64,000 bases of DNA, from contig NZ_CANMDU010000011.1 in NCBI RefSeq assembly GCF_947496775.1, forward strand, positions 1-64,000, in the 5' to 3' direction. The notes below the pieces were generated by a model, which worked only from the letters and a program-made list of their open reading frames with translations, was not told the DNA's origin and made no database searches. The number at the start of each line of letters is the position of its first letter. The stretch's first letter is position 1. Of the stretch, positions 1 through 64,000 are shown in pieces. A program made the translations under genes and the position numbers. The DNA comes from an uncultured Maribacter sp. Lineage in GTDB: Bacteria > Bacteroidota > Bacteroidia > Flavobacteriales > Flavobacteriaceae.

Positions 1-636
1 GTAGAATATGATATTTACGGAAAAGTACGTAAGTTTGAAGGACGTTCTTTAACAGATTGTCCTTTTAGATACCAAGGGCAGTACGAGGATGTAGAAACGG
101 GACTTTATTATAATAGATTTAGGTATTACTCGCCTGATAGCGGAACTTATATATCTCAGGATCCAATTGGACTTGATGGGGGAATATCAAATCATTACTC
201 TTATTCAAGCGATTCAAATAAACTTATAGATATATTCGGATTAAGTTCAAATTCTGCTTTACTAGGAAGTAACTTAGGTCCTTCTCCTGGATCTAATCAT
301 GATGCACGCCATATTGTAATGACAGGAACTAAGAACCCTAAGATGAACTCATTAGTAGATCAAATGAAAACTCATGGAATTGATCCAGATGGTAAGCAAA
401 ATGGAATATGGCTAGCTAGAACTGATGCAGATAAAATACCAGGGGTTTCGCCAAATACTTCTCATAAACAGGACGGATTACATGGAAATGCATATAAAGA
501 TGAATTGTTTGATAGATTAGATGGTAAGAATAAGAAAGATTTTAAGAAGGAAATGGGCAAAATCAAGCAAGAATTAAAAGCAGGTAGAACTTGGGATACT
601 GCTACCCCTAAAAAACTAGGAAAAACTTGTCGATGA
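1..636 (+). CDS. Rhs polymorphic toxin, C-terminal part with AHH-type HNH nuclease tip (5' truncated by window edge)
   Basis: The frame is open from base 1, so the start lies outside the window; 211 residues are visible. Residues 22-80 are the end of the Rhs core: TGLYYNRFRYYSP, then GTYISQDPIGL and a D(I)FGL boundary, after which the variable toxin tip begins. The tip holds DARHIV at about 101-106, a GIDPDGKQNGIWLA segment and an LHGNAYKDELFDRL segment. This order matches the HNH/ENDO VII nuclease family with a conserved AHH motif, here with R in place of the first H of the pair. Rhs shells encapsulate such tips and deliver them to rival cells; the target is probably nucleic acid (family knowledge). 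The stop codon overlaps the start of the next gene, the expected immunity partner. The Rhs call is sure; the nuclease subfamily is likely. Confidence 0.85.
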   Translation, partial: VEYDIYGKVRKFEGRSLTDCPFRYQGQYEDVETGLYYNRFRYYSPDSGTYISQDPIGLDGGISNHYSYSSDSNKLIDIFGLSSNSALLGSNLGPSPGSNHDARHIVMTGTKNPKMNSLVDQMKTHGIDPDGKQNGIWLARTDADKIPGVSPNTSHKQDGLHGNAYKDELFDRLDGKNKKDFKKEMGKIKQELKAGRTWDTATPKKLGKTCR

Positions 637-1268
637 TTAAACAGGAATACAAAAAGATTGTTGAAATTTTTGAACAACATGAGAAATCCTTCATAGAAAG
701 GAAAGAAAAAATGAATACTATTCCATTTTCAAAAACGAATTGGAGTAACTCATATTTAGATTTTACTACATATGAGTCAATAATTAACCAATTAAAACCT
801 CCTGAAGTTTTTGAAAAAGAAAAAATGGCATCAATTAAAAATCACTATGTTAATGATAAATTGATTTATAGTTTTAATAAAGAAAATGAGAACTGGGGAA
901 GTGTTTTTGTTGACTACGACAACGATAATACTAAATGGTTATTATTTTCTGAAAATTATGATGATGAAATGGTTTTACAGCAATTAAAAACAGCTTATTA
1001 TCAGAATAATAGAATTATAAAAAAGATATTTTATTTATCGGATAAAGATGCAGAGGAAGAGACTTTAATGGTTGATTTATTCAATTATAATAAAGATGGT
1101 AAATTAGACTCTATAATTAGGAATGGTTTTTATGAAATGAAAGCTACCGTTTTACCTGAAAGAAAAATATCTTTTGAGTATGGCAATTCAAAAGTTAAGA
1201 TTTATTCAACTCAAGAAATTGCTGGCGATGTAAAAAAGCAACTGATTTATAAAGGTAAAGAGTGTTAA
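633..1268 (+). CDS. Probable immunity protein for the upstream AHH nuclease tip
   Basis: The ATG at 633 shares bases with the TGA stop of the Rhs gene (ATGA), so translation is coupled; a TTG two codons earlier is less likely to be used. The product has about 211 residues, with no signal peptide or membrane segment, and many acidic residues. I do not recognise a named domain. Position directly after an Rhs toxin tip, cytosolic character and small size make it the cognate immunity protein by inference. It ends just before a second Rhs tip, so the order is tip, immunity, tip, immunity. Confidence 0.65.
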   Translation: MIKQEYKKIVEIFEQHEKSFIERKEKMNTIPFSKTNWSNSYLDFTTYESIINQLKPPEVFEKEKMASIKNHYVNDKLIYSFNKENENWGSVFVDYDNDNTKWLLFSENYDDEMVLQQLKTAYYQNNRIIKKIFYLSDKDAEEETLMVDLFNYNKDGKLDSIIRNGFYEMKATVLPERKISFEYGNSKVKIYSTQEIAGDVKKQLIYKGKEC

Positions 1269-1782
1269 TGCATACGCAGATACAGGTACTTATATATCCC
1301 AAGACCCGATTGGGTTAGGCTCTGGGCAACCCAACTTTTATAGTTACTGTTGGGATAGTAATTCACAATTAGACGTATTTGGTTTATATAATGGAGAAGG
1401 TGTAAGGGATTTGGATGCTTATAATTCATTTCATAATCATCAATTACAGCCAAATGAGTATACTAAACCTGATAAATATCATTTCTCTAAATCTAATGAG
1501 TCATTACACAATAAGTTCCAAAGACATCCTGAGTATGCTGCGAAAATGGAGAAAAATTATCCTGGAATTCAAAAACATGTAGCACCAACTAGAAGAGGGA
1601 CATTCAGAAGTACTTCACCAAAAGGAACAACATGGCATCATGCTACTACCGCTCAAACTGGTGGTAAAAAGGGTGTTTTACAACTGGTAGATATGAAAGA
1701 CCACTCAAAGTATCATAAAATTTATCATCCAGAGGATATCGGAGGGAGAAATCAATGGGGCGGTGGTACAGGCTGTCGTTAA
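1246..1782 (+). CDS. Orphan Rhs C-terminal module with WHH-type HNH nuclease tip
   Basis: The frame opens after a stop at 1243-1245 and begins inside Rhs core sequence: DTGTYISQDPIGL, then NFYSYCWDSNSQLDVFGL. No ATG precedes the core scrap; the first usable start (TTG, 1411) lies inside the variable tip. This is the form of a displaced, silent Rhs-CT cassette. The tip carries GTTWHHATT at about residues 135-143, then GVLQLVDMKDHSKYHKIYHPEDIGG, matching the HNH/ENDO VII nuclease family with conserved WHH. The core scrap is homologous to that in the gene ending at 636 but clearly diverged at the DNA level. It could be expressed only by recombination onto a full Rhs gene, or by internal initiation. 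The following gene is a SUKH immunity protein. Confidence 0.7.
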   Translation, partial: FIKVKSVNAYADTGTYISQDPIGLGSGQPNFYSYCWDSNSQLDVFGLYNGEGVRDLDAYNSFHNHQLQPNEYTKPDKYHFSKSNESLHNKFQRHPEYAAKMEKNYPGIQKHVAPTRRGTFRSTSPKGTTWHHATTAQTGGKKGVLQLVDMKDHSKYHKIYHPEDIGGRNQWGGGTGCR

Positions 1783-1804
1783 TGTTTTAAATATAATATC
1801 AAAT

Positions 1805-2347
1805 ATGAGTGAACCTATTATTCCTATAAAAAAGATTGGAGAAGAAAATTGGATAGAAAAACTAACTGATTTCTTGGAAGAATATGATGTAGAAGTTGAA
1901 TCATTGGATTTTAATTTTGATATCAAGCTACCAAAAGAAATCCGTGATTACTACGAAAATTTTGGAGGAATCGACAGTAGTGATTTTATGTATAATTTAT
2001 ATAAACCTGAGAAATTTGTAAAACTTATTGAATCTGACTGGAGCTTTTTAAAAGAAAATTTTCAAGATAAAGAGCTTGAAAAGTTTATCGTTTTTTCTGA
2101 AAGCCCGAGTAATGACCCTGTTTGTTTGAATTTAGAAGACTTTTCTATTCATTTCTTTTCTCATGATCCTTTTAAAAGTTTGAAAATTTTTGAAAACTTC
2201 AATCAATATTTAAGGTATGAAATTATTGAAATACAGAAGTTAATGGGTGATGTTGAATTTAGTAAAGAAGAAGAAATAAATTTTCAAAAACAAAATTTAA
2301 ATGGAATCGATATTGATTTTGATTTTAGGTATATGAAATTTTGTTAA
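1805..2347 (+). CDS. SUKH (SMI1/KNR4) family immunity protein
   Basis: I chose the ATG at 1805 (MSEPIIPIKK); an in-frame GTG at 1763 would overlap the toxin tip. The product of 180 residues has the SUKH signature: a KLPKEIRDYYENFGG segment near residues 44-58, the alternating acidic and hydrophobic pattern in the middle, and FENFNQYLRYEI near the end, the usual 'F..YL...I' close of SMI1/KNR4 domains. SUKH proteins are the commonest immunity proteins of polymorphic nuclease toxins and bind the cognate tip. It lies 22 bases after the WHH tip, so it is inferred to neutralise that toxin. Confidence 0.8.
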   Translation: MSEPIIPIKKIGEENWIEKLTDFLEEYDVEVESLDFNFDIKLPKEIRDYYENFGGIDSSDFMYNLYKPEKFVKLIESDWSFLKENFQDKELEKFIVFSESPSNDPVCLNLEDFSIHFFSHDPFKSLKIFENFNQYLRYEIIEIQKLMGDVEFSKEEEINFQKQNLNGIDIDFDFRYMKFC

Positions 2348-2466
2348 GTAAATCTGATTGCGCGAAAATGTTTTCCATGCCTATGTGGCAGATAAAGATA
2401 TGCAAGCCCCGCTAGCGCTCGTTTGCAACTAGTGCCGTACGGATTAAGAAACAACAAACTAAGAGA

Positions 2467-2497
2467 TATCTAAACATTTAGATAGCTTTTGTATTTT
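2467..2497 (+). terminator. Possible terminator hairpin after the toxin-immunity array
   Basis: An 8-bp perfect stem (TATCTAAA, loop CA, TTTAGATA) at 2467-2484 is followed by a T-rich run. The stem is AT-only apart from one pair, so it would be weak. Confidence 0.35.
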
Positions 2498-2504
2498 TTG
2501 GTAA

Positions 2505-2597
2505 AGCACGATTGCCTGCTTTGTTTGGGACGGCAACGTACCGCTACAGGAATGGGGCTGTACTATAAAAATCTTATCGTTCATTCCAGGTCATTAA
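2505..2597 (+). pseudogene. Decayed fragment of an Rhs core
   Basis: Between a stop at 2502 and one at 2595 the frame reads ACFVWDGNVPLQEWGC. WDGNVPLxEW is a typical motif of the Rhs core in this phylum. A shifted frame a few bases on reads GMGLYYKNL, resembling the TGLYYNRF core motif found at 34-41 of the first Rhs product. The surrounding 2350-2570 is richer in G+C than its neighbours. I read it as a frameshifted relic of another Rhs gene. The rest of the 2348-2882 gap shows no further coding sequence. Confidence 0.5.
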
Positions 2598-2791
2598 GTT
2601 AATGATTACTAAAAAAATAAGGTTCTATTTTTCTAATAGCACATAATTAAAGAATATCCCATTAATTTACAATACGTTAGCTCTTAAAAACATAATAATT
2701 TGTAAGATAAACATATCGTTTTTCTTAACGCCAAAATGTAAAAATGAATTAGGTGAATAAATTCATACTTAAAAAAGTAAATATTTTTTAA

Positions 2792-2821
2792 TTGAAATGC
2801 AACCTTTTACTTTTACAATTG
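2792..2821 (+). promoter_or_regulatory. Possible Bacteroidota-type promoter of the ECF sigma operon
   Basis: A TTG (2792-2794) lies 19 bases before TACAATTG (2814-2821), close to the Bacteroidota -33 TTG and -7 TAnnTTTG boxes. The predicted transcript would carry a leader of about 55 bases. Confidence 0.35.
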
Positions 2822-2882
2822 TCTTTATAATAAGAACATAACTAAAATTTAAGAAAACAACCAAAGAATCGTAATTACTTAA

Positions 2883-3422
2883 TTGGAAACTATAGTCCAA
2901 AATACACACAAAGAGCTTGTTGAAAAAAGCAAGCTTGGCGATAGAAACTCACAATACAAATTGTACGAGTTATATGTAGATGCTATGTATTCTATAAGTA
3001 TGCGTACGGTTGGCATTAAGGAAGATGCTGAAGATGTAGTACAAGACAGTTTTATAGATGCTTTTAAAAAAATTAACAGTTTTAAATATGAAAGTTCTTT
3101 TGGAGCATGGTTAAAAAGAATAGTAATTAATAAAAGTATAAATCATTTAAAAGTTAAGCGTATTTCCTTAACACCTATAGAGGATCATGAATATCATTTA
3201 AAAGAGGAAACTCCAGAACCTATAGAAAAAATAGATTTGATAAAAGTAAAACTAGGAATAGAAAAATTGCCACAAGGTTATAAGCAAATAATATGTCTGT
3301 ACTTAATTGAAGGTTATGATCATAATGAAATTGGAGAAATTTTAGAAATAAGTACCTCCACTTCTAAATCGCAATACCATAGAGCAAAAAAGAAATTAAT
3401 TGAAATTATTAAAGGGTTATGA
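2883..3422 (+). CDS. ECF-type RNA polymerase sigma factor (sigma-70 family)
   Basis: This 179-residue protein has the two ECF domains. Region 2 spans about 12-85 and includes DAEDVVQDSFIDAFKKI and SSFGAWLKRIVINKSIN; region 4 spans about 115-175 and includes LPQGYKQIICLYLIEGYDHNEIGEIL and a helix-turn-helix followed by SKSQYHRAKKKL. It would direct core polymerase to a dedicated set of promoters. A stop lies immediately upstream, so the TTG at 2883 is the only start that keeps region 2; the next ATG is deep in the domain. Its stop overlaps the next start (ATGA). The neighbours suggest an envelope-sensing sigma/anti-sigma unit. Confidence 0.9.
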   Translation: METIVQNTHKELVEKSKLGDRNSQYKLYELYVDAMYSISMRTVGIKEDAEDVVQDSFIDAFKKINSFKYESSFGAWLKRIVINKSINHLKVKRISLTPIEDHEYHLKEETPEPIEKIDLIKVKLGIEKLPQGYKQIICLYLIEGYDHNEIGEILEISTSTSKSQYHRAKKKLIEIIKGL

Positions 3423-3970
3423 TGGATAATTTTGAAAAACATATACGGGAGAACAAAGACTTTTTTAATGATAAAAAGGCCGATAAAAATAAGTTGTGGG
3501 ATGCTATATCTAAAGAATTAGATGCTACAGAACCTAAAAAAGTTATTCCGTTATGGAGGTCTACAGGTTTTAAAATAGCAGCTAGTATCATTTTAGTTTT
3601 AGGGCTCTTAACTATAGCTGGCCCATTTTTATTACAACCAAATAACGCAAGTATAGAAACTAGTTATGCAAATAAAGAAGTTTTAGATATAGAAATTCAT
3701 TATAAAAGCCTGGTAGAGCACCAAGTAAAATTAGTGCAAGAACACCCCGCTTTATCTAACGAAGACAAAAAAGAATTTTTATCCTTTATGCAAGATTTAG
3801 ATAATGAGTATGATGAACTAAAAATTGAAATGAAGAAAAATTTAGACAATGAGCGTATACTAGAAGCACTTATTGGTAATTATAAAAAAAGAATTGAATT
3901 AATAGAGAATTTACTTAAACAAATAAATTCTTCAAAAAAAATAAACGAGGATTATGGTTATACATTATAA
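3419..3970 (+). CDS. Single-pass membrane protein, probable anti-sigma factor
   Basis: The product has 183 residues: a charged cytosolic N-terminus of about 48 residues, one membrane span at about 50-70 (FKIAASIILVLGLLTIAGPF), and a periplasmic helical, coiled-coil-rich domain with many K/E/L residues. Its ATG overlaps the sigma stop and its 3' end overlaps the next gene by 17 bases, so all three are translated together. Topology and position are those of Bacteroidota anti-sigma factors that hold an ECF sigma at the membrane. I do not see a classical zinc-binding HxxxCxxC motif, so the binding mode is not clear. The function is inferred from context. Confidence 0.7.
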   Translation: MMDNFEKHIRENKDFFNDKKADKNKLWDAISKELDATEPKKVIPLWRSTGFKIAASIILVLGLLTIAGPFLLQPNNASIETSYANKEVLDIEIHYKSLVEHQVKLVQEHPALSNEDKKEFLSFMQDLDNEYDELKIEMKKNLDNERILEALIGNYKKRIELIENLLKQINSSKKINEDYGYTL

Positions 3971-5042
3971 AAAACTATTGCTGTTCTTAATGGCTATTGT
4001 TTTAAACTTTAGCCTACATGCACAAAATAAAATTTCTAAAAAAATAGAAAAAACTTTTCCTATGACAAATTCAGGAAAGCTTTATCTAGAAAATAACTAT
4101 GGAGATATTTCTGTTCAAGGATGGAGCAAAGAGAGTCTCGTTATTAAAATGGAAATAGAAGTAACGCATAAAAAAAGTGAGAATGCAAAAAATCTTATTG
4201 ATAGAATAGGTACTTCTATAAATGAAAATAAAGATTATATCATTTTTAAAACTGCAATAGCAGAAAAAAGTACAGGCTTTTTTGCTAAATATTGGAGCAA
4301 AGCTAACCCCTTTGATTATGATAAAAGTAATTTAAAAATTAATTATAAGGTATATCTGCCAAAAAATGCTGAATTAGATATTACTAATAAGTTCGGAGAT
4401 GTTATAGTAGAAGATTGGACCGGTAAGTTTAAAACAGATATACAGCATGGAGATTTATGGCTTAATGGTAATTTGAATTTTGCAGACATTACCATGAAAT
4501 ATGGAAAAATTAAAGCAGAGACTATTAACTATGGTAATATTCGGATAAAAAACGGAAAGTTCATTGTTGAAAATGCTGAAGATTTAAGAATTAATAGTTC
4601 TGGCTCCACCTTAAATATTGAAACTATAAAAGCCCTTGAACTATATTCTAGTAAAGATGAAATAAAAATAGATGTCATAAATAAAATTAAAGGAGACATT
4701 AAATTTACAGGTATAGATGTTAATAGTTTAAAGAATGAAGTGAATTTAACTCTTAAAATAGCGGACTTAAACATTAATGAAATACGCACTCAAAAGCCTT
4801 TCATAAAATTAAATCAAGAATCATCAGAAATCAATATTAACGTCGTAGATACTTCTCTAAAATTCCATGCTACATTAGAAGAAGGTCTTTTACGTTTACC
4901 TAAGTCTTTTAGCAATGTTACTTCCGATGTCATACATAAAGGCAATAGAATTAGAAAAATTAATGCAACCTACGGGAAAGAGCAATTAGGGAGTATATCT
5001 ATACAAGGAAAAAAAGGGCTCATTTTAATCAAAGACAACTAA
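3954..5042 (+). CDS. Exported DUF4097-type (putative adhesin, beta-helix) protein
   Basis: This is a 362-residue protein with an N-terminal signal peptide (hydrophobic 7-20, cleavage after LHAQ). The mature part is a run of short beta-strand repeats (LYLENNYGDISVQGW, LDITNKFGDVIVEDW, ITMKYGKIKAE, NYGNIRIKNGK) as in DUF4097/GIN-related beta-solenoids. The start overlaps the anti-sigma-like gene. In related genomes such proteins commonly follow ECF sigma/anti-sigma pairs, so it is probably a target or sensor in the same regulon. No enzymatic motif is visible. Confidence 0.75.
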   Translation: MVIHYKKLLLFLMAIVLNFSLHAQNKISKKIEKTFPMTNSGKLYLENNYGDISVQGWSKESLVIKMEIEVTHKKSENAKNLIDRIGTSINENKDYIIFKTAIAEKSTGFFAKYWSKANPFDYDKSNLKINYKVYLPKNAELDITNKFGDVIVEDWTGKFKTDIQHGDLWLNGNLNFADITMKYGKIKAETINYGNIRIKNGKFIVENAEDLRINSSGSTLNIETIKALELYSSKDEIKIDVINKIKGDIKFTGIDVNSLKNEVNLTLKIADLNINEIRTQKPFIKLNQESSEININVVDTSLKFHATLEEGLLRLPKSFSNVTSDVIHKGNRIRKINATYGKEQLGSISIQGKKGLILIKDN

Positions 5043-5043
5043 A

Positions 5044-5059
5044 ATTAACAGCTGTTAAT
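5044..5059. promoter_or_regulatory. Perfect 16-bp palindrome, possible operator
   Basis: ATTAACAGCTGTTAAT is a perfect palindrome placed one base after the stop of the DUF4097 gene and 55 bases before the beta-barrel gene. It lacks a T-run, so it is less like a terminator than a dimeric regulator site. Confidence 0.4.
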
Positions 5060-5113
5060 GTAACAATATGATTAATAAAAAGTCTACTAAATAGCAATCA
5101 AAAAAAACAAAAA

Positions 5114-5776
5114 ATGAAAAATCAAAATTTAGTATTAATTATAATCCTACTTGGCTTTAACTTTATAAGCACAGCTCAAGAAGAAGGAGATTATATAGAG
5201 TTTAATGATCGTAAAAATGTAGTTCATGGTGTTTATCTAGGTGTTTCCGTGCATCTTGGCGAAATGGACAATAAAGATACTTTTTTGCCAAGTTTTAAAG
5301 TGGCTTATGTTGCGAATAGGAAAGTAGAAGTAGGTTTTGTTGGTACATTTTTTTATTCTCAACAAAATTATTTTAATGCTATTGAAGGAATTAATGAAGA
5401 CATAATAGGAGCCTATGGCGGTTTGCATATAGAACCAATTCTATTTAGCAAATCTATGATCAATTTATCATTTCCACTATTAGTTGGTGGAGGTGGCTTA
5501 GGGGTTATTGACTCTGATTTTGATTTTGAGAATCAGGAAGCAAAAAAGAGTGATTATAGAGAATCAGATGCTTTTGCTGTAGTAGAACCCGGTGTTAACT
5601 TCTTATTTAATGTAAATCGCTATTTACAACTTGAAGCTGGTATTAAATATCGCTTTTCAAGTAAAACTAATTTAGAACCTGCAACCTTAAAAAGAATAAA
5701 TGGTTTTTCGGCAGGAATTGGAATAAAAGTTGGTGTATTTAACATGGGAAGAAATCGTTACAAAAAGAAGCTATAA
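5114..5776 (+). CDS. Outer-membrane beta-barrel protein
   Basis: The 220-residue product has a signal peptide (LVLIIILLGFNFISTAQ, about residues 6-22) and then amphipathic beta strands with the glycine- and aromatic-rich pattern of small outer-membrane barrels (VYLGVSVHLGEM, KVEVGFVGTFFYSQ, GAYGGLHIEPILF, LLVGGGGLGV, LQLEAGIKYRFS, FSAGIGIKVGVF). It lies 71 bases after the DUF4097 gene and probably belongs to the sigma-factor regulon. A decayed copy of its 5' part lies at 5959-6087. Confidence 0.75.
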   Translation: MKNQNLVLIIILLGFNFISTAQEEGDYIEFNDRKNVVHGVYLGVSVHLGEMDNKDTFLPSFKVAYVANRKVEVGFVGTFFYSQQNYFNAIEGINEDIIGAYGGLHIEPILFSKSMINLSFPLLVGGGGLGVIDSDFDFENQEAKKSDYRESDAFAVVEPGVNFLFNVNRYLQLEAGIKYRFSSKTNLEPATLKRINGFSAGIGIKVGVFNMGRNRYKKKL

Positions 5777-5922
5777 TGTGGTTTAAAAACAAACAAAGAA
5801 AAGGAATAAAAACACAAGCCGTTTTTGTTAAAAATAATCAAGTTTTTTTCAGAAAAAACAAGAAAAATGCTATTAATGACGAAGAATGGCAACCTGTAGC
5901 AATTCAATGGGTTTCTGTTTAA
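5776..5922 (+). CDS. Small basic protein, 48 residues, unknown
   Basis: The ATG overlaps the last base of the beta-barrel gene stop (TAATG) and the frame ends with TAA at 5920. The product begins MWFKNKQRKGIKTQAVFV and ends WQPVAIQWVSV; it is lysine-rich with three Trp and no signal peptide. I recognise no family. Translational overlap favours a real gene, but it could be leftover sequence from the decay seen just downstream. Confidence 0.4.
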   Translation: MWFKNKQRKGIKTQAVFVKNNQVFFRKNKKNAINDEEWQPVAIQWVSV

Positions 5923-5958
5923 ATATAGCATTCAAGAAACATTGTAAAAGTGGCTTCA

Positions 5959-6087
5959 TAAAAAAGCAAAAATGTATTACTACTCCATGTAATATTGGCC
6001 TTTACTACCTATAGTAAAGCACAAAAAAACTAAAATCATATTGAATATAATGATGGTAATAATGCATCTCATTGTTTTTATTTATGA
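5959..6087 (+). pseudogene. Decayed duplicate of the beta-barrel gene 5' part
   Basis: Frame 5971-6024 reads NVLLLHVILAFTTYSKAQ, a signal peptide aligning without gaps with NLVLIIILLGFNFISTAQ of the gene at 5114. The following codons read NHIEYNDGNNASHCFYL against DYIEFNDRKNVVHGVYLG, at the same spacing. Stops at 6031 and 6085 and a lost start codon show it is dead. Homology fades after 6090. Confidence 0.7.
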
Positions 6088-6159
6088 GGCACTGTAATAC
6101 TTAGAAAAAATTGTAAACATTAATATAAGTTCATCTATAATCAATCAAAAAAAAAAATC

Positions 6160-6903
6160 ATGCAAAATCAAAAAAGAAAACATCTACCTTATTTACAACT
6201 TTTATCAATTGTTGTTATTCTAATTTCGCTTATATCTTGTGATCACCACATTATTAAAGCATCGGATGAAATTGAAACTAAAGAATATAACTTTTCCAAT
6301 TTTACATCTATAGAAATAGCGAATGATTTTAATGCATATGTACATTTTACCGATGCAGAAGAATCTGTAGAAATAGAGGCGAATAGCAATATTTTTAAGG
6401 CAATTAAAATAGAACAAGATGGGAGTAAACTAATTGTTAAACTGAAAAACTTTGTAACCATTCATGGTAAAGAAACTCTGAATGTATATATTTCTGCAAA
6501 AGAAATTAAAAAGTTTAAAGTTTCTACCGATGCCAAAATTGAATTAGAAAATACTTTAGTAACAGATAAGGCAAGCATAGAAGCCTTTGCTGATGGTTCT
6601 TTTAAAGGTGAAGTAATGGTCAATGATCTAACCTTAAAATTAACAGCTGACTCTAAAGCAGATTTGTTTGGAACTGCGAAACATGTTAAAGCAAAACTTT
6701 CTGCAGATTGTGAGTTAAGAGATTATGATCTAGAAATAGAAGATTTAGAGTTAAATTTACTAGCAGATTCAAGAGCCTATTTAACAGTTTCTAATACCAT
6801 TGATATTGAAGCTAAAGCCGGAAGTAAATTTTATTATAAAGGAGATGCTGTTATAACACGTGAAAGAGTAAACAGCGGGTCTAAAATTATAAAAAAGGAG
6901 TAA
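6160..6903 (+). CDS. Lipoprotein with GIN (DUF2807) beta-helix domain
   Basis: The 247-residue product has a lipoprotein signal (hydrophobic 13-25, lipobox LISC with Cys at 27). The rest is the GIN/DUF2807 'auto-transporter adhesin head' fold, a right-handed beta-helix of short strands: FTSIEIANDFNAYVHF near the start, then repeats such as LTLKLTADSKADLFG, VKAKLSADCELRDYD and LELNLLADSRAYL, and a closing VNSGSKIIKKE. It is probably surface-associated. It follows the sigma/DUF4097 cluster and is structurally kin to the DUF4097 protein, so it may share its regulon. A terminator follows. Confidence 0.8.
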   Translation: MQNQKRKHLPYLQLLSIVVILISLISCDHHIIKASDEIETKEYNFSNFTSIEIANDFNAYVHFTDAEESVEIEANSNIFKAIKIEQDGSKLIVKLKNFVTIHGKETLNVYISAKEIKKFKVSTDAKIELENTLVTDKASIEAFADGSFKGEVMVNDLTLKLTADSKADLFGTAKHVKAKLSADCELRDYDLEIEDLELNLLADSRAYLTVSNTIDIEAKAGSKFYYKGDAVITRERVNSGSKIIKKE

Positions 6904-6923
6904 TATTATCCGTAAAAAGTAAC

Positions 6924-6957
6924 GGGCTTCTAATAGAAATAAAACATTAGAAGTCCC
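6924..6957 (+). terminator. Terminator after the GIN lipoprotein gene
   Basis: GGGCTTCTAAT pairs with ATTAGAAGTCCC (one bulged base) across an 11-base loop, followed by a T/A-rich tract. Confidence 0.6.
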
Positions 6958-7103
6958 TTATTTATATAGTCCCAACCAATTTTATAACTTCTATTAAAAA
7001 ACAAAATTAATAACTTTTTATAAAATAATATTATTTAAAAAATCCAAAACCCCTTATTGAACGTATTCATGTGTAACTAATAATTAAATTATACTTATAC
7101 CGC

Positions 7104-8978
7104 ATGATTCGGTTTATAAAAAAAGACTCTTTAATATTCCCTTTTTTGTTATTATTATTTGGAGCAATAGGCACAAACAATGCTCAAGATAACCTTTCTT
7201 ACACGGGGCAATACCAAATTAATGCTTATAAAGGTAAGGCTTCATTTAATTATTATTTAAAGGACGTAGATACTATTTTTCATGGAAATTTTAAAATGCA
7301 GCGTTCTAATTTAAATGCATTATTAAAGGAAGAAGACTCTACATTTTTTTTCAAAGGTAATTTCACTGATAATTTACCAAATGGTCCATGGGTTTTCCAA
7401 TTTGGCAAATTCCAATCCAATAAAAATACCGAAGTTGTTAATTTACAGTATAAAATTGATATAAGTGGTGTACAAAAAGAGGCAAAAGGAGTTTTATATC
7501 AAGGAAAACCAGATGGCAAATGGGACATAGTTGTAAATAATATTTCTGAATCTAAAATTGCCAACACTCTTTTTAAAAGTAGCATTTTTTTTAATAGAGG
7601 AATTCCTCAAAAGAGTTTTCAGATTAAGAATAATGAAGGTGTTCTAGTAGGTAGGTTTCTAAGAGATGGTTTGGCTCATGATGAATGGGTTAACTATACA
7701 AACGACAACCCCGAAACTTGGTTTTTTAAAAATGGAATTTTAGAAAAAATCGCAGTTGATTATAATGGAAATTTACAAGATTTCCCAGTATTTAAAGCAT
7801 CTATTCCTAACAGCAAAGTAATTAATTTGGATGCTAAGTATCTCAGTATTATTTGCATACAAAATCCTAACCTTTCTAATTCTATTGCTTTTAAAGAAGG
7901 AATTCAAAGTTTGTTAAAAGAAAATAGTCTATATTTTAATGAAATTAACACCATCCTAAATGCAATAGGAGAATCAACTTTTTCTCCAAAATTTAAAGTT
8001 AAAGTCCCTTATTATCCTTTAAATAAAAAAGACCGCTCCATATTAGATAGTATTGCATCTACTTATTCTACCGGCGAAAAATTAAACCAAGCTTTATTGA
8101 ACGATACACAATTAAACATTTTAAAAGTATCCGATGAAGAAACCAACAGTTTATATAATCAATTAGAAAATATAAATACCAACACAATAATTCCTGTTGG
8201 CTTACTAATAGAAAATTATTCTAAAGGTATATTAGAATATGTAGAACTAAATAAGTTGATTTCTCAATTATGGCCCGACGGATTTGGTACAAATAGTAAA
8301 AATAATCTAGAAGATTTAAACTCCTATTTTATGCAAAACTATAGTGCTATACAAACTATTAAAGAAAAATTAGATGCTAAACTTCATGATATAAAAAGAG
8401 CGGATGAGTTTGAGAATATTGAAAAAGTCATGATTAAACAAATCAATAACCTACAAAATGTAATTGATTCGGTAAATAACCAAATTCCAGAAAAGCATAC
8501 CAACGCTTTATCTAAAATTAAGACTTTTGCGGAAAGTAAACTTAGTGGCTATTCTAAAACTACGGATTTAGATAAGAAATTAGAGATAGGTCGCCACCTT
8601 GTAGATTGTTTTGAAAATTTGATAGCATTAGAAAATGGAGTATTGCAACTCTCTACACAGCAAGATACTATAACCGAATTATATAAAGACCAAGTTTGGA
8701 ATCCTTTTATGTCTAATCTAATGACAGAGGGGGTTAAGAAAAGAATTATTTCGGCATATTCCAAAGTAATTATTCCTCATTTATTAGAACAAACCTCAGT
8801 CAATTTAGATTGCGAAAAAGCCAAATCTATCTCGCTTTTATATACTACTACATATCAGCGTATGTTACAATTAAGAGAAGAAGACACTCGAAAACTAGAA
8901 CGTAAAATAAAGAAAACAGAAGATCCAATTAAGGTTATGCGCTTATTACATATAATAAAAGAGGTTTCCGAAAAATGA
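7104..8978 (+). CDS. Exported protein with MORN/YwqK-like N-terminus and coiled-coil C-terminus, unknown
   Basis: The 624-residue product begins with a signal peptide (hydrophobic about 10-23, ending NNAQ). Residues 50-215 carry repeated strand-turn units ending in G.W (NLPNGPWVFQFG, GKPDGKWDIVV, GLAHDEWVNYT), similar to MORN and YwqK-type repeats. Residues about 260-620 are mostly helical with long K/E/L/N-rich stretches and no recognised enzyme motif. Its stop overlaps the next start (ATGA), and with the DUF2490 and MORN genes it forms a three-gene operon. I cannot name a function; a periplasmic or outer-membrane-associated scaffold is a guess. Confidence 0.6.
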   Translation: MIRFIKKDSLIFPFLLLLFGAIGTNNAQDNLSYTGQYQINAYKGKASFNYYLKDVDTIFHGNFKMQRSNLNALLKEEDSTFFFKGNFTDNLPNGPWVFQFGKFQSNKNTEVVNLQYKIDISGVQKEAKGVLYQGKPDGKWDIVVNNISESKIANTLFKSSIFFNRGIPQKSFQIKNNEGVLVGRFLRDGLAHDEWVNYTNDNPETWFFKNGILEKIAVDYNGNLQDFPVFKASIPNSKVINLDAKYLSIICIQNPNLSNSIAFKEGIQSLLKENSLYFNEINTILNAIGESTFSPKFKVKVPYYPLNKKDRSILDSIASTYSTGEKLNQALLNDTQLNILKVSDEETNSLYNQLENINTNTIIPVGLLIENYSKGILEYVELNKLISQLWPDGFGTNSKNNLEDLNSYFMQNYSAIQTIKEKLDAKLHDIKRADEFENIEKVMIKQINNLQNVIDSVNNQIPEKHTNALSKIKTFAESKLSGYSKTTDLDKKLEIGRHLVDCFENLIALENGVLQLSTQQDTITELYKDQVWNPFMSNLMTEGVKKRIISAYSKVIIPHLLEQTSVNLDCEKAKSISLLYTTTYQRMLQLREEDTRKLERKIKKTEDPIKVMRLLHIIKEVSEK

Positions 8979-9796
8979 AAAAATTAAAACTAATCATTAT
9001 TGGAGCACTTTTCTTCTTTAACGTACCTTTATTTAGTCAATATGGAGAAGAATTACCAGAAGAATCTTATTACAAAGAGCCCAAAACTAAATTATGGGTA
9101 AATACCTATGGGAAAATAAGAATTTCTAAACGATTATACTGGGATGCCCAGACACATTTTCGCTTTCAAGAAACAGAAGATACACCATTCATAGGGCAAG
9201 TTGCACAAATATACAACCGCCATGCTTTAGGGTATATATACTCTAAAAAAGTAAATTTTAGTTTAGGAGGCGTTCTAAGACTAAATTTAAATACCAATAA
9301 GGAACAAGATATTAATGATAGAAGTTTAGTGCCAGAATGGAGAATTTGGCACCAATACCAGTTTGCTCAACCGGTATACAGAGCAATGGTTTATCATCGT
9401 TTACGTATTGAACACCGATGGACACAAGGGTTCGAGAATAATAGCGAGTATATTTTTAGAAATAGATGGCGTTATTTATTTAGAGCAAAAATTCCTTTAA
9501 ACCATCATAAACTTAAACCTAAAACACTTTATATAGCTCCAGAATCCGAATTAATTATGCAAAGCGGAAAAGCCGTTGTAGGGAGTGTTATGGAGGACCT
9601 TAGACTTACTACTACTCTTGGATATATTTTAACACCCAGACTTACCATTGCTGCAGGTGGAATGTATTCCATGGGCCAATCTTTAGAAAATGCCGGAAAA
9701 TTTAAGCAGGCTTTTACTCTAAGATTCCATATGTATTACTCCCCTGATTTTAGAAAAGTAAAAAATAAACTCCCGGCGATACACTTTAATGATTAA
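8975..9796 (+). CDS. DUF2490 family outer-membrane protein
   Basis: The product has 273 residues with a signal peptide (LIIIGALFFFNVPLFSQ) and then a beta-barrel-like sequence with the DUF2490 signature: LWVNTYGKIRISKRLYWDAQTHFRF, RHALGYIYS, and the VYRAMVYHRLRIEHRW...FRNRWRYLFRAKIPL block at about 125-170. The family is common in Bacteroidota and its role is not known. It is translationally coupled to the preceding gene. Confidence 0.8.
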   Translation: MKKLKLIIIGALFFFNVPLFSQYGEELPEESYYKEPKTKLWVNTYGKIRISKRLYWDAQTHFRFQETEDTPFIGQVAQIYNRHALGYIYSKKVNFSLGGVLRLNLNTNKEQDINDRSLVPEWRIWHQYQFAQPVYRAMVYHRLRIEHRWTQGFENNSEYIFRNRWRYLFRAKIPLNHHKLKPKTLYIAPESELIMQSGKAVVGSVMEDLRLTTTLGYILTPRLTIAAGGMYSMGQSLENAGKFKQAFTLRFHMYYSPDFRKVKNKLPAIHFND

Positions 9797-9809
9797 TTTA
9801 TAATGTATT

Positions 9810-10670
9810 ATGAAAGCAAACAAGGCAAACATTAGCATATATATAGTATTAATAGGAGCATTAGGTTTGGCTGTATATTATGGAATAAAAGCAAATTCTC
9901 TTGATAATCAATTAAAAAAAATAACAACACAGCAGAAAAAAGTAGAACAAACTATTGCTACAAATAAAGCCTTAGTACAAATTGATTCCATGCTGCTCCA
10001 GGATAATTATTCTGGCGTTAAAAATGCTTTTAAAAAGCAAAATTTAGAATTGGGATCTCTAGATAAAAGTAGCTTACAATTACGTTTAGAAGTTGTAAAT
10101 AAGTTTGAAGCTTTAAAGGAAAATTTACAAAATAATATTTCTCTTACAAATACACCTAAAACTTTGGATAGTACAGATATTTCTAAAAGTACTTTATTAA
10201 ATAATATTAGGACTATAGATTCCCTACGTTTTGCTTTAGAAAAAAGACAAGTACAAATTTCTAGATTAAAACAACGCATAGCGTCTAAAGCCACAAGCAA
10301 ATATTTAACCTTTAAAAGTGCTAAAGGTAGTGATGTACATTACGTAGGAGCCGTACAAAATAATAAAGCTAATGGCGCAGGCTTAGCCCTCTTAAGTACC
10401 GGTAGTCGGTACGAAGGTGAATGGAAAGATAATAAATACCACGGCCAAGGAACTTTCTTTTGGGCAGACGGCGAATATTACATAGGTAACTACGAGTATA
10501 ACAAAAGAACAGGTAAAGGAATCTATCATTGGCCCAATGGCGATAAATATGTAGGAAATTGGAATAAAGACCAACGCTCAGGCAAAGGCATTTTCTATAG
10601 CCATGACGGTAAAGTAATCAATGGTATATGGAAAAAAGATAAATTAGTAGAATCTATTAAAAATAAATAA
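9810..10670 (+). CDS. Membrane-anchored coiled-coil protein with C-terminal MORN repeats
   Basis: The 286-residue product has one N-terminal membrane anchor (ISIYIVLIGALGLAVYYGI), a coiled-coil of about residues 30-165, and four MORN repeats at about 175-275 (YEGEWKDNKYHGQGTFFWADG, YYIGNYEYNKRTGKGIYHWPNG and so on). MORN repeats bind lipids or proteins; in bacteria their role is often unknown. It lies 13 bases after the DUF2490 gene. Its stop directly abuts the stop of hisIE on the other strand, leaving no intergenic space. Confidence 0.75.
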   Translation: MKANKANISIYIVLIGALGLAVYYGIKANSLDNQLKKITTQQKKVEQTIATNKALVQIDSMLLQDNYSGVKNAFKKQNLELGSLDKSSLQLRLEVVNKFEALKENLQNNISLTNTPKTLDSTDISKSTLLNNIRTIDSLRFALEKRQVQISRLKQRIASKATSKYLTFKSAKGSDVHYVGAVQNNKANGAGLALLSTGSRYEGEWKDNKYHGQGTFFWADGEYYIGNYEYNKRTGKGIYHWPNGDKYVGNWNKDQRSGKGIFYSHDGKVINGIWKKDKLVESIKNK

Positions 10671-11270
10671 CTACTTTTCTCTACTTTTTAAAACCTTTTC
10701 TATATCCTTTAATGTAAAACCTTTAGCTTGTAGTAGCATTAAATAATGAAATAGTAAATCTGCACTTTCATTCAAGAACAAATCATCATCATTATCTTTT
10801 GCTTCAATAACCACTTCAACAGCTTCTTCCCCTACTTTTTGCGCTAGTTTATTAATTCCTTTTTCAAACAGAGAAGCCACATAAGATTTTGTACCATCGG
10901 AGCTAGTTCTCCTCTCCTCTATGGTTTTTTCTAATTTACTTAAAAACCCAAAATTAGATATGTTTTTTTCATTCCAACAAGTATCTGTTCCTTTATGACA
11001 TGTAGGTCCTATTGGGTTTACAGAAATTAATAAAGTATCACTATCACAATCAATCTTAATATCGAGTAGGCTTAAAAAATTGCCACTTTCCTCCCCTTTG
11101 GTCCATAATCTGTTCTTAGTTCTACTATAAAAAGTTACTTTTTTAGTTTCAATTGTTTTGGTATAAGCCTCTTCATTCATATAACCCAACATTAATACAT
11201 TTTTTGTAATGGCATCCTGTATAATTGCAGGTACTAAACCGTCGTTACTTTTATTAAAATCTATATTCAT
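10671..11270 (-). CDS. hisI: Bifunctional phosphoribosyl-AMP cyclohydrolase / phosphoribosyl-ATP pyrophosphatase
   Basis: HisIE, 199 residues, catalyses steps 2 and 3 of histidine synthesis. The cyclohydrolase domain (about 1-105) has VLMLGYMNEEA, FYSRTKNRLWTKGE, the metal-binding DCDSD and CHKGTDTCW. The pyrophosphatase domain (about 112-199) has GTKSYVASLFEKG, KLAQKVGEEAVEVVIEA and ESADLLFHYLML. It is the last gene of the his operon, six bases after a GNAT gene. The length is normal for the fused enzyme. Confidence 0.96.
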   Translation of the reverse strand: MNIDFNKSNDGLVPAIIQDAITKNVLMLGYMNEEAYTKTIETKKVTFYSRTKNRLWTKGEESGNFLSLLDIKIDCDSDTLLISVNPIGPTCHKGTDTCWNEKNISNFGFLSKLEKTIEERRTSSDGTKSYVASLFEKGINKLAQKVGEEAVEVVIEAKDNDDDLFLNESADLLFHYLMLLQAKGFTLKDIEKVLKSREK

Positions 11271-11276
11271 TTTTTA

Positions 11277-11858
11277 TTAATTTAAACGAAGTAAACTTAT
11301 TGGAAAACCAAGTGTTTTTTCTTCTCTTATTATTTTAAAACCAAATTTTTGATACAACTTTATATTATACTCTGATACTGTATCTAAAACAACAGGTTTT
11401 TTATTTCTTTTGTAAGTTGTCATTACTTTTAATACCAATCTTGCCGCAGAACCACTACCATAAGCTTCTTTTAAAGCTCCCATGATTACGGGCTTTATAT
11501 GATTCTCTTCTGGATAAAACTCTTTAACTAATTTTTGTCTCTTTAACACGTTAAAAATATTTCTAATTCCGATGCATTTAAATAGCAATTGAATATCCAA
11601 AAAAATAGTTCGCAACGTAATTTTTTCTTTTTCGGAAAAAGAAAGCAATAAACATGCATTCTTATTTTGAGATAAATATACCTCTCCAAAGAGTAAAGAT
11701 TTTTCAAATAGATAACCCATAAGAGCTTTCATTCTCTCAATTCTGTTTTCATCATTTTTAACAATAAAGTTTATAGAATTATCTTCTTCTAAATCCTTAA
11801 AAGCAGAAACTAAAATTCTAACTACTAACTCTTTATGTTCTTTCGTAGCCTTAATCAA
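11277..11858 (-). CDS. GNAT-like acetyltransferase inside the his operon (third copy)
   Basis: The 193-residue product starts three bases after the hisF stop and ends six bases before hisIE. It has the overall plan of a GNAT N-acetyltransferase: a predicted strand/helix core with GALKEAYGSGSAARLVLKVM at about 128-147 as the likely acetyl-CoA helix and the NIKLYQKFGFKIIREE closing motif at about 165-180. The pyrophosphate-loop motif is looser than in the other two GNATs of the operon. The substrate is unknown; operon position suggests expression with histidine enzymes, not a proven role. Confidence 0.7.
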   Translation of the reverse strand: MIKATKEHKELVVRILVSAFKDLEEDNSINFIVKNDENRIERMKALMGYLFEKSLLFGEVYLSQNKNACLLLSFSEKEKITLRTIFLDIQLLFKCIGIRNIFNVLKRQKLVKEFYPEENHIKPVIMGALKEAYGSGSAARLVLKVMTTYKRNKKPVVLDTVSEYNIKLYQKFGFKIIREEKTLGFPISLLRLN

Positions 11859-11861
11859 AAT

Positions 11862-12617
11862 TTATAATCTTACCGGAATTCCTTCCTTTTTTAATTGACG
11901 TTTTAAATCTACAATTTCTATTTCTTTAAAATGAAAAACACTTGCTGCTAATGCAGCATCTGCTTTACCTTCTATAAAAGTATCTGTAAAATGCTGCATA
12001 GTACCCGCGCCCCCCGAAGCTATTATAGGAATATTCAATTCAGTAGATAAACGGGCCAGTGCTTTATTGGCAAAACCATCTTTTGTTCCATCATTATTCA
12101 TAGATGTAAATAAAATTTCGCCAGCCCCCCTTTGCTCTACTTCTTTAGCCCAAGCAAATAGATTAAGCTCCGTAGGTACTTTCCCTCCTACTAAATGAAC
12201 TACCCATTCACCATTTATTTGTTTAGCATCAATTGCAACCACAATACATTGCGAGCCAAATTTGGCAACTAAATCATTAATCAATTGTGGGTTTTTTACT
12301 GCTGAAGAATTTATAGATACCTTATCTGCTCCATTTTGCAAAAGTATATCAACATCTTCAATAGACGAGATTCCTCCTCCGACAGTAAAAGGAATATTCA
12401 CTTTTTCCCCAACGTGGTACACCAATTCGGCTAAGGTTTTTCTACGTTCCTCGGTTGCTGATATATCTAAAAAAACCAATTCATCAGCTCCTGCTTCTGC
12501 ATATATTTCTGCTAATTCTACAGGGTCTCCGGCATCACGTAAATCAATAAAATTGATTCCTTTAACGGTTCTTCCGTTTTTGATATCTAAACAAGGAATT
12601 ATTCTTTTAGTAAGCAT
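11862..12617 (-). CDS. hisF: Imidazole glycerol phosphate synthase subunit HisF
   Basis: HisF is the cyclase half of IGP synthase, which with HisH makes imidazole glycerol phosphate and AICAR. The 251-residue (beta-alpha)8 barrel starts [15 protein letters not shown] with the catalytic Asp at position 11; the second catalytic Asp lies in VVAIDAK near 130, and phosphate loops are seen in TVGGGI and ASGGAGT. It ends GIPVRL as is usual. It lies between hisA and a GNAT gene. Confidence 0.97.
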
Positions 12618-12641
12618 TTCTTTAATAGTATTTGTGTGGAA

Positions 12642-13370
12642 TTAATTAGAAATAATAAAATTCTCTAGCTGCTTTAAACTTATTCTATTTTCATAAATTG
12701 CTTTTCCAATGATAGTGCCTTCACAGCCTATTTCTTTCAATTTAGGTAATTCATCGAAAGTAGAAATACCTCCACTTGCAATTAGTTTTAAACCTGGTTT
12801 AGATTGCTCTAATATTTTTTTATACAATGCAAAAGATGGACCTTCTAACATACCATCCTTACTAATATCTGTACATATTACATAACTTATGCCTGCTTTT
12901 TGATATTCCTGTATAAAAGGCACTAATTCTTCTTTAGATTCTTCTAACCAACCAGAAACGGCAACTTTTTCATCCATGGCATCTGCCCCAAGAATAATTT
13001 TATTTGCTCCGTATGTGGAAATCCATTGGGTAAATGTTTTGGTATCCTTCACAGCAATGCTTCCTCCTGTTATTTGATTAGCACCACTCTCAAATGCTAT
13101 GCGCAAATCATCATCGGTCTTTAAACCACCTCCAAAATCAATTTTTAGTCTTGTTTTAGATGCAATTTGATCTAAAATCTTATGGTTTACAATATGCTTA
13201 GACTTTGCACCATCTAAATCTACTAAATGCAAGTACTCTATTCCGTGTGCCTCAAATTCTTTAGCTACCTCTAAAGGGTTTTCATTATATACTTTTTTTG
13301 TATTATAATCCCCTTTAGAAAGGCGTACACATTGCCCTTCTATAATATCTATTGCCGGTATTATTCTCAT
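12642..13370 (-). CDS. hisA: ProFAR isomerase HisA
   Basis: HisA isomerises ProFAR to PRFAR. The 242-residue barrel starts [22 protein letters not shown] with the catalytic Asp at 8, has [28 protein letters not shown] with the second catalytic Asp, and [14 protein letters not shown] phosphate loops. Its ATG overlaps the stop of the upstream GNAT gene by four bases. Confidence 0.97.
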
Positions 13371-13795
13371 TCTAAATTTTGTTTATCCATGGACATCCAT
13401 AACGGAGAGTCTCCTATTGTTTTAAATCCATATTTAATATAAAGCTCTTGCGCATCTTTAGTTTTTAGAGCTACAGTGCTTAAATTTTTAATTATTTTAT
13501 TATTAAGTATGAAAGAAATTAACCGTTTTCCAATACCTTTTCTTTGATATTTTTCATCAATAATAACATCCATAATGTATCCAAAAAAAGTATAATCGGT
13601 AACTACTCTGGCAAAACCGATTTGAACTTTTTCATCTGTATATACCCCAAAACATAATGAATTTTCTATTGTGCTTTTTACCTCTTCCAAAGTTCTTCCT
13701 TTTCCCCAATAAGAAATTGCACTTATATAATTATGAATGAAATGTACATTCAATAATTCTTTGTTAGTAGATATATTATAGGATATTATACTCAT
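13367..13795 (-). CDS. GNAT acetyltransferase inside the his operon (second copy)
   Basis: A 142-residue GNAT protein. The acetyl-CoA pyrophosphate loop is clear in [20 protein letters not shown] (Q/R-x-x-G-x-G type), and [10 protein letters not shown] is the usual end motif. The start shares one base with the hisH stop (TAATG) and the stop overlaps the hisA start by four bases, so it is locked into the translation of the operon. The compact form resembles small-molecule or aminoglycoside-type N-acetyltransferases; the substrate is unknown. Confidence 0.85.
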
Positions 13796-14376
13796 TACAT
13801 TTTTAAAAAATTGCGTAATATTTGCTCACCTATCTTACTACTTTTTTCAGGATGAAATTGAGTTCCGTAGAAATTATCTTTTTGCAAAGCGGCACTATAA
13901 TTAACACCATAACCCGAAACTGCAATAGTTTCTTCACAAACTGGAGCATAAAAACTATGTACCATGTAAATATGTGATTTTTCAGGAATACTAGAAAAGA
14001 GAGTAGATTTAAGACTAGAAATTTCATTCCACCCTATTTGAGGAACTTTTACGTCTTTTGTAAATTTTACAACATTTACATCAAAGATACCTAAACCTTT
14101 CGTTTTTCCTTCCTCGGAGCTATTACACATTAACTGCATACCCAAACAAATACCTAAAACTGGTTGCTTTAAATTGGGGACTAAAGTATCTAAACCGCTT
14201 TCTCTTAGTTTACTCATAGCACTACTAGCCTCTCCTACTCCAGGAAAAATAACCTTATCGGCAGATTTTATTTCTGCAACGTCATCTGTTAATATTGCAT
14301 CATATCCTAAACGTTTAATGGCAAACTTTATACTCTGAATATTTCCGGCTCCGTAATTTATAATTACTATTTTCAT
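13795..14376 (-). CDS. hisH: Imidazole glycerol phosphate synthase glutaminase subunit HisH
   Basis: HisH is the class I glutamine amidotransferase that feeds ammonia to HisF. The 193-residue protein has IINYGAGNIQS, the oxyanion strand IFPGVGEA, the nucleophile elbow GICLGMQLM with the catalytic Cys near residue 77, and GTQFHPEKS with the catalytic His and Glu. It lies upstream of a GNAT gene and hisA; hisF is two genes further. Confidence 0.96.
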   Translation of the reverse strand: MKIVIINYGAGNIQSIKFAIKRLGYDAILTDDVAEIKSADKVIFPGVGEASSAMSKLRESGLDTLVPNLKQPVLGICLGMQLMCNSSEEGKTKGLGIFDVNVVKFTKDVKVPQIGWNEISSLKSTLFSSIPEKSHIYMVHSFYAPVCEETIAVSGYGVNYSAALQKDNFYGTQFHPEKSSKIGEQILRNFLKM

Positions 14377-14391
14377 TTTTATTTAAGTAGT

Positions 14392-14450
14392 TAAGGAGTT
14401 AAGAATATAAGTAGTTAAAAAATAGCTACTTCTTAATTCTTGACCTCTTA
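14392..14450. repeat. 59-bp imperfect palindrome between hisH and hisB
   Basis: The left arm 14392-14414 and right arm 14426-14450 are near-complementary (TAAGGAGTTAAGAAT against ATTCTTGACCTCTTA at the ends), around a short A/T loop. It is the only large spacer inside the otherwise tightly packed his operon. It could be a small inserted palindromic repeat, or an mRNA processing or stability hairpin. Confidence 0.5.
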
Positions 14451-14451
14451 A

Positions 14452-15591
14452 TTATAACAATCCTTTAGTACTTGGTAAAAACATTTTGTTAGCATCTCTT
14501 TTAACTGCCATTTTCATTGCTTTTGCAAAAGCTTTAAAAATTCCTTCTATTTTATGATGCTCATTAACGCCTTCCGCCTTTATATTTAAATTACATTTAG
14601 CTCCATCGGTAAAAGACTTAAACAAATGGAAAAACATTTCAGTTGGCATTTTTCCTATCATTTCTCTCTTAAACTCGGCATCCCATTCCAACCAATTACG
14701 ACCTCCAAAATCAACGGCAACTTGTGCCAAACAATCATCCATTGGTAGGCAAAAACCATAGCGTTCTATTCCAAGTTTGTTTCCAAGTGTTTTATTAAAT
14801 AATTCACCCAAGGCTATCATGGTATCCTCAATTGTATGATGCTCATCTACATGTAAATCGCCATCTACTTTTACTGTTAAATCCATTGATCCATGTCTGC
14901 CTATCTGGTCTAACATATGGTCAAAAAAGTCGAGCCCTGTACTAATGTCATTTTTTCCAGAACCATCTAAATTTAATTTAATATATATTTTGGTTTCATT
15001 AGTATTACGAGTAATCTCCGCGACTCTATCCTCTAACTTTAAAAACTCGTAAATTGCTGCCCAATCGGTAGATGTTAGTGCTATAACATCTAGAATACTC
15101 CTTTTATCGGCTTCTATCTCATCTGCGCCTAATTCTGGGTCTTCTGATAAAAATATTCCTTTAGCACCTAGGTTCTTAGCCAATTCCATATCTGTAATAC
15201 GGTCTCCTAAAACAAAGGAGTTTTGCAAATCGTATTCTTCGGTATTAAAATACTTGGTTAATAGACCCGTTCTTGGTTTCCGAGTTTCCGCATTTTCATG
15301 AGGAAAACTTTTATCTATATGAACATCTTTAAAAACCACTCCTTCTTTTTCAAAAGCAGAAATTACTTTATTCTGCGCAGGCCAAAAGGTATTTTCTGGG
15401 AAAGAATCGGTACCTAGACCATCTTGATTGGTAACCATAACCAACTCATAATCTAGCTCACTAGCAATTTTGGCCATGTATTGAAATACCTTTGGATAGA
15501 ACTCTAACTTTTCTAAACTATCTAATTGATAATCTACAGGTGGTTCTAATACCAAAGTTCCATCGCGGTCTATAAAAAGTACTTTTTTCAT
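14452..15591 (-). CDS. hisB: Bifunctional histidinol-phosphatase / imidazoleglycerol-phosphate dehydratase
   Basis: HisB, 379 residues. The N-terminal HAD phosphatase (about 1-165) has FIDRDGTLV with the nucleophilic Asp, VTNQDGLG and [11 protein letters not shown]. The C-terminal dehydratase (about 190-379) has the two metal-binding HHT/HHK motifs ([16 protein letters not shown] and [18 protein letters not shown]) and [12 protein letters not shown]. It covers the dehydratase and phosphatase steps, so no separate phosphatase is needed. It lies one base after hisC. Confidence 0.97.
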
Positions 15592-15592
15592 T

Positions 15593-16639
15593 TTATACTA
15601 AATCTTTTAAAGCTTTAATCAATACTATATTCTCTTCTCTGGTGCCAATAGTTAAACGTAACGTGCTAGAACATCCATGCTGAGTACTTCTATTACGAAC
15701 TACTATTCCTTTAGCTATTAGTTCTTTATATCTTTTATCCGCATCATCAAACTTCGCCAAAACAAAATTTGCATCGGAAGGGTATATTGTAGTTATGCAA
15801 TCTATTTTCTGCAGTTGACTAACAACAAACTCTCTACCTTCAAGCAATCTTTCTATTTTTTCTTGAATTAAAGGCAAATTTTCCAATTTACTAAGTGCTT
15901 TTCTTTGCGTTAATGAGTTTATATTATACGGTAATTTTAAGCGATTTAAAATCTCTATAATTTCTTTGGATGCATAGCACATTCCTAAACGTATACCTGC
16001 TAAACCGTATGCCTTAGATAAGGTTTGAATAATAATTAAATTAGGAAAATCATTCAATCTTTTAGTCCAACTTGGTTTACTGCTAAAGTCTATATAAGCC
16101 TCATCAATAACCACCAATCCTTTAAATTGGTTTAATAATTGTTCTATTTTATCCGTATCAATTGAATTGCCTGTTGGATTGTTAGGACTACATATAAAAA
16201 GCATTTTGGTATTGGCATTACTAGCTTCTAAAATACGATCTATATTGGGCTGAAAGTCTTCCGACAATTCAATCTTTTGTAATTCTATATCACTAATATT
16301 GGCTTGAACTTCATACATTCCAAATGTGGGTGGTAACACAATTACGTTATCTTCTCTTGGTTGGCAAAAAGCATTAAAAAACAAATTAATTAGTTCATCG
16401 CTACCATTACCTAAAAGAATATTCTCTACTGGAACATCTTTAATTTCCGAAACTCTAGCTCTTAATTTACGATGTTGCGGGTCCGGATACCTGTTTAATC
16501 CATTCTCGAATGGGCTTTCATTAGCATCTAATAACATCATTTTTTCTCCGTTCCCTTGAAATTCACCTCTGGCAGAAGAATATGCTTTTAATTTTCGAAT
16601 GTTTGGTCTTACAAGACTATCTAAATTGAAATTACTCAT
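15593..16639 (-). CDS. hisC: Histidinol-phosphate aminotransferase
   Basis: HisC, 348 residues, is a fold-type I PLP enzyme. Seen: [20 protein letters not shown] at the N-terminus, [48 protein letters not shown] with the PLP-binding Lys, and the C-terminal [13 protein letters not shown]. It lies four bases after hisD and one base before hisB. Confidence 0.97.
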
Positions 16640-16643
16640 TTCT

Positions 16644-17927
16644 CTATTCTAAACTTTTTAAACGTAATGTTACAGCATTTTTATGTGCCTGTAACCCTTC
16701 TGCTTCTGCCATTAATTCAATAGCCTTTCCTATTTCTTTAATACCATTAGATGATATTTTTTGAAAAGTCATGCTTTTCATAAAACTATCTAAATTTACA
16801 CCACTATATTGTTTGGCATAACCGTTAGTAGGTAATGTATGGTTTGTTCCAGATGCATAATCGCCAGCACTTTCTGGAGTATAATTACCAATGAATACAG
16901 AACCTGCATTCTTAATTTGATTTAAAAATATATCTTCATTAGAAACACATAGAATATAATGTTCCGGACCATATTCATTGATTAAATCTATTGCAGTTTG
17001 GTTTTCTTCTACAAAAATTAATTTACTATTAGCAATAGCTTTTTCTGCAATATCCCTTCGTGGTAAATTCTTAATCTGCTTTGTTATTTCACTCTCTACT
17101 TTTAATATAAACTCTTTAGAAGTAGAAACTAAAATTACTTGACTATCTACACCATGTTCTGCCTGACTCAATAAATCTGATGCTACAAATGCAGCATTTG
17201 CAGAATCGTCTGCCATTACTAAAAGTTCACTAGGACCAGCAGGCATATCTATAGCTACCCCATGTTTAGTAGCTATTTGCTTTGCTACAGTTACATATTG
17301 ATTTCCCGGTCCAAATATTTTGTACACTTGCGGAATCGTTTCTGTTCCAAAAGTCATCCCTGCAATAGCCTGAATACCACCTACTTTAAAAACTTTTGTA
17401 ACACCACATAAATTTGCTGTATATAAAATTGCTGGGTTTACCTTACCTTCTTTATCTGGCGGTGTGCATAATATTACTTCTTCGCAACCCGCAATATTCG
17501 CTGGTATTGCTAACATTAAAATTGTAGAAAATAAGGGTGCTGTTCCTCCGGGAATGTACAAACCAACTTTTTGTATAGGTCGCTTTTCTTGCCAACATTG
17601 TACACCATTTGTAGTCTCTACTTCTACTCTACTAGTTTTTTGAGCTGCATGAAAAACCTCTATATTGGTTTTTGCTAATTGAATGGCTTTTTTTAAATCT
17701 TCAGGGATAGATGCTATAGCCGAAGAAATTTCTTCTTGAGATACTATATTAGAATTTAAATCTACACCATCAAACTTTTGGGTGTATTTGGCTAAAATAG
17801 CATCACCACCCTTTTGCACTTCCCCAAAAATACTATTTACAGTACCTTCTATATCTGCCACCGTTTGTGTTGGTCGCATTAGAATGGTTTTCCAATCTTT
17901 ATTATTTGGATTATATATTTTATTCAT
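16644..17927 (-). CDS. hisD: Histidinol dehydrogenase
   Basis: HisD oxidises L-histidinol to histidine in two NAD steps. The protein has 427 residues from the ATG at 17927 (MNKIYNPNNKDW), which overlaps the preceding GNAT stop by eight bases; a start four codons earlier is possible. Seen: GLYIPGGTAPLFSTILMLAIPA, GVTKVFKVGGIQAIAGMTFGTE, FGPGNQYVTVAK, DMPAGPSELLV, DLLSQAEHGVDSQ and NEYGPEHYIL, containing the Zn and catalytic His/Glu residues. Confidence 0.97.
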   Translation of the reverse strand: MNKIYNPNNKDWKTILMRPTQTVADIEGTVNSIFGEVQKGGDAILAKYTQKFDGVDLNSNIVSQEEISSAIASIPEDLKKAIQLAKTNIEVFHAAQKTSRVEVETTNGVQCWQEKRPIQKVGLYIPGGTAPLFSTILMLAIPANIAGCEEVILCTPPDKEGKVNPAILYTANLCGVTKVFKVGGIQAIAGMTFGTETIPQVYKIFGPGNQYVTVAKQIATKHGVAIDMPAGPSELLVMADDSANAAFVASDLLSQAEHGVDSQVILVSTSKEFILKVESEITKQIKNLPRRDIAEKAIANSKLIFVEENQTAIDLINEYGPEHYILCVSNEDIFLNQIKNAGSVFIGNYTPESAGDYASGTNHTLPTNGYAKQYSGVNLDSFMKSMTFQKISSNGIKEIGKAIELMAEAEGLQAHKNAVTLRLKSLE

Positions 17928-18366
17928 TTTTCCTATCAAAAACGTTTCTCATATGGTATCCTTCTGCAACATACCCTTGGTCTTCCCAAAATTGAATACC
18001 TCTTTTATTATCAACATAACAGTTTATTTCACTACTATTACATCCTATGTCCTTAGCATGGTTTGCTATCCAATCTAACATTAATTTGCCTACTCCCATA
18101 CTACGATATTCTTTACTAATAAAAACATTATCTGCCTCTATATGTTTACCTACATAAAACTTATTAAGAATCCAAAAACCACAAATACCAATCAACTTAC
18201 AACCATCATAAACGCCAATACATTGGTAGTTTAACTTAATCATTTCGGATAGCCTTTCTTTTAAAGTAACTTCTGAAACTTTACCATTATTCAGCAGAAA
18301 TATCATTGGAATTATCGTATCCAATTCATTTTCGGGAATTACTATAATTCTTAAATTCTTTTCCAT
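17920..18366 (-). CDS. GNAT acetyltransferase inside the his operon (first copy)
   Basis: I chose the ATG at 18366 (MEKNLRIIVIPEN), 13 bases after hisG; an in-frame ATG at 18399 would overlap hisG. The 148-residue protein has the acetyl-CoA loop VFISKEYRSMGVGKLMLDWI and the end motif GIQFWEDQGYVAEGYHMRN. Its stop overlaps the hisD start by eight bases. It is a different GNAT from the two further down the operon by eye. The substrate is unknown. Confidence 0.85.
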   Translation of the reverse strand: MEKNLRIIVIPENELDTIIPMIFLLNNGKVSEVTLKERLSEMIKLNYQCIGVYDGCKLIGICGFWILNKFYVGKHIEADNVFISKEYRSMGVGKLMLDWIANHAKDIGCNSSEINCYVDNKRGIQFWEDQGYVAEGYHMRNVFDRKNE

Positions 18367-18379
18367 AGTCCATAAAAAA

Positions 18380-19237
18380 CTATAAGACCATTTTTTCAAT
18401 AGGGCAAACTAATAAACCTTCTGCACCCGCTTGTTTAAGCTCGTCTATAACTTCCCAAAACTTATTTTTATTAATTACAGTATGTACAGAACTCCATCCT
18501 TCTTCCGCTAATGGCAGTACCGTAGGACTTCGCATACCAGGTAATAAAGATATAATTTCTTCTAGTTTTTCATTAGGAGCATTTAAAAGAACATATTTAG
18601 ACTGCCTTGCTGTTAATACGGCCTGTATTCTGAATTGTAATTTTTTAAGTATTTCTTTGCGTTCTTCAGAAATTTTAGGAGATACAGCCAATACAGCTTC
18701 ACTCTTTAACATAACCTCCACTTCTTTTAAGCCATTTTTAAACAAAGTACTACCACTAGAAACAATGTCACAAATACCATCTGCCAAACCTATATTTGGA
18801 GCAATTTCTACAGAACCATTAATTATATGAATATCTGCCTGAACTCCTTTTTCTTTTAAATACCCTTTAACAGTATTTGGATAAGAGGTTGCTATGCGTT
18901 TTCCTTCAAAATAATTTACAGATGTATATTCCACATCTTTGGGTACGGCCAAAGAAACTTTACATGTAGAAAAACCTAGTTTTACGTCAAAACCTATTCC
19001 TTCTCCTTTTTCAATTAGTACATTTTCTCCAATAATAGCTATATCTACAACACCATCTTTTAGGTATTGCGGAATGTCTCCATTTCTCAAATAAAATACT
19101 TCCATTGGAAAATTCCTAGCAGAAGCTTTTAATTGGTCTTTTCCGTTATCAATTGATATTCCGCAATTTTTTAATATCTCAATGGAATCTTGATTAAGAC
19201 GCCCGGACTTCTGAATTGCAATTCTAATTTTAGTCAT
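18380..19237 (-). CDS. hisG: ATP phosphoribosyltransferase, long form
   Basis: HisG catalyses the first, committed step (ATP + PRPP to PR-ATP). At 285 residues it is the long form, with a C-terminal ACT-like regulatory domain (about 215-285, including LLPGMRSPTVLPLAEEGW and AEGLLVCPIEKM), so it should be histidine-inhibited and need no HisZ. Seen: IAIQKSGRL, ATSYPNTVKGYLKEKG, GSVEIAPNIGLADGICDIVSSGSTLFKNGL, the PRPP-binding region. It is the first structural gene, about 100 bases after the leader peptide. Confidence 0.97.
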   Translation of the reverse strand: MTKIRIAIQKSGRLNQDSIEILKNCGISIDNGKDQLKASARNFPMEVFYLRNGDIPQYLKDGVVDIAIIGENVLIEKGEGIGFDVKLGFSTCKVSLAVPKDVEYTSVNYFEGKRIATSYPNTVKGYLKEKGVQADIHIINGSVEIAPNIGLADGICDIVSSGSTLFKNGLKEVEVMLKSEAVLAVSPKISEERKEILKKLQFRIQAVLTARQSKYVLLNAPNEKLEEIISLLPGMRSPTVLPLAEEGWSSVHTVINKNKFWEVIDELKQAGAEGLLVCPIEKMVL

Positions 19238-19269
19238 TCCTTTTTTTTATTTTGTTTGGAAATCAAAGG

Positions 19270-19308
19270 GATTTAAAAACAAAACCCGCTTGATTTCTCA
19301 AACGGGTT
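19270..19308 (-). terminator. his operon attenuator (terminator hairpin with T-run)
   Basis: On the minus strand AACCCGTTTGA (19308-19298) pairs with TCAAGCGGGTT (19293-19283) around a GAAA loop, followed by TTGTTTTT. It lies between the leader peptide and hisG. The leader's own segment at 19349-19339 (TCAAGCGAGGT) can pair instead with ACCCGTTTGA, giving an antiterminator. A second alternative, GAAATCAA with TTGATTTC, lies next to the hisG start. Confidence 0.9.
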
Positions 19309-19336
19309 ATATATATTTAGTTTACACAATACATTA

Positions 19337-19390
19337 TCACCTCGCTTGAAAGCCAGTATGAAAATGATGATGTGTATTTGTATTCCTCAT
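19337..19390 (-). CDS. hisL: his operon leader peptide
   Basis: The minus-strand ORF ATG...TGA encodes MRNTNTHHHFHTGFQAR: four His codons in five positions, all CAT. A run of codons for the operon's product just ahead of a terminator is the mark of a ribosome-stalling attenuator. When charged tRNA-His is scarce the ribosome should stop at the His run, leaving 19339-19349 free to form the antiterminator. When it is plentiful the ribosome covers that segment and the terminator forms. A promoter-like TACTTTTA lies about 10 bases upstream of the ATG. Confidence 0.88.
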   Translation of the reverse strand: MRNTNTHHHFHTGFQAR

Positions 19391-19484
19391 GATAGTGTAA
19401 AAGTAAAATTTATTTTAATCTGAAAAAATTAAAAATCATTTTTTTAACAACTATTAGCTTTTTCTTAATAAAACTAACAGTAAA

Positions 19485-20297
19485 TTAATTATTTCCTAAA
19501 ATTAAAGGTAACCCAGAATCCCCACTTCCAACAACAATTACTTTTGCATTTGGAGACTCGGATAATCTTAAGGTTGCATCTATACCTTTATCTTGTAATA
19601 TCTTATCTGTTAAAGAAGCACTCAAAATACGGTTAGCATCTGCCTTACCTTGCGCCTCGATAGTAACTTTTTCTGCTTCTTTCTTTGCAGTCACCAAACG
19701 AAATTCGTATTCTAAAGATTCTTGTTCTTGCTTTAACTTACGCTCAATTGCATCTTTTATAGTAGTAGGAAGTTTTACGTTTTCCACTAATACACGCTTA
19801 ACATTTACATATTGCCCATCAAGTTCTTTTCTTACTTCTTCTAATATCTCTAATTCTATAATATCTCTTTTACTAGAATACAATTGTTCTGGTGTATACC
19901 TTCCTACAACACTTTTTGCAGCAGCATTAATTGCAGGGCTTAACAATTCTCTAATATAATCCTCTCCTTTAGTTTGTATTAATAATCCTAAGTTTTTAAA
20001 TTCAGGTTCAAACCATATTGTACCGCTAACTGTAATATCTAAACCATTTACAGAAAGTACATTCATATTATCAGAAATAGATTGCTGACGAACTTTTTGT
20101 ACAATCATATCATTCCAAGGTGCTACAATATGAAAGCCTTCCCCATAAGTACGTTCCGTATTAATACCATCTCCGAAGGGTTCAAACAAAACACCTCCCT
20201 CTCCTGGGCCTATTGTCACTGCTGATTTAGAGATTAATATTGCAAATACAATTAGTGCAAATACCACTGGTATTGCAATTTTAGGTAACTTATCCAT
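19485..20297 (-). CDS. SPFH/prohibitin (Band 7) family membrane protein
   Basis: The 270-residue product has an N-terminal membrane segment (about 6-24), then the Band 7 domain: TIGPGEGGVLFEPFGDGIN, YGEGFHIVAPWNDMIVQKVRQQS, and RELLSPAINAAAKSVVGRYTPEQLYSS. A coiled-coil of about 180-225 (EAEKVTIEAQGKADANRIL) and the C-terminal NAKVIVVGSGDSGLPLIL follow, as in prohibitin-like proteins. It probably forms ring-like membrane assemblies that control proteases or lipid domains. It lies 11 bases after the VWA gene. Confidence 0.9.
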   Translation of the reverse strand: MDKLPKIAIPVVFALIVFAILISKSAVTIGPGEGGVLFEPFGDGINTERTYGEGFHIVAPWNDMIVQKVRQQSISDNMNVLSVNGLDITVSGTIWFEPEFKNLGLLIQTKGEDYIRELLSPAINAAAKSVVGRYTPEQLYSSKRDIIELEILEEVRKELDGQYVNVKRVLVENVKLPTTIKDAIERKLKQEQESLEYEFRLVTAKKEAEKVTIEAQGKADANRILSASLTDKILQDKGIDATLRLSESPNAKVIVVGSGDSGLPLILGNN

Positions 20298-20308
20298 TTA
20301 TCTTGTTT

Positions 20309-22336
20309 TTAAATTAATCCGTAATATTTTCTTAGGAACCACTCTATGGTTAATGCTAATGCAATTATACCCAAAAGAATTCTAAAGTCTACCAAAGGTA
20401 CAATATTTTCGGTCTTTTTCTGTACTGGTAAAAGAGCATTATCTTCTACTAATTGTTTTTTTAATTCGGTAGTTTTATTAGAAAAAAACAATCTTCCGTT
20501 TGTTTTACTAGCTAAACGTTCTAATTTTTTTGTATTTGCTGACAGAAATTGTTTTTCTACATCAAAATCCGTAATAGAAAAAAAGCCCGATTTGGAGTAA
20601 CTCTTATCCAAAACCGAAATATTAAAACTATACTTTCCAGGAGTTAAATTAGAAATATCTAACTCAAAAAAATTAGAAACTAATAACATTGGAACCTCCT
20701 TTTTAACCCCAGTTTCTTTATTTATTATAGTCGCCATTATTTTTGCGTTTGAATCAAAAGTAAAAGACTCATCAAAATAAGTGGCCGTTATTTTCTCATT
20801 ATTACTTCCTTGATATACCGACTTATAATCTACGTTTAAGCGATTTTTGTTTTTATAACTCGTAAGATATACCATGATTTTGGCTATAAAATCATCAAAA
20901 TTCTTAAAATCTTTACTGTTCCTGTATTCCTGAACTCTCCATTTCCAAATATTTTCTCCAAACCAATATGCATCCTTTCTAGCAGTTTCACCAGAAACAA
21001 TTAATAAAGGATTATCAATATCCACCCCTTTAATTGTCATTTTTAAAATAGATTCCATTTTTCCATGAAGAGTAATCGGTCCTGCATTTGTTTCTAATGG
21101 AGGGTAGTCATTTACGGAAAACTCCGAAACATCGAATTTAGAAAAAGAAGAATTTAGTTTAGGTAAAACATCTTGTATTGGATATCCATTTTTAATTGCA
21201 ATATGCCTCTGAACACTATTTAAAAATCTCCAATCTGTTTTAATACCACTTATAGTAAGAGTATGTACCTTTTTTTTTGATATGAAGTCGTAAACTTGTG
21301 TAAAAGAAGAATTTGGTTGATACAAAATAAATACATCTATATTCTCTAAAGAAGACTTGTCCGTATTTGGCGAAATTATAAAGACCTGACGTTGTTCGTT
21401 AACTTCGATACTCTTTTTTAAAGCCCCTATGTCTGGATGGAGTATAGAAGAAACCAAACCTATTTTTGTAGTTTCATCTATGACCTCTATATATGCCGAT
21501 TTTTTATTATTAAACTCATTCTTTTCGTTCTTTAAAGTCTCTACAGAAATTGTGATAGATTTTACCCCTATACTTTTTGCGGTAACGTTAGTTTGTATAA
21601 TTTTTGAATTTTCTTTTTCCGAAAAATATAATTTTTCTTGATATTCCTTTTTACCATCAACAAATACACTTACCGTTTTATTTATATTAGAGTTTCCATC
21701 GTAATTAATTACAGCTTCTACCGGGAATTTATTATTTAAAAAAGAATAAGGATTAGTATTTATTTGTTCGACCCTAACATCTTCATAAACAGTAGTATCA
21801 CCTATACAGATAGGAAACACTCGCAATTCCTTTTTTAACTTTATATTTTCGTAATCCCTTCCAATGGTTTGGTTTCCGTCTGTTAATAAAACTCCAACAG
21901 TAGTAGTTCTACCATAAATATCCTCGGTAGTTCGTAATGCTTTGGTAATATTAGTATTTTTCTCTAAAAAAGTAAGGGAGTCTTTTGCCCTGAAACTCTC
22001 TCCGAAGGAGTAAGCACTTATATTAAATTTACTCTTTAATTCTTTTGAAGAACCAAGTTCCTCTAAAGTCTTTTTTATTATATTACTTTCGTTTTTTACA
22101 GAAGAGGAATTATCCACCAAAAGAACCAAATTTGCTTTTTCTATTTGGTATTGGTTTTGTATAAACTTTGGGTTGATAAGAAGTAACAAAACTCCGAAAA
22201 TAGATATAAAACGCAAAAAGGAAAGCACCATAATGGTCTTTCCTTTTGTTTTTTGCCTATGATAATACTGTACAAGTACTAGAATTAGAGCTACTATAAC
22301 CGCTAAAATAATAAATAGTACCGTTTGTGTTTGCAT
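20309..22336 (-). CDS. VWA-domain membrane protein
   Basis: A 675-residue protein: two N-terminal membrane spans (about 5-23 and 35-54), a von Willebrand A domain from about 68 with a complete MIDAS DxSxS (D74, S76, S78) and GVLLTDGNQTIG, then Ig-like beta-rich segments and a glutamine-amidotransferase-like region, and a last membrane span at about 648-668. The architecture is that of Bacteroidota membrane proteins related to BatA-type VWA proteins, facing the periplasm. It is placed between a 41-residue membrane protein and the SPFH protein in one operon. The function is unknown. Confidence 0.75.
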   Translation of the reverse strand: MQTQTVLFIILAVIVALILVLVQYYHRQKTKGKTIMVLSFLRFISIFGVLLLLINPKFIQNQYQIEKANLVLLVDNSSSVKNESNIIKKTLEELGSSKELKSKFNISAYSFGESFRAKDSLTFLEKNTNITKALRTTEDIYGRTTTVGVLLTDGNQTIGRDYENIKLKKELRVFPICIGDTTVYEDVRVEQINTNPYSFLNNKFPVEAVINYDGNSNINKTVSVFVDGKKEYQEKLYFSEKENSKIIQTNVTAKSIGVKSITISVETLKNEKNEFNNKKSAYIEVIDETTKIGLVSSILHPDIGALKKSIEVNEQRQVFIISPNTDKSSLENIDVFILYQPNSSFTQVYDFISKKKVHTLTISGIKTDWRFLNSVQRHIAIKNGYPIQDVLPKLNSSFSKFDVSEFSVNDYPPLETNAGPITLHGKMESILKMTIKGVDIDNPLLIVSGETARKDAYWFGENIWKWRVQEYRNSKDFKNFDDFIAKIMVYLTSYKNKNRLNVDYKSVYQGSNNEKITATYFDESFTFDSNAKIMATIINKETGVKKEVPMLLVSNFFELDISNLTPGKYSFNISVLDKSYSKSGFFSITDFDVEKQFLSANTKKLERLASKTNGRLFFSNKTTELKKQLVEDNALLPVQKKTENIVPLVDFRILLGIIALALTIEWFLRKYYGLI

Positions 22337-22339
22337 GTA

Positions 22340-22465
22340 TTAATTGTCTCTCTTCTCGAAATCTTCCTTTTTCCTGGCTTCTACTCTCCTAATTATTAAA
22401 TAAATTAAAATAGCAAAAAAGCCTCCATAAATTAAAACTATCATAACCAAAGGAAGAAACTCCAT
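22340..22465 (-). CDS. 41-residue single-pass membrane protein
   Basis: The minus-strand ORF ATG (22465) to TAA (22340) encodes MEFLPLVMIVLIYGGFFAIL, then a few more hydrophobic residues and a charged RRVEARKKEDFEKRDN tail. One membrane helix with positive residues on the inner side. It fits with three bases before the VWA gene and eight after the YbjQ-type gene, so it is very probably a real small gene of this operon. No known family recognised. Confidence 0.65.
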   Translation of the reverse strand: MEFLPLVMIVLIYGGFFAILIYLIIRRVEARKKEDFEKRDN

Positions 22466-22473
22466 TTTATAGA

Positions 22474-22788
22474 TTATTTCAACTTTACTGCGGTACCGTA
22501 GGCTAGCATTTCAGCAGCTCCTTGCATTACCTGGGAAGTTGTAAACCGAACGTTAACAACAGCATCTGCACCTAAACGTTGCGCATCATCCAACATACGT
22601 TTTATAGCTTGCTCTCTTGCATCTGCTAACAACTTAGTATATTCCGATATTTCGCCGCCAACAATATTTTTAAGTCCAGCAAAAATATCTCTACCTATAT
22701 TTCTAGCCCTTACCGTACTTCCTCTAACAGCACCTAAACTTTTTTCAATTTCTCGACCTCCAATAGTTTCTGTAGTAACGTATATCAT
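22474..22788 (-). CDS. YbjQ/UPF0145 (heavy-metal-binding-like) family protein
   Basis: The 104-residue product matches the YbjQ/DUF74 family: VTTETIGGREIEKSLGAVRGSTVRARNIGRDIFAGLKNIVGGEI, then AREQAIKRMLDDAQRLGADAVVNVRF and MLAYGTAVKL at the end. The proteins form beta-rich oligomers whose role is not settled. Start at the ATG 20 bases downstream of fabG. Confidence 0.93.
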   Translation of the reverse strand: MIYVTTETIGGREIEKSLGAVRGSTVRARNIGRDIFAGLKNIVGGEISEYTKLLADAREQAIKRMLDDAQRLGADAVVNVRFTTSQVMQGAAEMLAYGTAVKLK

Positions 22789-22808
22789 AATTTTTTCTTT
22801 AAAAAATA

Positions 22809-23555
22809 CTAAGTAAGCATTCCACCATCTACATTTAACACTTGCCCTGTAACATATCCAGATAAATCAGAAGCGAAAAACAAACAAGCATTAGCAATAT
22901 CTTCAGGTGCCCCTCCTCTTTTTAAAGGAATACCATCTCTCCATCCTTGCACTACTTTTTCATCTAATTTAGCTGTCATTTCAGTTTCTATAAATCCGGG
23001 AGCAATAGCATTACAACGGATATTTCTAGAACCTAATTCCAAAGCAATTGATTTAGTAAAACCAATCATTCCCGCTTTAGAAGCTGCGTAGTTTGCTTGC
23101 CCGGCATTTCCTTTAACCCCAACAACACTACTCATATTAATTATAGAGCCTTTACGTTGTTTTAGCATAGTACGCTGCACAGCTTTAGTCATGTTAAAAA
23201 CAGATTTAAGGTTAATTTCAATTACTTTATCAAAATCTGCCTCTCCCATTCTCATTAACAAATTGTCCTTTGTAATACCTGCATTATTAATTAGTACATC
23301 TATACCTCCAAAATCTTCTAGAACTTTAACTACCAATTCTTCCGATTCGCTAAAACTTGCAGCATTACTTTTATAAGCTTTAGCTTTTACACCTTTGCCA
23401 CTTAATTCTTTTTCTAATTCTAAAGCAGGTGCCTCACTAGAGCTATATGTAAAAGCTACATTTGCCCCGTTTTCTGCAAAAACCTGCGCAATTCCTGTTC
23501 CTATTCCTCTACTTGCCCCCGTAATAATTACGTTTTTTCCTTCTAATAATTTCAT
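22809..23555 (-). CDS. fabG: 3-oxoacyl-[ACP] reductase
   Basis: FabG is the NADPH-dependent ketoreductase of the fatty-acid elongation cycle. The 248-residue short-chain dehydrogenase has the TGASRGIG nucleotide loop, INNAG, catalytic Ser in INMSSVVG, and the YAASK Tyr/Lys pair, ending VTGQVLNVDGGMLT as in true FabG. It heads an operon with the YbjQ, small-membrane, VWA and SPFH genes. A TATATTTG -7 box lies 35 bases upstream. Confidence 0.95.
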   Translation of the reverse strand: MKLLEGKNVIITGASRGIGTGIAQVFAENGANVAFTYSSSEAPALELEKELSGKGVKAKAYKSNAASFSESEELVVKVLEDFGGIDVLINNAGITKDNLLMRMGEADFDKVIEINLKSVFNMTKAVQRTMLKQRKGSIINMSSVVGVKGNAGQANYAASKAGMIGFTKSIALELGSRNIRCNAIAPGFIETEMTAKLDEKVVQGWRDGIPLKRGGAPEDIANACLFFASDLSGYVTGQVLNVDGGMLT

Positions 23556-23589
23556 ACTAGCCTTATTTGTTATTTAAAAGTTGGTATAA

Positions 23590-23597
23590 CAAATATA
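23590..23597 (-). promoter_or_regulatory. -7 box of the fabG operon, inside a palindrome
   Basis: The minus strand reads TATATTTG, an exact TAnnTTTG. It sits within TTGGTATA-N5-TATACCAA (23581-23601), a perfect 8-bp inverted repeat that could be an operator covering the promoter. Confidence 0.55.
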
Positions 23598-23604
23598 CCA
23601 ATTA

Positions 23605-23636
23605 AAAAGCCCCCTCATAAATAATGAGAGGGCTTT
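23605..23636 (-). terminator. Terminator after the M16 protease gene
   Basis: AAAAGCCCCCTCAT pairs with ATGAGAGGGCTTTT around a short A/T loop; it would act on both strands, here ending the M16 transcript 17 bases after its stop. Confidence 0.85.
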
Positions 23637-23652
23637 TATGGTAATATTAAAC

Positions 23653-26619
23653 CTACCCTTTTACTGGTGCGGATTTTTCATAATTAAATAATTCATCAAT
23701 ATTCATTTCTTGCACTTTTCCTAACTTCTTTAAGGCTTTAAAATCTATATCTTTTTTGTTACCAATTACCATCACATTATAATTTTCTCCCTTTATATTA
23801 CTATTAAAAAAAGTTTTTAAATCACTCAATTTCATATCTTTAATAGCATTATACATATCTTCTCTATTATCATTATCATACCCTCTTTTCTTTAAAGATT
23901 CATAGGTCCAGAAGATATTAGATTTTGTAATTCTTTGTGCTGCTATTTTTTTTAAAGTTGCTTCTTTTGCATGATTAAATTGTTCTTCGGCTTCGGGCAT
24001 ATTCGTCATAAGTTCCATCATTGCATCTACAGCTTCCGGTAATTTATTAGCTTGCGTGCCCACATAAGCCATAATATAATCTGAATTTCCTTTTTCTCTT
24101 GCATTGCTATACCTAGAGAAGGCAGAATAGGCTAAAGATTTAGATTCCCTAATTTCCTGAAAAACTATTGAAGATGACCCGCTTCCAAAATAAGTATTAA
24201 ATAATCGTGAAACTGCCATTTTTTTAGCATCGAACTCTGCTCCTTTTGCTAATAATAACATCTCACTTTGTACCATATCGTAATCCACAAAATAAACATT
24301 ACCTCCAGTTTCATTTTCAACATACTTTTTTCTTTCTGGATACTCTTTCAATGCGTTAACATCAATAGCATGGTTTTTATTCAATGAAGTTAAAGCATTG
24401 TCTATATCTTTACCATAATAAAAAATACGCTGTTTATACTCTTTTAACATTTTTACTTTTTCTACTAATTCCTTCGGAGTTATAGCCCTTAATTGAGACA
24501 TACTATAAATATCTCTTAAACGAGAATTACCCCCATATTTACTGTAACTCATAAGTCCATTCCAAAATATATTGCCCTTCTGGGTTTTAGAATCCTGTCT
24601 ACCTTTAAGAATTTTGTCCACGTATTTATCATACGATTCTTGATCAGGAACAGCATTTGCCCAAAGATGCTCTAACAATTCCAAACCAGCATTTAAATTT
24701 TCTTTTAATCCAGAAATACCAACATATGTTTTGTCATCGGCTGCATTTACCGAATATGATATTCCAATTTTATAAAATTCTTGTTTTAGTTCTTCTGGAG
24801 AAAACTTATCGGTCCCTAGATAATTTAAATAACCGGCCGCTAAAGATACCATTGGGTCATTATCCTTACCCATATCAAAAATGATACTTAAATTAAAGAT
24901 ATCATTATTTGGATTTTCGATATAAGATACTTTTAAACCATTTTCTGTTTTTGTTTCCTTAATAGCAGATTTATAATCTACATATTGAGGTTTTAAATTT
25001 GGAGAGGAAACGGCATTAAATTCCTTTAAAAAGTTCGATTCTTTATCTCTATTTAATTTAATAGGAGTAATTCCTGGATTTTCGACTTTTATTATATTCT
25101 TATCTTCTCCCTTAATTTTATGAACCTCTACATAGTTATCCCCGTATAATTCATTTGCAAAAGCTACTACTTGTTCTTTTGTAATTTTTTTCATCTCATC
25201 TAACATACCCAATCGGCTATTCCAGTCTTGAAAACCAATAAAAGCATCTAAATATTCGTAAGCCGTAGAGGATGATTTTTCAAAAGATTTAATTTTAGAA
25301 AGACGCAAATCATTCACAACAGCACCAAGTAACCAATCTTCAAATTCCCCTTTTTTAATTTTATCAACTTGTTCTAACAACAAATCTCTGACTTCATCCA
25401 AAGTTTGCCCTTGTTTTGGCATACCGTAAAGTAAATGAAATCCATAATCGTTATCAAAATTGGTATAAGAAGATGCATTCTGCACCATCTGTTTTTGATT
25501 CAGGTTTAGATCTATTAATCCTGCACTAGAATTAGCTAACATATAATCTATTAATGTTACCATTACCTCCTGCTTATCTCCTTTTCCTTTAGTTCTAAAA
25601 GCAACATAAACCGATTCTGCTGTTGGTCCATAAACTTCCTTTTTTACAGAAGCTGCTAATGGAATCTCTTCCGGAAAAGTTGGATGAATAACCTCCTTAT
25701 TTTTGTAGGTACCAAAAGCAGAATTTACTTTTTTAATAGTTTCTTCAAAATCAATATCTCCAACCATTATAACAGCCATATTATTGGGTACGTAATAGGC
25801 ATCAAAATAAGCATGAATGGCCTCCATAGACGGATTTTTTAAATGTTCCGATTTACCAAGAGTTGTTTGCGTACCATATGGATGATTTGGGTATAACCCT
25901 TCTAAAACAGCGTAATATTGTTTTCTACTATCACTATCCTGCCCCCTATTAAATTCCTCATATACGGCTTCTAATTCCGTATGAAAAAGTCGCAAGACTA
26001 ACGTTTTAAAACGCTCACTCTCTACACTTAACCATTTATCCAGTTCATTGGAAGGTATTTTATTAACATAAACTGTTTGCTCGTTAGATGTAAAAGCATT
26101 GGTGCCTTCTGCACCCAAGGAACCAACCATTTTATCGTATTCATTAGCTATAGCAATACCTGAAGCTTTTAAGGAAATGGAATCAATTTTTTTATAAATT
26201 TCCTTTTTCTTTATAATGTCTTTTTCTTTTTTATGAGCCTCATATAAATTAGAAATTTCTTTTAATAAAACATTTTCCTTTTCAAAATCCTGCGTACCAA
26301 TTTTATCTGTTCCTTTAAAAACCATATGTTCCAGATAATGCGCCAATCCAGTATTGTCAGCAGGGTCATATTTTGAACCAGCCCGTACAGCAATTAAGGT
26401 TTGTATTTTTGGTTCCTCGGCATTTTTTCCCAAATACACTTTTAACCCATTTTCTAGAGTATACAGTCGTAAACCGGTTGGGTCATTTTTGACAGTTTCA
26501 TAGGTAAAACCATTAGCATCTTTTATAGAAGAAGAAATATAACCTTCCTTTTCTGTGTTTGTTTTACAACTTAGCAAAAATAGTAAGCTAAGAATTGAGC
26601 TAAAAAGTACTTTTTTCAT
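23653..26619 (-). CDS. M16 (pitrilysin/insulinase) family metalloprotease, lipoprotein
   Basis: The 988-residue single-chain protease has a lipoprotein signal (FLLSC, Cys 18), then the inverted zinc motif HxxEH at residues 94-98 (HYLEH) and the downstream Glu in VYEEFNRG, making the N-terminal half catalytic. The C-terminal half is the inactive M16C-type clamp domain (RESKSLAYSAFSRY near 870). It degrades peptides in the periplasm or at the outer membrane face. It stands alone between terminators, downstream of sucD. Confidence 0.92.
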   Translation of the reverse strand: MKKVLFSSILSLLFLLSCKTNTEKEGYISSSIKDANGFTYETVKNDPTGLRLYTLENGLKVYLGKNAEEPKIQTLIAVRAGSKYDPADNTGLAHYLEHMVFKGTDKIGTQDFEKENVLLKEISNLYEAHKKEKDIIKKKEIYKKIDSISLKASGIAIANEYDKMVGSLGAEGTNAFTSNEQTVYVNKIPSNELDKWLSVESERFKTLVLRLFHTELEAVYEEFNRGQDSDSRKQYYAVLEGLYPNHPYGTQTTLGKSEHLKNPSMEAIHAYFDAYYVPNNMAVIMVGDIDFEETIKKVNSAFGTYKNKEVIHPTFPEEIPLAASVKKEVYGPTAESVYVAFRTKGKGDKQEVMVTLIDYMLANSSAGLIDLNLNQKQMVQNASSYTNFDNDYGFHLLYGMPKQGQTLDEVRDLLLEQVDKIKKGEFEDWLLGAVVNDLRLSKIKSFEKSSSTAYEYLDAFIGFQDWNSRLGMLDEMKKITKEQVVAFANELYGDNYVEVHKIKGEDKNIIKVENPGITPIKLNRDKESNFLKEFNAVSSPNLKPQYVDYKSAIKETKTENGLKVSYIENPNNDIFNLSIIFDMGKDNDPMVSLAAGYLNYLGTDKFSPEELKQEFYKIGISYSVNAADDKTYVGISGLKENLNAGLELLEHLWANAVPDQESYDKYVDKILKGRQDSKTQKGNIFWNGLMSYSKYGGNSRLRDIYSMSQLRAITPKELVEKVKMLKEYKQRIFYYGKDIDNALTSLNKNHAIDVNALKEYPERKKYVENETGGNVYFVDYDMVQSEMLLLAKGAEFDAKKMAVSRLFNTYFGSGSSSIVFQEIRESKSLAYSAFSRYSNAREKGNSDYIMAYVGTQANKLPEAVDAMMELMTNMPEAEEQFNHAKEATLKKIAAQRITKSNIFWTYESLKKRGYDNDNREDMYNAIKDMKLSDLKTFFNSNIKGENYNVMVIGNKKDIDFKALKKLGKVQEMNIDELFNYEKSAPVKG

Positions 26620-26699
26620 TGAAATTTATTTAAAAAAATTAGTCTAATGTAATTTACGTAATTATTAGGGGAACTAATTCTAAAATATAATGTAAAAAA

Positions 26700-26731
26700 A
26701 ATCCATCATTCTAATGTAAGAATGATGGATT
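26700..26731 (-). terminator. Terminator after sucD
   Basis: A perfect 13-bp stem (AATCCATCATTCT / AGAATGATGGATT) with a six-base loop lies 46 bases after the sucD stop, with an A-run on the plus strand (U-run in the minus transcript). Confidence 0.85.
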
Positions 26732-26776
26732 ATATGTAAGTACTAATTGTAAAATATTTAACACATAGTGTGCTAT

Positions 26777-27649
26777 CTATCCCATTACTTCTTTTACTTT
26801 AAGTCCAATTTCTGCCGGAGAATCTACAACATGAATTCCACATTCTCTCATAATTGCTTTTTTAGCTTGCGCAGTATCATCACTACCACCAACAATAGCA
26901 CCCGCATGCCCCATAGTTCTTCCTGCAGGAGCAGTTTCCCCTGCTATAAAACCAACTATTGGTTTTTTACTACCACTTTCTTTGTACCACTTAGCAGCAT
27001 CTGCTTCTAATTGACCACCTATCTCTCCAATCATAACCACACATTCCGTTTCGGAATCGTTGATTAAAAGCTCTACAGCTTCTTTAGTTGTTGTGCCAAT
27101 AATTGGGTCACCACCAATACCAATTGCAGTAGTTATTCCTAATCCTTGACGAACTACTTGATCTGCAGCCTCATATGTTAATGTCCCTGATTTAGACACA
27201 ACCCCTACATTACCTTTTTTAAACACAAAACCTGGCATAATACCAACTTTAGCTTCACCTGGTGTAATTACACCTGGACAGTTAGGACCTACTAATCTAC
27301 AGTCCATATCCTTAATATAGTTAGCTGCTTTTACCATATCGGCAACAGGAATACCTTCTGTTATAGTTATTATAACTTTTATTCCTGCATTAGCAGCTTC
27401 CATAATTGCATCGGCAGCAAAAGCTGGTGGAACAAAAATTATAGTAGTATCTGCTCCTACTTTTTCAACCGCTTCTAGAACGGTATTAAAAACAGGTTTA
27501 CCTAAGTGCTCTTGCCCTCCTTTACCAGGAGTAACACCACCAACAACATTGGTTCCGTAGTCTATCATTTGACCAGCGTGGAAAGTTCCTTCACTTCCTG
27601 TAAATCCTTGTACTATTATTTTAGAATCTTTGTTAACTAGAACACTCAT
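26777..27649 (-). CDS. sucD: Succinate-CoA ligase (ADP-forming), alpha subunit
   Basis: SucD, 290 residues, interconverts succinyl-CoA and succinate with substrate-level phosphorylation in the TCA cycle. Seen: [21 protein letters not shown] (CoA-binding loop), [30 protein letters not shown], and the phosphohistidine motif GHAGAIVGG near the C-terminus. The beta subunit gene sucC is not in this window. Has its own TAnnTTTG box and terminator, so it is transcribed alone. Confidence 0.97.
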
Positions 27650-27676
27650 ACGATTTTATCTTTTTTTTGAACAGCA

Positions 27677-27684
27677 CAAAAATA
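27677..27684 (-). promoter_or_regulatory. -7 promoter box of sucD
   Basis: The minus strand reads TATTTTTG (TAnnTTTG), 27 bases upstream of the sucD ATG. No clear TTG -33 box was found. Confidence 0.5.
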
Positions 27685-27748
27685 TGCGTTTGTAAATGAT
27701 TTTTAAAATATTCTTCTTTTAAATTTACTCGATAATCGAGATTTAAAT

Positions 27749-27815
27749 TTTCCTAGGATTGCCTCTAAATAAAACTAATGGCTAATTAATACCTTATAAA
27801 GTTACCTCAGGTGGT
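27749..27815. repeat. Dispersed intergenic repeat, copy A
   Basis: TTGCCTCTAAATAAAACTAAT followed by AATTAATACCTT matches, with few differences and the same spacing, copy B at 39890-39960. It lies between sucD and the lpxD-like gene. Confidence 0.5.
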
Positions 27816-28748
27816 TTATTTTTCTATCTTTTTTATAAGGTCTGGAATTTTTTTTACGTAGGCCAATTGCTTTAGTTTTTCACGCGATTCTTCTATTGGA
27901 GTTCCAAAATAGCTTTTACCACCTTCAACAGATTTTGTTACACCTGTTTGCCCCATAATAACCGCTTTTTTTCCAATAGTTATACCGCTATTAGTACCTA
28001 CTTGCCCCCACAAGGTTACTTCATCTTCTATAATAACGCAACCCGCTATTCCTGTTTGCGAAGCTATTAAGCATTTTTTTCCAATCACAGTATCATGACC
28101 TACATGTACCTGATTATCTAACTTACTTCCTTCTCCTATAGTTGTATCGCCTGTAACCCCTTTATCAATAGTACAGAGAGCTCCTATATCCACATTATCG
28201 GCTATAACAACTCTACCTCCAGATATCAACTTATCAAATCCCTCTGGTCTATTTTTATAATAGAATGCATCTCCTCCTAAAACGGTTCCTGCATGAATAG
28301 TTACGTTATTTCCAATAATACAATTATCGTAAATTGCTACGTTAGAATGTATTAAACAGTCTTTACCAATCGTTACATTATTTCCAACAAAAGCATTAGG
28401 TTGTATTAATGTTCCTTCACCAATCTTAGCACTTTGCGCGATAGAGTTATTAGAATACTCAAATGGACGGAAATGATTGGTGAGTTTATTAAAATCGCGA
28501 AAAGGATCATCGGATACTAACAAGGCTTTTCCCCTAGGGCAATCAACTTTCTTATTAATTAAAATAGTTGAAGCTTTTGATGTTAATGCTTTATCGTAAT
28601 ATTTAGGGTGATCTACAAAAACGATATCACCAGTTTCTACTACATGAATCTCATTCATACCAGTAACCAAAAAATCTTCTTCCCCAACATATTCCGATTG
28701 AATTATTTGAGAAATTTCTTTTAAAGTATACGTTTTAGGAAATTTCAT
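27816..28748 (-). CDS. LpxD-like left-handed beta-helix acyltransferase (second paralog)
   Basis: The 310-residue protein has an LpxD-type N-terminal uridine-binding-like domain (about 1-95: IVFVDHPKYYDKALTSKASTILINKK) and hexapeptide repeats from about 100 to 265 (IGEGTLIQPNAFVGNNVTIG, LIHSNVAIYDNCIIG, VHVGHDTVIG). H in HVGHD matches the catalytic His region of LpxD. It differs from the LpxD at 31551 and is shorter. It lies in the lipid A operon after efp; its substrate may be the same glucosamine with a different acyl chain, or another UDP-sugar. Confidence 0.8.
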   Translation of the reverse strand: MKFPKTYTLKEISQIIQSEYVGEEDFLVTGMNEIHVVETGDIVFVDHPKYYDKALTSKASTILINKKVDCPRGKALLVSDDPFRDFNKLTNHFRPFEYSNNSIAQSAKIGEGTLIQPNAFVGNNVTIGKDCLIHSNVAIYDNCIIGNNVTIHAGTVLGGDAFYYKNRPEGFDKLISGGRVVIADNVDIGALCTIDKGVTGDTTIGEGSKLDNQVHVGHDTVIGKKCLIASQTGIAGCVIIEDEVTLWGQVGTNSGITIGKKAVIMGQTGVTKSVEGGKSYFGTPIEESREKLKQLAYVKKIPDLIKKIEK

Positions 28749-28761
28749 TGTAGAAAAAATA

Positions 28762-29328
28762 TTATTCTTTTACTCTTTCCATGTAAGCACCTTTTTCGGT
28801 ATCTACTTTTATTTTATCTCCTTCATTGATAAATAAAGGAACATTTACTTCTGCTCCAGTTTCTACTTTTGCCGGTTTAGTTGCATTTGTGGCCGTATTT
28901 CCTTTTACCCCTGGCTCTGTATACGTTACTTCTAAAACAACACTTGCAGGCATATCAACAGATAAAGGCATACTATCCTCTGTATTGAACATAATCTTTA
29001 CGATAGTCCCTTCTTTTAATAAGCCTGGAGCATCTAAAGCACTTTCTTGCAACGTAATTTGATTATAATCATCTGTATTCATAAAATGATAGGTTTCTCC
29101 TTCTGGATACAAAAACTGATAAGAACGTGTTTCTACACGAACATCCTCAATTTTATGACCTGCTGAAAAAGTATTATCTAAAACTTTTCCTGAAGAAACA
29201 CTTTTTAATTTCGTACGTACAAAAGCAGGACCTTTACCCGGTTTTACATGTAAAAACTCTATTATCTTATAAATATCATTATTATAACGAATGCATAATC
29301 CTTTTCTAATATCTGATGTTGATGCCAT
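28762..29328 (-). CDS. efp: Translation elongation factor P
   Basis: EF-P, 188 residues, rescues ribosomes stalled at polyproline. The KOW-like domain holds the loop lysine motif HVKPGKGPAFVRTKLK at about 27-42; OB domains follow with FLYPEGETYHFMNTDDYNQI and the C-terminal GAEVNVPLFINEGDKIKVDTEKGAYMERVKE. Lies between lpxA and the second lpxD-like gene, an arrangement of lipid A genes and efp that suggests co-transcription. Confidence 0.97.
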   Translation of the reverse strand: MASTSDIRKGLCIRYNNDIYKIIEFLHVKPGKGPAFVRTKLKSVSSGKVLDNTFSAGHKIEDVRVETRSYQFLYPEGETYHFMNTDDYNQITLQESALDAPGLLKEGTIVKIMFNTEDSMPLSVDMPASVVLEVTYTEPGVKGNTATNATKPAKVETGAEVNVPLFINEGDKIKVDTEKGAYMERVKE

Positions 29329-29370
29329 ATTCTATTGTTAGTTTAAGTTTTTGGTAAAATGAACTACCGT

Positions 29371-30156
29371 TTAATTATTACTGAAATATCCTTTCATAAT
29401 ACCACGCTGCGAATCCCTAATAAATTGAAGAATTTCATCTCGTTCCGGAGTTGCTTCCATCTCAGCTTCAATAATTTGAACCGCTTGCGTATTATTATAA
29501 CTTTTCTGATATAGTATTCTATAAATATTTTGAATTTCTCTTATTTTATCAGAAGGTATTCCTCTTCTTCTTAAGCCCACGGAATTAATTCCAACATAAG
29601 ATAATGGCTCACGAGCAGCTTTTACAAAAGGAGGAACATCTTTACGTACTAAAGACCCTCCAGTAACAAAGGCATGCTGACCAACAGAAACAAATTGATG
29701 CACAGCCACCAAACCAGCCAATATTACATTATCTCCAACAGTAACATGACCCGCGAGAGTAGAATTATTTGAAAAAATGCAATTATTACCTACTAAACAA
29801 TCATGTGCCACGTGGCAATACGCCATTATTAAACAGTTTTTTCCAATAACGGTTTTCATTCTATCGGAAGTTCCTTTATGTATCGTAGCACATTCCCTAA
29901 TAGTTGTATTGTTTCCAATTTCTACTGTAGTTTCCTCTCCTTCATACTTTAAATCTTGAGGTGGTGCAGAAATTACTGCACCTGGGAAAATATTGCAATT
30001 TTTGCCAATTCTAGCTCCTTCCATAATGGTAACATTGGACCCTATCCAAGTACCATCGCCAATAGTTACATTATTGTGTATTGTTGTAAATGGCTCTACT
30101 ACAACATTCTTTGCTATTTTAGCGCCAGGATGAATGTAGGCTAAAGGTTGATTCAT
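29371..30156 (-). CDS. lpxA: UDP-N-acetylglucosamine O-acyltransferase
   Basis: LpxA, 261 residues, begins lipid A synthesis by acylating UDP-GlcNAc at O-3. Left-handed beta-helix of hexapeptide repeats (about 5-180) with the catalytic His in YCHVAHDCLVGN, followed by HQFVSVGQHAFVTGGSLVRKDVPPFVKAAREPLSYVGIN and the C-terminal helical bundle. One base separates it from the lpxC-fabZ gene. Confidence 0.97.
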   Translation of the reverse strand: MNQPLAYIHPGAKIAKNVVVEPFTTIHNNVTIGDGTWIGSNVTIMEGARIGKNCNIFPGAVISAPPQDLKYEGEETTVEIGNNTTIRECATIHKGTSDRMKTVIGKNCLIMAYCHVAHDCLVGNNCIFSNNSTLAGHVTVGDNVILAGLVAVHQFVSVGQHAFVTGGSLVRKDVPPFVKAAREPLSYVGINSVGLRRRGIPSDKIREIQNIYRILYQKSYNNTQAVQIIEAEMEATPERDEILQFIRDSQRGIMKGYFSNN

Positions 30157-30157
30157 A

Positions 30158-31558
30158 TTATTTCTTTTTAGCTATTTGCGCCATTAATTCAGCTTCACAA
30201 ACTAATTTATTATTTGCATATGCATACGCTTGCATATGACATATTCCTCTTCTTATTGGGGTAATTAAGCTACAATGAAATACTAAAGTATCTCCAGGTA
30301 ACACTTTTTGCTTAAACTTTACATTATCCATTTTCATGAAAAATGTTAAATAATTCTCCGGATCAGGAACTGTACTCAAAACCAAAATACCACCTGTTTG
30401 TGCCATTGCCTCTACTTGAAGAACTCCGGGCATTACAGGAGCTCCAGGAAAATGTCCTTCAAAAAAAGGCTCATTCATAGTAACATTTTTCATACCTACC
30501 ACATGGGTATCTGAAAGTTCCAAAATTCTATCAATTAATAAAAATGGAGGTCTATGCGGTAGCATATCCATTATCTGATGAATATCCATCAGTGGTGGCA
30601 AGTTTAAATCATAAGAAGGTATTTTATTACGCTTTTCTAATTTTATGATTTTAGCTATTTTCTTGGCAAACTGTGTATTTACATAGTGTCCAGGTTTATT
30701 TGCTATTACTTTTCCTCTAATACGCGTACCGGCAAGAGCTAAATCTCCAATAACATCTAATAATTTATGCCTTGCCGCCTCATTTGGTTGGTGCAAGGTT
30801 AAATTATCTAAAATTCCATTTGGTTTTACAGAAAGCTTTTCTTTATTAAAAGCCTTCAATAATTTTTTCATGGTATCCTCTGAAATTTCTTTATCTACAT
30901 ATACAATAGCATTATTTAAATCTCCTCCTTTAATAAGCCCATGCTCTAACAATGCTTCTAACTCATGAAGAAAACTAAATGTTCTAGCGTCTGCAATTTC
31001 ACTCTTAAATTCGCTTAATTTTTCTAAAGTTGCATTTTGAGTACCAAGAACTTTAGTCCCGAAATCTACCATGGTAGTTACCATATACGTATCCGAAGGT
31101 ATTATAGTTATTTCACTACCAGTCGCTTCGTCTTTATATGATATAACATCTTTTACAATATATTCCTCTCTTTCAGCTTCTTGCTCTACTATACCAGCTT
31201 CTTCCAGGGATTTTACAAAAAACTTAGAAGAACCGTCCATAATAGGAGGTTCAGGTGCATTTAATTCAATTAAAACATTATCAATCTCTAAACCAACTAA
31301 AGCCGCTAAAACATGTTCCGAGGTCTGAATTTTAACACCTTGCTTCTCTAAATTTGTACCTCGTTGTGTATTAACAACATAATTCGCATCTGCTTCTATT
31401 ATAGGCTCTCCTTCTATATCTACTCGCTTAAAAGCGTATCCATGGTTCTCCGGAGCTGGTACAAATTTAAGTGTTACATTTTCTCCCGTATGTAAACCTA
31501 CACCGGTCAAAATAACTTCTTTTCCAATTGTTCTTTGGTTTTGCGTTGTTTTACTCAC
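30158..31558 (-). CDS. lpxC: Fused UDP-3-O-acyl-GlcNAc deacetylase / 3-hydroxyacyl-ACP dehydratase
   Basis: A 466-residue LpxC-FabZ fusion typical of Bacteroidota. LpxC part (about 1-305): GVGLHTGENVTL, SEHVLAALVGLEIDN with the first zinc His, and HKLLDVIGDLALAG with the second His and the Asp. FabZ part (about 325-466): LPHRPPFLLIDRI, and EPFFEGHFPGAPVMPGVLQVEAMAQTGG with the catalytic His and Glu. It couples the committed lipid A step with fatty-acid elongation. Its start overlaps the lpxD stop by eight bases. Confidence 0.98.
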   Translation of the reverse strand: MSKTTQNQRTIGKEVILTGVGLHTGENVTLKFVPAPENHGYAFKRVDIEGEPIIEADANYVVNTQRGTNLEKQGVKIQTSEHVLAALVGLEIDNVLIELNAPEPPIMDGSSKFFVKSLEEAGIVEQEAEREEYIVKDVISYKDEATGSEITIIPSDTYMVTTMVDFGTKVLGTQNATLEKLSEFKSEIADARTFSFLHELEALLEHGLIKGGDLNNAIVYVDKEISEDTMKKLLKAFNKEKLSVKPNGILDNLTLHQPNEAARHKLLDVIGDLALAGTRIRGKVIANKPGHYVNTQFAKKIAKIIKLEKRNKIPSYDLNLPPLMDIHQIMDMLPHRPPFLLIDRILELSDTHVVGMKNVTMNEPFFEGHFPGAPVMPGVLQVEAMAQTGGILVLSTVPDPENYLTFFMKMDNVKFKQKVLPGDTLVFHCSLITPIRRGICHMQAYAYANNKLVCEAELMAQIAKKK

Positions 31559-32582
31559 AATGATTTTTTTTTTCCAATTGATTTATTTTACTAACTAATT
31601 TGGGTAAATTTTTAAAATGAACATAAGACTTATTGTAATCCCCATAATTTAATGCTGGTGATCCTTGCAATATTTCATTATCCTTTACATTTCTACCAAT
31701 ACCAGATTGGGCTTGTATTCTAACATTATCACCTATAGTAATATGCCCTACGATGCCTACCTGCCCGCCAATCATACAATTCTTGCCAATTTTAGCAGAG
31801 CCAGCAATACCAGTTTGAGCTGCTATAACCGTATTCTCTCCTATTTCTACATTATGCGCTATTTGTATCTGATTATCTAGTTTAACGCCTTTTCTTAGAA
31901 TTGTAGATCCCAATGTCGCCCTATCTATGGTTGTACCTGCTCCAACATCAATATTATCTTCTAATATAACATTTCCAGTTTGCGGAATTTTACTAAATGA
32001 CCCATCTTTATTGGGTGCAAAACCAAAACCATCTGAACCAACAATAGCACCACTATGAATAGTACAATTATCGCCAATAATAGATTCTGAATAAATTTTT
32101 GCACCTGGAAATATGGTACAATTACTTCCTATTGTTACATTATCTCCGATATAAACATTTGGGTAAACTTTTACATTACTATTAAGAACTACGTTAGCTC
32201 CTATATATGCAAATGCCCCTATGTAAACATCTTTCTCGTATTTTGCGGAATCGGCAATAAATACAGGGTTTTCAATTCCATGTTTATTATTCTTTACTTC
32301 ATTATAATACTCCAATAGTTTAGAAAAAGATTCATAAGCATTATCTACTTTAATAAGAGTAGTAGATAAATCTTGCTCAGGAATAAAGTCTTTATTCACT
32401 ATTGTAACCGAAGCTTTTGTCGTATAAATATGTGAAGTATATTTAGGGTTAGCTAAAAAGGTTAATGCCCCTTTTTCTCCCTCTTCAATCTTGGCTAGTT
32501 TATGAACGGCAATTTCTGGGTTTCCTTGAATTTCCCCTTCCAATATGCCTGCAATTTGACCCGCTGTAAATACCATGAGCAC
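31551..32582 (-). CDS. lpxD: UDP-3-O-(3-hydroxyacyl)glucosamine N-acyltransferase
   Basis: LpxD, 343 residues: N-terminal nucleotide-binding domain (EIQGNPEIAVHKLAKIEEGEKGALTFLANPKY), hexapeptide beta-helix about 105-290 with DGFGFAPNKDGSFSKIPQTGNV and the catalytic His region QIAHNVEIGENTVIAAQTGIAGS, and a short C-terminal helix. Third step of lipid A synthesis. It lies 17 bases after the HD-domain gene and overlaps lpxC-fabZ. Confidence 0.97.
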   Translation of the reverse strand: MLMVFTAGQIAGILEGEIQGNPEIAVHKLAKIEEGEKGALTFLANPKYTSHIYTTKASVTIVNKDFIPEQDLSTTLIKVDNAYESFSKLLEYYNEVKNNKHGIENPVFIADSAKYEKDVYIGAFAYIGANVVLNSNVKVYPNVYIGDNVTIGSNCTIFPGAKIYSESIIGDNCTIHSGAIVGSDGFGFAPNKDGSFSKIPQTGNVILEDNIDVGAGTTIDRATLGSTILRKGVKLDNQIQIAHNVEIGENTVIAAQTGIAGSAKIGKNCMIGGQVGIVGHITIGDNVRIQAQSGIGRNVKDNEILQGSPALNYGDYNKSYVHFKNLPKLVSKINQLEKKNHCE

Positions 32583-32599
32583 AAAAGTAAGAAAAATAG

Positions 32600-33835
32600 T
32601 TAAACGTAATCTTTAGGGTAGCAGATATAATATTTGGTTACCGTCTTAGATAATGCCTTAATATTTAAATAATCCGATAACTTAGCTACATCGCTAACTT
32701 TTCCATTCTTTTTAAGAATGTTAATGGTCTGATACTCCTTATTATAAGCTTTATTCTTAATCTCTCCAGTAAATACAAAATAGTTTGTTTCTTCGTCCGT
32801 TAGATTATTTTTTTCCTTAATTTTTTTAAAATGTTTATTCAGTTTAGCATCAGATATAGGTTCATTTTTAACTTTTACGTGTAATAACCTTCTATTTATA
32901 ACCATTTGACACAATTGAGACAAAACAAAATCATTACACTCTTGCCAATTCTTTATTGCAGAGAGTATATCTATGTCATCTAGTTTTGAGAATTTTATTA
33001 AAACTTCTAAGTCAAAATTATTTATATCTACTTTGTTTTCTAAAAAGTAGAGCAAATTTTTACTACAATCTAACACTTCTCCTCGTAAAATTAACTCTTT
33101 GGAACGTTTTAAAATTCGCATGAGCAATTGTTCTGCAGCAACTCCTGTTTTATGTAGGTATACCTGCCAATACATAAATCTACGAGCCATAATAAATTTC
33201 TCTACACTATAAATCCCCTTCTCCTCTAATACCAACTCCCCGTCTACTACATTTAACATAGTAATAAGCCTTTCTGCGTTGGTATTGCCTTCTGCAACTC
33301 CGGTATAAAAACTATCTCTCTTTAGATAATCTAGCCTATCCATATCTAATTGACTAGAAACTAGCTGATTCAAAAACTTTTTTGGGTAGTTTCCGTTAAA
33401 TATTTCCAGGGCAAGCGTTAAACTTCCGTTAAACCTTTTATTCAGTTCTTCCATAAAACATAAAGAAATATGTTCATGATGCACTCCTTCTACAATACTA
33501 TGCTCCATAGCATGCGAAAATGGTCCGTGGCCAATATCATGCAAAAGAATAGCTATTAAGAGTCCTTCTTCTTCTTCTTTAGTCAATTCAACCTGCTTAA
33601 AACGAAGTACTTGTATAGCTCTTTGCATTAAATGCATACAACCTAAAGCATGATGAAAACGAGTATGATGTGCTCCGGGGTAAACTAAATAAGACATACC
33701 CATTTGCGAAATTCGCCTTAAGCGCTGAAAAAAAGGATCTGCAATTAGATCAAAGATTAATGTACTTGGAATTCTAATAAATCCGTAAATTGGATCATTA
33801 AATATTTTAAGTTTATTAGATTTTATCAAAATCAA
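32600..33835 (-). CDS. HD-domain phosphohydrolase
   Basis: The 411-residue product begins KLKIFNDPIYGFIRIP and has the HD metal-binding motifs: HTRFHHALGCMHLM near 57-70 and ILLHDIGHGPFSHAMEHSI near 95-113, then LDMDRLDYLKRDSFYTG. It belongs to the dNTPase/SAMHD1-like HD family; the substrate may be a (d)NTP or other phosphate ester. No ATG is available; TTG at 33835 is the likely start, only about 14 bases after the -7 box. It leads the lipid A operon. Confidence 0.9.
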   Translation of the reverse strand: MILIKSNKLKIFNDPIYGFIRIPSTLIFDLIADPFFQRLRRISQMGMSYLVYPGAHHTRFHHALGCMHLMQRAIQVLRFKQVELTKEEEEGLLIAILLHDIGHGPFSHAMEHSIVEGVHHEHISLCFMEELNKRFNGSLTLALEIFNGNYPKKFLNQLVSSQLDMDRLDYLKRDSFYTGVAEGNTNAERLITMLNVVDGELVLEEKGIYSVEKFIMARRFMYWQVYLHKTGVAAEQLLMRILKRSKELILRGEVLDCSKNLLYFLENKVDINNFDLEVLIKFSKLDDIDILSAIKNWQECNDFVLSQLCQMVINRRLLHVKVKNEPISDAKLNKHFKKIKEKNNLTDEETNYFVFTGEIKNKAYNKEYQTINILKKNGKVSDVAKLSDYLNIKALSKTVTKYYICYPKDYV

Positions 33836-33848
33836 TTTTATTTACGCA

Positions 33849-33856
33849 CAAATATA
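33849..33856 (-). promoter_or_regulatory. -7 promoter box of the HD/lpx operon
   Basis: The minus strand reads TATATTTG, an exact TAnnTTTG, in the 29-base gap between the divergent HD and porX starts. The leader to the TTG start would be only about 5-8 bases. Confidence 0.6.
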
Positions 33857-33864
33857 AGTACTAA

Positions 33865-35409
33865 ATGAACAAGATTACAATACTATGGGTAGATGATGAG
33901 ATAGATTTGCTAAAACCTCACATATTATTCCTTGAAGCAAAAAATTACACTGTTGTAACCTGTAAAAGTGGACAAGAAGCCCTAGAAGAACTTCTGGAAA
34001 CCAGAGTGGATATTGTTTTTTTAGATGAAAACATGCCAGGAATTTCTGGATTAGAAACTCTAAGCGAAATTAAAATACTAGACTCTACCCTCCCGGTTGT
34101 GATGATAACCAAAAGCGAGGAAGAACTTATTATGGAAGAAGCAATTGGCTCTAAAATTGCTGATTATCTTATAAAACCTGTAAACCCCAATCAAATATTA
34201 TTATCCCTAAAAAAGAACCTAGATCATTCTCGTCTTGTTTCCGAAAAAACCACCGCGGATTACCAGCAGGAATTTCGAAAAATTGCAATGGATTTATCCA
34301 TGGTAAATACTTTAGAAGAATGGGTGGAGCTTTATAAAAAATTAATTTATTGGGAACTTCAATTAGAAGAGATTGAAGACAGTAGCATGTTCGAGATTTT
34401 GGAATCTCAAAAAGTAGAAGCTAATAATCAATTTTCTAAATTTATTGATAAGAATTATGAAGATTGGTTTGCTAGTAAAGACGCTCCAATATTATCGCAT
34501 ACTTTGTTTAAAAAATGGATTGCTCCAGAACTAAAAAATAACAAAACATTATTGGTGGTTATAGATAACCTTCGTTATGATCAATGGTGTGCTTTTGAAG
34601 ATACTGTAAATTCTTTTTATAAAAAGACCAAAGAATCTGCCTATTTTAGTATTCTGCCTACAGCTACGCAATATGCCCGAAATGCTATTTTTTCTGGACT
34701 AACACCACTAGAAATGGAAAAGAGACATCCAGAATGGTGGAAAAATGACACCGATGAAGGAGGCAAAAATCTCTTTGAAGATAAATTTTTAGGTGCACAA
34801 ATAAAGAGATTAGGTTTAGATATAAAATGGGAATACCACAAAATCAGTAGCTTAAAACAAGGAAAACAACTTTCTCAAAATTTTAAATCGCAAAAAGAAA
34901 ACCATTTAACAGCTATTGTATATAATTTTGTAGATATGCTTTCTCACTCCAAAACAGAGATGGAAGTTATTAAAGAATTAGCCTCTAATGACAAAGCATA
35001 CAGATCATTAACAAAGAGTTGGTTTAAAAATTCGCCATTGTTAGAGATTATACAACAAGCACAAAGTATGGGTATGAAGCTAATTATTACAACGGACCAT
35101 GGAACCATTAATGTAAAACAACCTTCTAAGGTTATCGGAGATAAAGAAACCAGTTTAAATTTAAGATATAAAACGGGTCGCAGTTTAAGCTATGAAAATA
35201 AAGAAGTCGTTGCAGCAACTAATCCTAAAAATATTCAATTACCTAGTATAAATATGAGTAGTTCTTTTATTTTTGCAAAAAATGATATGTTTTTTGCTTA
35301 CCCCAATAATTATAATCATTACGTAAACTATTATAGAAATACCTACCAACATGGTGGTGTTTCCTTAGAAGAAATGATTATTCCTTTTGTGGTATTAGAG
35401 CCTAAGTAA
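33865..35409 (+). CDS. porX: PorX: response regulator with PglZ phosphodiesterase domain
   Basis: The 514-residue product has an N-terminal receiver domain (about 1-120) with acidic pocket D10-D11, phosphoacceptor D54 (VFLDENMPG), T/S in VVMITKS and the conserved Lys in YLIKPVNP. A helical linker follows, then a PglZ/alkaline-phosphatase-superfamily domain from about 205 with the metal-site residues in VIDNLRYDQW, ILPTATQYARNAIF and ITTDHGTI. This is PorX, which with PorY and an ECF sigma controls type IX secretion genes; its PglZ domain acts on oligonucleotides (family knowledge). Sensor porY is not in the window. Confidence 0.95.
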   Translation: MNKITILWVDDEIDLLKPHILFLEAKNYTVVTCKSGQEALEELLETRVDIVFLDENMPGISGLETLSEIKILDSTLPVVMITKSEEELIMEEAIGSKIADYLIKPVNPNQILLSLKKNLDHSRLVSEKTTADYQQEFRKIAMDLSMVNTLEEWVELYKKLIYWELQLEEIEDSSMFEILESQKVEANNQFSKFIDKNYEDWFASKDAPILSHTLFKKWIAPELKNNKTLLVVIDNLRYDQWCAFEDTVNSFYKKTKESAYFSILPTATQYARNAIFSGLTPLEMEKRHPEWWKNDTDEGGKNLFEDKFLGAQIKRLGLDIKWEYHKISSLKQGKQLSQNFKSQKENHLTAIVYNFVDMLSHSKTEMEVIKELASNDKAYRSLTKSWFKNSPLLEIIQQAQSMGMKLIITTDHGTINVKQPSKVIGDKETSLNLRYKTGRSLSYENKEVVAATNPKNIQLPSINMSSSFIFAKNDMFFAYPNNYNHYVNYYRNTYQHGGVSLEEMIIPFVVLEPK

Positions 35410-35416
35410 TTTTTTT

Positions 35417-35824
35417 ATGACAATAATATACTCTGAAGACCAACTACCTGAAGTTGCTGAAGAAATTTTAAGAAATATCCCAACCAAAACTGTTGCTTTT
35501 TATGGAGAAATGGGAGCTGGTAAGACTACTTTAATAAAAGAAATAGCAAAAAAATTAGATGTTATAGATGGCACCAATAGCCCAACTTTTGGAATAGTTA
35601 ATGAGTATGAAAACAATATAGGCGAGTTAATAGCCTATCATTTTGATTTTTACCGCTTAAATGATGAGAATGAAGCTTTAGATTTTGGTTTAGAGGACTA
35701 TTTTAATAAAAATGTTTGGGTGTTTATGGAATGGCCAGAAAAAATACCTTCTTACTTACCAGAAAACACCACATCTATTAAAATTGAAATCGTAGATTCA
35801 ACAAACAGAAAATTACAAATGTAG
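35417..35824 (+). CDS. tsaE: tRNA threonylcarbamoyladenosine biosynthesis ATPase TsaE
   Basis: TsaE, 135 residues, powers t6A37 tRNA modification with TsaBD. Seen: Walker A GEMGAGKTTLIKEIA (about 31-45), TNSPTFGIVNEY, and HFDFYRL...LEDYFNKNVWVFMEWPE. It lies seven bases after porX, a common pairing in this phylum. Confidence 0.96.
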   Translation: MTIIYSEDQLPEVAEEILRNIPTKTVAFYGEMGAGKTTLIKEIAKKLDVIDGTNSPTFGIVNEYENNIGELIAYHFDFYRLNDENEALDFGLEDYFNKNVWVFMEWPEKIPSYLPENTTSIKIEIVDSTNRKLQM

Positions 35825-35853
35825 ATTGGTCAATTCAATTCACTACTTACCTA

Positions 35854-35892
35854 CAACACCGATTAAATACATGTATTACCGATTAAGTGTTG
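35854..35892. promoter_or_regulatory. Nested operator-like site upstream of the small lipoprotein gene
   Basis: Outer arms CAACAC (35854-35859) and GTGTTG (35887-35892), two direct CCGATTAA copies (35859 and 35879) and a perfect central ATACATGTAT palindrome (35867-35876) share nearly one centre. A possible -7 box TACTTTCG lies at 35934. Confidence 0.45.
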
Positions 35893-35983
35893 AATTTTAA
35901 CGTTTAAATGCATATTTTCTAGGTAATTTTAGTTACTTTCGTATCGAGAAGAACACCGAATACCTAACTAAATACCTTAGAAA

Positions 35984-36118
35984 ATGAAAAAAATTATTTT
36001 TGCATGTGCAGCATTGGTTACTTTAATGGCTTTTTCTTGTTCCCCTAACACATCTTCAGAAGATGATTCGTTATATGAACAAGGGATAGATAAAGGCTCT
36101 ATCAAATTAAAACGATAA
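35984..36118 (+). CDS. Small lipoprotein, 44 residues
   Basis: The ORF encodes MKKIIFACAALVTLMAFSCS and ends GIDKGSIKLKR. The signal ends in AFSC with the lipidated Cys at 19, leaving a 26-residue mature peptide that is acidic first (SSEDDS) and basic last. A strong terminator follows 22 bases after the stop and a palindromic operator-like site precedes it, so it is very probably a monocistronic gene. The function is unknown; similarly tiny lipoproteins occur in related genomes. Confidence 0.7.
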   Translation: MKKIIFACAALVTLMAFSCSPNTSSEDDSLYEQGIDKGSIKLKR

Positions 36119-36140
36119 AAGTTAAATATTAAAAATCTAG

Positions 36141-36171
36141 AAAAAAGGAGCAATAATATTGCTCCTTTTTT
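36141..36171 (+). terminator. Strong terminator after the small lipoprotein gene
   Basis: A perfect 15-bp inverted repeat, AAAAAAGGAGCAATA with TATTGCTCCTTTTTT, with a one-base centre; bidirectional. Confidence 0.9.
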
Positions 36172-36206
36172 GTTCTATATAAGTTAAACCAAATTGTTAG
36201 CTCTAT

Positions 36207-36908
36207 ATGGACTCCATAGTAAATCCAAGAAAGGCAAAAAAAAAGATAATAATTGAATCATTTATCTTAAGCATAATAGCGCTCACACCTTTTCTATTTA
36301 AAGCATACGATTACTTTCCCGGACCAAATAGCCGTGGAGCTCATGATACTATTTCTTTTTTAGGAATCACAGTAGGAAGTAATGGTTTTGATAGTATTTC
36401 AACTAATATTTGGTTTTACTCCAGTAAATTAATCCCTCTTACATTACTAATCTTATGGTTTTTTACCTCTAAAAATTGGTGGTATCATATAATAATAATA
36501 CCAATAGCCACATACGCATTTCAATTATTTGAACTAATATTTTCCGAAGATAATGTTATTGACAGCGAAAACATATGGTGGGTAATCCCGGTATGTATGG
36601 TGGTGATACCCATAGTTTATTTTATACGAATAAAACTTTATGACAGATATGTTCATGGCATTGACATTGAAGCCATGGAAAGAGAATTAAACATTCTTAA
36701 ACAAAAACAAAAAAAGGCTAACAAAGATTCTACAAGCACTGACACAATAGAAGTCGATAAAAATAAAAAGGTATATGAGGTAGAGGACAAATTTAAAGTC
36801 TATTCGCTATCCGAAGAATTAAACCGAAAGCTATCTACTCATAATATAGAAAAACAATTTAAGCATATGCAAGACACTTTGCTTAATTGGTTTCATCTAA
36901 AATTCTAA
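36207..36908 (+). CDS. Multi-pass membrane protein, unknown
   Basis: The 233-residue product has four predicted membrane spans (about 13-30, 68-88, 92-112 and 126-146) and a cytosolic, lysine-rich coiled-coil C-terminus (about 155-233, MERELNILKQKQKKANKD). I recognise no family. It stands between a terminator and the alanine dehydrogenase promoter, so it is likely transcribed on its own. Confidence 0.6.
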   Translation: MDSIVNPRKAKKKIIIESFILSIIALTPFLFKAYDYFPGPNSRGAHDTISFLGITVGSNGFDSISTNIWFYSSKLIPLTLLILWFFTSKNWWYHIIIIPIATYAFQLFELIFSEDNVIDSENIWWVIPVCMVVIPIVYFIRIKLYDRYVHGIDIEAMERELNILKQKQKKANKDSTSTDTIEVDKNKKVYEVEDKFKVYSLSEELNRKLSTHNIEKQFKHMQDTLLNWFHLKF

Positions 36909-36969
36909 CCTCACCTTACGAACTTTACTAAGGGTTTTATCCGCACCCATATTATTTCATTAAAAATTG

Positions 36970-36977
36970 TAAATTTG
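36970..36977 (+). promoter_or_regulatory. -7 promoter box of the alanine dehydrogenase gene
   Basis: TAAATTTG fits TAnnTTTG exactly and lies 43 bases before the ATG. Confidence 0.5.
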
Positions 36978-37020
36978 ATATTAGCCATTTATTTATGGTA
37001 CCATCTTTATATATGTTTAT

Positions 37021-38220
37021 ATGAATGAATTAACATCGCCTTTTAGCAAAGACCAATTACTACCCCAAGAAGAGACTTTAGAGATTTTAAAACAAAAAGG
37101 GGAGCTTTTCATTGGCCTTCCTAAAGAAAATCAATACCAAGAAAAACGTATCTGTTTAACCCCCGATGCGGTAAATGCTATTACTGCAAATGGACATAGA
37201 GTATTGGTTGAAGCTGGTGCAGGAGAAGGTGCTAATTTTTCTGATATGGATTATACAGAGGCAGGAGCAGAAGTAACTAAAGATACCAAAAAAGTATTTT
37301 CTTGTCCACTACTATTAAAAGTAGAACCTCCTACCCTTACAGAAATAGAAATGCTTAACCCTCAGGCAACAGTAATTTCTGCTTTACAAATAAAAACTCA
37401 AAATAAGAGTTACTTTGAGGCAATGGCAAAAAAACGAATTACTGCCATTGCATTTGAATACATTCAAGATTCTGATGGAAAATATCCTGCGGTACGTTCT
37501 TTAAGTGAAATAGCCGGAATTTCTTCCGTTTTAATTGCTTCGGAATTAATGGCAGATACTAATAAGGGAAATGGGTTAATGTTTGGCAATATCAGTGGTG
37601 TCCCACCTGTGGAAGTTGTAATTATTGGCGCTGGAACTGTAGGTGAGTTTGCTGCAAGATCCGCTATTGGCTTAGGTGCTAATATTAGAGTATTTGACAA
37701 CTCTATTACCAAATTAAGAAAAATACAAACGAACCTAAATCAAACTATTTACACATCAACCATTCAACCAAAAAACCTTTTAAAAGCACTTAAAAGATGT
37801 GATGTTGCTATTGGAGCTACTCGAGGAAAAGACCGCTCCCCCGTTGTTGTTAGTAAAACAATGGTAGAAAACATGAAAAAAGGGGCCGTAATTATAGATG
37901 TCAGTATTGATATGGGAGGTTGTTTTGAAACTAGTGAAATAACAAACCATAACAAACCCACCGTGGAAAAGTATGATGTTGTTCATTACTGTGTTCCAAA
38001 TATTCCATCAAGGTACCCAAAAACTGCTTCAGTATCTATTAGTAATATTTTTACTCCTTATTTATTAAAATTGGGAGATGATGGCGGAATAGAAAATTCT
38101 TTGCGTTTTGACAAAGGTCTAAGAAATGGGCTGTATCTTTACCACGGAATTTTAACCAATAAAACTGTAGGAGAATGGTTCGACCTACAATACAGCGACA
38201 TCAATTTTCTGATATTTTAA
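37021..38220 (+). CDS. ald: Alanine dehydrogenase
   Basis: The 399-residue protein belongs to the AlaDH/PNT family. N-terminal substrate domain: GLPKENQYQEKRICLTPDAV and GHRVLVEAGAGEGANFSDMDYTEAGAEV. Rossmann domain: VVIIGAGTVGEFAARSAIGLGANIRVFDN. It reversibly deaminates L-alanine to pyruvate with NAD. Slightly longer than the standard 370 residues through an N-terminal extension of about 27 residues, as in the Bacteroidota branch. A PNT subunit is possible but the partner subunit is absent. Confidence 0.9.
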   Translation: MNELTSPFSKDQLLPQEETLEILKQKGELFIGLPKENQYQEKRICLTPDAVNAITANGHRVLVEAGAGEGANFSDMDYTEAGAEVTKDTKKVFSCPLLLKVEPPTLTEIEMLNPQATVISALQIKTQNKSYFEAMAKKRITAIAFEYIQDSDGKYPAVRSLSEIAGISSVLIASELMADTNKGNGLMFGNISGVPPVEVVIIGAGTVGEFAARSAIGLGANIRVFDNSITKLRKIQTNLNQTIYTSTIQPKNLLKALKRCDVAIGATRGKDRSPVVVSKTMVENMKKGAVIIDVSIDMGGCFETSEITNHNKPTVEKYDVVHYCVPNIPSRYPKTASVSISNIFTPYLLKLGDDGGIENSLRFDKGLRNGLYLYHGILTNKTVGEWFDLQYSDINFLIF

Positions 38221-38221
38221 T

Positions 38222-38602
38222 ATGGCATTTGTAAAACGTTTAGGCTATTTTTTATTTGGCTTATCTATAGGAATAGTTTTTTTAACTTTCTTTTTTAAGA
38301 AAAAAACCGCGGAAACTGGCGTTTCCTTTTGTTATTTACCAAATTGTAGGGTATTAAAAGATATTAGATCTAAACAACTACATTATTCAGACGATATAAA
38401 TCAAATGCTATTAAACAAAGAGTTAGATACTACAGACATTATATTTCTACTTAAAGAAGGAGATGTAGATTTTAGCAAAAGTGATACAAAATCTAATCCG
38501 TGCAAAACATATCTTATTGAAGGAGAATTACACGGAAAAGAGGCCTTTTTAACGGTGAAAAATTGCAACAGCAAAGCACAAATTAGCACTCTAGAATATT
38601 AA
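38222..38602 (+). CDS. DUF4258 family membrane-anchored protein
   Basis: The 126-residue product has an N-terminal membrane anchor (LGYFLFGLSIGIVFLTFFF) and a small soluble domain with LPNCRVLKDIRSK and CKTYLIEGELHGKEAFLTVKNC, the DUF4258 pattern. It starts one base after ald and overlaps the convergent proline dehydrogenase stop by four bases. The function is unknown. Confidence 0.75.
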   Translation: MAFVKRLGYFLFGLSIGIVFLTFFFKKKTAETGVSFCYLPNCRVLKDIRSKQLHYSDDINQMLLNKELDTTDIIFLLKEGDVDFSKSDTKSNPCKTYLIEGELHGKEAFLTVKNCNSKAQISTLEY

Positions 38603-39765
38603 ATTTTCCTGCGCTTACGCTCTGCTTTTATTAAAGAAAGTTCCCTACTCGTTTGCCCTGCAACGGAAGTGTTTTCTTCTGCTCGCCTAATTAAATAAGG
38701 CATAACGTCTCTTACTGGTCCAAATGGTAAATATTTAGCAACATTATAATCGTTATCCGCTAAATTAAACGATATGTGATCACTCATCCCATATAATTGA
38801 CCAAACCAAACTCGCTTATCGGTTCTAGAGATATTTTTGTTTTTTAATATTTCTATTAACCTATAACTACTCGCCTCATTATGAGTACCACAAAATAAGG
38901 AAATATCATCTACATTAGCTGCTATATAATCTACTGCAGCATCAAAATTTATATCAGTTTCTTGTTTACTTGCACATATTGGCGTAGGATATCCTTTTTC
39001 TTTAGCCCTCTCGTTTTCTTTTTCCATATAAGCCCCTCGAACTACTTTAAGGCCTATTTTAAATCCTTTTTCCAAAGAACGTTTATGTAATTTTTTAAGA
39101 TACTCCAGACGATCCCAACGATACATCTGTAAAGTATTAAAGATAACTGGTTTTTTTTGATTGTATTTTTCCATCATATCTTCTACCAATTGATCCGCAG
39201 CATCTTGCATCCAGCTTTCTTCACCATCAATAAGGAGAGAAACTTCCATATCGTAGGCTTTTTTACAAACTTTATCGAACCTGTAAACAACACGCTCCCA
39301 CTCTTTAAGCTCTTCAGGAGATAAATCTTCTTTTTTACTTACTTTTTCATACAAAGCAAATCTTCCAAATCCGGTTGGCTTAAATACTGCAAAAGGGATG
39401 GAATCTTTTTCTTTTACAAAATTTAATATTTTCAATATTTTCTCAAGAGCTTGATCAAAAGTTGCTTCTTCTGCTTTTCCTTCAACAGAATAATCCAAAA
39501 CAGAACAAACTCCTTTTTTCCACATCTTGCTAACCACAGGAAGACAATCTTCCTCATTAACACCTCCACAAAAATGATCAAAAACGGTTGCCCTTATTAA
39601 ACCTTCCACAGGCAAATGTGCCTTTATTGCAAAATTGGTCATTAACGTTCCCATTTTCACTAATGGTTCATTAGCTATCATTTTAAAAAGGAAATACCCT
39701 CTTTCTAATTCAGAATCCGTTTTTAAAGCAAATGCTGTTGCCGTATTCTCAAAAATATGCTTCAT
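38599..39765 (-). CDS. Proline dehydrogenase
   Basis: The 388-residue protein is a monofunctional FAD-dependent proline dehydrogenase: VLDYSVEG, KPTGFGRFALYEK, SLLIDGEESWMQ, NTLQMYRWDRLEYLK, KVVRGAYMEKE, GTHNE and the C-terminal RRAEENTSVAGQTSRELSLIKAE with the substrate-contacting Arg pair. It oxidises proline to P5C at the membrane quinone pool. No P5C dehydrogenase is nearby. Confidence 0.95.
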   Translation of the reverse strand: MKHIFENTATAFALKTDSELERGYFLFKMIANEPLVKMGTLMTNFAIKAHLPVEGLIRATVFDHFCGGVNEEDCLPVVSKMWKKGVCSVLDYSVEGKAEEATFDQALEKILKILNFVKEKDSIPFAVFKPTGFGRFALYEKVSKKEDLSPEELKEWERVVYRFDKVCKKAYDMEVSLLIDGEESWMQDAADQLVEDMMEKYNQKKPVIFNTLQMYRWDRLEYLKKLHKRSLEKGFKIGLKVVRGAYMEKENERAKEKGYPTPICASKQETDINFDAAVDYIAANVDDISLFCGTHNEASSYRLIEILKNKNISRTDKRVWFGQLYGMSDHISFNLADNDYNVAKYLPFGPVRDVMPYLIRRAEENTSVAGQTSRELSLIKAERKRRKI

Positions 39766-39787
39766 TTTTTATTATATTAATCAGAAT

Positions 39788-39795
39788 CAAATATA
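39788..39795 (-). promoter_or_regulatory. -7 promoter box of the proline dehydrogenase gene
   Basis: The minus strand reads TATATTTG, 22 bases upstream of the ATG. Confidence 0.5.
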
Positions 39796-39889
39796 ATAAC
39801 ACATTTTATATATTTTACGTTTAAAATTACCTTTATTTTGCAGTGATAAACGTTTTTTTAGAGCTTTACTTTGGAATAAAAATGTAAAT

Positions 39890-39960
39890 GTTCTGAGGCT
39901 TGCCTCTAAATAAAAATTAGTTTCCATTTAGTACCTTGCAGGCTCGTCCTGCGGCAGTTT
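39890..39960. repeat. Dispersed intergenic repeat, copy B
   Basis: GAGGC-TT-GCCTC hairpin, then CTAAATAAAAATTAG, TTTAGTACCTT and a second hairpin GCAGG-N5-CCTGC. It matches copy A at 27749-27815 through the CCTCTAAATAAAA...TACCTT part. Confidence 0.5.
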
Positions 39961-39988
39961 AACTATGTAAGAAAATCTTAAATTTTAT

Positions 39989-41050
39989 ATGAAATCTATA
40001 GCCACCTCCTCTTATTCTATTCATTTTAATGAAGATGCTTTCGAAGCTCTTAATACCCATTTAGAAAAAGGAGCTTACTCTACGGTATTTATTCTTGTAG
40101 ATGAGAATACACATGAACATTGTCTTCCAATGTTTATGTCTCAAATAACTGGAGATTATTCTTTTGAAATTATAGAAATAGTATCTGGAGAAGAAAACAA
40201 ACATATAGAAACATGCTTAGGTGTTTGGAATGCTTTATCTGAACTTGGTGGTGATCGTAAAAGTATTATGTTGAATTTAGGCGGCGGGGTTTTAACGGAC
40301 TTAGGAGGATTTGTAGCTTCTACTTTTAAAAGAGGTATACACTTTATAAATATCCCGACTACGCTTCTTTCTATGGTAGATGCTTCTGTTGGAGGAAAAA
40401 CAGGAGTAGATTTAGGTCCTTTAAAAAACCAAGTAGGAGTAATTAACCAACCCCAGATGGTGCTTATTGTTCCTTATTTCCTACAGACTTTAGAAGATAG
40501 ACAAGTTCAAAGTGGATTTGCAGAAATGCTAAAGCACGGTCTTATCAAAGATGAAAAATACTGGAGCGAGTTAAAAAAAGTTACTTCTTTCAAAGAAATG
40601 GAAGATCATATACATGATTCCGTTATTATTAAAAATGATGTAGTAACTATTGACCCAACGGAACAAAATCTTCGAAAAATATTAAATTACGGACATACTT
40701 TAGGCCATGCCGTAGAATCTCATTATTTAGAAAGCAAAGACCTACCCACTCTTTTACATGGCGAAGCTATTGCTATAGGAATGATACTCGAAGGTTATTT
40801 ATCATATAAATTAACAGGGCTACCAAAAGAACAGCTAGAAGATATTAAAGAAACATTTTTAAATCGTTACCCAAAAATTGAGTTTGCGGATGCTGATATT
40901 GAAAGTATTTTAAAATTATTAAAATTTGATAAAAAGAACTCTCATGGCAATATTAATTTTGTTTTATTAAATAGCATAGGAAAAGCTGTATACGATATAA
41001 AAGTTTCTAACGATTTATATTATGAAGCATTTTCTTACTACAAAGAATAA
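39989..41050 (+). CDS. aroB: 3-dehydroquinate synthase
   Basis: AroB, 353 residues, is the second shikimate-pathway enzyme (DAHP to 3-dehydroquinate, NAD and metal dependent). Seen: LNLGGGVLTDLGGFVASTFKRGIHFINIPTTLLSMVDASVGGKTGVD, GFAEMLKHGLI, LNYGHTLGHAVE with metal-binding His residues and LLHGEAIAIGM. It lacks other aro genes nearby. Confidence 0.96.
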   Translation: MKSIATSSYSIHFNEDAFEALNTHLEKGAYSTVFILVDENTHEHCLPMFMSQITGDYSFEIIEIVSGEENKHIETCLGVWNALSELGGDRKSIMLNLGGGVLTDLGGFVASTFKRGIHFINIPTTLLSMVDASVGGKTGVDLGPLKNQVGVINQPQMVLIVPYFLQTLEDRQVQSGFAEMLKHGLIKDEKYWSELKKVTSFKEMEDHIHDSVIIKNDVVTIDPTEQNLRKILNYGHTLGHAVESHYLESKDLPTLLHGEAIAIGMILEGYLSYKLTGLPKEQLEDIKETFLNRYPKIEFADADIESILKLLKFDKKNSHGNINFVLLNSIGKAVYDIKVSNDLYYEAFSYYKE

Positions 41051-41117
41051 GACATTCATGTACTAAAATCTTCATTTTACAACTCTCTACAATTTGCAAA
41101 GCATAAATTATATAGTT

Positions 41118-41136
41118 TAGGTTTACAAATAACCTA
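41118..41136. promoter_or_regulatory. Small inverted repeat before the 103-aa gene
   Basis: TAGGTT-TACAAAT-AACCTA, perfect 6-bp arms, 14 bases before the ATG; possible operator or 5' UTR hairpin. Confidence 0.3.
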
Positions 41137-41150
41137 TAAACCATATTCAC

Positions 41151-41462
41151 ATGTTACGCAAACTAGTAGATTACAAAAAATTAGATCATAATTTAACAAC
41201 ATTATTAATAGATACCTACCCACATGGCTATGGCGATGAAGATATTATAATATTTAAGAATTTAAATGGTGAAATTATAGAAACTGTAGAATTACGCACG
41301 GAAGACACCATATACCTTGTAAAAATCAGTAAAAGCTTATCTAACTTTATTGCAAATTTTGAAGACAGTTTAGAAAGAGGCACTAACTCAAATGCTTCTA
41401 AAAAAATAGAAGAAACAGAGAAATTAGAATTAGATATGAATGAGGAGGAATCTAAATCCTAG
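41151..41462 (+). CDS. Conserved hypothetical, 103 residues
   Basis: A compact soluble domain of about 70 residues (LIDTYPHGYGDEDIIIFKNLNGEIIETVELRTEDTIYLVKIS) is followed by an acidic low-complexity tail (EETEKLELDMNEEESKS). The GYGDEDI...FKN...G segment looks like a conserved motif, but I cannot name the family. Its stop overlaps the convergent DinB gene by four bases. Probably a regulator or scaffold, by size only. Confidence 0.6.
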   Translation: MLRKLVDYKKLDHNLTTLLIDTYPHGYGDEDIIIFKNLNGEIIETVELRTEDTIYLVKISKSLSNFIANFEDSLERGTNSNASKKIEETEKLELDMNEEESKS

Positions 41463-41974
41463 GAATATCTTTCTTGCAAAATAGTACAGTGGTGTTTTTG
41501 GTGACCGCTAATAACAAAGCCAATACCAGCAACACTCCACCTTATACCACTTGCAGTCCCGGTATAGTTTAACTGTGTATTTTGTAAATTTTTATATAAA
41601 GAAATACTAGCTTCTCTTACAGATAAATATTCTTCTAAGATACTTTCTTTAGTACGATTACTAACATCTGTATTTGCCATATACTCATCTTGATCAAAAC
41701 CAGGTAAAGCACTTTTGTCATTTTTAGAAAAACTAAAGGCTCTATACTGAAACACTCTTTCCGTATCTATAATATGCATAATTACTTCAGCAATTGTCCA
41801 TTTACCTTCTCCGTAAGAATAGCCTAATTTAGATTCATCTAAGCTATTTATAAATTGAATCATCCAATTTTTACCATCCACCAATTCAGTAAATAAGTTC
41901 ACATCCCCTATTGCATTTAAATAAGTAGCATAAAACTCTTTATACTCTATTGGTTTTAATTCTGATTTCTTCAT
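41459..41974 (-). CDS. DinB-like (YfiT/DinB four-helix) family protein
   Basis: The 171-residue four-helix protein has the metal-site His residues of the DinB superfamily: GKWTIAEVIMHIIDTERVFQYRAFSFSKND (first His) and GFVISGHQKHHCTILQERY near the end. Members include thiol-dependent transferases; the substrate here is unknown. Monocistronic. Confidence 0.85.
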   Translation of the reverse strand: MKKSELKPIEYKEFYATYLNAIGDVNLFTELVDGKNWMIQFINSLDESKLGYSYGEGKWTIAEVIMHIIDTERVFQYRAFSFSKNDKSALPGFDQDEYMANTDVSNRTKESILEEYLSVREASISLYKNLQNTQLNYTGTASGIRWSVAGIGFVISGHQKHHCTILQERYS

Positions 41975-42048
41975 ATTTATAATAGTAACAAAAAAAGTCC
42001 CAATCCAAAATGAAAGGGACTCTTATAATTAAATATAAATTAACACAT

Positions 42049-42528
42049 TTACAACTCGTTGAAGATGGTATGCATTAATCTCTTTTTATCATTGATGCTT
42101 TCTTCTAACGAAATCATTGTTTCTGTTCTACTAATGCCTTCAATATCATCTATCTTAAATATTATATTTTTAGCATGCGTAGTGTCTTTAGCTCTTATTT
42201 TACAAAAGATATTAAATTTACCAGTTGTAATATGCGCCACAGTAACATTTGGTATTTCATTTAATCTTTCTAAAACAAATTTAGTCTGATGCGTTTTTTC
42301 TAAATAAATACCCACGTAAGCAATAAAAGAATACCCTAATTTAACATAATCCAAAGTTAAAGAAGAACCTTTTATAATTCCTGCTTCTTCCATTTTTTTA
42401 ACTCTAACATGCACCGTTCCAGCAGAAATTAAAAGCTTTTTTGCTATATCTGTGAATGGTGTTCTGGTGTTGTCAATCAACATATCCAGAATTTGGTGAT
42501 CAATTTCGTCTAACTTAACCTTACTCAT
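42049..42528 (-). CDS. Lrp/AsnC family transcriptional regulator
   Basis: The 159-residue product has an N-terminal winged HTH (DEIDHQILDMLIDNTRTPFTDIAKKLLISAGTVHVRVKKMEEAGIIKG) and a C-terminal RAM effector domain (VAHITTGKFNIFCKIRA, IEGISRTETMISLEESI). It is an amino-acid-responsive regulator of the AsnC-like kind. Its own promoter region (-7 TATTTTTG) is close upstream, and autoregulation is usual in the family. Its position between amino-acid and peptide genes fits. Confidence 0.93.
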   Translation of the reverse strand: MSKVKLDEIDHQILDMLIDNTRTPFTDIAKKLLISAGTVHVRVKKMEEAGIIKGSSLTLDYVKLGYSFIAYVGIYLEKTHQTKFVLERLNEIPNVTVAHITTGKFNIFCKIRAKDTTHAKNIIFKIDDIEGISRTETMISLEESINDKKRLMHTIFNEL

Positions 42529-42547
42529 TTTGTAATTAATTTAGATG

Positions 42548-42555
42548 CAAAAATA
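42548..42555 (-). promoter_or_regulatory. -7 promoter box of the Lrp-family gene
   Basis: The minus strand reads TATTTTTG, 19 bases upstream of the ATG. Confidence 0.5.
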
Positions 42556-42632
42556 ATAAATTACAGAATTAAATTTAATAAAACTTGAGTATTTTTAACA
42601 AAAATGTAAAGTTTTTTAAGTTTTTAGTAAAA

Positions 42633-43751
42633 TCACACAATATTTTTAAGAATTTCGTCTATGAAAGGTAATTTATTCAGGTTCATCAGCTCTTCTTCTT
42701 TTTCGCAATCGTAAGTCTTATGTCCAAAAAAATTATTTTTTAAATCGCCCATCTTATCAATATATGGTACAAATTCAAGATTAGTACCTTTTAGTGTTTC
42801 TTTAAATAGAATGCCAATATCCTTTTTCGTTTTTATATGAGAATTTAGCTTTTCCGTATTTAATATTAAAATATCAAAAAACAGCTTGCCATTTTCAGGT
42901 ATTTTACTGTATTCTTTAAGTTTATACTCTTGAACAGAATTACTACTTATAACAACCAACACTTTAACAAGAGATATAAATATATATTTTCTAGTCTGCT
43001 CTCTCTGGTAATCCTCAGGATAATGTCCGGATTCAAAAAGTATAGTTGGTGTATTTAACATTTGAAAAGCGTCCCCCACACAATTAGAATTAAAGCCATC
43101 GTCATATCTTCCTACTTGCCCAGGAATTACTTTTTGCAATTCTTCATTCATTGCCACAATTAACTGCATACTAATTGCTCTGGACTTAGATATATTTCTT
43201 TCGGAATCATGCGCTGGTGCAAGGAAAGAAACTGTTGCTGGTTTATTGGTATTCCCTACATTAAAAATGGTACGTTGGTCATGCAAATTAAGACAATAGT
43301 TAGGTTTAAAGGAGTCATATACCTTTCTTAAAACAACACTTTCTGGTTGACTCCGGTTTTGAGCATCTCTATTTAAATCTACCTCATTTGCATTAATTCT
43401 TGTATATGCAAACGCGCCATCCGGATTTAATATTGGTATTATTTTAATGGTACATTTATTCTTTATTTCTACAACCTCTTGGGTATCTTGTTGTAAAAAG
43501 TTTAATAAATCTAAAACAGCTTTTGTTGTTGTAGATTCATTTCCATGCATCTGAGACCACATTAAAATTTTTCTACTTCCACTACCAACTGTAACACTTT
43601 TAATGCTTTTATTTTTTACAGAATAACCAATTTCTTCTATTGTAAATTCCTCTGGAAGGCGACCCAAAATGAGCTCAATTTGCTCCATAACAACATAACG
43701 TCCTTGCACAGATTCTTCTTTAATATTCTGGTATTCTATTGATGATAACAT
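42633..43751 (-). CDS. M14 family zinc carboxypeptidase
   Basis: The 372-residue protein has the M14 metal ligands HGNE (His and Glu, about 69-72) and LNLHDQ (third ligand, about 155), DLNRD with substrate-binding Asn-Arg, and FESGHYPEDYQR with the catalytic Glu. No signal peptide is visible, so it is likely cytosolic, as in the succinylglutamate-desuccinylase/peptidoglycan-carboxypeptidase-like branch. The substrate is not clear. Confidence 0.88.
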   Translation of the reverse strand: MLSSIEYQNIKEESVQGRYVVMEQIELILGRLPEEFTIEEIGYSVKNKSIKSVTVGSGSRKILMWSQMHGNESTTTKAVLDLLNFLQQDTQEVVEIKNKCTIKIIPILNPDGAFAYTRINANEVDLNRDAQNRSQPESVVLRKVYDSFKPNYCLNLHDQRTIFNVGNTNKPATVSFLAPAHDSERNISKSRAISMQLIVAMNEELQKVIPGQVGRYDDGFNSNCVGDAFQMLNTPTILFESGHYPEDYQREQTRKYIFISLVKVLVVISSNSVQEYKLKEYSKIPENGKLFFDILILNTEKLNSHIKTKKDIGILFKETLKGTNLEFVPYIDKMGDLKNNFFGHKTYDCEKEEELMNLNKLPFIDEILKNIV

Positions 43752-43802
43752 TTATTTTTTTTTAAGTAACAATGCAAAAATACAATCAATATAAATTACA
43801 TT

Positions 43803-43830
43803 TGTAACCACAAATCATGCATTTGTTACA
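43803..43830. promoter_or_regulatory. 28-bp palindromic operator candidate between M14 and XRE genes
   Basis: TGTAAC (43803) and GTTACA (43825) are inverted arms, with AAAT/ATTT inside at matching spacing. It lies about 15 bases upstream of the M14 -7 box TATTTTTG on the minus strand, and about 200 bases before the XRE gene. Confidence 0.4.
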
Positions 43831-44025
43831 TGACAATTACTTTCATCTAATATGATGAATTAAAGAATTCTTAATGTTTTGTTTTTCTAAGTTTCAAATA
43901 TTTAATAATCAATTAGTTATAGTTATTTATAAAAACTATATATTTAAATATTAATTCTAACAAGAACAATCTATTAACGAGAAAAATATATGGCATATAA
44001 TTCATAAAACAACATATTGGTTACA

Positions 44026-44394
44026 ATGGTAAACAAAGAAAATTTTATAAAAAGACTAACCCAAATTCTTAAGTATCACGACTTGTCTGCTTCTACTTTT
44101 GCAGATAAAATAAATGTACAGCGCTCTAGTATTTCTCATTTATTATCTGGCAGAAATAATCCAAGTCTAGATTTTGTTTTAAGAGTGGTTAACGTTTTTC
44201 CTGAAGTAAATTTATATTGGCTTCTTAAAGGAGAAGGTTCTTTTCCTGCAAACGAAAAGAAGCTAAACTCCACCTCCCCTATTTTATCAAAAAACGTATC
44301 TAAAGAAAAGCCGGATGATTTAACAGAATCAAAATCTATAGAAAAAATAGTTTTCTTTTACACCGACGGAACTTTTAAATCTTTCAAAGGTTAA
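44026..44394 (+). CDS. XRE-type helix-turn-helix regulator
   Basis: From the ATG at 44026 (MVNKENFIKRL; an in-frame TTG lies three codons earlier) the product has 122 residues. The HTH is at about 8-65: LSASTFADKINVQRSSISHLLSGRNNPSLDFVLRVVNVFPEVNLYWLLKGEG. The C-terminal half is short and low in structure, ending FFYTDGTFKSFKG. This form is common in Flavobacteriaceae. Its target is unknown; the palindrome at 43803-43830 is a candidate. Confidence 0.9.
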   Translation: MVNKENFIKRLTQILKYHDLSASTFADKINVQRSSISHLLSGRNNPSLDFVLRVVNVFPEVNLYWLLKGEGSFPANEKKLNSTSPILSKNVSKEKPDDLTESKSIEKIVFFYTDGTFKSFKG

Positions 44395-44472
44395 ACCTTT
44401 CTTTAAATTGTTTACCAGAAGTATTTCAAAATATTTGCTAGGATTAACTTGTAATTTATTTAATTTGTATCT

Positions 44473-44850
44473 ATGATTAAAAAAATCACCCTAGGCATTC
44501 TATTACTTTGTGTTGCCATTTCTTGTTACCAACCTCAGAGAGACTGCAAAGCCTTTAAGACTGGAGAATTCACTTTTAATTATAAAATAAATGGAGAAAC
44601 AAAAACTGGCACATTCATTAGAGATGCTAATTACAGCATAGACTACTATGACAACAAGATAGACAGCGCATCAATCCGTTGGGTAAATGACTGCGAATTT
44701 GTTTTAAAAGATATCCATAGCAATACAGCTATACACTACAAAATTCTTAGCACTACAAATGATTCTTATACATTTGAATACAAAAGCGCAGTAAAAGACG
44801 AAAATAAAAAACTTATAGTAAAAACAGGAACTGCTACTAAAACCAAATAA
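44473..44850 (+). CDS. Small lipoprotein, unknown
   Basis: The 125-residue product has a lipoprotein signal with AISC (Cys 18), then a beta-rich domain (FTFNYKINGETKTGTFIRD, ASIRWVNDCEFVLKDIH, YTFEYKSAVKDENKKLIVKTGTATK). The domain resembles a lipocalin-like half barrel; no family name is claimed. It is two bases before the TerC gene and probably co-transcribed. Confidence 0.75.
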   Translation: MIKKITLGILLLCVAISCYQPQRDCKAFKTGEFTFNYKINGETKTGTFIRDANYSIDYYDNKIDSASIRWVNDCEFVLKDIHSNTAIHYKILSTTNDSYTFEYKSAVKDENKKLIVKTGTATKTK

Positions 44851-44852
44851 CC

Positions 44853-45665
44853 ATGTTCGAAATTTTTTCAAATCCAGATGCTTGGATTGCATTATTAACT
44901 CTTACTTTTTTAGAAATTGTTTTAGGAATAGATAACATCATTTTCATTTCTATAGCCGCCGGAAAACTAGACAAAACACAACGAAAAAAAGCTACAAACA
45001 TAGGATTAGTACTTGCTATGGCTATGCGTATTGTTCTTCTTTTTGGTATTTCTCTGTTAACTTCCATGAAAAAACCATTCTGGATACTTAACTCCGATTG
45101 GATCAGCGGTGGTATTAGTGGCCAAGCACTTATACTATTTGCAGGTGGTTTGTTTTTACTTTATAAAAGTACGAAGGAGATTCATGAAAAAGTAGAAGAT
45201 AAAGGGCATGACGAAAGAGAAGTTACCAAAGCACGCTCTACCTCACTTTCCAATGCAATTGTTCAAATAACTATAATTAACATTGTTTTTTCTTTTGATT
45301 CTATACTAACAGCTATAGGAATGACAAATGGAATTTCACCAAACCCAAACGACGCTCTTGTTCTTATGGTTGTTGCTGTTGTAATTTCTGTTGTTATAAT
45401 GATGCTTTTTGCTAACCCTGTCGGAGAATTTGTAAACAGACACCCTTCTATACAAGTATTGGGGCTTTCGTTCCTAATATTAATAGGTTTTATGCTGATT
45501 GCTGAAGCGGCTCATTTAGCACATTTAGAAGTATTTGGAAATGAAGTTGGAACAATACCAAAAGGATATTTATACTTTACAATAGCATTTTCCTTAATGG
45601 TTGAGTTTTTTGATTTACGCATGAAAAAAAACAAAAAAGGGAAGTCTAGCACCATAGAAGAATAA
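44853..45665 (+). CDS. TerC family integral membrane protein
   Basis: The 270-residue protein has about seven membrane spans and TerC motifs: LTFLEIVLGIDNIIFISI near 17-34 and NIVFSFDSILTAIGMT with the paired acidic metal-site residues. TerC proteins act in metal (Mn) efflux or loading of secreted metalloenzymes. The C-terminus is a short basic tail. A terminator follows directly. Confidence 0.95.
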   Translation: MFEIFSNPDAWIALLTLTFLEIVLGIDNIIFISIAAGKLDKTQRKKATNIGLVLAMAMRIVLLFGISLLTSMKKPFWILNSDWISGGISGQALILFAGGLFLLYKSTKEIHEKVEDKGHDEREVTKARSTSLSNAIVQITIINIVFSFDSILTAIGMTNGISPNPNDALVLMVVAVVISVVIMMLFANPVGEFVNRHPSIQVLGLSFLILIGFMLIAEAAHLAHLEVFGNEVGTIPKGYLYFTIAFSLMVEFFDLRMKKNKKGKSSTIEE

Positions 45666-45682
45666 CTCTTTATAAAAACAAA

Positions 45683-45713
45683 AAAGCCTTATATATAAAA
45701 CATATAAGGCTTT
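45683..45713 (+). terminator. Terminator between terC and alkD
   Basis: AAAGCCTTATAT pairs with ATATAAGGCTTT over a seven-base loop, then TCTTGT; bidirectional for the convergent genes. Confidence 0.85.
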
Positions 45714-45738
45714 CTTGTACCAAGGCAAGATACCTATA

Positions 45739-46404
45739 CTACATCAAACGAAGAGCCTCTCGCCTACTTAAAGGGTTTAATTCTGTAGTTTCAACAAAAC
45801 GAACAACCCATGTAGGGTTTGTTCTACTGTATTCTCTTAAAACCCATCCTATAGCTTTATTTATAAAAAACTCTTTGGACCCGAGTAAAAAAAGGACAAC
45901 CTTACTTAGTAATTCCGTATCTATTTGATCTTTGTATTTTAGCTGAAACAAAAGAGCAGACCGTTGTAGCCATATATTATTAGACAACAACCATTTTTCT
46001 ATATACTTTTTACGTTGTTCAGGGAATATTTTAAAAAAAGCTCCAAGTAATTTTACAGCAATAAAATCTACGGTATCCCACCAAGATTTATTTATTATCA
46101 TAAACTCAAAAAGCGCTATATCTTTAATTTCTAATCTTTTAACATATTTAAAAACAAGTTCTTGACCAAAATGCTGAAATTCTCTTTGCGGTTTCTCCCA
46201 TAACATTTCTATAATATTTTTTAATTCGGAATGCAACGGCAAATATTCTTTAACCAAAAAAGGTTTTTGAATACCTCTTCTAACAGCTGTCTTTAATCCA
46301 AAATATTCAAATTGATTACGCACATAAGCTTTTTGTTGCAAAGCAATTTCAGCATTTTTATAATGCTCAAATTCTTTTGTTAGCGTTTCTAAATAATGTT
46401 GCAT
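45739..46404 (-). CDS. DNA alkylation repair protein, AlkD-like
   Basis: The 221-residue all-helical HEAT-like protein has the AlkD pattern: FGLKTAVRRGIQKP, FGQELVFKYVKRL, INKSWWDTVDFIAVKLLG with the catalytic-site W/D residues, and IGWVLREYSRTNP near the end. AlkD is a glycosylase for bulky or positively charged N3/N7 alkylpurines. Stands alone. Confidence 0.93.
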   Translation of the reverse strand: MQHYLETLTKEFEHYKNAEIALQQKAYVRNQFEYFGLKTAVRRGIQKPFLVKEYLPLHSELKNIIEMLWEKPQREFQHFGQELVFKYVKRLEIKDIALFEFMIINKSWWDTVDFIAVKLLGAFFKIFPEQRKKYIEKWLLSNNIWLQRSALLFQLKYKDQIDTELLSKVVLFLLGSKEFFINKAIGWVLREYSRTNPTWVVRFVETTELNPLSRREALRLM

Positions 46405-46484
46405 TAAGTTTCTAATTTAACTTAAAGATACATATTTACCTATGTTCTGTTATTAAATCGTTTCAGCAAGGAACAAATTACACC

Positions 46485-47045
46485 CTATTCCATGACATCA
46501 AAATCTTTTAAATTTTGTATTTCAGGTAAAATTACATCATATATAAAACTGTTATCCTCCATGTATATTCCTGATACTATTAAACTATATGAATAAACAC
46601 CTTCTCTCATAGAGAATAAAAAACCATTAGGAGCTCCATCATAAGTGCGATTAGCATAGTAATTTTCATCACCAGGCAAATCCATGTTTGTAACTTCTTC
46701 GGTTCCTTGTCCAAAAGAATTAACAACTAAACCCAACGCATCGTTACTAAGTTTATAGTTTTCCTTAGCGTCTTTTATAGTTTTATCTTTAGTAATAGTT
46801 ATAGAATAAAACAATGGAGTATAGAAATCTGTTTCAATTAAATCATAAGTATATTCTAGCTCTATAGAGCCGTCCAAATATTTGGTCAAACTACTTGTCT
46901 CTGATTTTCCACTTAAATCTACTTGGATATCATATTCTTTTGATACTTCTTTAATAGTGGTAACAATGGGATACTTAGAAATATCCACATCATTAGTGGA
47001 ACAAGAGATACATATTACAAGAAGTAAGATTGAAATTTTTTTCAT
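46485..47045 (-). CDS. Lipoprotein, unknown
   Basis: The 186-residue product has a lipoprotein signal (ISILLLVICISC, Cys 15). The mature part is beta-rich and acidic, with LEYTYDLIETDFYTPLFYSITITKDK in the middle and a tail ending VILPEIQNLKDF. I recognise no domain. It stands alone; the 209-base gap upstream holds no further ORF. Confidence 0.65.
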   Translation of the reverse strand: MKKISILLLVICISCSTNDVDISKYPIVTTIKEVSKEYDIQVDLSGKSETSSLTKYLDGSIELEYTYDLIETDFYTPLFYSITITKDKTIKDAKENYKLSNDALGLVVNSFGQGTEEVTNMDLPGDENYYANRTYDGAPNGFLFSMREGVYSYSLIVSGIYMEDNSFIYDVILPEIQNLKDFDVME

Positions 47046-47254
47046 TAAATACGAGTTAATAAATGAAACGAAACTAATGTATTAGATACAACGCATAAAA
47101 AGACACATATTATATATATACCTAAATATCTTGTTTCATTAATTAAATTAAAACTTTAAATAAAGAAATTAATACTACTGTAAATATGCTAATTACATCT
47201 GTCCCAAAAAATTATTACTCCTCGCTAATAAACTAAAAACAAAGCACCTAACAA

Positions 47255-48811
47255 CTACTCTTTAAAATTAGGGTTTTCCAAAACCTTACCTTCTTCTCTT
47301 GCCTTCATATATACCGCCTTAGAGGGTCTTGGCCTTATGCGATACTTAGTTGGAAAGCCTGTTTCTCTAAAAAAATCATCCTGAGTTCTTTCTGTTGGCA
47401 TAACATCATTCGTTTCTTTCCTAATCTTTCTCAATCTAGATTGCATATCGGCTAATACCTCTGCATACTCAGGATTTTTAGCCAAATTAATAAGCTCATT
47501 AGGATCATTAACAATATCAAAAAGCTCCTCTTCATCTCTTGGAATTTCAAAACATTTTAACTGAGCTTTATTTAAAGAATTCTTAGCTTTTTCAGAAAGC
47601 ATACTTTGCCAACTTCTCCCCCTAATTATATCGGCAGAAGGCGTATTGGGTAAATCTGTATAATAATTTTTTACGTATTTAAATTTTTTAGTACGTACCG
47701 CTCTAGTATAATCTTCATAGTCATGAAAATGATCTTCGGCATAAATCTCTTCATGAATTTCAATTTTACCATCTTCTAACAATGGCACAATACTACTACC
47801 ATTAAACTCTTCCAAAGGTTCAAGATTAGCTAATTTCATAAACGTAGGTGCTATATCTACAGAACTCACTAAACTATTACTCGTGGTCCCTGCTTTTATT
47901 TTAGCAGGCCACTTCATAATCCATGGTGTTTTTATACCCCCATCATAAAGCGTTGTTTTATCTCTAGGAAAAGCTCTACCGTTATCCGCTATAAAAAGGA
48001 CAATAGTATTCTCTGCAACCCCTTGCTTCTCTAACTCTTTTACTACTTTACCTATATAAGCATCCATTCTATTTATCTCATCATAATAAAGAGCAAAATC
48101 TTCTTTTACTTTTTCGGTATTAGGCATGTATGGCGGCAGCATAACATCTTCTGCCTCATGAGGAGTGTTACTTATTCCTTTATAAAAAGGACGATGCGCA
48201 TCAAAAGATGCTAGCCAAGTGAAAAAAGGTTTATTTTTTGGACGATTTTGCAAAAGAGACATCCAGTCATCGCATCCACTTCCATCACCAACTAATCGTC
48301 TATCTAAACCAATAGGAGCATCTTTCCATTGCATTTCCAGAAGAACATCAAAATCATCTCTTACCGGGTCCCCTAAATGATATTTACCAGCTAAACCTGT
48401 CCAATATCCTGCATTTTTCAACTCTTGCACAAAAGTTTTTTTGTTTTCTGGCAAAGGCCACGAGAGCTGTTCCGCATCTGTATTGTGAGGATAAAGGCCC
48501 GATATTATACTAGTTCTACTAGGACTACAGGAACTCGTGGTTAAAAAAGCTTCTGTAAATAACATTCCATCGTCCGCTAGTTTATCTAAATTAGGGGTTC
48601 TAATTTTTGAATTTCCATAAGGACCAATATCATTCCAACTAACATCATCAGCTATAATTAAGACAATATTGGGTTGCTGATTTTTAGGAATTGTTTTTTT
48701 ATCTGACTTACAAGATGTTAACCAAATAAATACAAATGGAAAAAACAAATTAAAAGAATACTTTAAGGACATTTTTATAGTTTTAGTTATTCTAATACTA
48801 CTAGTTTTCAT
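47255..48811 (-). CDS. Sulfatase (formylglycine-dependent), lipoprotein
   Basis: The 518-residue product has a lipobox LTSC (Cys 34; the true start may be the Met at 14). Sulfatase metal ligands are in IIADDVSWND (D55-D56), and the signature CSPSR (Cys 95) is the site converted to formylglycine. GKYHLGDP, FIADNG, and KTPWIMKWPAKI follow as in type I sulfatases of the heparan-sulfamidase-like group. It probably desulfates marine or host polysaccharides. No maturation enzyme, transporter (SusCD) or glycosidase lies beside it. Confidence 0.93.
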   Translation of the reverse strand: MKTSSIRITKTIKMSLKYSFNLFFPFVFIWLTSCKSDKKTIPKNQQPNIVLIIADDVSWNDIGPYGNSKIRTPNLDKLADDGMLFTEAFLTTSSCSPSRTSIISGLYPHNTDAEQLSWPLPENKKTFVQELKNAGYWTGLAGKYHLGDPVRDDFDVLLEMQWKDAPIGLDRRLVGDGSGCDDWMSLLQNRPKNKPFFTWLASFDAHRPFYKGISNTPHEAEDVMLPPYMPNTEKVKEDFALYYDEINRMDAYIGKVVKELEKQGVAENTIVLFIADNGRAFPRDKTTLYDGGIKTPWIMKWPAKIKAGTTSNSLVSSVDIAPTFMKLANLEPLEEFNGSSIVPLLEDGKIEIHEEIYAEDHFHDYEDYTRAVRTKKFKYVKNYYTDLPNTPSADIIRGRSWQSMLSEKAKNSLNKAQLKCFEIPRDEEELFDIVNDPNELINLAKNPEYAEVLADMQSRLRKIRKETNDVMPTERTQDDFFRETGFPTKYRIRPRPSKAVYMKAREEGKVLENPNFKE

Positions 48812-48935
48812 TTTAATCTATTTTTATATACACCATAATACTATAACTCAAAGCACTCTATAAAACTATATAGATAGCTGCCTTCCTACTCCAACTCTTT
48901 AAAAGTATAGCTAAATATAACTACACAAAAACTTT

Positions 48936-49451
48936 TTATACAAATAATAAAACAAGAGTTAGTATTATTCCCGCAGCAGCGAAATACATTCCCTTTTTAA
49001 AAACAGGCATTTTAGGGGTATACATCCAAAATGCAGAAAGCACAAAAAACAATAGTGCAAAGCCAAAAAATATGTTTAGAAAATACAGAGGGCTATTTGT
49101 TGTTGCCTTATGCATTCGCTCCATTTTCTCCAAAAGAAATGGCAATTTCATTTTTTTTAAAGTTGCTACTCCCGTCTCTTGATTGTAGTTACCATTTTTA
49201 AAATAAAAAACTCCATTCTCTATTTTTTCCACCTTTACACCTTTCCTAAATTTAGAACGCAATGCCTCTTCCGATAGATTAGGTTTAAATTGCTCTTCTA
49301 CAACAACCTCACTTTTTAAAAAATCGGTTTGCCTAAAAACCATAAGTATTCCGCTTAAGGCATAAACGGCCATTATTCCCGCTAAAAAAAAGCCTAAATA
49401 CCTATGAACAATTCTTATTTGAAAGGAAAAAGGAGTCTTTTTATTTGTCAT
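48936..49451 (-). CDS. PepSY-associated membrane protein
   Basis: The 171-residue protein has a first membrane span (RIVHRYLGFFLAGIMAVYALSG), a periplasmic PepSY-like domain of about 50-110, and two further spans (about 118-140, 150-170) with HKATTNSPLYFLN before the second. This form accompanies TonB-dependent iron/siderophore uptake and iron reduction systems. No TonB receptor is adjacent, but an iron-box-like palindrome lies upstream. Confidence 0.8.
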   Translation of the reverse strand: MTNKKTPFSFQIRIVHRYLGFFLAGIMAVYALSGILMVFRQTDFLKSEVVVEEQFKPNLSEEALRSKFRKGVKVEKIENGVFYFKNGNYNQETGVATLKKMKLPFLLEKMERMHKATTNSPLYFLNIFFGFALLFFVLSAFWMYTPKMPVFKKGMYFAAAGIILTLVLLFV

Positions 49452-49477
49452 TTTTGTTCTGCATTTTATTTAAATTA

Positions 49478-49490
49478 AGACTCTTAGTCT
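49478..49490. promoter_or_regulatory. Possible iron-regulator (Fur-like) site upstream of the PepSY gene
   Basis: AGACT-CTT-AGTCT is a perfect inverted repeat inside an A/T-rich setting, 27 bases upstream of the PepSY gene ATG. TTAGTCTA-type sequences are seen at iron-regulated promoters in this phylum. Confidence 0.35.
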
Positions 49491-49620
49491 AGATAAAGGT
49501 TTAAATATACAAACATATTTATTTTTTGTCTCTAAGCAATTAAGACCAATACACTTTTACGAGATGATTGAGGTTGTAATACTATAAAACTTGCCATGCG
49601 TATATATACTGCAAGGACAT

Positions 49621-50460
49621 TTAATTATTTAAGGAAACCGCCTTTTTAAATTCCTTACTTTTAACTATTAAATACTCCCAAATTTCCATTGCATTTTTTG
49701 CTTTAGCCAATTCCGAAAAGTCTTTTTGAGACATGCAATAGGTAAGAAACCCATCTATATTGGTTTCAGGAATATCAAAATCTTCGGACATTGTTTTCTT
49801 AGAGAATTTATCTATTATTTCACCCTCCAATTGCATATCTAGGTCACGAGCCACCATTTCCTCAAAAGATTTTGTCCTACCAGAGAGTTTATTCAATACT
49901 TTATGGGTATTTATAGTCAAGGCAATAACATAAAAACGCATATACTTACCCCTATCTGCCTCTATAAGAAGACGTTCGCTTTGAGGCATTTTTTCAATAT
50001 TTGCATTGGGTAAATGCAATTTAGAAGAAGTAACAACAGATTCAACTTGTAACGCCTTTATATCCAAATTAATCTTACCTGTTAAATTATATGGCATAAC
50101 TGTAACCTCTTTTAAATTAATAACATTATCCGCAAGGTTTATTATTACCAAATCTTTCTTTAAAATAGCATCTGTAATTACCAACTCTTTTGCTTGGTAT
50201 TGCACCGCAGTAAACCTAACAGAATCTCTCCATGCAACCTCAAGAGAAAATAACCCCAAAGAATCTGTAATAGTAGATTTCTTGGAGTTTAAGTTTACAA
50301 TTAAGATATTAGAAACATCATTCTTGCTGCTTATGGCTTTACCATGCAGCAATTTTGTATTTTCTTGGCTAAACCCTTTAAAAACAATCAATGTAATTAG
50401 CAATACTAAAAACCGTAAATACTTCTGCAATACTAAAACTTTAGAATTAAGAGAAACCAA
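49621..50460 (-). CDS. Exported protein with carboxypeptidase-regulatory-like N-terminal domain
   Basis: The 279-residue product has a hydrophobic leader (FLVLLITLIVFKGFSQ) and then a CarboxypepD_reg-like beta sandwich at about 37-125 (LLHGKAISSKNDVSNILIVNLNSKKSTITDSLGLFSLEVAWRD), followed by a helical C-terminus. This is a common TonB-associated or envelope form in the phylum. No ATG gives this frame; TTG at 50460 is the likely start, but an ATG one frame off, 16 bases upstream and ahead of a T7 run, leaves a frameshift possible. Confidence 0.7.
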   Translation of the reverse strand: MVSLNSKVLVLQKYLRFLVLLITLIVFKGFSQENTKLLHGKAISSKNDVSNILIVNLNSKKSTITDSLGLFSLEVAWRDSVRFTAVQYQAKELVITDAILKKDLVIINLADNVINLKEVTVMPYNLTGKINLDIKALQVESVVTSSKLHLPNANIEKMPQSERLLIEADRGKYMRFYVIALTINTHKVLNKLSGRTKSFEEMVARDLDMQLEGEIIDKFSKKTMSEDFDIPETNIDGFLTYCMSQKDFSELAKAKNAMEIWEYLIVKSKEFKKAVSLNN

Positions 50461-50700
50461 AAAAACAACAACATTTTTAATAGGTATTCATAAAAACGAA
50501 CAACTTTACCCCTTCCTTTAACGTAAAATAATACACAAGAAAAACACTTATTTATTTCAACACAAACGTCCGAAAATTAAGCCCTAATAGCCTATCGCCC
50601 CGCAATTAAAAATAACAAACTTTTTAAAAGGTTGTTATTCCCAGTTATTTATTTATGATTAATATAACATATAACATGATTTTTTAAGCACCTAAAACAA

Positions 50701-51189
50701 CTAGTAACTATTTAATAATTTACGTATAACTTCTTCGTTTAACTCAAACCCTTTAAGGTGCGGCCAACCTTCCCAAACCACAACCCCATCAGGATTAATA
50801 ATCACACAATGGGGAATCCCCTGAACTTCATAAACCTCTTTTAATTTCTTCCTTGTATCTATTGCACTATAATATTCTATTTTTGGGGTTTTCATTTTTT
50901 TTACTTTAGCTTTAGTTTCATCGCTAATTCCTATAACCACTAAGCTGTCTATAAATTTTTTCTGAAATACATTCAATTCAGGAATTGCTTTTTTACAAGG
51001 ACCACACCATGTTGCCCAAAAATCTATTAGAATAAACTTTCCTTGTGTTTCTGGCTTATCGGTTAACCATTTTTCCACCACAATTTCCGGGGCTTTTTTA
51101 TTCATAAAAGATTTAGCCCATATTTTTTTCTCTTGAGAGTACGAATAAGTAACAGTTAAAACTGATAGTACAAATAAAATTCTTTTCAT
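50701..51189 (-). CDS. TlpA-like thioredoxin-fold protein
   Basis: Start at the ATG 51189 (MKRILFVLSVLTVTYSYSQ, a signal peptide); the frame extends upstream without another ATG. The 162-residue protein has the redox motif WCGPC (C62, C65), the cis-Pro loop GIPHCVI and the GVVVWEGWPH end. It is a periplasmic thiol-disulfide reductase of the ResA/TlpA kind. Its ATG overlaps the stop of the 91-residue gene (ATGA). Confidence 0.9.
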   Translation of the reverse strand: MKRILFVLSVLTVTYSYSQEKKIWAKSFMNKKAPEIVVEKWLTDKPETQGKFILIDFWATWCGPCKKAIPELNVFQKKFIDSLVVIGISDETKAKVKKMKTPKIEYYSAIDTRKKLKEVYEVQGIPHCVIINPDGVVVWEGWPHLKGFELNEEVIRKLLNSY

Positions 51190-51461
51190 ATTTTTATTAT
51201 TAGGCAAATTACCGAACTTAGTTTTACTTCTTGAAACTCACATTTATTAGCAAGAAATATGAGTTTTGATTTTTTCAGCGAAAGTTTAGAACCTGAAAAT
51301 TTACACGAGATAAATATATTTTTTTTAAGGCGTTGATTGTTTTTAGGTGAATCAAAAATCCAACAACCACACAAGTCAGATTCCGTAATTGAATTAACCT
51401 GTTCATGTAATGAAAGTCCGGATACAAGAAAAATAAAGGACATAACTACTAATCTTTTCAT
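51186..51461 (-). CDS. Small exported protein, unknown (91 residues)
   Basis: A short hydrophobic leader (LVVMSFIFLVSGLSL) precedes a domain with DLCGCWIFDSPKN and KLSLKKSKLIFLANKCEF. The L.GCW...D opening recalls small lipocalin-like export proteins, but no family is certain. It is translationally coupled to TlpA (ATGA). The C-terminal SSVICLIIKI looks abrupt, so the end may be a frameshift. Confidence 0.5.
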   Translation of the reverse strand: MKRLVVMSFIFLVSGLSLHEQVNSITESDLCGCWIFDSPKNNQRLKKNIFISCKFSGSKLSLKKSKLIFLANKCEFQEVKLSSVICLIIKI

Positions 51462-51497
51462 ACAGGCTGAAGCATCAAAAATTGCAACGAAATTAAT

Positions 51498-51560
51498 AAC
51501 AACGGTCTCGTATAACCGTCAGTTACGGGTTAAATTAGCGATTATACACCTTAGGTTTGA
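51498..51560. repeat. Palindromic spacer element 1 of the cassette-like stretch
   Basis: Left ACAACGGTCTCGTATAACCG and right GCGATTATACACC are imperfect inverted arms; inner TAACCGT/ACGGGTTA forms a second hairpin. The ACAACGG...GTATA / TATACACC pattern is shared with elements 2 and 3. Confidence 0.5.
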
Positions 51561-51617
51561 TTTTCTTTAAATTCATAGTACAAACTACAAAAAACAAAAG
51601 AGAGGATTAAGGTTAAT

Positions 51618-52259
51618 TTATACAATCTCTGCCAGGTTTTTAAAACTATTGATTATATAATTTGGCTTTTGTTTTTCTAATTTTTCCCTCGTGTTGTTTC
51701 CATAAGTAACTCCACACGTATCTACATTGGCCCTTTGCCCCATTTCAATGTCAAAAATTGTATCGCCAACTACTAAACATTCAGATGGATGATAATTATA
51801 TTTATTTATTATGAGATTTACAATGTCTGGTGAAGGCTTTTTATTTTTAGCATCTTCTTCGCCTCCAACAAATGTAAAAATGTCGCAAACATTTTGCTTT
51901 TTGAGTATTTTAATTAATGCCTCTTTCCCTTTGCTTGAGGCAACAGTAAGATTTATTCCTTGTTTATGAAAATCTAACAATGTGCTTTTTACACCATTAA
52001 AAAGAGAAATCGTGTCGATTACAATTTCATTATAATGTTTACGATAAATTAAAGTTGCTTCTTGTATTAATTTTTCGTCAATTGAAAAGGCTTCTTCAAA
52101 AGTAGTTTGCAGTGGCAATCCTATTAAGTTTTCTATTAATTTTTCGTCATAATTATCAATGTCAAAACTATGAGCCACAAACTTCATTGACTGTAAAATA
52201 CTTTCTTTGGTATCTGCTAATGTACCATCAAAATCTAAAATAAGATTCTTATATTTCAT
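51618..52259 (-). CDS. HAD-superfamily phosphatase (phosphoglycolate-phosphatase-like)
   Basis: The 213-residue protein has HAD motif I LDFDGTLADT (nucleophile and acid Asp, about 8-17), motif II VASSKG, motif III Lys in KNKKPSPD and motif IV VVGDTIFDIEMGQRA. The cap is the small helical C1 type of the Gph/beta-phosphoglucomutase group. The substrate is unknown. It is a single gene flanked by palindromic elements 1 and 2. Confidence 0.9.
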   Translation of the reverse strand: MKYKNLILDFDGTLADTKESILQSMKFVAHSFDIDNYDEKLIENLIGLPLQTTFEEAFSIDEKLIQEATLIYRKHYNEIVIDTISLFNGVKSTLLDFHKQGINLTVASSKGKEALIKILKKQNVCDIFTFVGGEEDAKNKKPSPDIVNLIINKYNYHPSECLVVGDTIFDIEMGQRANVDTCGVTYGNNTREKLEKQKPNYIINSFKNLAEIV

Positions 52260-52285
52260 TTGAATACATGTTTTTTAAAATGTGT

Positions 52286-52480
52286 TATAACGTGTTTGTG
52301 TATGAAACGTAGCGCGGAAAAAGACACTAACTTTTCGGATTGACACAAAGCCGAATTTTTATATTTTGTTTATAATTTATCTCTTTTTAAAAGCCAAATT
52401 AAAAATTTGGCGGACTTTATAAATATACACAAACCTTTTGGGTAAGAAACTATTAGCTGTGTTTTACACACCGTGTTGTA
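52286..52480. repeat. Palindromic spacer element 2
   Basis: Left TATAACGTGTTTGTGTATGA and right TTACACACCGTGTTGTA are imperfect inverted arms 195 bases apart end to end; inside, GCCAAATT-AAA-AATTTGGC (52393-52411) is a perfect 8-bp hairpin and TCGG/CCGA a smaller one. Confidence 0.6.
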
Positions 52481-52490
52481 GGTCGTTTTT

Positions 52491-53141
52491 TTAATTCCAG
52501 AATTTCCACCATTTACTATTAGATATGTTTTCTTCATTGGGCTTTTTTAACCATTCAATTTCGTGTCCAACTTCTCCCTCTTCGATTTCTCCAACTTTAA
52601 ACTCTAAAATTTCCGTTGCAATTTTTTTTATTTCAGTTTTCCATTCTATCCATTCGTTTAATTCCATTTTCCCAATAAAGTGAAGTCCGCTGGGTTCAAT
52701 AGAAGCATATATTGATTTTTCATTTTCATTAAAACTGAACCAATATGGAATTCTGTTTTCTCCAAATCCAATCCAACCTTTCATTTTTTTATATACTAAA
52801 GGTAATTTATCTAAAACCTCATTAGGTAAATCATATCTAATATTCAAATTACATTCTTGTATTTCTATATTTCGGTTATCGTTTTTATATACTTCTAAAA
52901 ACTCTTGCATTTGCTCTTCTTGATGTTTATTAAATTCTTCTTTTTTGTCAATCCAAGCCGAAGAGTTAATAGTAATAGATTTAGCTTCTAAAAGAGAACA
53001 ATTTTGATTAATTCTAACATATGCAATACATTCTAAAATTCCATATTCTTTGGATTTTAGCTCAATTAACCTTTGTCCTAATTCAAGAGGTGTTTTTTTA
53101 TTTTCTTTTTCACCTAATTCAGTTATATCTTCTATCGACAT
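52491..53141 (-). CDS. Hypothetical cytosolic protein, 216 residues
   Basis: No signal or membrane segment. The N-terminal 75 residues are helical, including LELGQRLIELKSKEYGILECIAYVR; the centre is beta-rich with KGWIGFGENRIPYWFSFNEN and IEPSGLHFIGKMELNEWIEWK. It ends in WWKFWN, an aromatic tail often seen on immunity-type or regulatory small proteins. I recognise no family. A single gene between elements 2 and 3. Confidence 0.6.
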   Translation of the reverse strand: MSIEDITELGEKENKKTPLELGQRLIELKSKEYGILECIAYVRINQNCSLLEAKSITINSSAWIDKKEEFNKHQEEQMQEFLEVYKNDNRNIEIQECNLNIRYDLPNEVLDKLPLVYKKMKGWIGFGENRIPYWFSFNENEKSIYASIEPSGLHFIGKMELNEWIEWKTEIKKIATEILEFKVGEIEEGEVGHEIEWLKKPNEENISNSKWWKFWN

Positions 53142-53157
53142 TTTTTGGTAATTACCA

Positions 53158-53285
53158 ACAACGGTTTTGTGTATGAGTAGTAGCGGATTTCTACTCGCAA
53201 ATCTTTCGGTTTTGCAATGACCTTTGTTATATGTTTATACTTTCGTTTTATCATTTAAACCGCTATTACTTATACACCGTGTTGT
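53158..53285. repeat. Palindromic spacer element 3
   Basis: Left ACAACGGTTTTGTGTATGAG (53158) and right CTTATACACCGTGTTGT (ending 53285) pair as an imperfect inverted repeat, continuing inwards with TAGCGG and CCGCTA. It is the best-formed copy. Confidence 0.65.
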
Positions 53286-53291
53286 GCTTAG

Positions 53292-53768
53292 TTATTGCTT
53301 TTCAGATTTTCTTTTCATTAGTTCTTTACATTCATTTTCTCGTGCTTTAGAAAAGTAAAATTTATCCGAATTCAATATGGCTTTATGGGTTGAATTTGTT
53401 TCAATAAATGGAATTATATTCATTTTCATTTCTTCTATCCATAAATCAGTCGAAGAATTTAACTCTATTGAGTTATGTCCGCGAATTGTAGGCTTTTTTA
53501 TTTGAGCCATCGCTAAATATTCATCATCGTAGACATCTCCAATTTCGGAATCGAAATACACTATGTTTATGTCATAAAATCCATGTCCAAAGGTTTTATA
53601 TTCAAAAAAGATAAATACCGATAAGCCATTTCCCAAATCTTTAAATATCCGTTTAGATGTTTTAGTATGTCTTTCAAATCCTTGTGTTTTGAAAAAAACT
53701 ACAATCTTTTCTTTAAATATCTTGTCAAACTCTTTTTTTCTATCCTTTGTCGTAAATTCTTCAATCAT
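53292..53768 (-). CDS. DUF4304-like hypothetical protein
   Basis: The 158-residue product has KEKIVVFFKTQGFERHTKTSKRIFKDLGNGLSVFIFFEYKTFGHGFYDINIVYF, the pattern of DUF4304-type proteins (GF..., F.R, V.I..., F.in). It is soluble, with no signal. Members are often found near polymorphic toxins as immunity-like proteins, but no toxin is adjacent here. Flanked by element 3 and a related half-element at 53785. Confidence 0.6.
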   Translation of the reverse strand: MIEEFTTKDRKKEFDKIFKEKIVVFFKTQGFERHTKTSKRIFKDLGNGLSVFIFFEYKTFGHGFYDINIVYFDSEIGDVYDDEYLAMAQIKKPTIRGHNSIELNSSTDLWIEEMKMNIIPFIETNSTHKAILNSDKFYFSKARENECKELMKRKSEKQ

Positions 53769-53784
53769 TCGTTTTGTTAATTAA

Positions 53785-53816
53785 GCACAACAACTGTGTA
53801 AACATAATACTTACAC
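53785..53816. repeat. Half copy of the palindromic spacer
   Basis: GCACAACAACTGTGTAA (53785-53801) reads on the minus strand as TTACACAGTTGTTGTGC, matching the element 3 end ATACACCGTGTTGTGC. TGTGTAA and TTACACA also form a 7-bp hairpin with a nine-base loop. Confidence 0.45.
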
Positions 53817-53937
53817 AAAAACACTACTCCAAAATACTCTCATAATTATATACAACCTTCAAAAAAACAAAATATTTATCCTACAAATATTAACAATTTG
53901 CACTACCCCTATATATACCTAGAAAAAGAAAAAATAC

Positions 53938-53975
53938 AAAAAAAACGGCTTGATTATGCATCAATACCGCTTTTG
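53938..53975 (-). terminator. Terminator after the DJ-1 family gene
   Basis: ACGGCTTGAT pairs with ATCAATACCG over a TATGC loop, with A/T runs at the sides. Confidence 0.6.
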
Positions 53976-53997
53976 GATTAAAAAAGTAGTTAGTCGT

Positions 53998-54786
53998 CTA
54001 TTTTTCTAATCGCTCTAAAAGAATCTCTGCAACCCTCTCTGAAGATGCAGCGTTCTGCCCTGTTATAAGCAATCTGTCTTCCACTGTATAAGGTTTCCAA
54101 TCTACTCCTTTGGAGTATATAGCACCATTGTCTAGGAGCATATCTTCTACTAAAAAAGGAACTACATTGGTTAATTGTACCGCCTCCTCTTCTGTATTTG
54201 TAAACCCTGTAACTTTTTTCCCTTTTACCAATGGCGTACCATCGACTTTCTTAACATTTTTAAAAACTCCTAGTGCAAGGCATACCGCACCTATAGGCTT
54301 ATTTCTTGCATAGAAAGTTTCTATTATTGCTATTGAAACTTTATCTTCAACAAGATCCCATAATAGTCCGTGTCCGCCAGGGTAAAAGACAGCATCGTAA
54401 TCTGCTGTATTTACTTCTGCAAGCATTATTGTTTTGCTTAGTTTGGCTTGTGCTACTTTGTCGGTATTAAAACGTACGGTTACTGGTGTCTTAAAATCCA
54501 ACAACTCACTCTTAGGATCTATTGGTGGCTGCCCTCCTTTAGGAGACGCAATAGTTATTTCTACCCCCTTATCCGTTAACAGATAATAAGGCGCAGCAAA
54601 TTCTTCTATCCAGATCCCTGTTTTTTTACCGGTATTTCCTAACACATCATGACTTGTTACTACAAATAATACCTTTTTTGTACTTTTATATTTTTCGCGT
54701 ATATTTTTAACTGTTCTTTTTTTAAGCTGCGCTGAACTATTTATAAATAGCCCTAATGTTAAGATTATAAGTATTCCTTTCCTCAT
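53998..54786 (-). CDS. DJ-1/PfpI family protein (Hsp31-like), exported
   Basis: Start at the ATG 54786 (MRKGILIILTLGLFINSSAQ, signal peptide). The 262-residue protein has KVLFVVTSHDVLGNTGKKTGIWIEEFAAPY, ITIASPKGG, AVFYPGGHG and the nucleophile elbow GAVCLALG with Cys169. The residue after the Cys, usually His in this family, is Leu170 (codon CTT), so the normal catalytic dyad is broken. It could be a degenerate chaperone/glyoxalase-like protein. Next to a decayed Crp/Fnr regulator. Confidence 0.85.
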   Translation of the reverse strand: MRKGILIILTLGLFINSSAQLKKRTVKNIREKYKSTKKVLFVVTSHDVLGNTGKKTGIWIEEFAAPYYLLTDKGVEITIASPKGGQPPIDPKSELLDFKTPVTVRFNTDKVAQAKLSKTIMLAEVNTADYDAVFYPGGHGLLWDLVEDKVSIAIIETFYARNKPIGAVCLALGVFKNVKKVDGTPLVKGKKVTGFTNTEEEAVQLTNVVPFLVEDMLLDNGAIYSKGVDWKPYTVEDRLLITGQNAASSERVAEILLERLEK

Positions 54787-54863
54787 GTATCCTTCGTTTA
54801 TATAAAACCAAAACACAAAGGTAGAAGCCAAAATTGAGATAAAAATTGATATATGATAAGAAA

Positions 54864-55434
54864 CTAGGAAGCAGAAGTAGGTATTTCTTTTCTGTTTCTA
54901 CTGAGGCTTTCTGTAGTCACACCTAAGTACGATACTATATGATAGTTTATTACGCGTTACCCTATGTTTAGATACGTCATTATAAAAGCTATGTAGAGTA
55001 TGCAAAGTTTCCAAAAATTCTTTTTTGAAAACCAACAAAAGCCTTTTACATTTTCTTTCTAAAAAAGCCTTCTAATGTTGGAACTTCAACATAAAAAGAC
55101 CCTAACTTTCTCTAGATATTTTATACGAGGCAACATCTTGCAAACATTATATTTGAAGGGTTCCGAAAACCGAAGAGAAGAAAGCAGTATGGTAGATAAT
55201 CTACAAATCTCTAACTGCAAATTGTACGGTAGGTTCTTTCCTATGTGGATCCACAAAAAATGACCTTAAACAACCAGAGGGCACAAAATATTGATACAAT
55301 ATGAGCCCACCAGTTTCTAAAATAAGAGTGCTTTTTTTAACTTCTACCTTGGTCAACGCAGTACGTATTCGATCCTTTTTTGGAGAGGATAAAGGAAGAC
55401 CTTTAAAGATTTTGCAGGCTACATTTTCTCCCAT
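54864..55434 (-). pseudogene. Crp/Fnr-family regulator decayed in place
   Basis: The first 77 codons (55434 down to 55201) read as a cyclic-nucleotide-binding domain: ILYQYFVPSGCLRSFFVDPH and VQFAVRD. Further pieces lie in other frames: KAFVGFQKRI in the middle, then YHIVSYLGVTTESLSRNRKE, a Crp-type HTH end, stopping at TAG 54864. From first Met to last stop is 571 bases, the size of an intact 190-residue gene, so it lost function by stops and frameshifts, not by large deletion. The 54832-55529 interval holds nothing else. Confidence 0.8.
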
Positions 55435-55529
55435 TTACACTCAATATCAAATAATAAAATATAATTTATAAATAACTTATAATCAGCAAATTAAAGATTT
55501 TAGCTTTAATCAAAAGTTTAAATATTACT

Positions 55530-56462
55530 TTAATTTAAATTTATCTTTTCCGTTTCATCTAAACGCCCAACATCTACAATCATCCCTCCATTTTCTGACT
55601 TAACCGTATACACAAATTTTTCGCCCCATTTAATTTCAGAAGCTTTATAAGACGAACGAGAATAAATATGTTGTGAAAAAGACTCATCAAATGCTTTTAT
55701 GCTAACAATAAACTCTGCATCTTTTTCTAAAACACAAGCTTCATCCAAATTAAACAATGGACTTGTTTCTTCTATTGGATGCACTATAGTCCACATATAT
55801 GGAAAGAAAATAACTTTAGGAATTTGTAACTCTAACTGATAAAAATCTCTTGCTCCGGAATCATCTTTCTTCATTGACAAAGTTAAATTTGCCTCCACAT
55901 CTAATAGTTGATTTTCATGCGGATTTACTATTTTAAACATAAATCCATTAATTGCCTTAAAAGGAGCAACAACGGCATGAGAACTATATTTTATCTTTGG
56001 TCTAGGTTTAGAAAATCTACCATAAACCATCCCCGTTGCCAATGCAAAAGATAGCAAGCCTAGCATTGATTCTATCGCCGCAACTATATTTGCCGTTACA
56101 CCAATAGGTGCCACCCTCCCATAACCTAAAGTAGTTACGGTCTGCGCACTAAAGAAAAATGCCTCTAAAAAAGCCTTTGCATTATCCGAACTATTTATAC
56201 CCGTAAGATTTTCTACCCCTATCCATACATAAAGGCCAGCAAAAAAAATATTTATTACAAAATAACCTATTAAAATAATAACAAAAAAACGCCACCACGG
56301 CATAGAAATTAGAGAGTGAAAGAAATTAAATCTTTCCAAAAAAGGACGATTAGTTTTAGTAACATTAAAAGTACCATCTTTATTTAAAGTCCTATGTCCA
56401 TCATAAGAAGTCTTTGTTCCTAAGCCATATTCTTTAATTTTTCCTTTTAAATTATCTGCCAT
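55530..56462 (-). CDS. Inward-rectifier-type potassium channel (KirBac-like)
   Basis: The 310-residue protein has two membrane helices (about 55-80 and 118-145) flanking the pore helix and selectivity filter TVTTLGYG, then the cytosolic Kir immunoglobulin-like domain (KIKYSSHAVVAPFKAINGFMFKIVNPHENQLLDVEANLTLS, then WTIVHPIEETSPLF). It forms tetrameric K+ channels. Solitary gene with an AT-rich leader. Confidence 0.95.
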   Translation of the reverse strand: MADNLKGKIKEYGLGTKTSYDGHRTLNKDGTFNVTKTNRPFLERFNFFHSLISMPWWRFFVIILIGYFVINIFFAGLYVWIGVENLTGINSSDNAKAFLEAFFFSAQTVTTLGYGRVAPIGVTANIVAAIESMLGLLSFALATGMVYGRFSKPRPKIKYSSHAVVAPFKAINGFMFKIVNPHENQLLDVEANLTLSMKKDDSGARDFYQLELQIPKVIFFPYMWTIVHPIEETSPLFNLDEACVLEKDAEFIVSIKAFDESFSQHIYSRSSYKASEIKWGEKFVYTVKSENGGMIVDVGRLDETEKINLN

Positions 56463-56527
56463 AACTATTTTAAAAAAACTTTCTAAATTTAAAAAACAAT
56501 GTGTTCTTTTAGTGTTTTACACTTAAA

Positions 56528-56998
56528 TTATTTTATTGTCAACCGCATATTAACTAGATGGTTTTGAAATCCAGCTTTTTCATATGCCCTAATAGCAGAA
56601 ATATTAGCTGAATATACATCTAAACGCAATTCATAAATACCTTTGGAAGAGCACCACTTTTTTATTTCTTCTATAATAGCTTTATTAATTCCTTTTCCTC
56701 GAAATTGAGGCATTACATACATGAAACCTAAATAGGCGTAATCGCTATGTTTTAAATATGGTTTTGCTTCTAAAATTTTTACATACGAAGAAGCTATTAT
56801 TTTATTATTATACACAGCAACTAGTACGTCAGATTTTGGAGAAGTAATTAATTCAGCAATATTATAATAAGAAATTGGATCTGGTTTCAACGTAGAATCA
56901 AACGGTCTTTCTGCACTAATTACTCCTTGTTCAAAAATTTTTAAAACACTTAAATCATCTAAAATAGCAGGTCTAAAAAGAAAACTATCTTTACACAT
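56528..56998 (-). CDS. GNAT family acetyltransferase
   Basis: The 156-residue product has the GNAT core: AYLGFMYVMPQFRGKGINKAIIEEI with the R-G-K-G acetyl-CoA loop, and LRLDVYSANISAIRAYEKAGFQNHLVNMRL at the end. Substrate unknown. It is not related by context to the three GNATs in the his operon. Confidence 0.9.
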   Translation of the reverse strand: MCKDSFLFRPAILDDLSVLKIFEQGVISAERPFDSTLKPDPISYYNIAELITSPKSDVLVAVYNNKIIASSYVKILEAKPYLKHSDYAYLGFMYVMPQFRGKGINKAIIEEIKKWCSSKGIYELRLDVYSANISAIRAYEKAGFQNHLVNMRLTIK

Positions 56999-57071
56999 AG
57001 CAACATATATTAAATTTTAATTTGCTTAAAATCAGATAATTATATATATTAACAATAATAAACAGTTTAAA

Positions 57072-57467
57072 CTAGATTTCCGACATTCTTATTAAGCAAT
57101 TTATAGCCAATTTTGCGTCTTTTACATCTACAAAAATATGATCATGAAAGTAGCCCGCAACAACATTACAACTAATTTTATGCTTAGTTAACTCCGTTGC
57201 AATTGCAGCTGTTAAACCAACAGCATCTAGCGCAGAATGAATCGTAAGCGTAATCCAAGATGCAATAAATTCATACTTCAATTGCAAAGAATCTGCTTTG
57301 TTTTTTTCAATAACAATAGTTGTTCCTTCTTGTTCTTTGAACTCACAGATAGTATCTTTTCTAGGTATTTTATCTATATTTTTTACTGTACAAAAAACAT
57401 ATTCTCCATCATGGAGTTTAGGACTTATCCCTTTAATAAGCTCTTGTAAATTAGCTTCTCCAGCCAT
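57072..57467 (-). CDS. ACT-domain protein
   Basis: The 131-residue product is two ACT-like domains: an N-terminal variable part (LIKGISPKLHDGEYVFCTVKN) and a C-terminal ACT core (ASWITLTIHSALDAVGLTAAIATELTKHKISCNVVAGYFHDHIFVDV). This pairing is the DUF/ACT type found beside amino-acid or acetyltransferase genes. Likely binds a small ligand; it has no partner enzyme here. Confidence 0.85.
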   Translation of the reverse strand: MAGEANLQELIKGISPKLHDGEYVFCTVKNIDKIPRKDTICEFKEQEGTTIVIEKNKADSLQLKYEFIASWITLTIHSALDAVGLTAAIATELTKHKISCNVVAGYFHDHIFVDVKDAKLAINCLIRMSEI

Positions 57468-57511
57468 GTAAATTGCTACAAATTAAATACTATTAAAAAA
57501 AAATAAATCCT

Positions 57512-58468
57512 CTAATTAGGTCTACTAAAAACAGAGTTTGGATTTTTAGTTTTTTGGTCTTTAAACAAACGTTGTTGCTGCTTTACTGTCATAGTACTAC
57601 CATCATGGCTCCATCCCGGAGGACCAAAAATATACATTAACTTATGAGCCAATTTTGGAGATTTTTTAGTATCATTCCAAATATCTTTAAACTCGTGAGT
57701 TAGGATTACTATGGGGTTATATGATTCTGGGGCATGGATAACACCAAATTTTACTTCAATATCATCATCTAACTCTTTCCATGTTCCAAAAATTTTATCA
57801 AAAATATTTAAAAAACCACCATGATTTTTATCTAAATATTCCACATTCTGAGAATGATGCACCTGGTGCATGGTATGCGTATTCATGAATTTTTCAATAA
57901 TCCCCATTTTTGGCACGTATTTAGAATGCAATTGAAATTGCCAAAAAGACTCTATAGCTAAAGCAAAAATTACCACCTCAACAGGAAAACCTATGGCGGG
58001 CATCCACATATAAAAGAAAGGTTTATACAATAATGTAAACCATCCATTTCTTATAGCAGTTCCCAAATTAAAATGATCAGATGAATGATGCACTATATGT
58101 GCTGCCCATAATATTCTAATCTCATGATTTGCCCTATGAAACCAATAGTACGTAAAATCATCTGCTAATTGACATAACAAAAAGATATACCAAGAATACC
58201 CAAAAGATTCGTACCCCATAATATTTGTACGAACCCCATTTACTAGAGGGTTAAAAAATTCGTATGTATAATTAAAAACTGTTATTAAAACGGTTACCTT
58301 AATTAATGGACCCAAAATCGCAGAACCTATTCCCATAGCGCCACTTGCCATTAAATCTTTCCATACATACAAATCTTTGTCACCGTGTGTATGGCTATAT
58401 GTTATTTCTAACAGTATAAAAGCAATAAAACAAGGAACACCATAAATTAGGGGGTTGGTTAAATCCAT
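57512..58468 (-). CDS. Sterol desaturase / fatty acid hydroxylase family protein
   Basis: The 318-residue membrane protein has the di-iron His clusters of the superfamily: YYWFHRANHEIRILWAAHIVHHSSDH and MNTHTMHQVHHSQNVEYLDKN. About four membrane spans surround them. Such enzymes hydroxylate or desaturate lipids, here perhaps hydroxy-fatty acids or carotenoids; the substrate is unknown. Confidence 0.93.
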   Translation of the reverse strand: MDLTNPLIYGVPCFIAFILLEITYSHTHGDKDLYVWKDLMASGAMGIGSAILGPLIKVTVLITVFNYTYEFFNPLVNGVRTNIMGYESFGYSWYIFLLCQLADDFTYYWFHRANHEIRILWAAHIVHHSSDHFNLGTAIRNGWFTLLYKPFFYMWMPAIGFPVEVVIFALAIESFWQFQLHSKYVPKMGIIEKFMNTHTMHQVHHSQNVEYLDKNHGGFLNIFDKIFGTWKELDDDIEVKFGVIHAPESYNPIVILTHEFKDIWNDTKKSPKLAHKLMYIFGPPGWSHDGSTMTVKQQQRLFKDQKTKNPNSVFSRPN

Positions 58469-58549
58469 AAACTACATATATTTTTTTCAAAGATAGCTAT
58501 TTAAAGAAGGTTATTCTTTGTAGCTTTTATATTATTTAAACTATTAAAG

Positions 58550-58981
58550 TTATTTATCATTCTTTTGCAAAATTTCATTTTGTTGTTTTAACAAAGTCTC
58601 TAAACTAGCTAACAACTCAATGTCTTTTGGAGTTGCAACCGTCTTATCTTTTGGGTCTTCTGCTCTATCTTTAAAATGATTTATAAATTTTAAAACCACA
58701 AAAATTGTTAATGAAATAATTCCAAAATCTACCAAAACTTCTACAAGCTCTCCATACCAAATAGCAACTTCATCTACGCCCGAAGCTGCTTCTCTTAAAA
58801 TTATTTTTTTATCTGTTAATGAAACTCCTTCGGACAAGAGAGATAATGGCGGCATTAAAACTTTTTTTACTAAAGTATTTACTACTTTATTAAAGGCTGT
58901 ACCGATTATAATACCTATAGCCATGTCTATCATATTGCCTTTTACAGCAAAAGTTTTAAACTCCTGAATAAAATTTTTCAT
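58550..58981 (-). CDS. mscL: Large-conductance mechanosensitive channel MscL
   Basis: MscL, 143 residues: FIQEFKTFAVKGNMIDMAIGIIIGTAFNKVVNTLVKKVLMPPLSLL is the pore helix TM1, a periplasmic loop follows, then TM2 (LVDFGIISLTIFVVLKFINHF) and a cytosolic helix tail. Opens under membrane tension. It starts four bases after parC. Confidence 0.97.
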   Translation of the reverse strand: MKNFIQEFKTFAVKGNMIDMAIGIIIGTAFNKVVNTLVKKVLMPPLSLLSEGVSLTDKKIILREAASGVDEVAIWYGELVEVLVDFGIISLTIFVVLKFINHFKDRAEDPKDKTVATPKDIELLASLETLLKQQNEILQKNDK

Positions 58982-58985
58982 AAAA

Positions 58986-61679
58986 TTAGAAAAGTGTTAT
59001 TTGTCCGTCATCATCCGAATCTACATCTAAATTTTCATCGGAATCCTCTTTAGATGGTTTGTTTTCGCCTTGCGAAGTTACTTTCGGAGTTTCTTTATCG
59101 GATACAACATTTTCGGAAACCTCTTCTACCACTTCTAATTCTTCTACCGGAGTCTCCGCTTCTTCTTCATATGGCAAAGATTCTAATGCATTTACATTCT
59201 TAACCTTTTCTGAAGTTAATTGATTTCCTAAAGCTTTTATTCCTTTAATAGCAATAAACTCTTCTATATCTATACTTAAATTAGGCTTTTGTTCTTTTCC
59301 TCTGGGTTTAACAAATTCCAATTCAACGACAGGCCTCCAATCTGTAGAAATTAACTCTAAGTACGATTTTGGATGTTCTGTAATAATAAGGTCTTCTCTA
59401 TTTTCGTGCTCAATTAAAAAACGTTTTACAGCAAGTCTTTCTTTTTCTCCATCCCAATATATAGCCGATAATGGCTTCTTAGGATTCCATTTTTCTAGTA
59501 CCACCATATCATCATCAAAATGAGACGTTAGAGTAGGTAGCATTGTTTTTACAATTCCTTTTTGCGTAACAATTAAAAGTAAATCGTCTCCTCTAAATTC
59601 ACCGAGCAATTCTCCTCTACCATCTACATTTAATCTACGTACTACATCATCGAACCAAATTTTACGAGGTTTTAATGTAGAAACTCCCTTTTCTTTAAGC
59701 TCTATGCGCTTTACAGCATATTTAGTAACAATATTACCTTTTGAGGCTCTTCCTTTTATAAGAACATCCGAAAAATCGATATCCCACTTTAGTTTTTTTA
59801 CACTCCCTACTTGTCTCAAATTTATAGTTACTACTTCTGCTTCTCCATTAGGATTAGCACTGTAATATAAAACCTGAGATGCTGGTTTACCCGTTGTTAA
59901 ATCGTACAACTTATCCCTAGTCATACTAGTAACATTAAAACGTTTAATATAGGTTGCCCCTCCCTTACCATCTTTATAAATCATGTTATATGTGGTTCGA
60001 GCATCTTTCTTTTTAAATACAGCCACGTGAATAATGTTTTTACCAACAAAAGTTTTGGTATCTACTTTAGAAACCATCATTTTTCCGTCTTTGGTAAACA
60101 CAATAATATCGTCAATATCACTGCAATCTGTAACATATTCATCTTTGCGTAAAGAGGTACCTACAAAGCCTTCTTCTCTATTTACATAAAGTTTTGTATT
60201 CCGAATAACAACCTTTGTAGCTTCAATATCATCAAAAATTCTTATTTCAGATTTACGCCCCCTGCCTTCTCCATATTTGGCTTTTAAGTTTTTAAAATAG
60301 TCTATTGCGAACTGAATAATATTTGCAAGATGATGCTTAACTTCTGCTATACGCTCTTCTAAACTATCTAACAATTGCTGTGCTTTATCAATATCGAATT
60401 TAGATATCCTCTTAATTCTAATTTCCGTAAGACGAACAATATCTTCTTCGGTAACTGTTCTCTTTAAATGTTTAACATGTGGTTTTAACCCCTTATCTAT
60501 AGCAGAAATTACCCCTTCCCAAGTTTCTTCTTCCTCTATATCACGGTAAATTCTGTTCTCTATAAAAATGCGTTCTAAGGAAGAAAAATGCCATTGTTCT
60601 TCCAGTTCATTTAATTGAATTTCTAATTCTCTTCGCAACAATTCCACAGTATAATCCGTAGAACGTTTCAACATTTCAGTTACGCCAATAAACAAAGGTT
60701 TATTATCCTCTATTATACATCCTAAAGGGGAGATGGAGGATTCACATGCCGTAAAAGCATACAGAGCATCTATAGTTTTATCAGGAGAGATACCACTTGG
60801 CAAATGCACCAAAATCTCTACATCCGCTGCCGTGTTATCTTCTATTTTCTTTATTTTAATTTTCCCCTTATCATTGGCCTTTAAAATAGAATCTATCAAA
60901 GAAGAGGTATTGGTTCCGTACGGAATTTCTGTAATAGCAAGCGTATTCTTATCTACTTGCGCCATTTTTGCTCTTACCCTAACTTTTCCTCCTCGAAGGC
61001 CATCATTATAATTACTAACATCAATAATACCCGACGTTGGAAAATCTGGAAATATAGAAAAACGCTGTCCTTTTAAATGTTTTACAGAAGCGTCTATTAG
61101 TTCTATAAAATTATGAGGTAAAACTTTAGTAGACAATCCTACCGCAATACCCTCTGCCCCTTGTGCCAATAAAAGCGGGAATTTCACAGGTAAGTTTACT
61201 GGTTCTTTTTTTCTACCGTCATAAGAAAGTTGCCATTCTGTAATTTTAGGGCTAAAAACTACTTCTAAGCCAAATTTTGACAAACGAGCTTCAATATACC
61301 TAGAGGCAGCTGCTCTATCCCCAGTTAAAATATTACCCCAGTTTCCTTGCGTATCTATTAACAAATCTTTTTGGCCAATTTGCACCATAGCATCTGCAAT
61401 ACTAGCATCCCCATGTGGGTGATACTGCATCGTATGCCCCACAACATTAGCAACTTTATTGTAACGACCATCATCTAACTCCTTTAACGAATGAAGTATT
61501 CTACGTTGCACAGGCTTAAAACCATCTTCTATAGCTGGTACTGCACGTTCTAATATTACATAAGAAGCATAATCTAAAAACCATTCTTTATACATGCCAG
61601 TAACCTTTATTAAGGCTTCTTCTTGGTTTTCTTCATTATTCGTAATGTGCTCCTCGTTCAGTTCTTCATTCTCTTCCAT
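58986..61679 (-). CDS. parC: DNA topoisomerase IV subunit A
   Basis: ParC, 897 residues, decatenates chromosomes with ParE. Seen: YASYVILERAVPAIEDGFKPVQRRIL, YHPHGDASIADAMVQIGQ, GDRAAASRYIEARLSKFG with the catalytic Tyr, then the C-terminal beta-pinwheel from about 490. The end is a long acidic tail (EEVSENVVSDKE, then ...DVDSDDDGQITLF) typical of Bacteroidota. Frame and order with parE are usual. Assigned to ParC rather than GyrA by its pairing with the ParE gene. Confidence 0.93.
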   Translation of the reverse strand: MEENEELNEEHITNNEENQEEALIKVTGMYKEWFLDYASYVILERAVPAIEDGFKPVQRRILHSLKELDDGRYNKVANVVGHTMQYHPHGDASIADAMVQIGQKDLLIDTQGNWGNILTGDRAAASRYIEARLSKFGLEVVFSPKITEWQLSYDGRKKEPVNLPVKFPLLLAQGAEGIAVGLSTKVLPHNFIELIDASVKHLKGQRFSIFPDFPTSGIIDVSNYNDGLRGGKVRVRAKMAQVDKNTLAITEIPYGTNTSSLIDSILKANDKGKIKIKKIEDNTAADVEILVHLPSGISPDKTIDALYAFTACESSISPLGCIIEDNKPLFIGVTEMLKRSTDYTVELLRRELEIQLNELEEQWHFSSLERIFIENRIYRDIEEEETWEGVISAIDKGLKPHVKHLKRTVTEEDIVRLTEIRIKRISKFDIDKAQQLLDSLEERIAEVKHHLANIIQFAIDYFKNLKAKYGEGRGRKSEIRIFDDIEATKVVIRNTKLYVNREEGFVGTSLRKDEYVTDCSDIDDIIVFTKDGKMMVSKVDTKTFVGKNIIHVAVFKKKDARTTYNMIYKDGKGGATYIKRFNVTSMTRDKLYDLTTGKPASQVLYYSANPNGEAEVVTINLRQVGSVKKLKWDIDFSDVLIKGRASKGNIVTKYAVKRIELKEKGVSTLKPRKIWFDDVVRRLNVDGRGELLGEFRGDDLLLIVTQKGIVKTMLPTLTSHFDDDMVVLEKWNPKKPLSAIYWDGEKERLAVKRFLIEHENREDLIITEHPKSYLELISTDWRPVVELEFVKPRGKEQKPNLSIDIEEFIAIKGIKALGNQLTSEKVKNVNALESLPYEEEAETPVEELEVVEEVSENVVSDKETPKVTSQGENKPSKEDSDENLDVDSDDDGQITLF

Positions 61680-61709
61680 GCAGAAAGATAGGTATTAGGT
61701 GGTTTGTAC

Positions 61710-63566
61710 TTAATTTTGATCTACAAGGTCTATCTCTACCTTAAGGTTTTCTATGATAAATTTTTGTCTGTCTGGTGTGTTTTTACCCATATAGAATTGC
61801 AGTAAATTTTCAATAGACATCGCTTTATCTAACATAACCGGTTCTAAACGAATATCATCTCCAATAAAATGAACAAATTCATCTGGTGAAATCTCCCCCA
61901 AACCTTTAAATCGTGTAATTTCTGGCTTACCGCTTAACTTATTTATAGCACTCTTTCGTTCTTCATCAGAATAACAATAAATAGTTTCTTTTTTATTACG
62001 AACTCTAAAAAGAGGTGTCTGTAATATATATAGGTGATTCTCTTTTATTAATTCAGGAAAAAACTGTAAAAAGAAGGTTATAAGCAATAATCTAATATGC
62101 ATACCGTCTACATCGGCATCCGTGGCTATTACAATATTATTATATCGTAAATCCTCCATAGACTCTTCAATATTCAACGCCGCTTGTAGCAAATTAAATT
62201 CTTCATTCTCATAGACTACCTTTTTAGACATTCCGTAAGAATTTAGGGGTTTTCCTTTTAAACTAAAAACAGCCTGGGTATTTACATCTCTAGATTTTGT
62301 AATGGAACCAGAAGCCGAATCTCCCTCTGTAATAAATAACGTACTTTCTAGATTTCTGGCTTTCTTTGTGTCTCCTAAATGTATACGACAATCTCTAAGT
62401 TTCTTATTATGTAAACTAGCTTTTTTAGCACGGTCTTTTGCTAATTTTCGAATACCGGAAAGCTCTTTGCGCTCGCGTTCGGCTTGCATAATTTTACGTT
62501 GTAAAAATTCTGCAGTTTCCGCATTTTTATGTAAGTAATTATCTAAATATTTACCCACAAAATCGTTAATATAGGTACGGACAGTAGGCAAATCCCCTCC
62601 CATATCTGTAGAGCCTAATTTTGTTTTTGTTTGACTCTCAAAAACAGGCTCCATTACTTTAATAGAAATGGCCGAGATAATAGATTTCCTAATATCCGAA
62701 GCTTCATAGCTCTTACCATAAAAATCCCTAATAGTTTTTACTAATGCCTCTCTAAATGCTGCTTGATGCGTACCACCTTGTGTTGTATTTTGTCCGTTTA
62801 CAAAAGAATGATACTCTTCACTATACTGAGTTTTACTATGTGTTATAGCTACTTCTATATCATTTCCTTTTAAATGAATAACAGGATAAAGCATATCCTC
62901 TACATTATTATTATCTTCTAAAAGATCCTTTAACCCATTTTCTGAATGAAATTTCTCCCCATTAAAAACGATGGTAAGCCCAGGGTTTAAATACACATAA
63001 TTTTTAAGCATGCGTTCCACATACTCATTACGGTATTTGTAATTTTTAAAGATAAGTTCATCTGGCGTAAAAGAAACCTTAGTCCCTTTACGCTGCGAGG
63101 TTTCGGAGGGGCCTTCTTCTGTCATTAAATTACCTTGACTAAATTCGGCAACCTTTAGCTGACTGTCTCTTGAGGATTGCACCTTAAAAAAGCTAGACAA
63201 GGCATTTACTGCTTTTGTACCAACACCGTTTAATCCTACAGATTTTTTAAACGCACGGGAATCATATTTACCCCCTGTGTTCATTTTGGAAACAACATCA
63301 ACCACTTTTCCTAACGGAATTCCACGACCATAATCCCTAACATTAACTATATTATCACGGATTGCAATTTCAATGGTTTTCCCAGCTCCCATTACAAATT
63401 CATCAATACAGTTATCTATAACTTCTTTTAAAAGAATATAAATACCATCATCCGCAGAAGAACCATCTCCCAATTTACCAATATACATCCCTGGTCGCAT
63501 TCTAATATGCTCTTTCCAGTCTAATGAACGGATATTATCTTCGGTATATTGGGTATTTTCTGCCAT
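61710..63566 (-). CDS. parE: DNA topoisomerase IV subunit B
   Basis: ParE, 618 residues, is the ATPase half. Seen: GHKL ATP site [44 protein letters not shown]; toprim domain with [11 protein letters not shown] and [14 protein letters not shown]; and [13 protein letters not shown]. It lies 30 bases upstream of parC in one operon. Confidence 0.95.
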
Positions 63567-63689
63567 ATATAGGAATTTAAACGAAAGTGTTGCTAATATA
63601 ACACGACTTACAAAAAAATAAAACCCTTAACGACTAAAGTAATTAACAATAAAAAAAGAATTTTTGTTGATAGAATAGGTATTTCATTG

Positions 63690-63737
63690 AAAAAAGAGAG
63701 GAAATAGATAGTTTTTCACTATTTATTTCTCTTTTTT
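63690..63737 (-). terminator. Terminator overlapping the end of the EamA gene
   Basis: AAAAAAGAG (63690) pairs with CTCTTTTTT (63729), continuing with the inner AAATA/TATTT and TAGT/ACTA pairs, around TTTTC. One arm lies inside the last EamA codons. Confidence 0.6.
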
Positions 63738-64000
63738 CTTTGAAATTATAGACACGCCACCAATTACGATTAACATCCCAACTACTTGTATTAATGAAAT
63801 ACGTTCCTCTAAAAAAACAAAAGCCAAAACTATAGTAGAAACCGGACCTAAACTTCCAAAAATTGAAAAGGTATTTGCCCCAAGTTTTTCTATTGCAGAA
63901 GAGACTAAAAAAGACGGAATTAAAGTGCAAAAAATTGCCATTACGGCACTAATAAAATACACCTTTTTTGGATAACTAAAAATGGCATAATCTCCTTGAA
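63723..64000 (-). CDS. EamA/DMT family transporter, C-terminal part (5' end outside window)
   Basis: Frame open to the window edge; about 91 residues visible, ending KKKEK. The segment GDYAIFSYPKKVYFISAVMAIFCTLIPSFLVSSAIEKLGANTFSIFGSLGPVSTIVLAFVFLEERISLIQVVGMLIVIGGV has the second EamA repeat: the LGA..F SIFGSLGPV helix, F LEE motif and closing G..LI..GV span. It is a drug/metabolite exporter of ten spans. A GTG at 63962 is an internal codon, not the start. Confidence 0.88.
   Translation of the reverse strand, partial: QGDYAIFSYPKKVYFISAVMAIFCTLIPSFLVSSAIEKLGANTFSIFGSLGPVSTIVLAFVFLEERISLIQVVGMLIVIGGVSIISKKKEK

Follow-up and report, generated by a model that had tools for sequence, protein, structure and literature searches.

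A histidine leader peptide and a candidate ribosome-mediated attenuator upstream of hisG in Maribacter, conserved across the Flavobacteriaceae

Does the short, histidine-rich reading frame upstream of hisG in a Maribacter genome belong to a transcription attenuator, and if so, which segments of the leader RNA make up the switch? The window analyzed here comprises 64,000 nt from an uncultured Maribacter sp. (GCF_947496775.1, contig NZ_CANMDU010000011.1, positions 1-64,000 of the forward strand). An earlier note, made from the sequence alone, had described a ribosome-stalling switch with only three segments at this locus and had implied that such leaders are rare outside Proteobacteria. We find that transcription of the his operon is very probably controlled at this locus by a ribosome-mediated attenuator, which would be set by the supply of histidyl-tRNA. 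An ORF with codons for the end product of the pathway, an intrinsic terminator and an antiterminator that excludes it are all present, and switching between the two stems by ribosome position is found in folding models.

Results

A histidine leader ORF and a terminator precede the his operon

On the minus strand, the putative promoter element TACTTTTA is followed by the leader ORF MRNTNTHHHFHTGFQAR, an AT-rich stretch, the terminator, its T-run and hisG (Table 1), with the leader ATG located 153 nt upstream of the hisG start. Both the four CAT codons and the terminator with its GAAA loop and T-run are as the earlier note had described them. Folding of the 132-nt stretch 19391-19260 gave a z-score of -5.2, and none of 200 shuffled versions was equally stable. 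We scored an ORF as a His leader if it contained three His codons within seven, had at most 60 codons and lay within 420 nt upstream of hisG. Fifteen ORFs on the two strands of the whole 64-kb window show this pattern, and thus the criterion alone is not rare; the evidence lies in conservation at hisG, not in the ORF itself.

Table 1. Features of the his leader region, listed in minus-strand order
Feature	Positions	Strand	Basis and remarks
Predicted -7 promoter element, TACTTTTA	19398..19405	minus	Bacteroidota TAnnTTTG type, final base A for G
Leader ORF, MRNTNTHHHFHTGFQAR	19337..19390	minus	ATG at 19390, stop TGA 19339-19337; sequence and family comparison
Segment a (codons 3-7), potential partner of d in the termination state (outer clamp)	19370..19384	minus	Duplex energies, folding
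His codons 7, 8, 9, 11 (CAT CAT CAT TTT CAT), presumed stalling site	19358..19372	minus	Sequence
Segment b (CTGGC), can pair with GCGAG of c	19352..19356	minus	Covariation; one G-G mismatch in the window
Segment c (TTTCAAGCGAGGT), competing segment, antiterminator 5' half	19339..19351	minus	Covariation, duplex energies, folding
Segment d (ATGTATTGTGT), potential partner of a (termination) or e (within antiterminator loop)	19324..19334	minus	Duplex energies, folding
Segment e, partner of d in modelled antitermination state	19311..19317	minus	Model; without covariation support
Terminator, AACCCGTTTGA-GAAA-TCAAGCGGGTT, then TTGTTTTT	19308-19283	minus	11 pairs, one G-U
Segment f, terminator 5' arm, also used by antiterminator	19298..19308	minus	Terminator scan, covariation
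Terminator loop, 3' arm g (19293-19283), T-run	19275..19297	minus	Sequence, terminator scan, covariation
hisG, first gene of operon	18380..19237	minus	Pfam

The operon reads hisG-GNAT-hisD-hisC-hisB-hisH-GNAT-hisA-hisF-(orf)-hisIE. Pfam searches with ten proteins returned HisG, GNAT, histidinol dehydrogenase, aminotransferase, IGPD, glutamine amidotransferase, a second GNAT and two His_biosynth matches, with no match for the tenth; gene order and ORF sequence, not a family-specific model, served to identify hisIE (10671-11270) and to give hisC, hisH, hisA and hisF their exact names. Among the matches listed, the nearest named relative by HisG is a Maribacter with 94% identity, and the genome of origin may lie outside these matches. 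The two GNAT acetyltransferase genes inside the operon (minus strand, by Pfam) are located at 17920-18399, after hisG, and at 13367-13795, after hisH. In 33 of 80 named relatives, a homologue of the first one separates hisG from hisD; elsewhere hisD mostly lies close behind hisG. A 193-residue ORF between hisF and hisIE (11277-11858, minus strand) has no Pfam match at E<=0.001 and appears acetyltransferase-like by eye only.

The promoter element predicts a transcript start at about 19393, which would leave a 5' UTR of 3 nt in the window. A published study places the -7 element at -12 to -5 (PMC9723704), and the predicted 5' UTR would thus be 3-4 nt. A TAnnTTT[GA] element ending 3-11 nt before the leader ATG is found in 73 of 79 named relatives, at a spacing of either 7 nt (60 cases) or 8 nt (13 cases), and in 37 of 118 Flavobacteriaceae genera (shuffled, 0.048 and 0.042, respectively). 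With 37 of 118 genera only, we rejected a near-leaderless promoter as a family-wide rule. The remaining 81 genera mostly carry, as judged by eye, a TTTG element some 15-20 nt upstream.

The His leader is conserved in the family and recurs in the phylum

HisG was detected in 123 of 149 Flavobacteriaceae genomes, sampled at one per genus. We examined the regions upstream of hisG in all 123 genera and in 80 named relatives. A His-rich leader ORF is present in 118 of the 123 genera and in 79 of the 80 relatives; the same criterion was passed by 3 of 123 regions on the reverse strand, and ten shuffling rounds gave 0-7 of 123. The His codons are thus conserved in relatives, a check that the earlier note had named. 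Four of the five genera without a hit (L015, L176, L187, L201) have a two-His leader with a terminator of the same kind, and in the fifth (L147) the upstream region is ended by the contig end. In the one negative named relative (L046), Tyr stands in place of one His codon. Codon 7 is the first to encode His in 104 of the 118 genera; in the remaining 14, this is codon 5, 6 or 8. A terminator-like hairpin lies 3' of the leader in all 197 cases scanned (118 from the family, 79 named relatives); the scan output was listed for the 118 family leaders only, and the finder picked another hairpin in L186 and L202.

Of 129 genomes of the class Bacteroidia, 62 yielded a HisG, and 51 of the 60 newly read genomes, representing 28 of 33 families, have a His-rich leader. 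A search of the phylum located HisG in 103 of 118 genomes, 78 of which lie outside the Bacteroidia. We read 26 of these 78, and 17 contain a His-rich ORF. In one family outside the class (f64), leader and terminator are both present in seven of seven genomes read. Judged by sequence, the his attenuator is thus near-universal in Flavobacteriaceae and common in Bacteroidia, an ordinary setting for the phylum. In other families, different bases re-create the pairing of the leader with the terminator 5' arm: 17 of the 33 families outperform 95% of mononucleotide shuffles and 16 do not. Only 7 of 33 families beat 95% of between-family swaps, with a median of 20% of swaps pairing equally well; this swap test is weak because GGCTTACC is common to many terminators. 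In the order, R1, an RNA model built from the 115-leader alignment described below, found matches at E<=0.01 under strict filters in 39 of 99 genomes, counted with or without hisG.

A second family outside the class (f71) has long His-rich ORFs before hisG in seven of seven genomes read (L296, L297, L299, L300, L302, L303, L305), which lack a good intrinsic terminator. A different mode of control is thus possible there.

Terminator and antiterminator are mutually exclusive and both conserved

We aligned 115 of the 118 Flavobacteriaceae leaders, one per genus, leaving out L155, L186 and L202 because the terminator finder or the leader layout differed. Segment c resembles the terminator 3' arm g and extends into the stop codon, as had been noted before. 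In the folding model, TTTCAAGCG (19351-19343) and GGT (19341-19339), the T of which is the first base of the stop codon, pair with 19307-19296, close to where the earlier note had placed the competing pairing. The modelled antiterminator in the window contains 12 pairs and one bulged A and encloses the d:e hairpin.

Both stems carry compensatory changes, the second check that the earlier note had named. The terminator f:g is paired in 99.7% of the cells of the alignment, with double changes in 7 of its 11 pairs (32 cells, compared with 3.1 after shuffling). The antiterminator c:f is paired in 96.2% of cells, against 18.5-48.5% when slid by 1-3 columns, and contains 12 double-change cells, compared with 3.5 after shuffling; two of the five measures (pairs and types with changes) were matched by 16 and 21 of 500 shuffles. 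Our shuffles preserve columns but not relatedness, and these and the following covariation counts are therefore not readable as probabilities. When 25 swapped partners were substituted, the native c:f duplex proved more stable than their mean in 88 of 115 genera. Nine of 115 genera have TCT for TTT in f, and in all nine a G is found opposite in c. In L133, all three segments are altered together, with CATCTGA in f, TCAGATG in g and TCAGGTG in c. Four genera (L006, L152, L156, L186) have an in-frame stop codon within c and keep the c:f pairing, indicating that c is maintained as RNA and not as peptide. Terminator and antiterminator are mutually exclusive, and both are conserved with compensatory changes.

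Two further stems may sequester segment c

Segment c can also pair within the leader. The b:c hairpin is paired in 83.1% of cells and has 33 double-change cells, compared with 11.4 after shuffling (115 genera); these are mostly T-A to C-G changes at columns 47:62, and the number of pairs with double changes, two, is not above shuffles. At the family level, alignment and folding models together argue that the leader hairpin b:c sequesters the competing segment c.

The clamp a:d, which would connect codons 3-7 to RNA after the stop codon, probably sequesters c as well. In re-gapped rows, 72.3% of its cells are paired, compared with 68.7% after shuffling, and double changes are found in 71 cells, compared with 44.1; none of 500 shuffles reached either value. 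Two remaining measures were matched by 68 and 211 of 500 shuffles, and slid versions are 28-47% paired. The mean duplex energy is -10.9 kcal/mol with the own partner, -8.4 kcal/mol with swapped partners and -4.9 kcal/mol after shuffling, with the own partner beating the swapped mean in 91 of 115 genera. In the window, the a:d duplex has an energy of -9.0 kcal/mol.

We rejected d:e as a conserved structure: it is paired in 83.6% of cells, yet 50 of 500 shuffles match it on the cells measure and 236 of 500 on the pairs measure. The energy signal of the region from the stop codon to f is weak, with a mean z of -1.18 and 22 of 115 genera in the lowest 5%. The stem is retained solely as a component of the model.

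Ribosome position is predicted to select between the stems

We folded the leader with a ribosome placed on it, using an assumed, not fitted, footprint. For a window transcript ending half-way through g, the predicted probability of the antiterminator is 0.96-0.97 with the ribosome at His7-9, 0.39 at His11 and 0.00 at the stop codon. When untranslated, it is 0.06 with 6 nt of g and 0.75 with 5 nt, and reaches 0.88 for a transcript ending after f and the loop. In the model, the untranslated state of the window is thus near balance. The terminator wins on the full-length window RNA in folding, whatever the ribosome state, and the switch must thus act kinetically, during transcription.

A similar pattern is predicted for the 115 genera. 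With the ribosome on the first His codon, f pairs with upstream RNA at P > 0.5 in 104 of 115 genera, the other 11 not exceeding this value; the count is 108 with the ribosome on the second His codon, 6 with the ribosome at the stop codon and 23 for the untranslated leader. Shuffling the leader-to-f region gave corresponding counts of 62, 58, 64 and 82 of 345. The ranking of the stalled, stop and untranslated states is the same at all four transcript ends modelled: with 4, 5, 6 and 7 nt of g, f is paired upstream in 115, 113, 109 and 90 of 115 genera when the ribosome is stalled, in 30, 18, 7 and 2 when it is at the stop codon and in 56, 45, 19 and 4 when the leader is untranslated. Dinucleotide-shuffled sequences at 5 nt into g gave 87, 80 and 103 of 230 for the three states. 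Shuffling codons 2-6 raised upstream pairing in the untranslated state from 0.22 to 0.49, and 105 of 115 genera showed such a rise. The value increased from 0.22 to 0.53 when b, set here to five bases at a constant distance 5' of the stop codon, was held open.

Discussion

We propose that the leader peptide is translated close behind RNA polymerase on a nearly leaderless transcript. If histidyl-tRNA is short, the ribosome would stall at the His codons and cover a, leaving c free to pair with f before g is made, and transcription would continue into hisG. With enough histidine, the ribosome would reach the stop codon and block c, since this codon lies at the end of c, and f:g would terminate transcription. 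In an untranslated leader, b:c and probably a:d would hold c, so that f:g would tend to form there too.

It may be argued that only c, f and g matter and that an untranslated leader reads through, as the three-segment reading has it. These three are the best supported segments, b is mismatched in the window, and at two of the transcript ends modelled the untranslated window RNA favours the antiterminator. For the window alone, where the modelled balance is nearly even, such a reading may hold. At the family level, it is at odds with the b:c pairing and its double changes, with the preference of a for its own partner d and with the increase in upstream pairing seen in most genera when codons 2-6 are shuffled. 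We thus consider a switch of this kind unlikely; the stalling switch claimed in the earlier note agrees with our models, and its restriction to three segments does not hold across the family.

Neither of two readings that dispense with stalling fits the comparative data well. The strong structure of the leader RNA could suggest a riboswitch or a T-box-like RNA that senses without translation, the ORF being incidental; against it, the His run is kept while neighbouring codons vary, the window has no Rfam family at cut-off, and Trp- and Phe-rich leaders with terminators occur at two other loci of the same genome, making this very improbable. The least probable reading in our view is that the ORF encodes a functional small peptide and that the terminator merely ends the transcript of the upstream gene. 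A HHHHFHTCTQAS-like pattern is indeed conserved within the family, but the peptide ends early inside c in four genera that keep the RNA pairing, leaders diverge widely between families while the His run is kept, and the leader is separated from the upstream gene by a promoter-like element. A ribosome-mediated attenuator accounts for these observations best.

We compared the leader to known systems. In the window, all Rfam families stayed below their cut-offs. RF00514 His_leader, the histidine operon leader of proteobacterial scope, ranked first among 24 sub-threshold matches (31.5 bits against a cut-off of 49; E 0.0013, 241 bases), and 20 relatives, which make up a larger search space, gave no match to it at E<=0.05. 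The Maribacter leader shares with it a leader ORF with a His-codon run, competing stems and a terminator before hisG; we rejected membership on score. The Salmonella and E. coli his leader consists of segments A-F, with its antiterminator stems arranged one after another, whereas c:f in Maribacter spans d. In the enterobacterial trp attenuator, stems 1:2, 2:3 and 3:4 correspond to b:c, c:f and f:g. The his leader described here adds the outer clamp a:d, which is supported rather than proven, and a very short 5' UTR predicted in the clade of the window.

A comparative study of attenuation (Lopatovskaya, 2010) may contain earlier predictions for the phylum. Our search of the open-licence PMC literature returned no detailed description of such a hisG attenuator. 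The accessible part of a 2021 study of F. psychrophilum reports that hisG is preceded by a structured 5' element, which is conserved in further genera and has no Rfam hits, and separately mentions clues for leader-peptide attenuation upstream of amino acid operons (PMC9723704). This element belongs to the same gene and the same family as the leader in the window, and the account of it, as far as accessible, contains no leader sequence, segments or covariation. In the accessible part of a paper on his genes across the superphylum, attenuation is named once, for enterobacteria (PMC8305728). The mechanism is thus known and the element has been partly noticed. Together with its distribution over Flavobacteriaceae genera and Bacteroidia genomes, this contradicts the implied rarity outside Proteobacteria and corrects the idea of such leaders as mainly proteobacterial. 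What emerges is a defined RNA family that predicts control of histidine synthesis in most flavobacteria with hisG.

These bacteria largely lack Shine-Dalgarno signals. His leader-peptide attenuation could be ancestral in Bacteroidia, a suggestion that we put forward tentatively and at somewhat less than even confidence. Its distinct layout would comprise a clamp from the first codons to RNA past the stop codon, an antiterminator spanning a hairpin and, in the clade of the window, a 5' UTR of 3-4 nt at a fixed spacing that would let a ribosome load once the 5' end emerges. If the system is indeed ancestral and has been kept across the class, this would mean tight coupling of transcription and translation in these organisms. 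A leader peptide can bring about attenuation only if a ribosome follows RNA polymerase closely, and the conserved switch thus makes the question of coupling in Bacteroidota a reporter experiment.

We also inspected the genome of origin for related leaders. Further members of an R1 regulon were rejected: among ten matches at E<=10, only the one at his is strong (109.6 bits), and of the others we read the next three (34.6-36.5 bits), which resemble ordinary gene ends. No convincing Leu/Ile or Thr leader emerged when the surroundings of the LeuA and homoserine dehydrogenase genes were scanned crudely. At C10:42440-42556 (L233), a Trp leader, MKNKGTNTWWWNNLRKTT, and a terminator precede a trpE-like ORF, as judged by eye. 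It scores 44.2 bits against Bacteroid-trp RF01692, below the 49-bit cut-off; this motif, listed as a Bacteroidetes cis-regulatory element in PMC2864571, concerns another amino acid and another sequence than the his leader. The predicted promoter of the Trp leader, TATATTTG followed by 7 nt, has the same near-leaderless spacing as that of the his leader. On contig C9 (L314, position 1224), a Phe-rich leader, MTKQYFWNGFTFYFFFKRSAELF, is followed by a terminator and lies directly before the prephenate dehydratase gene.
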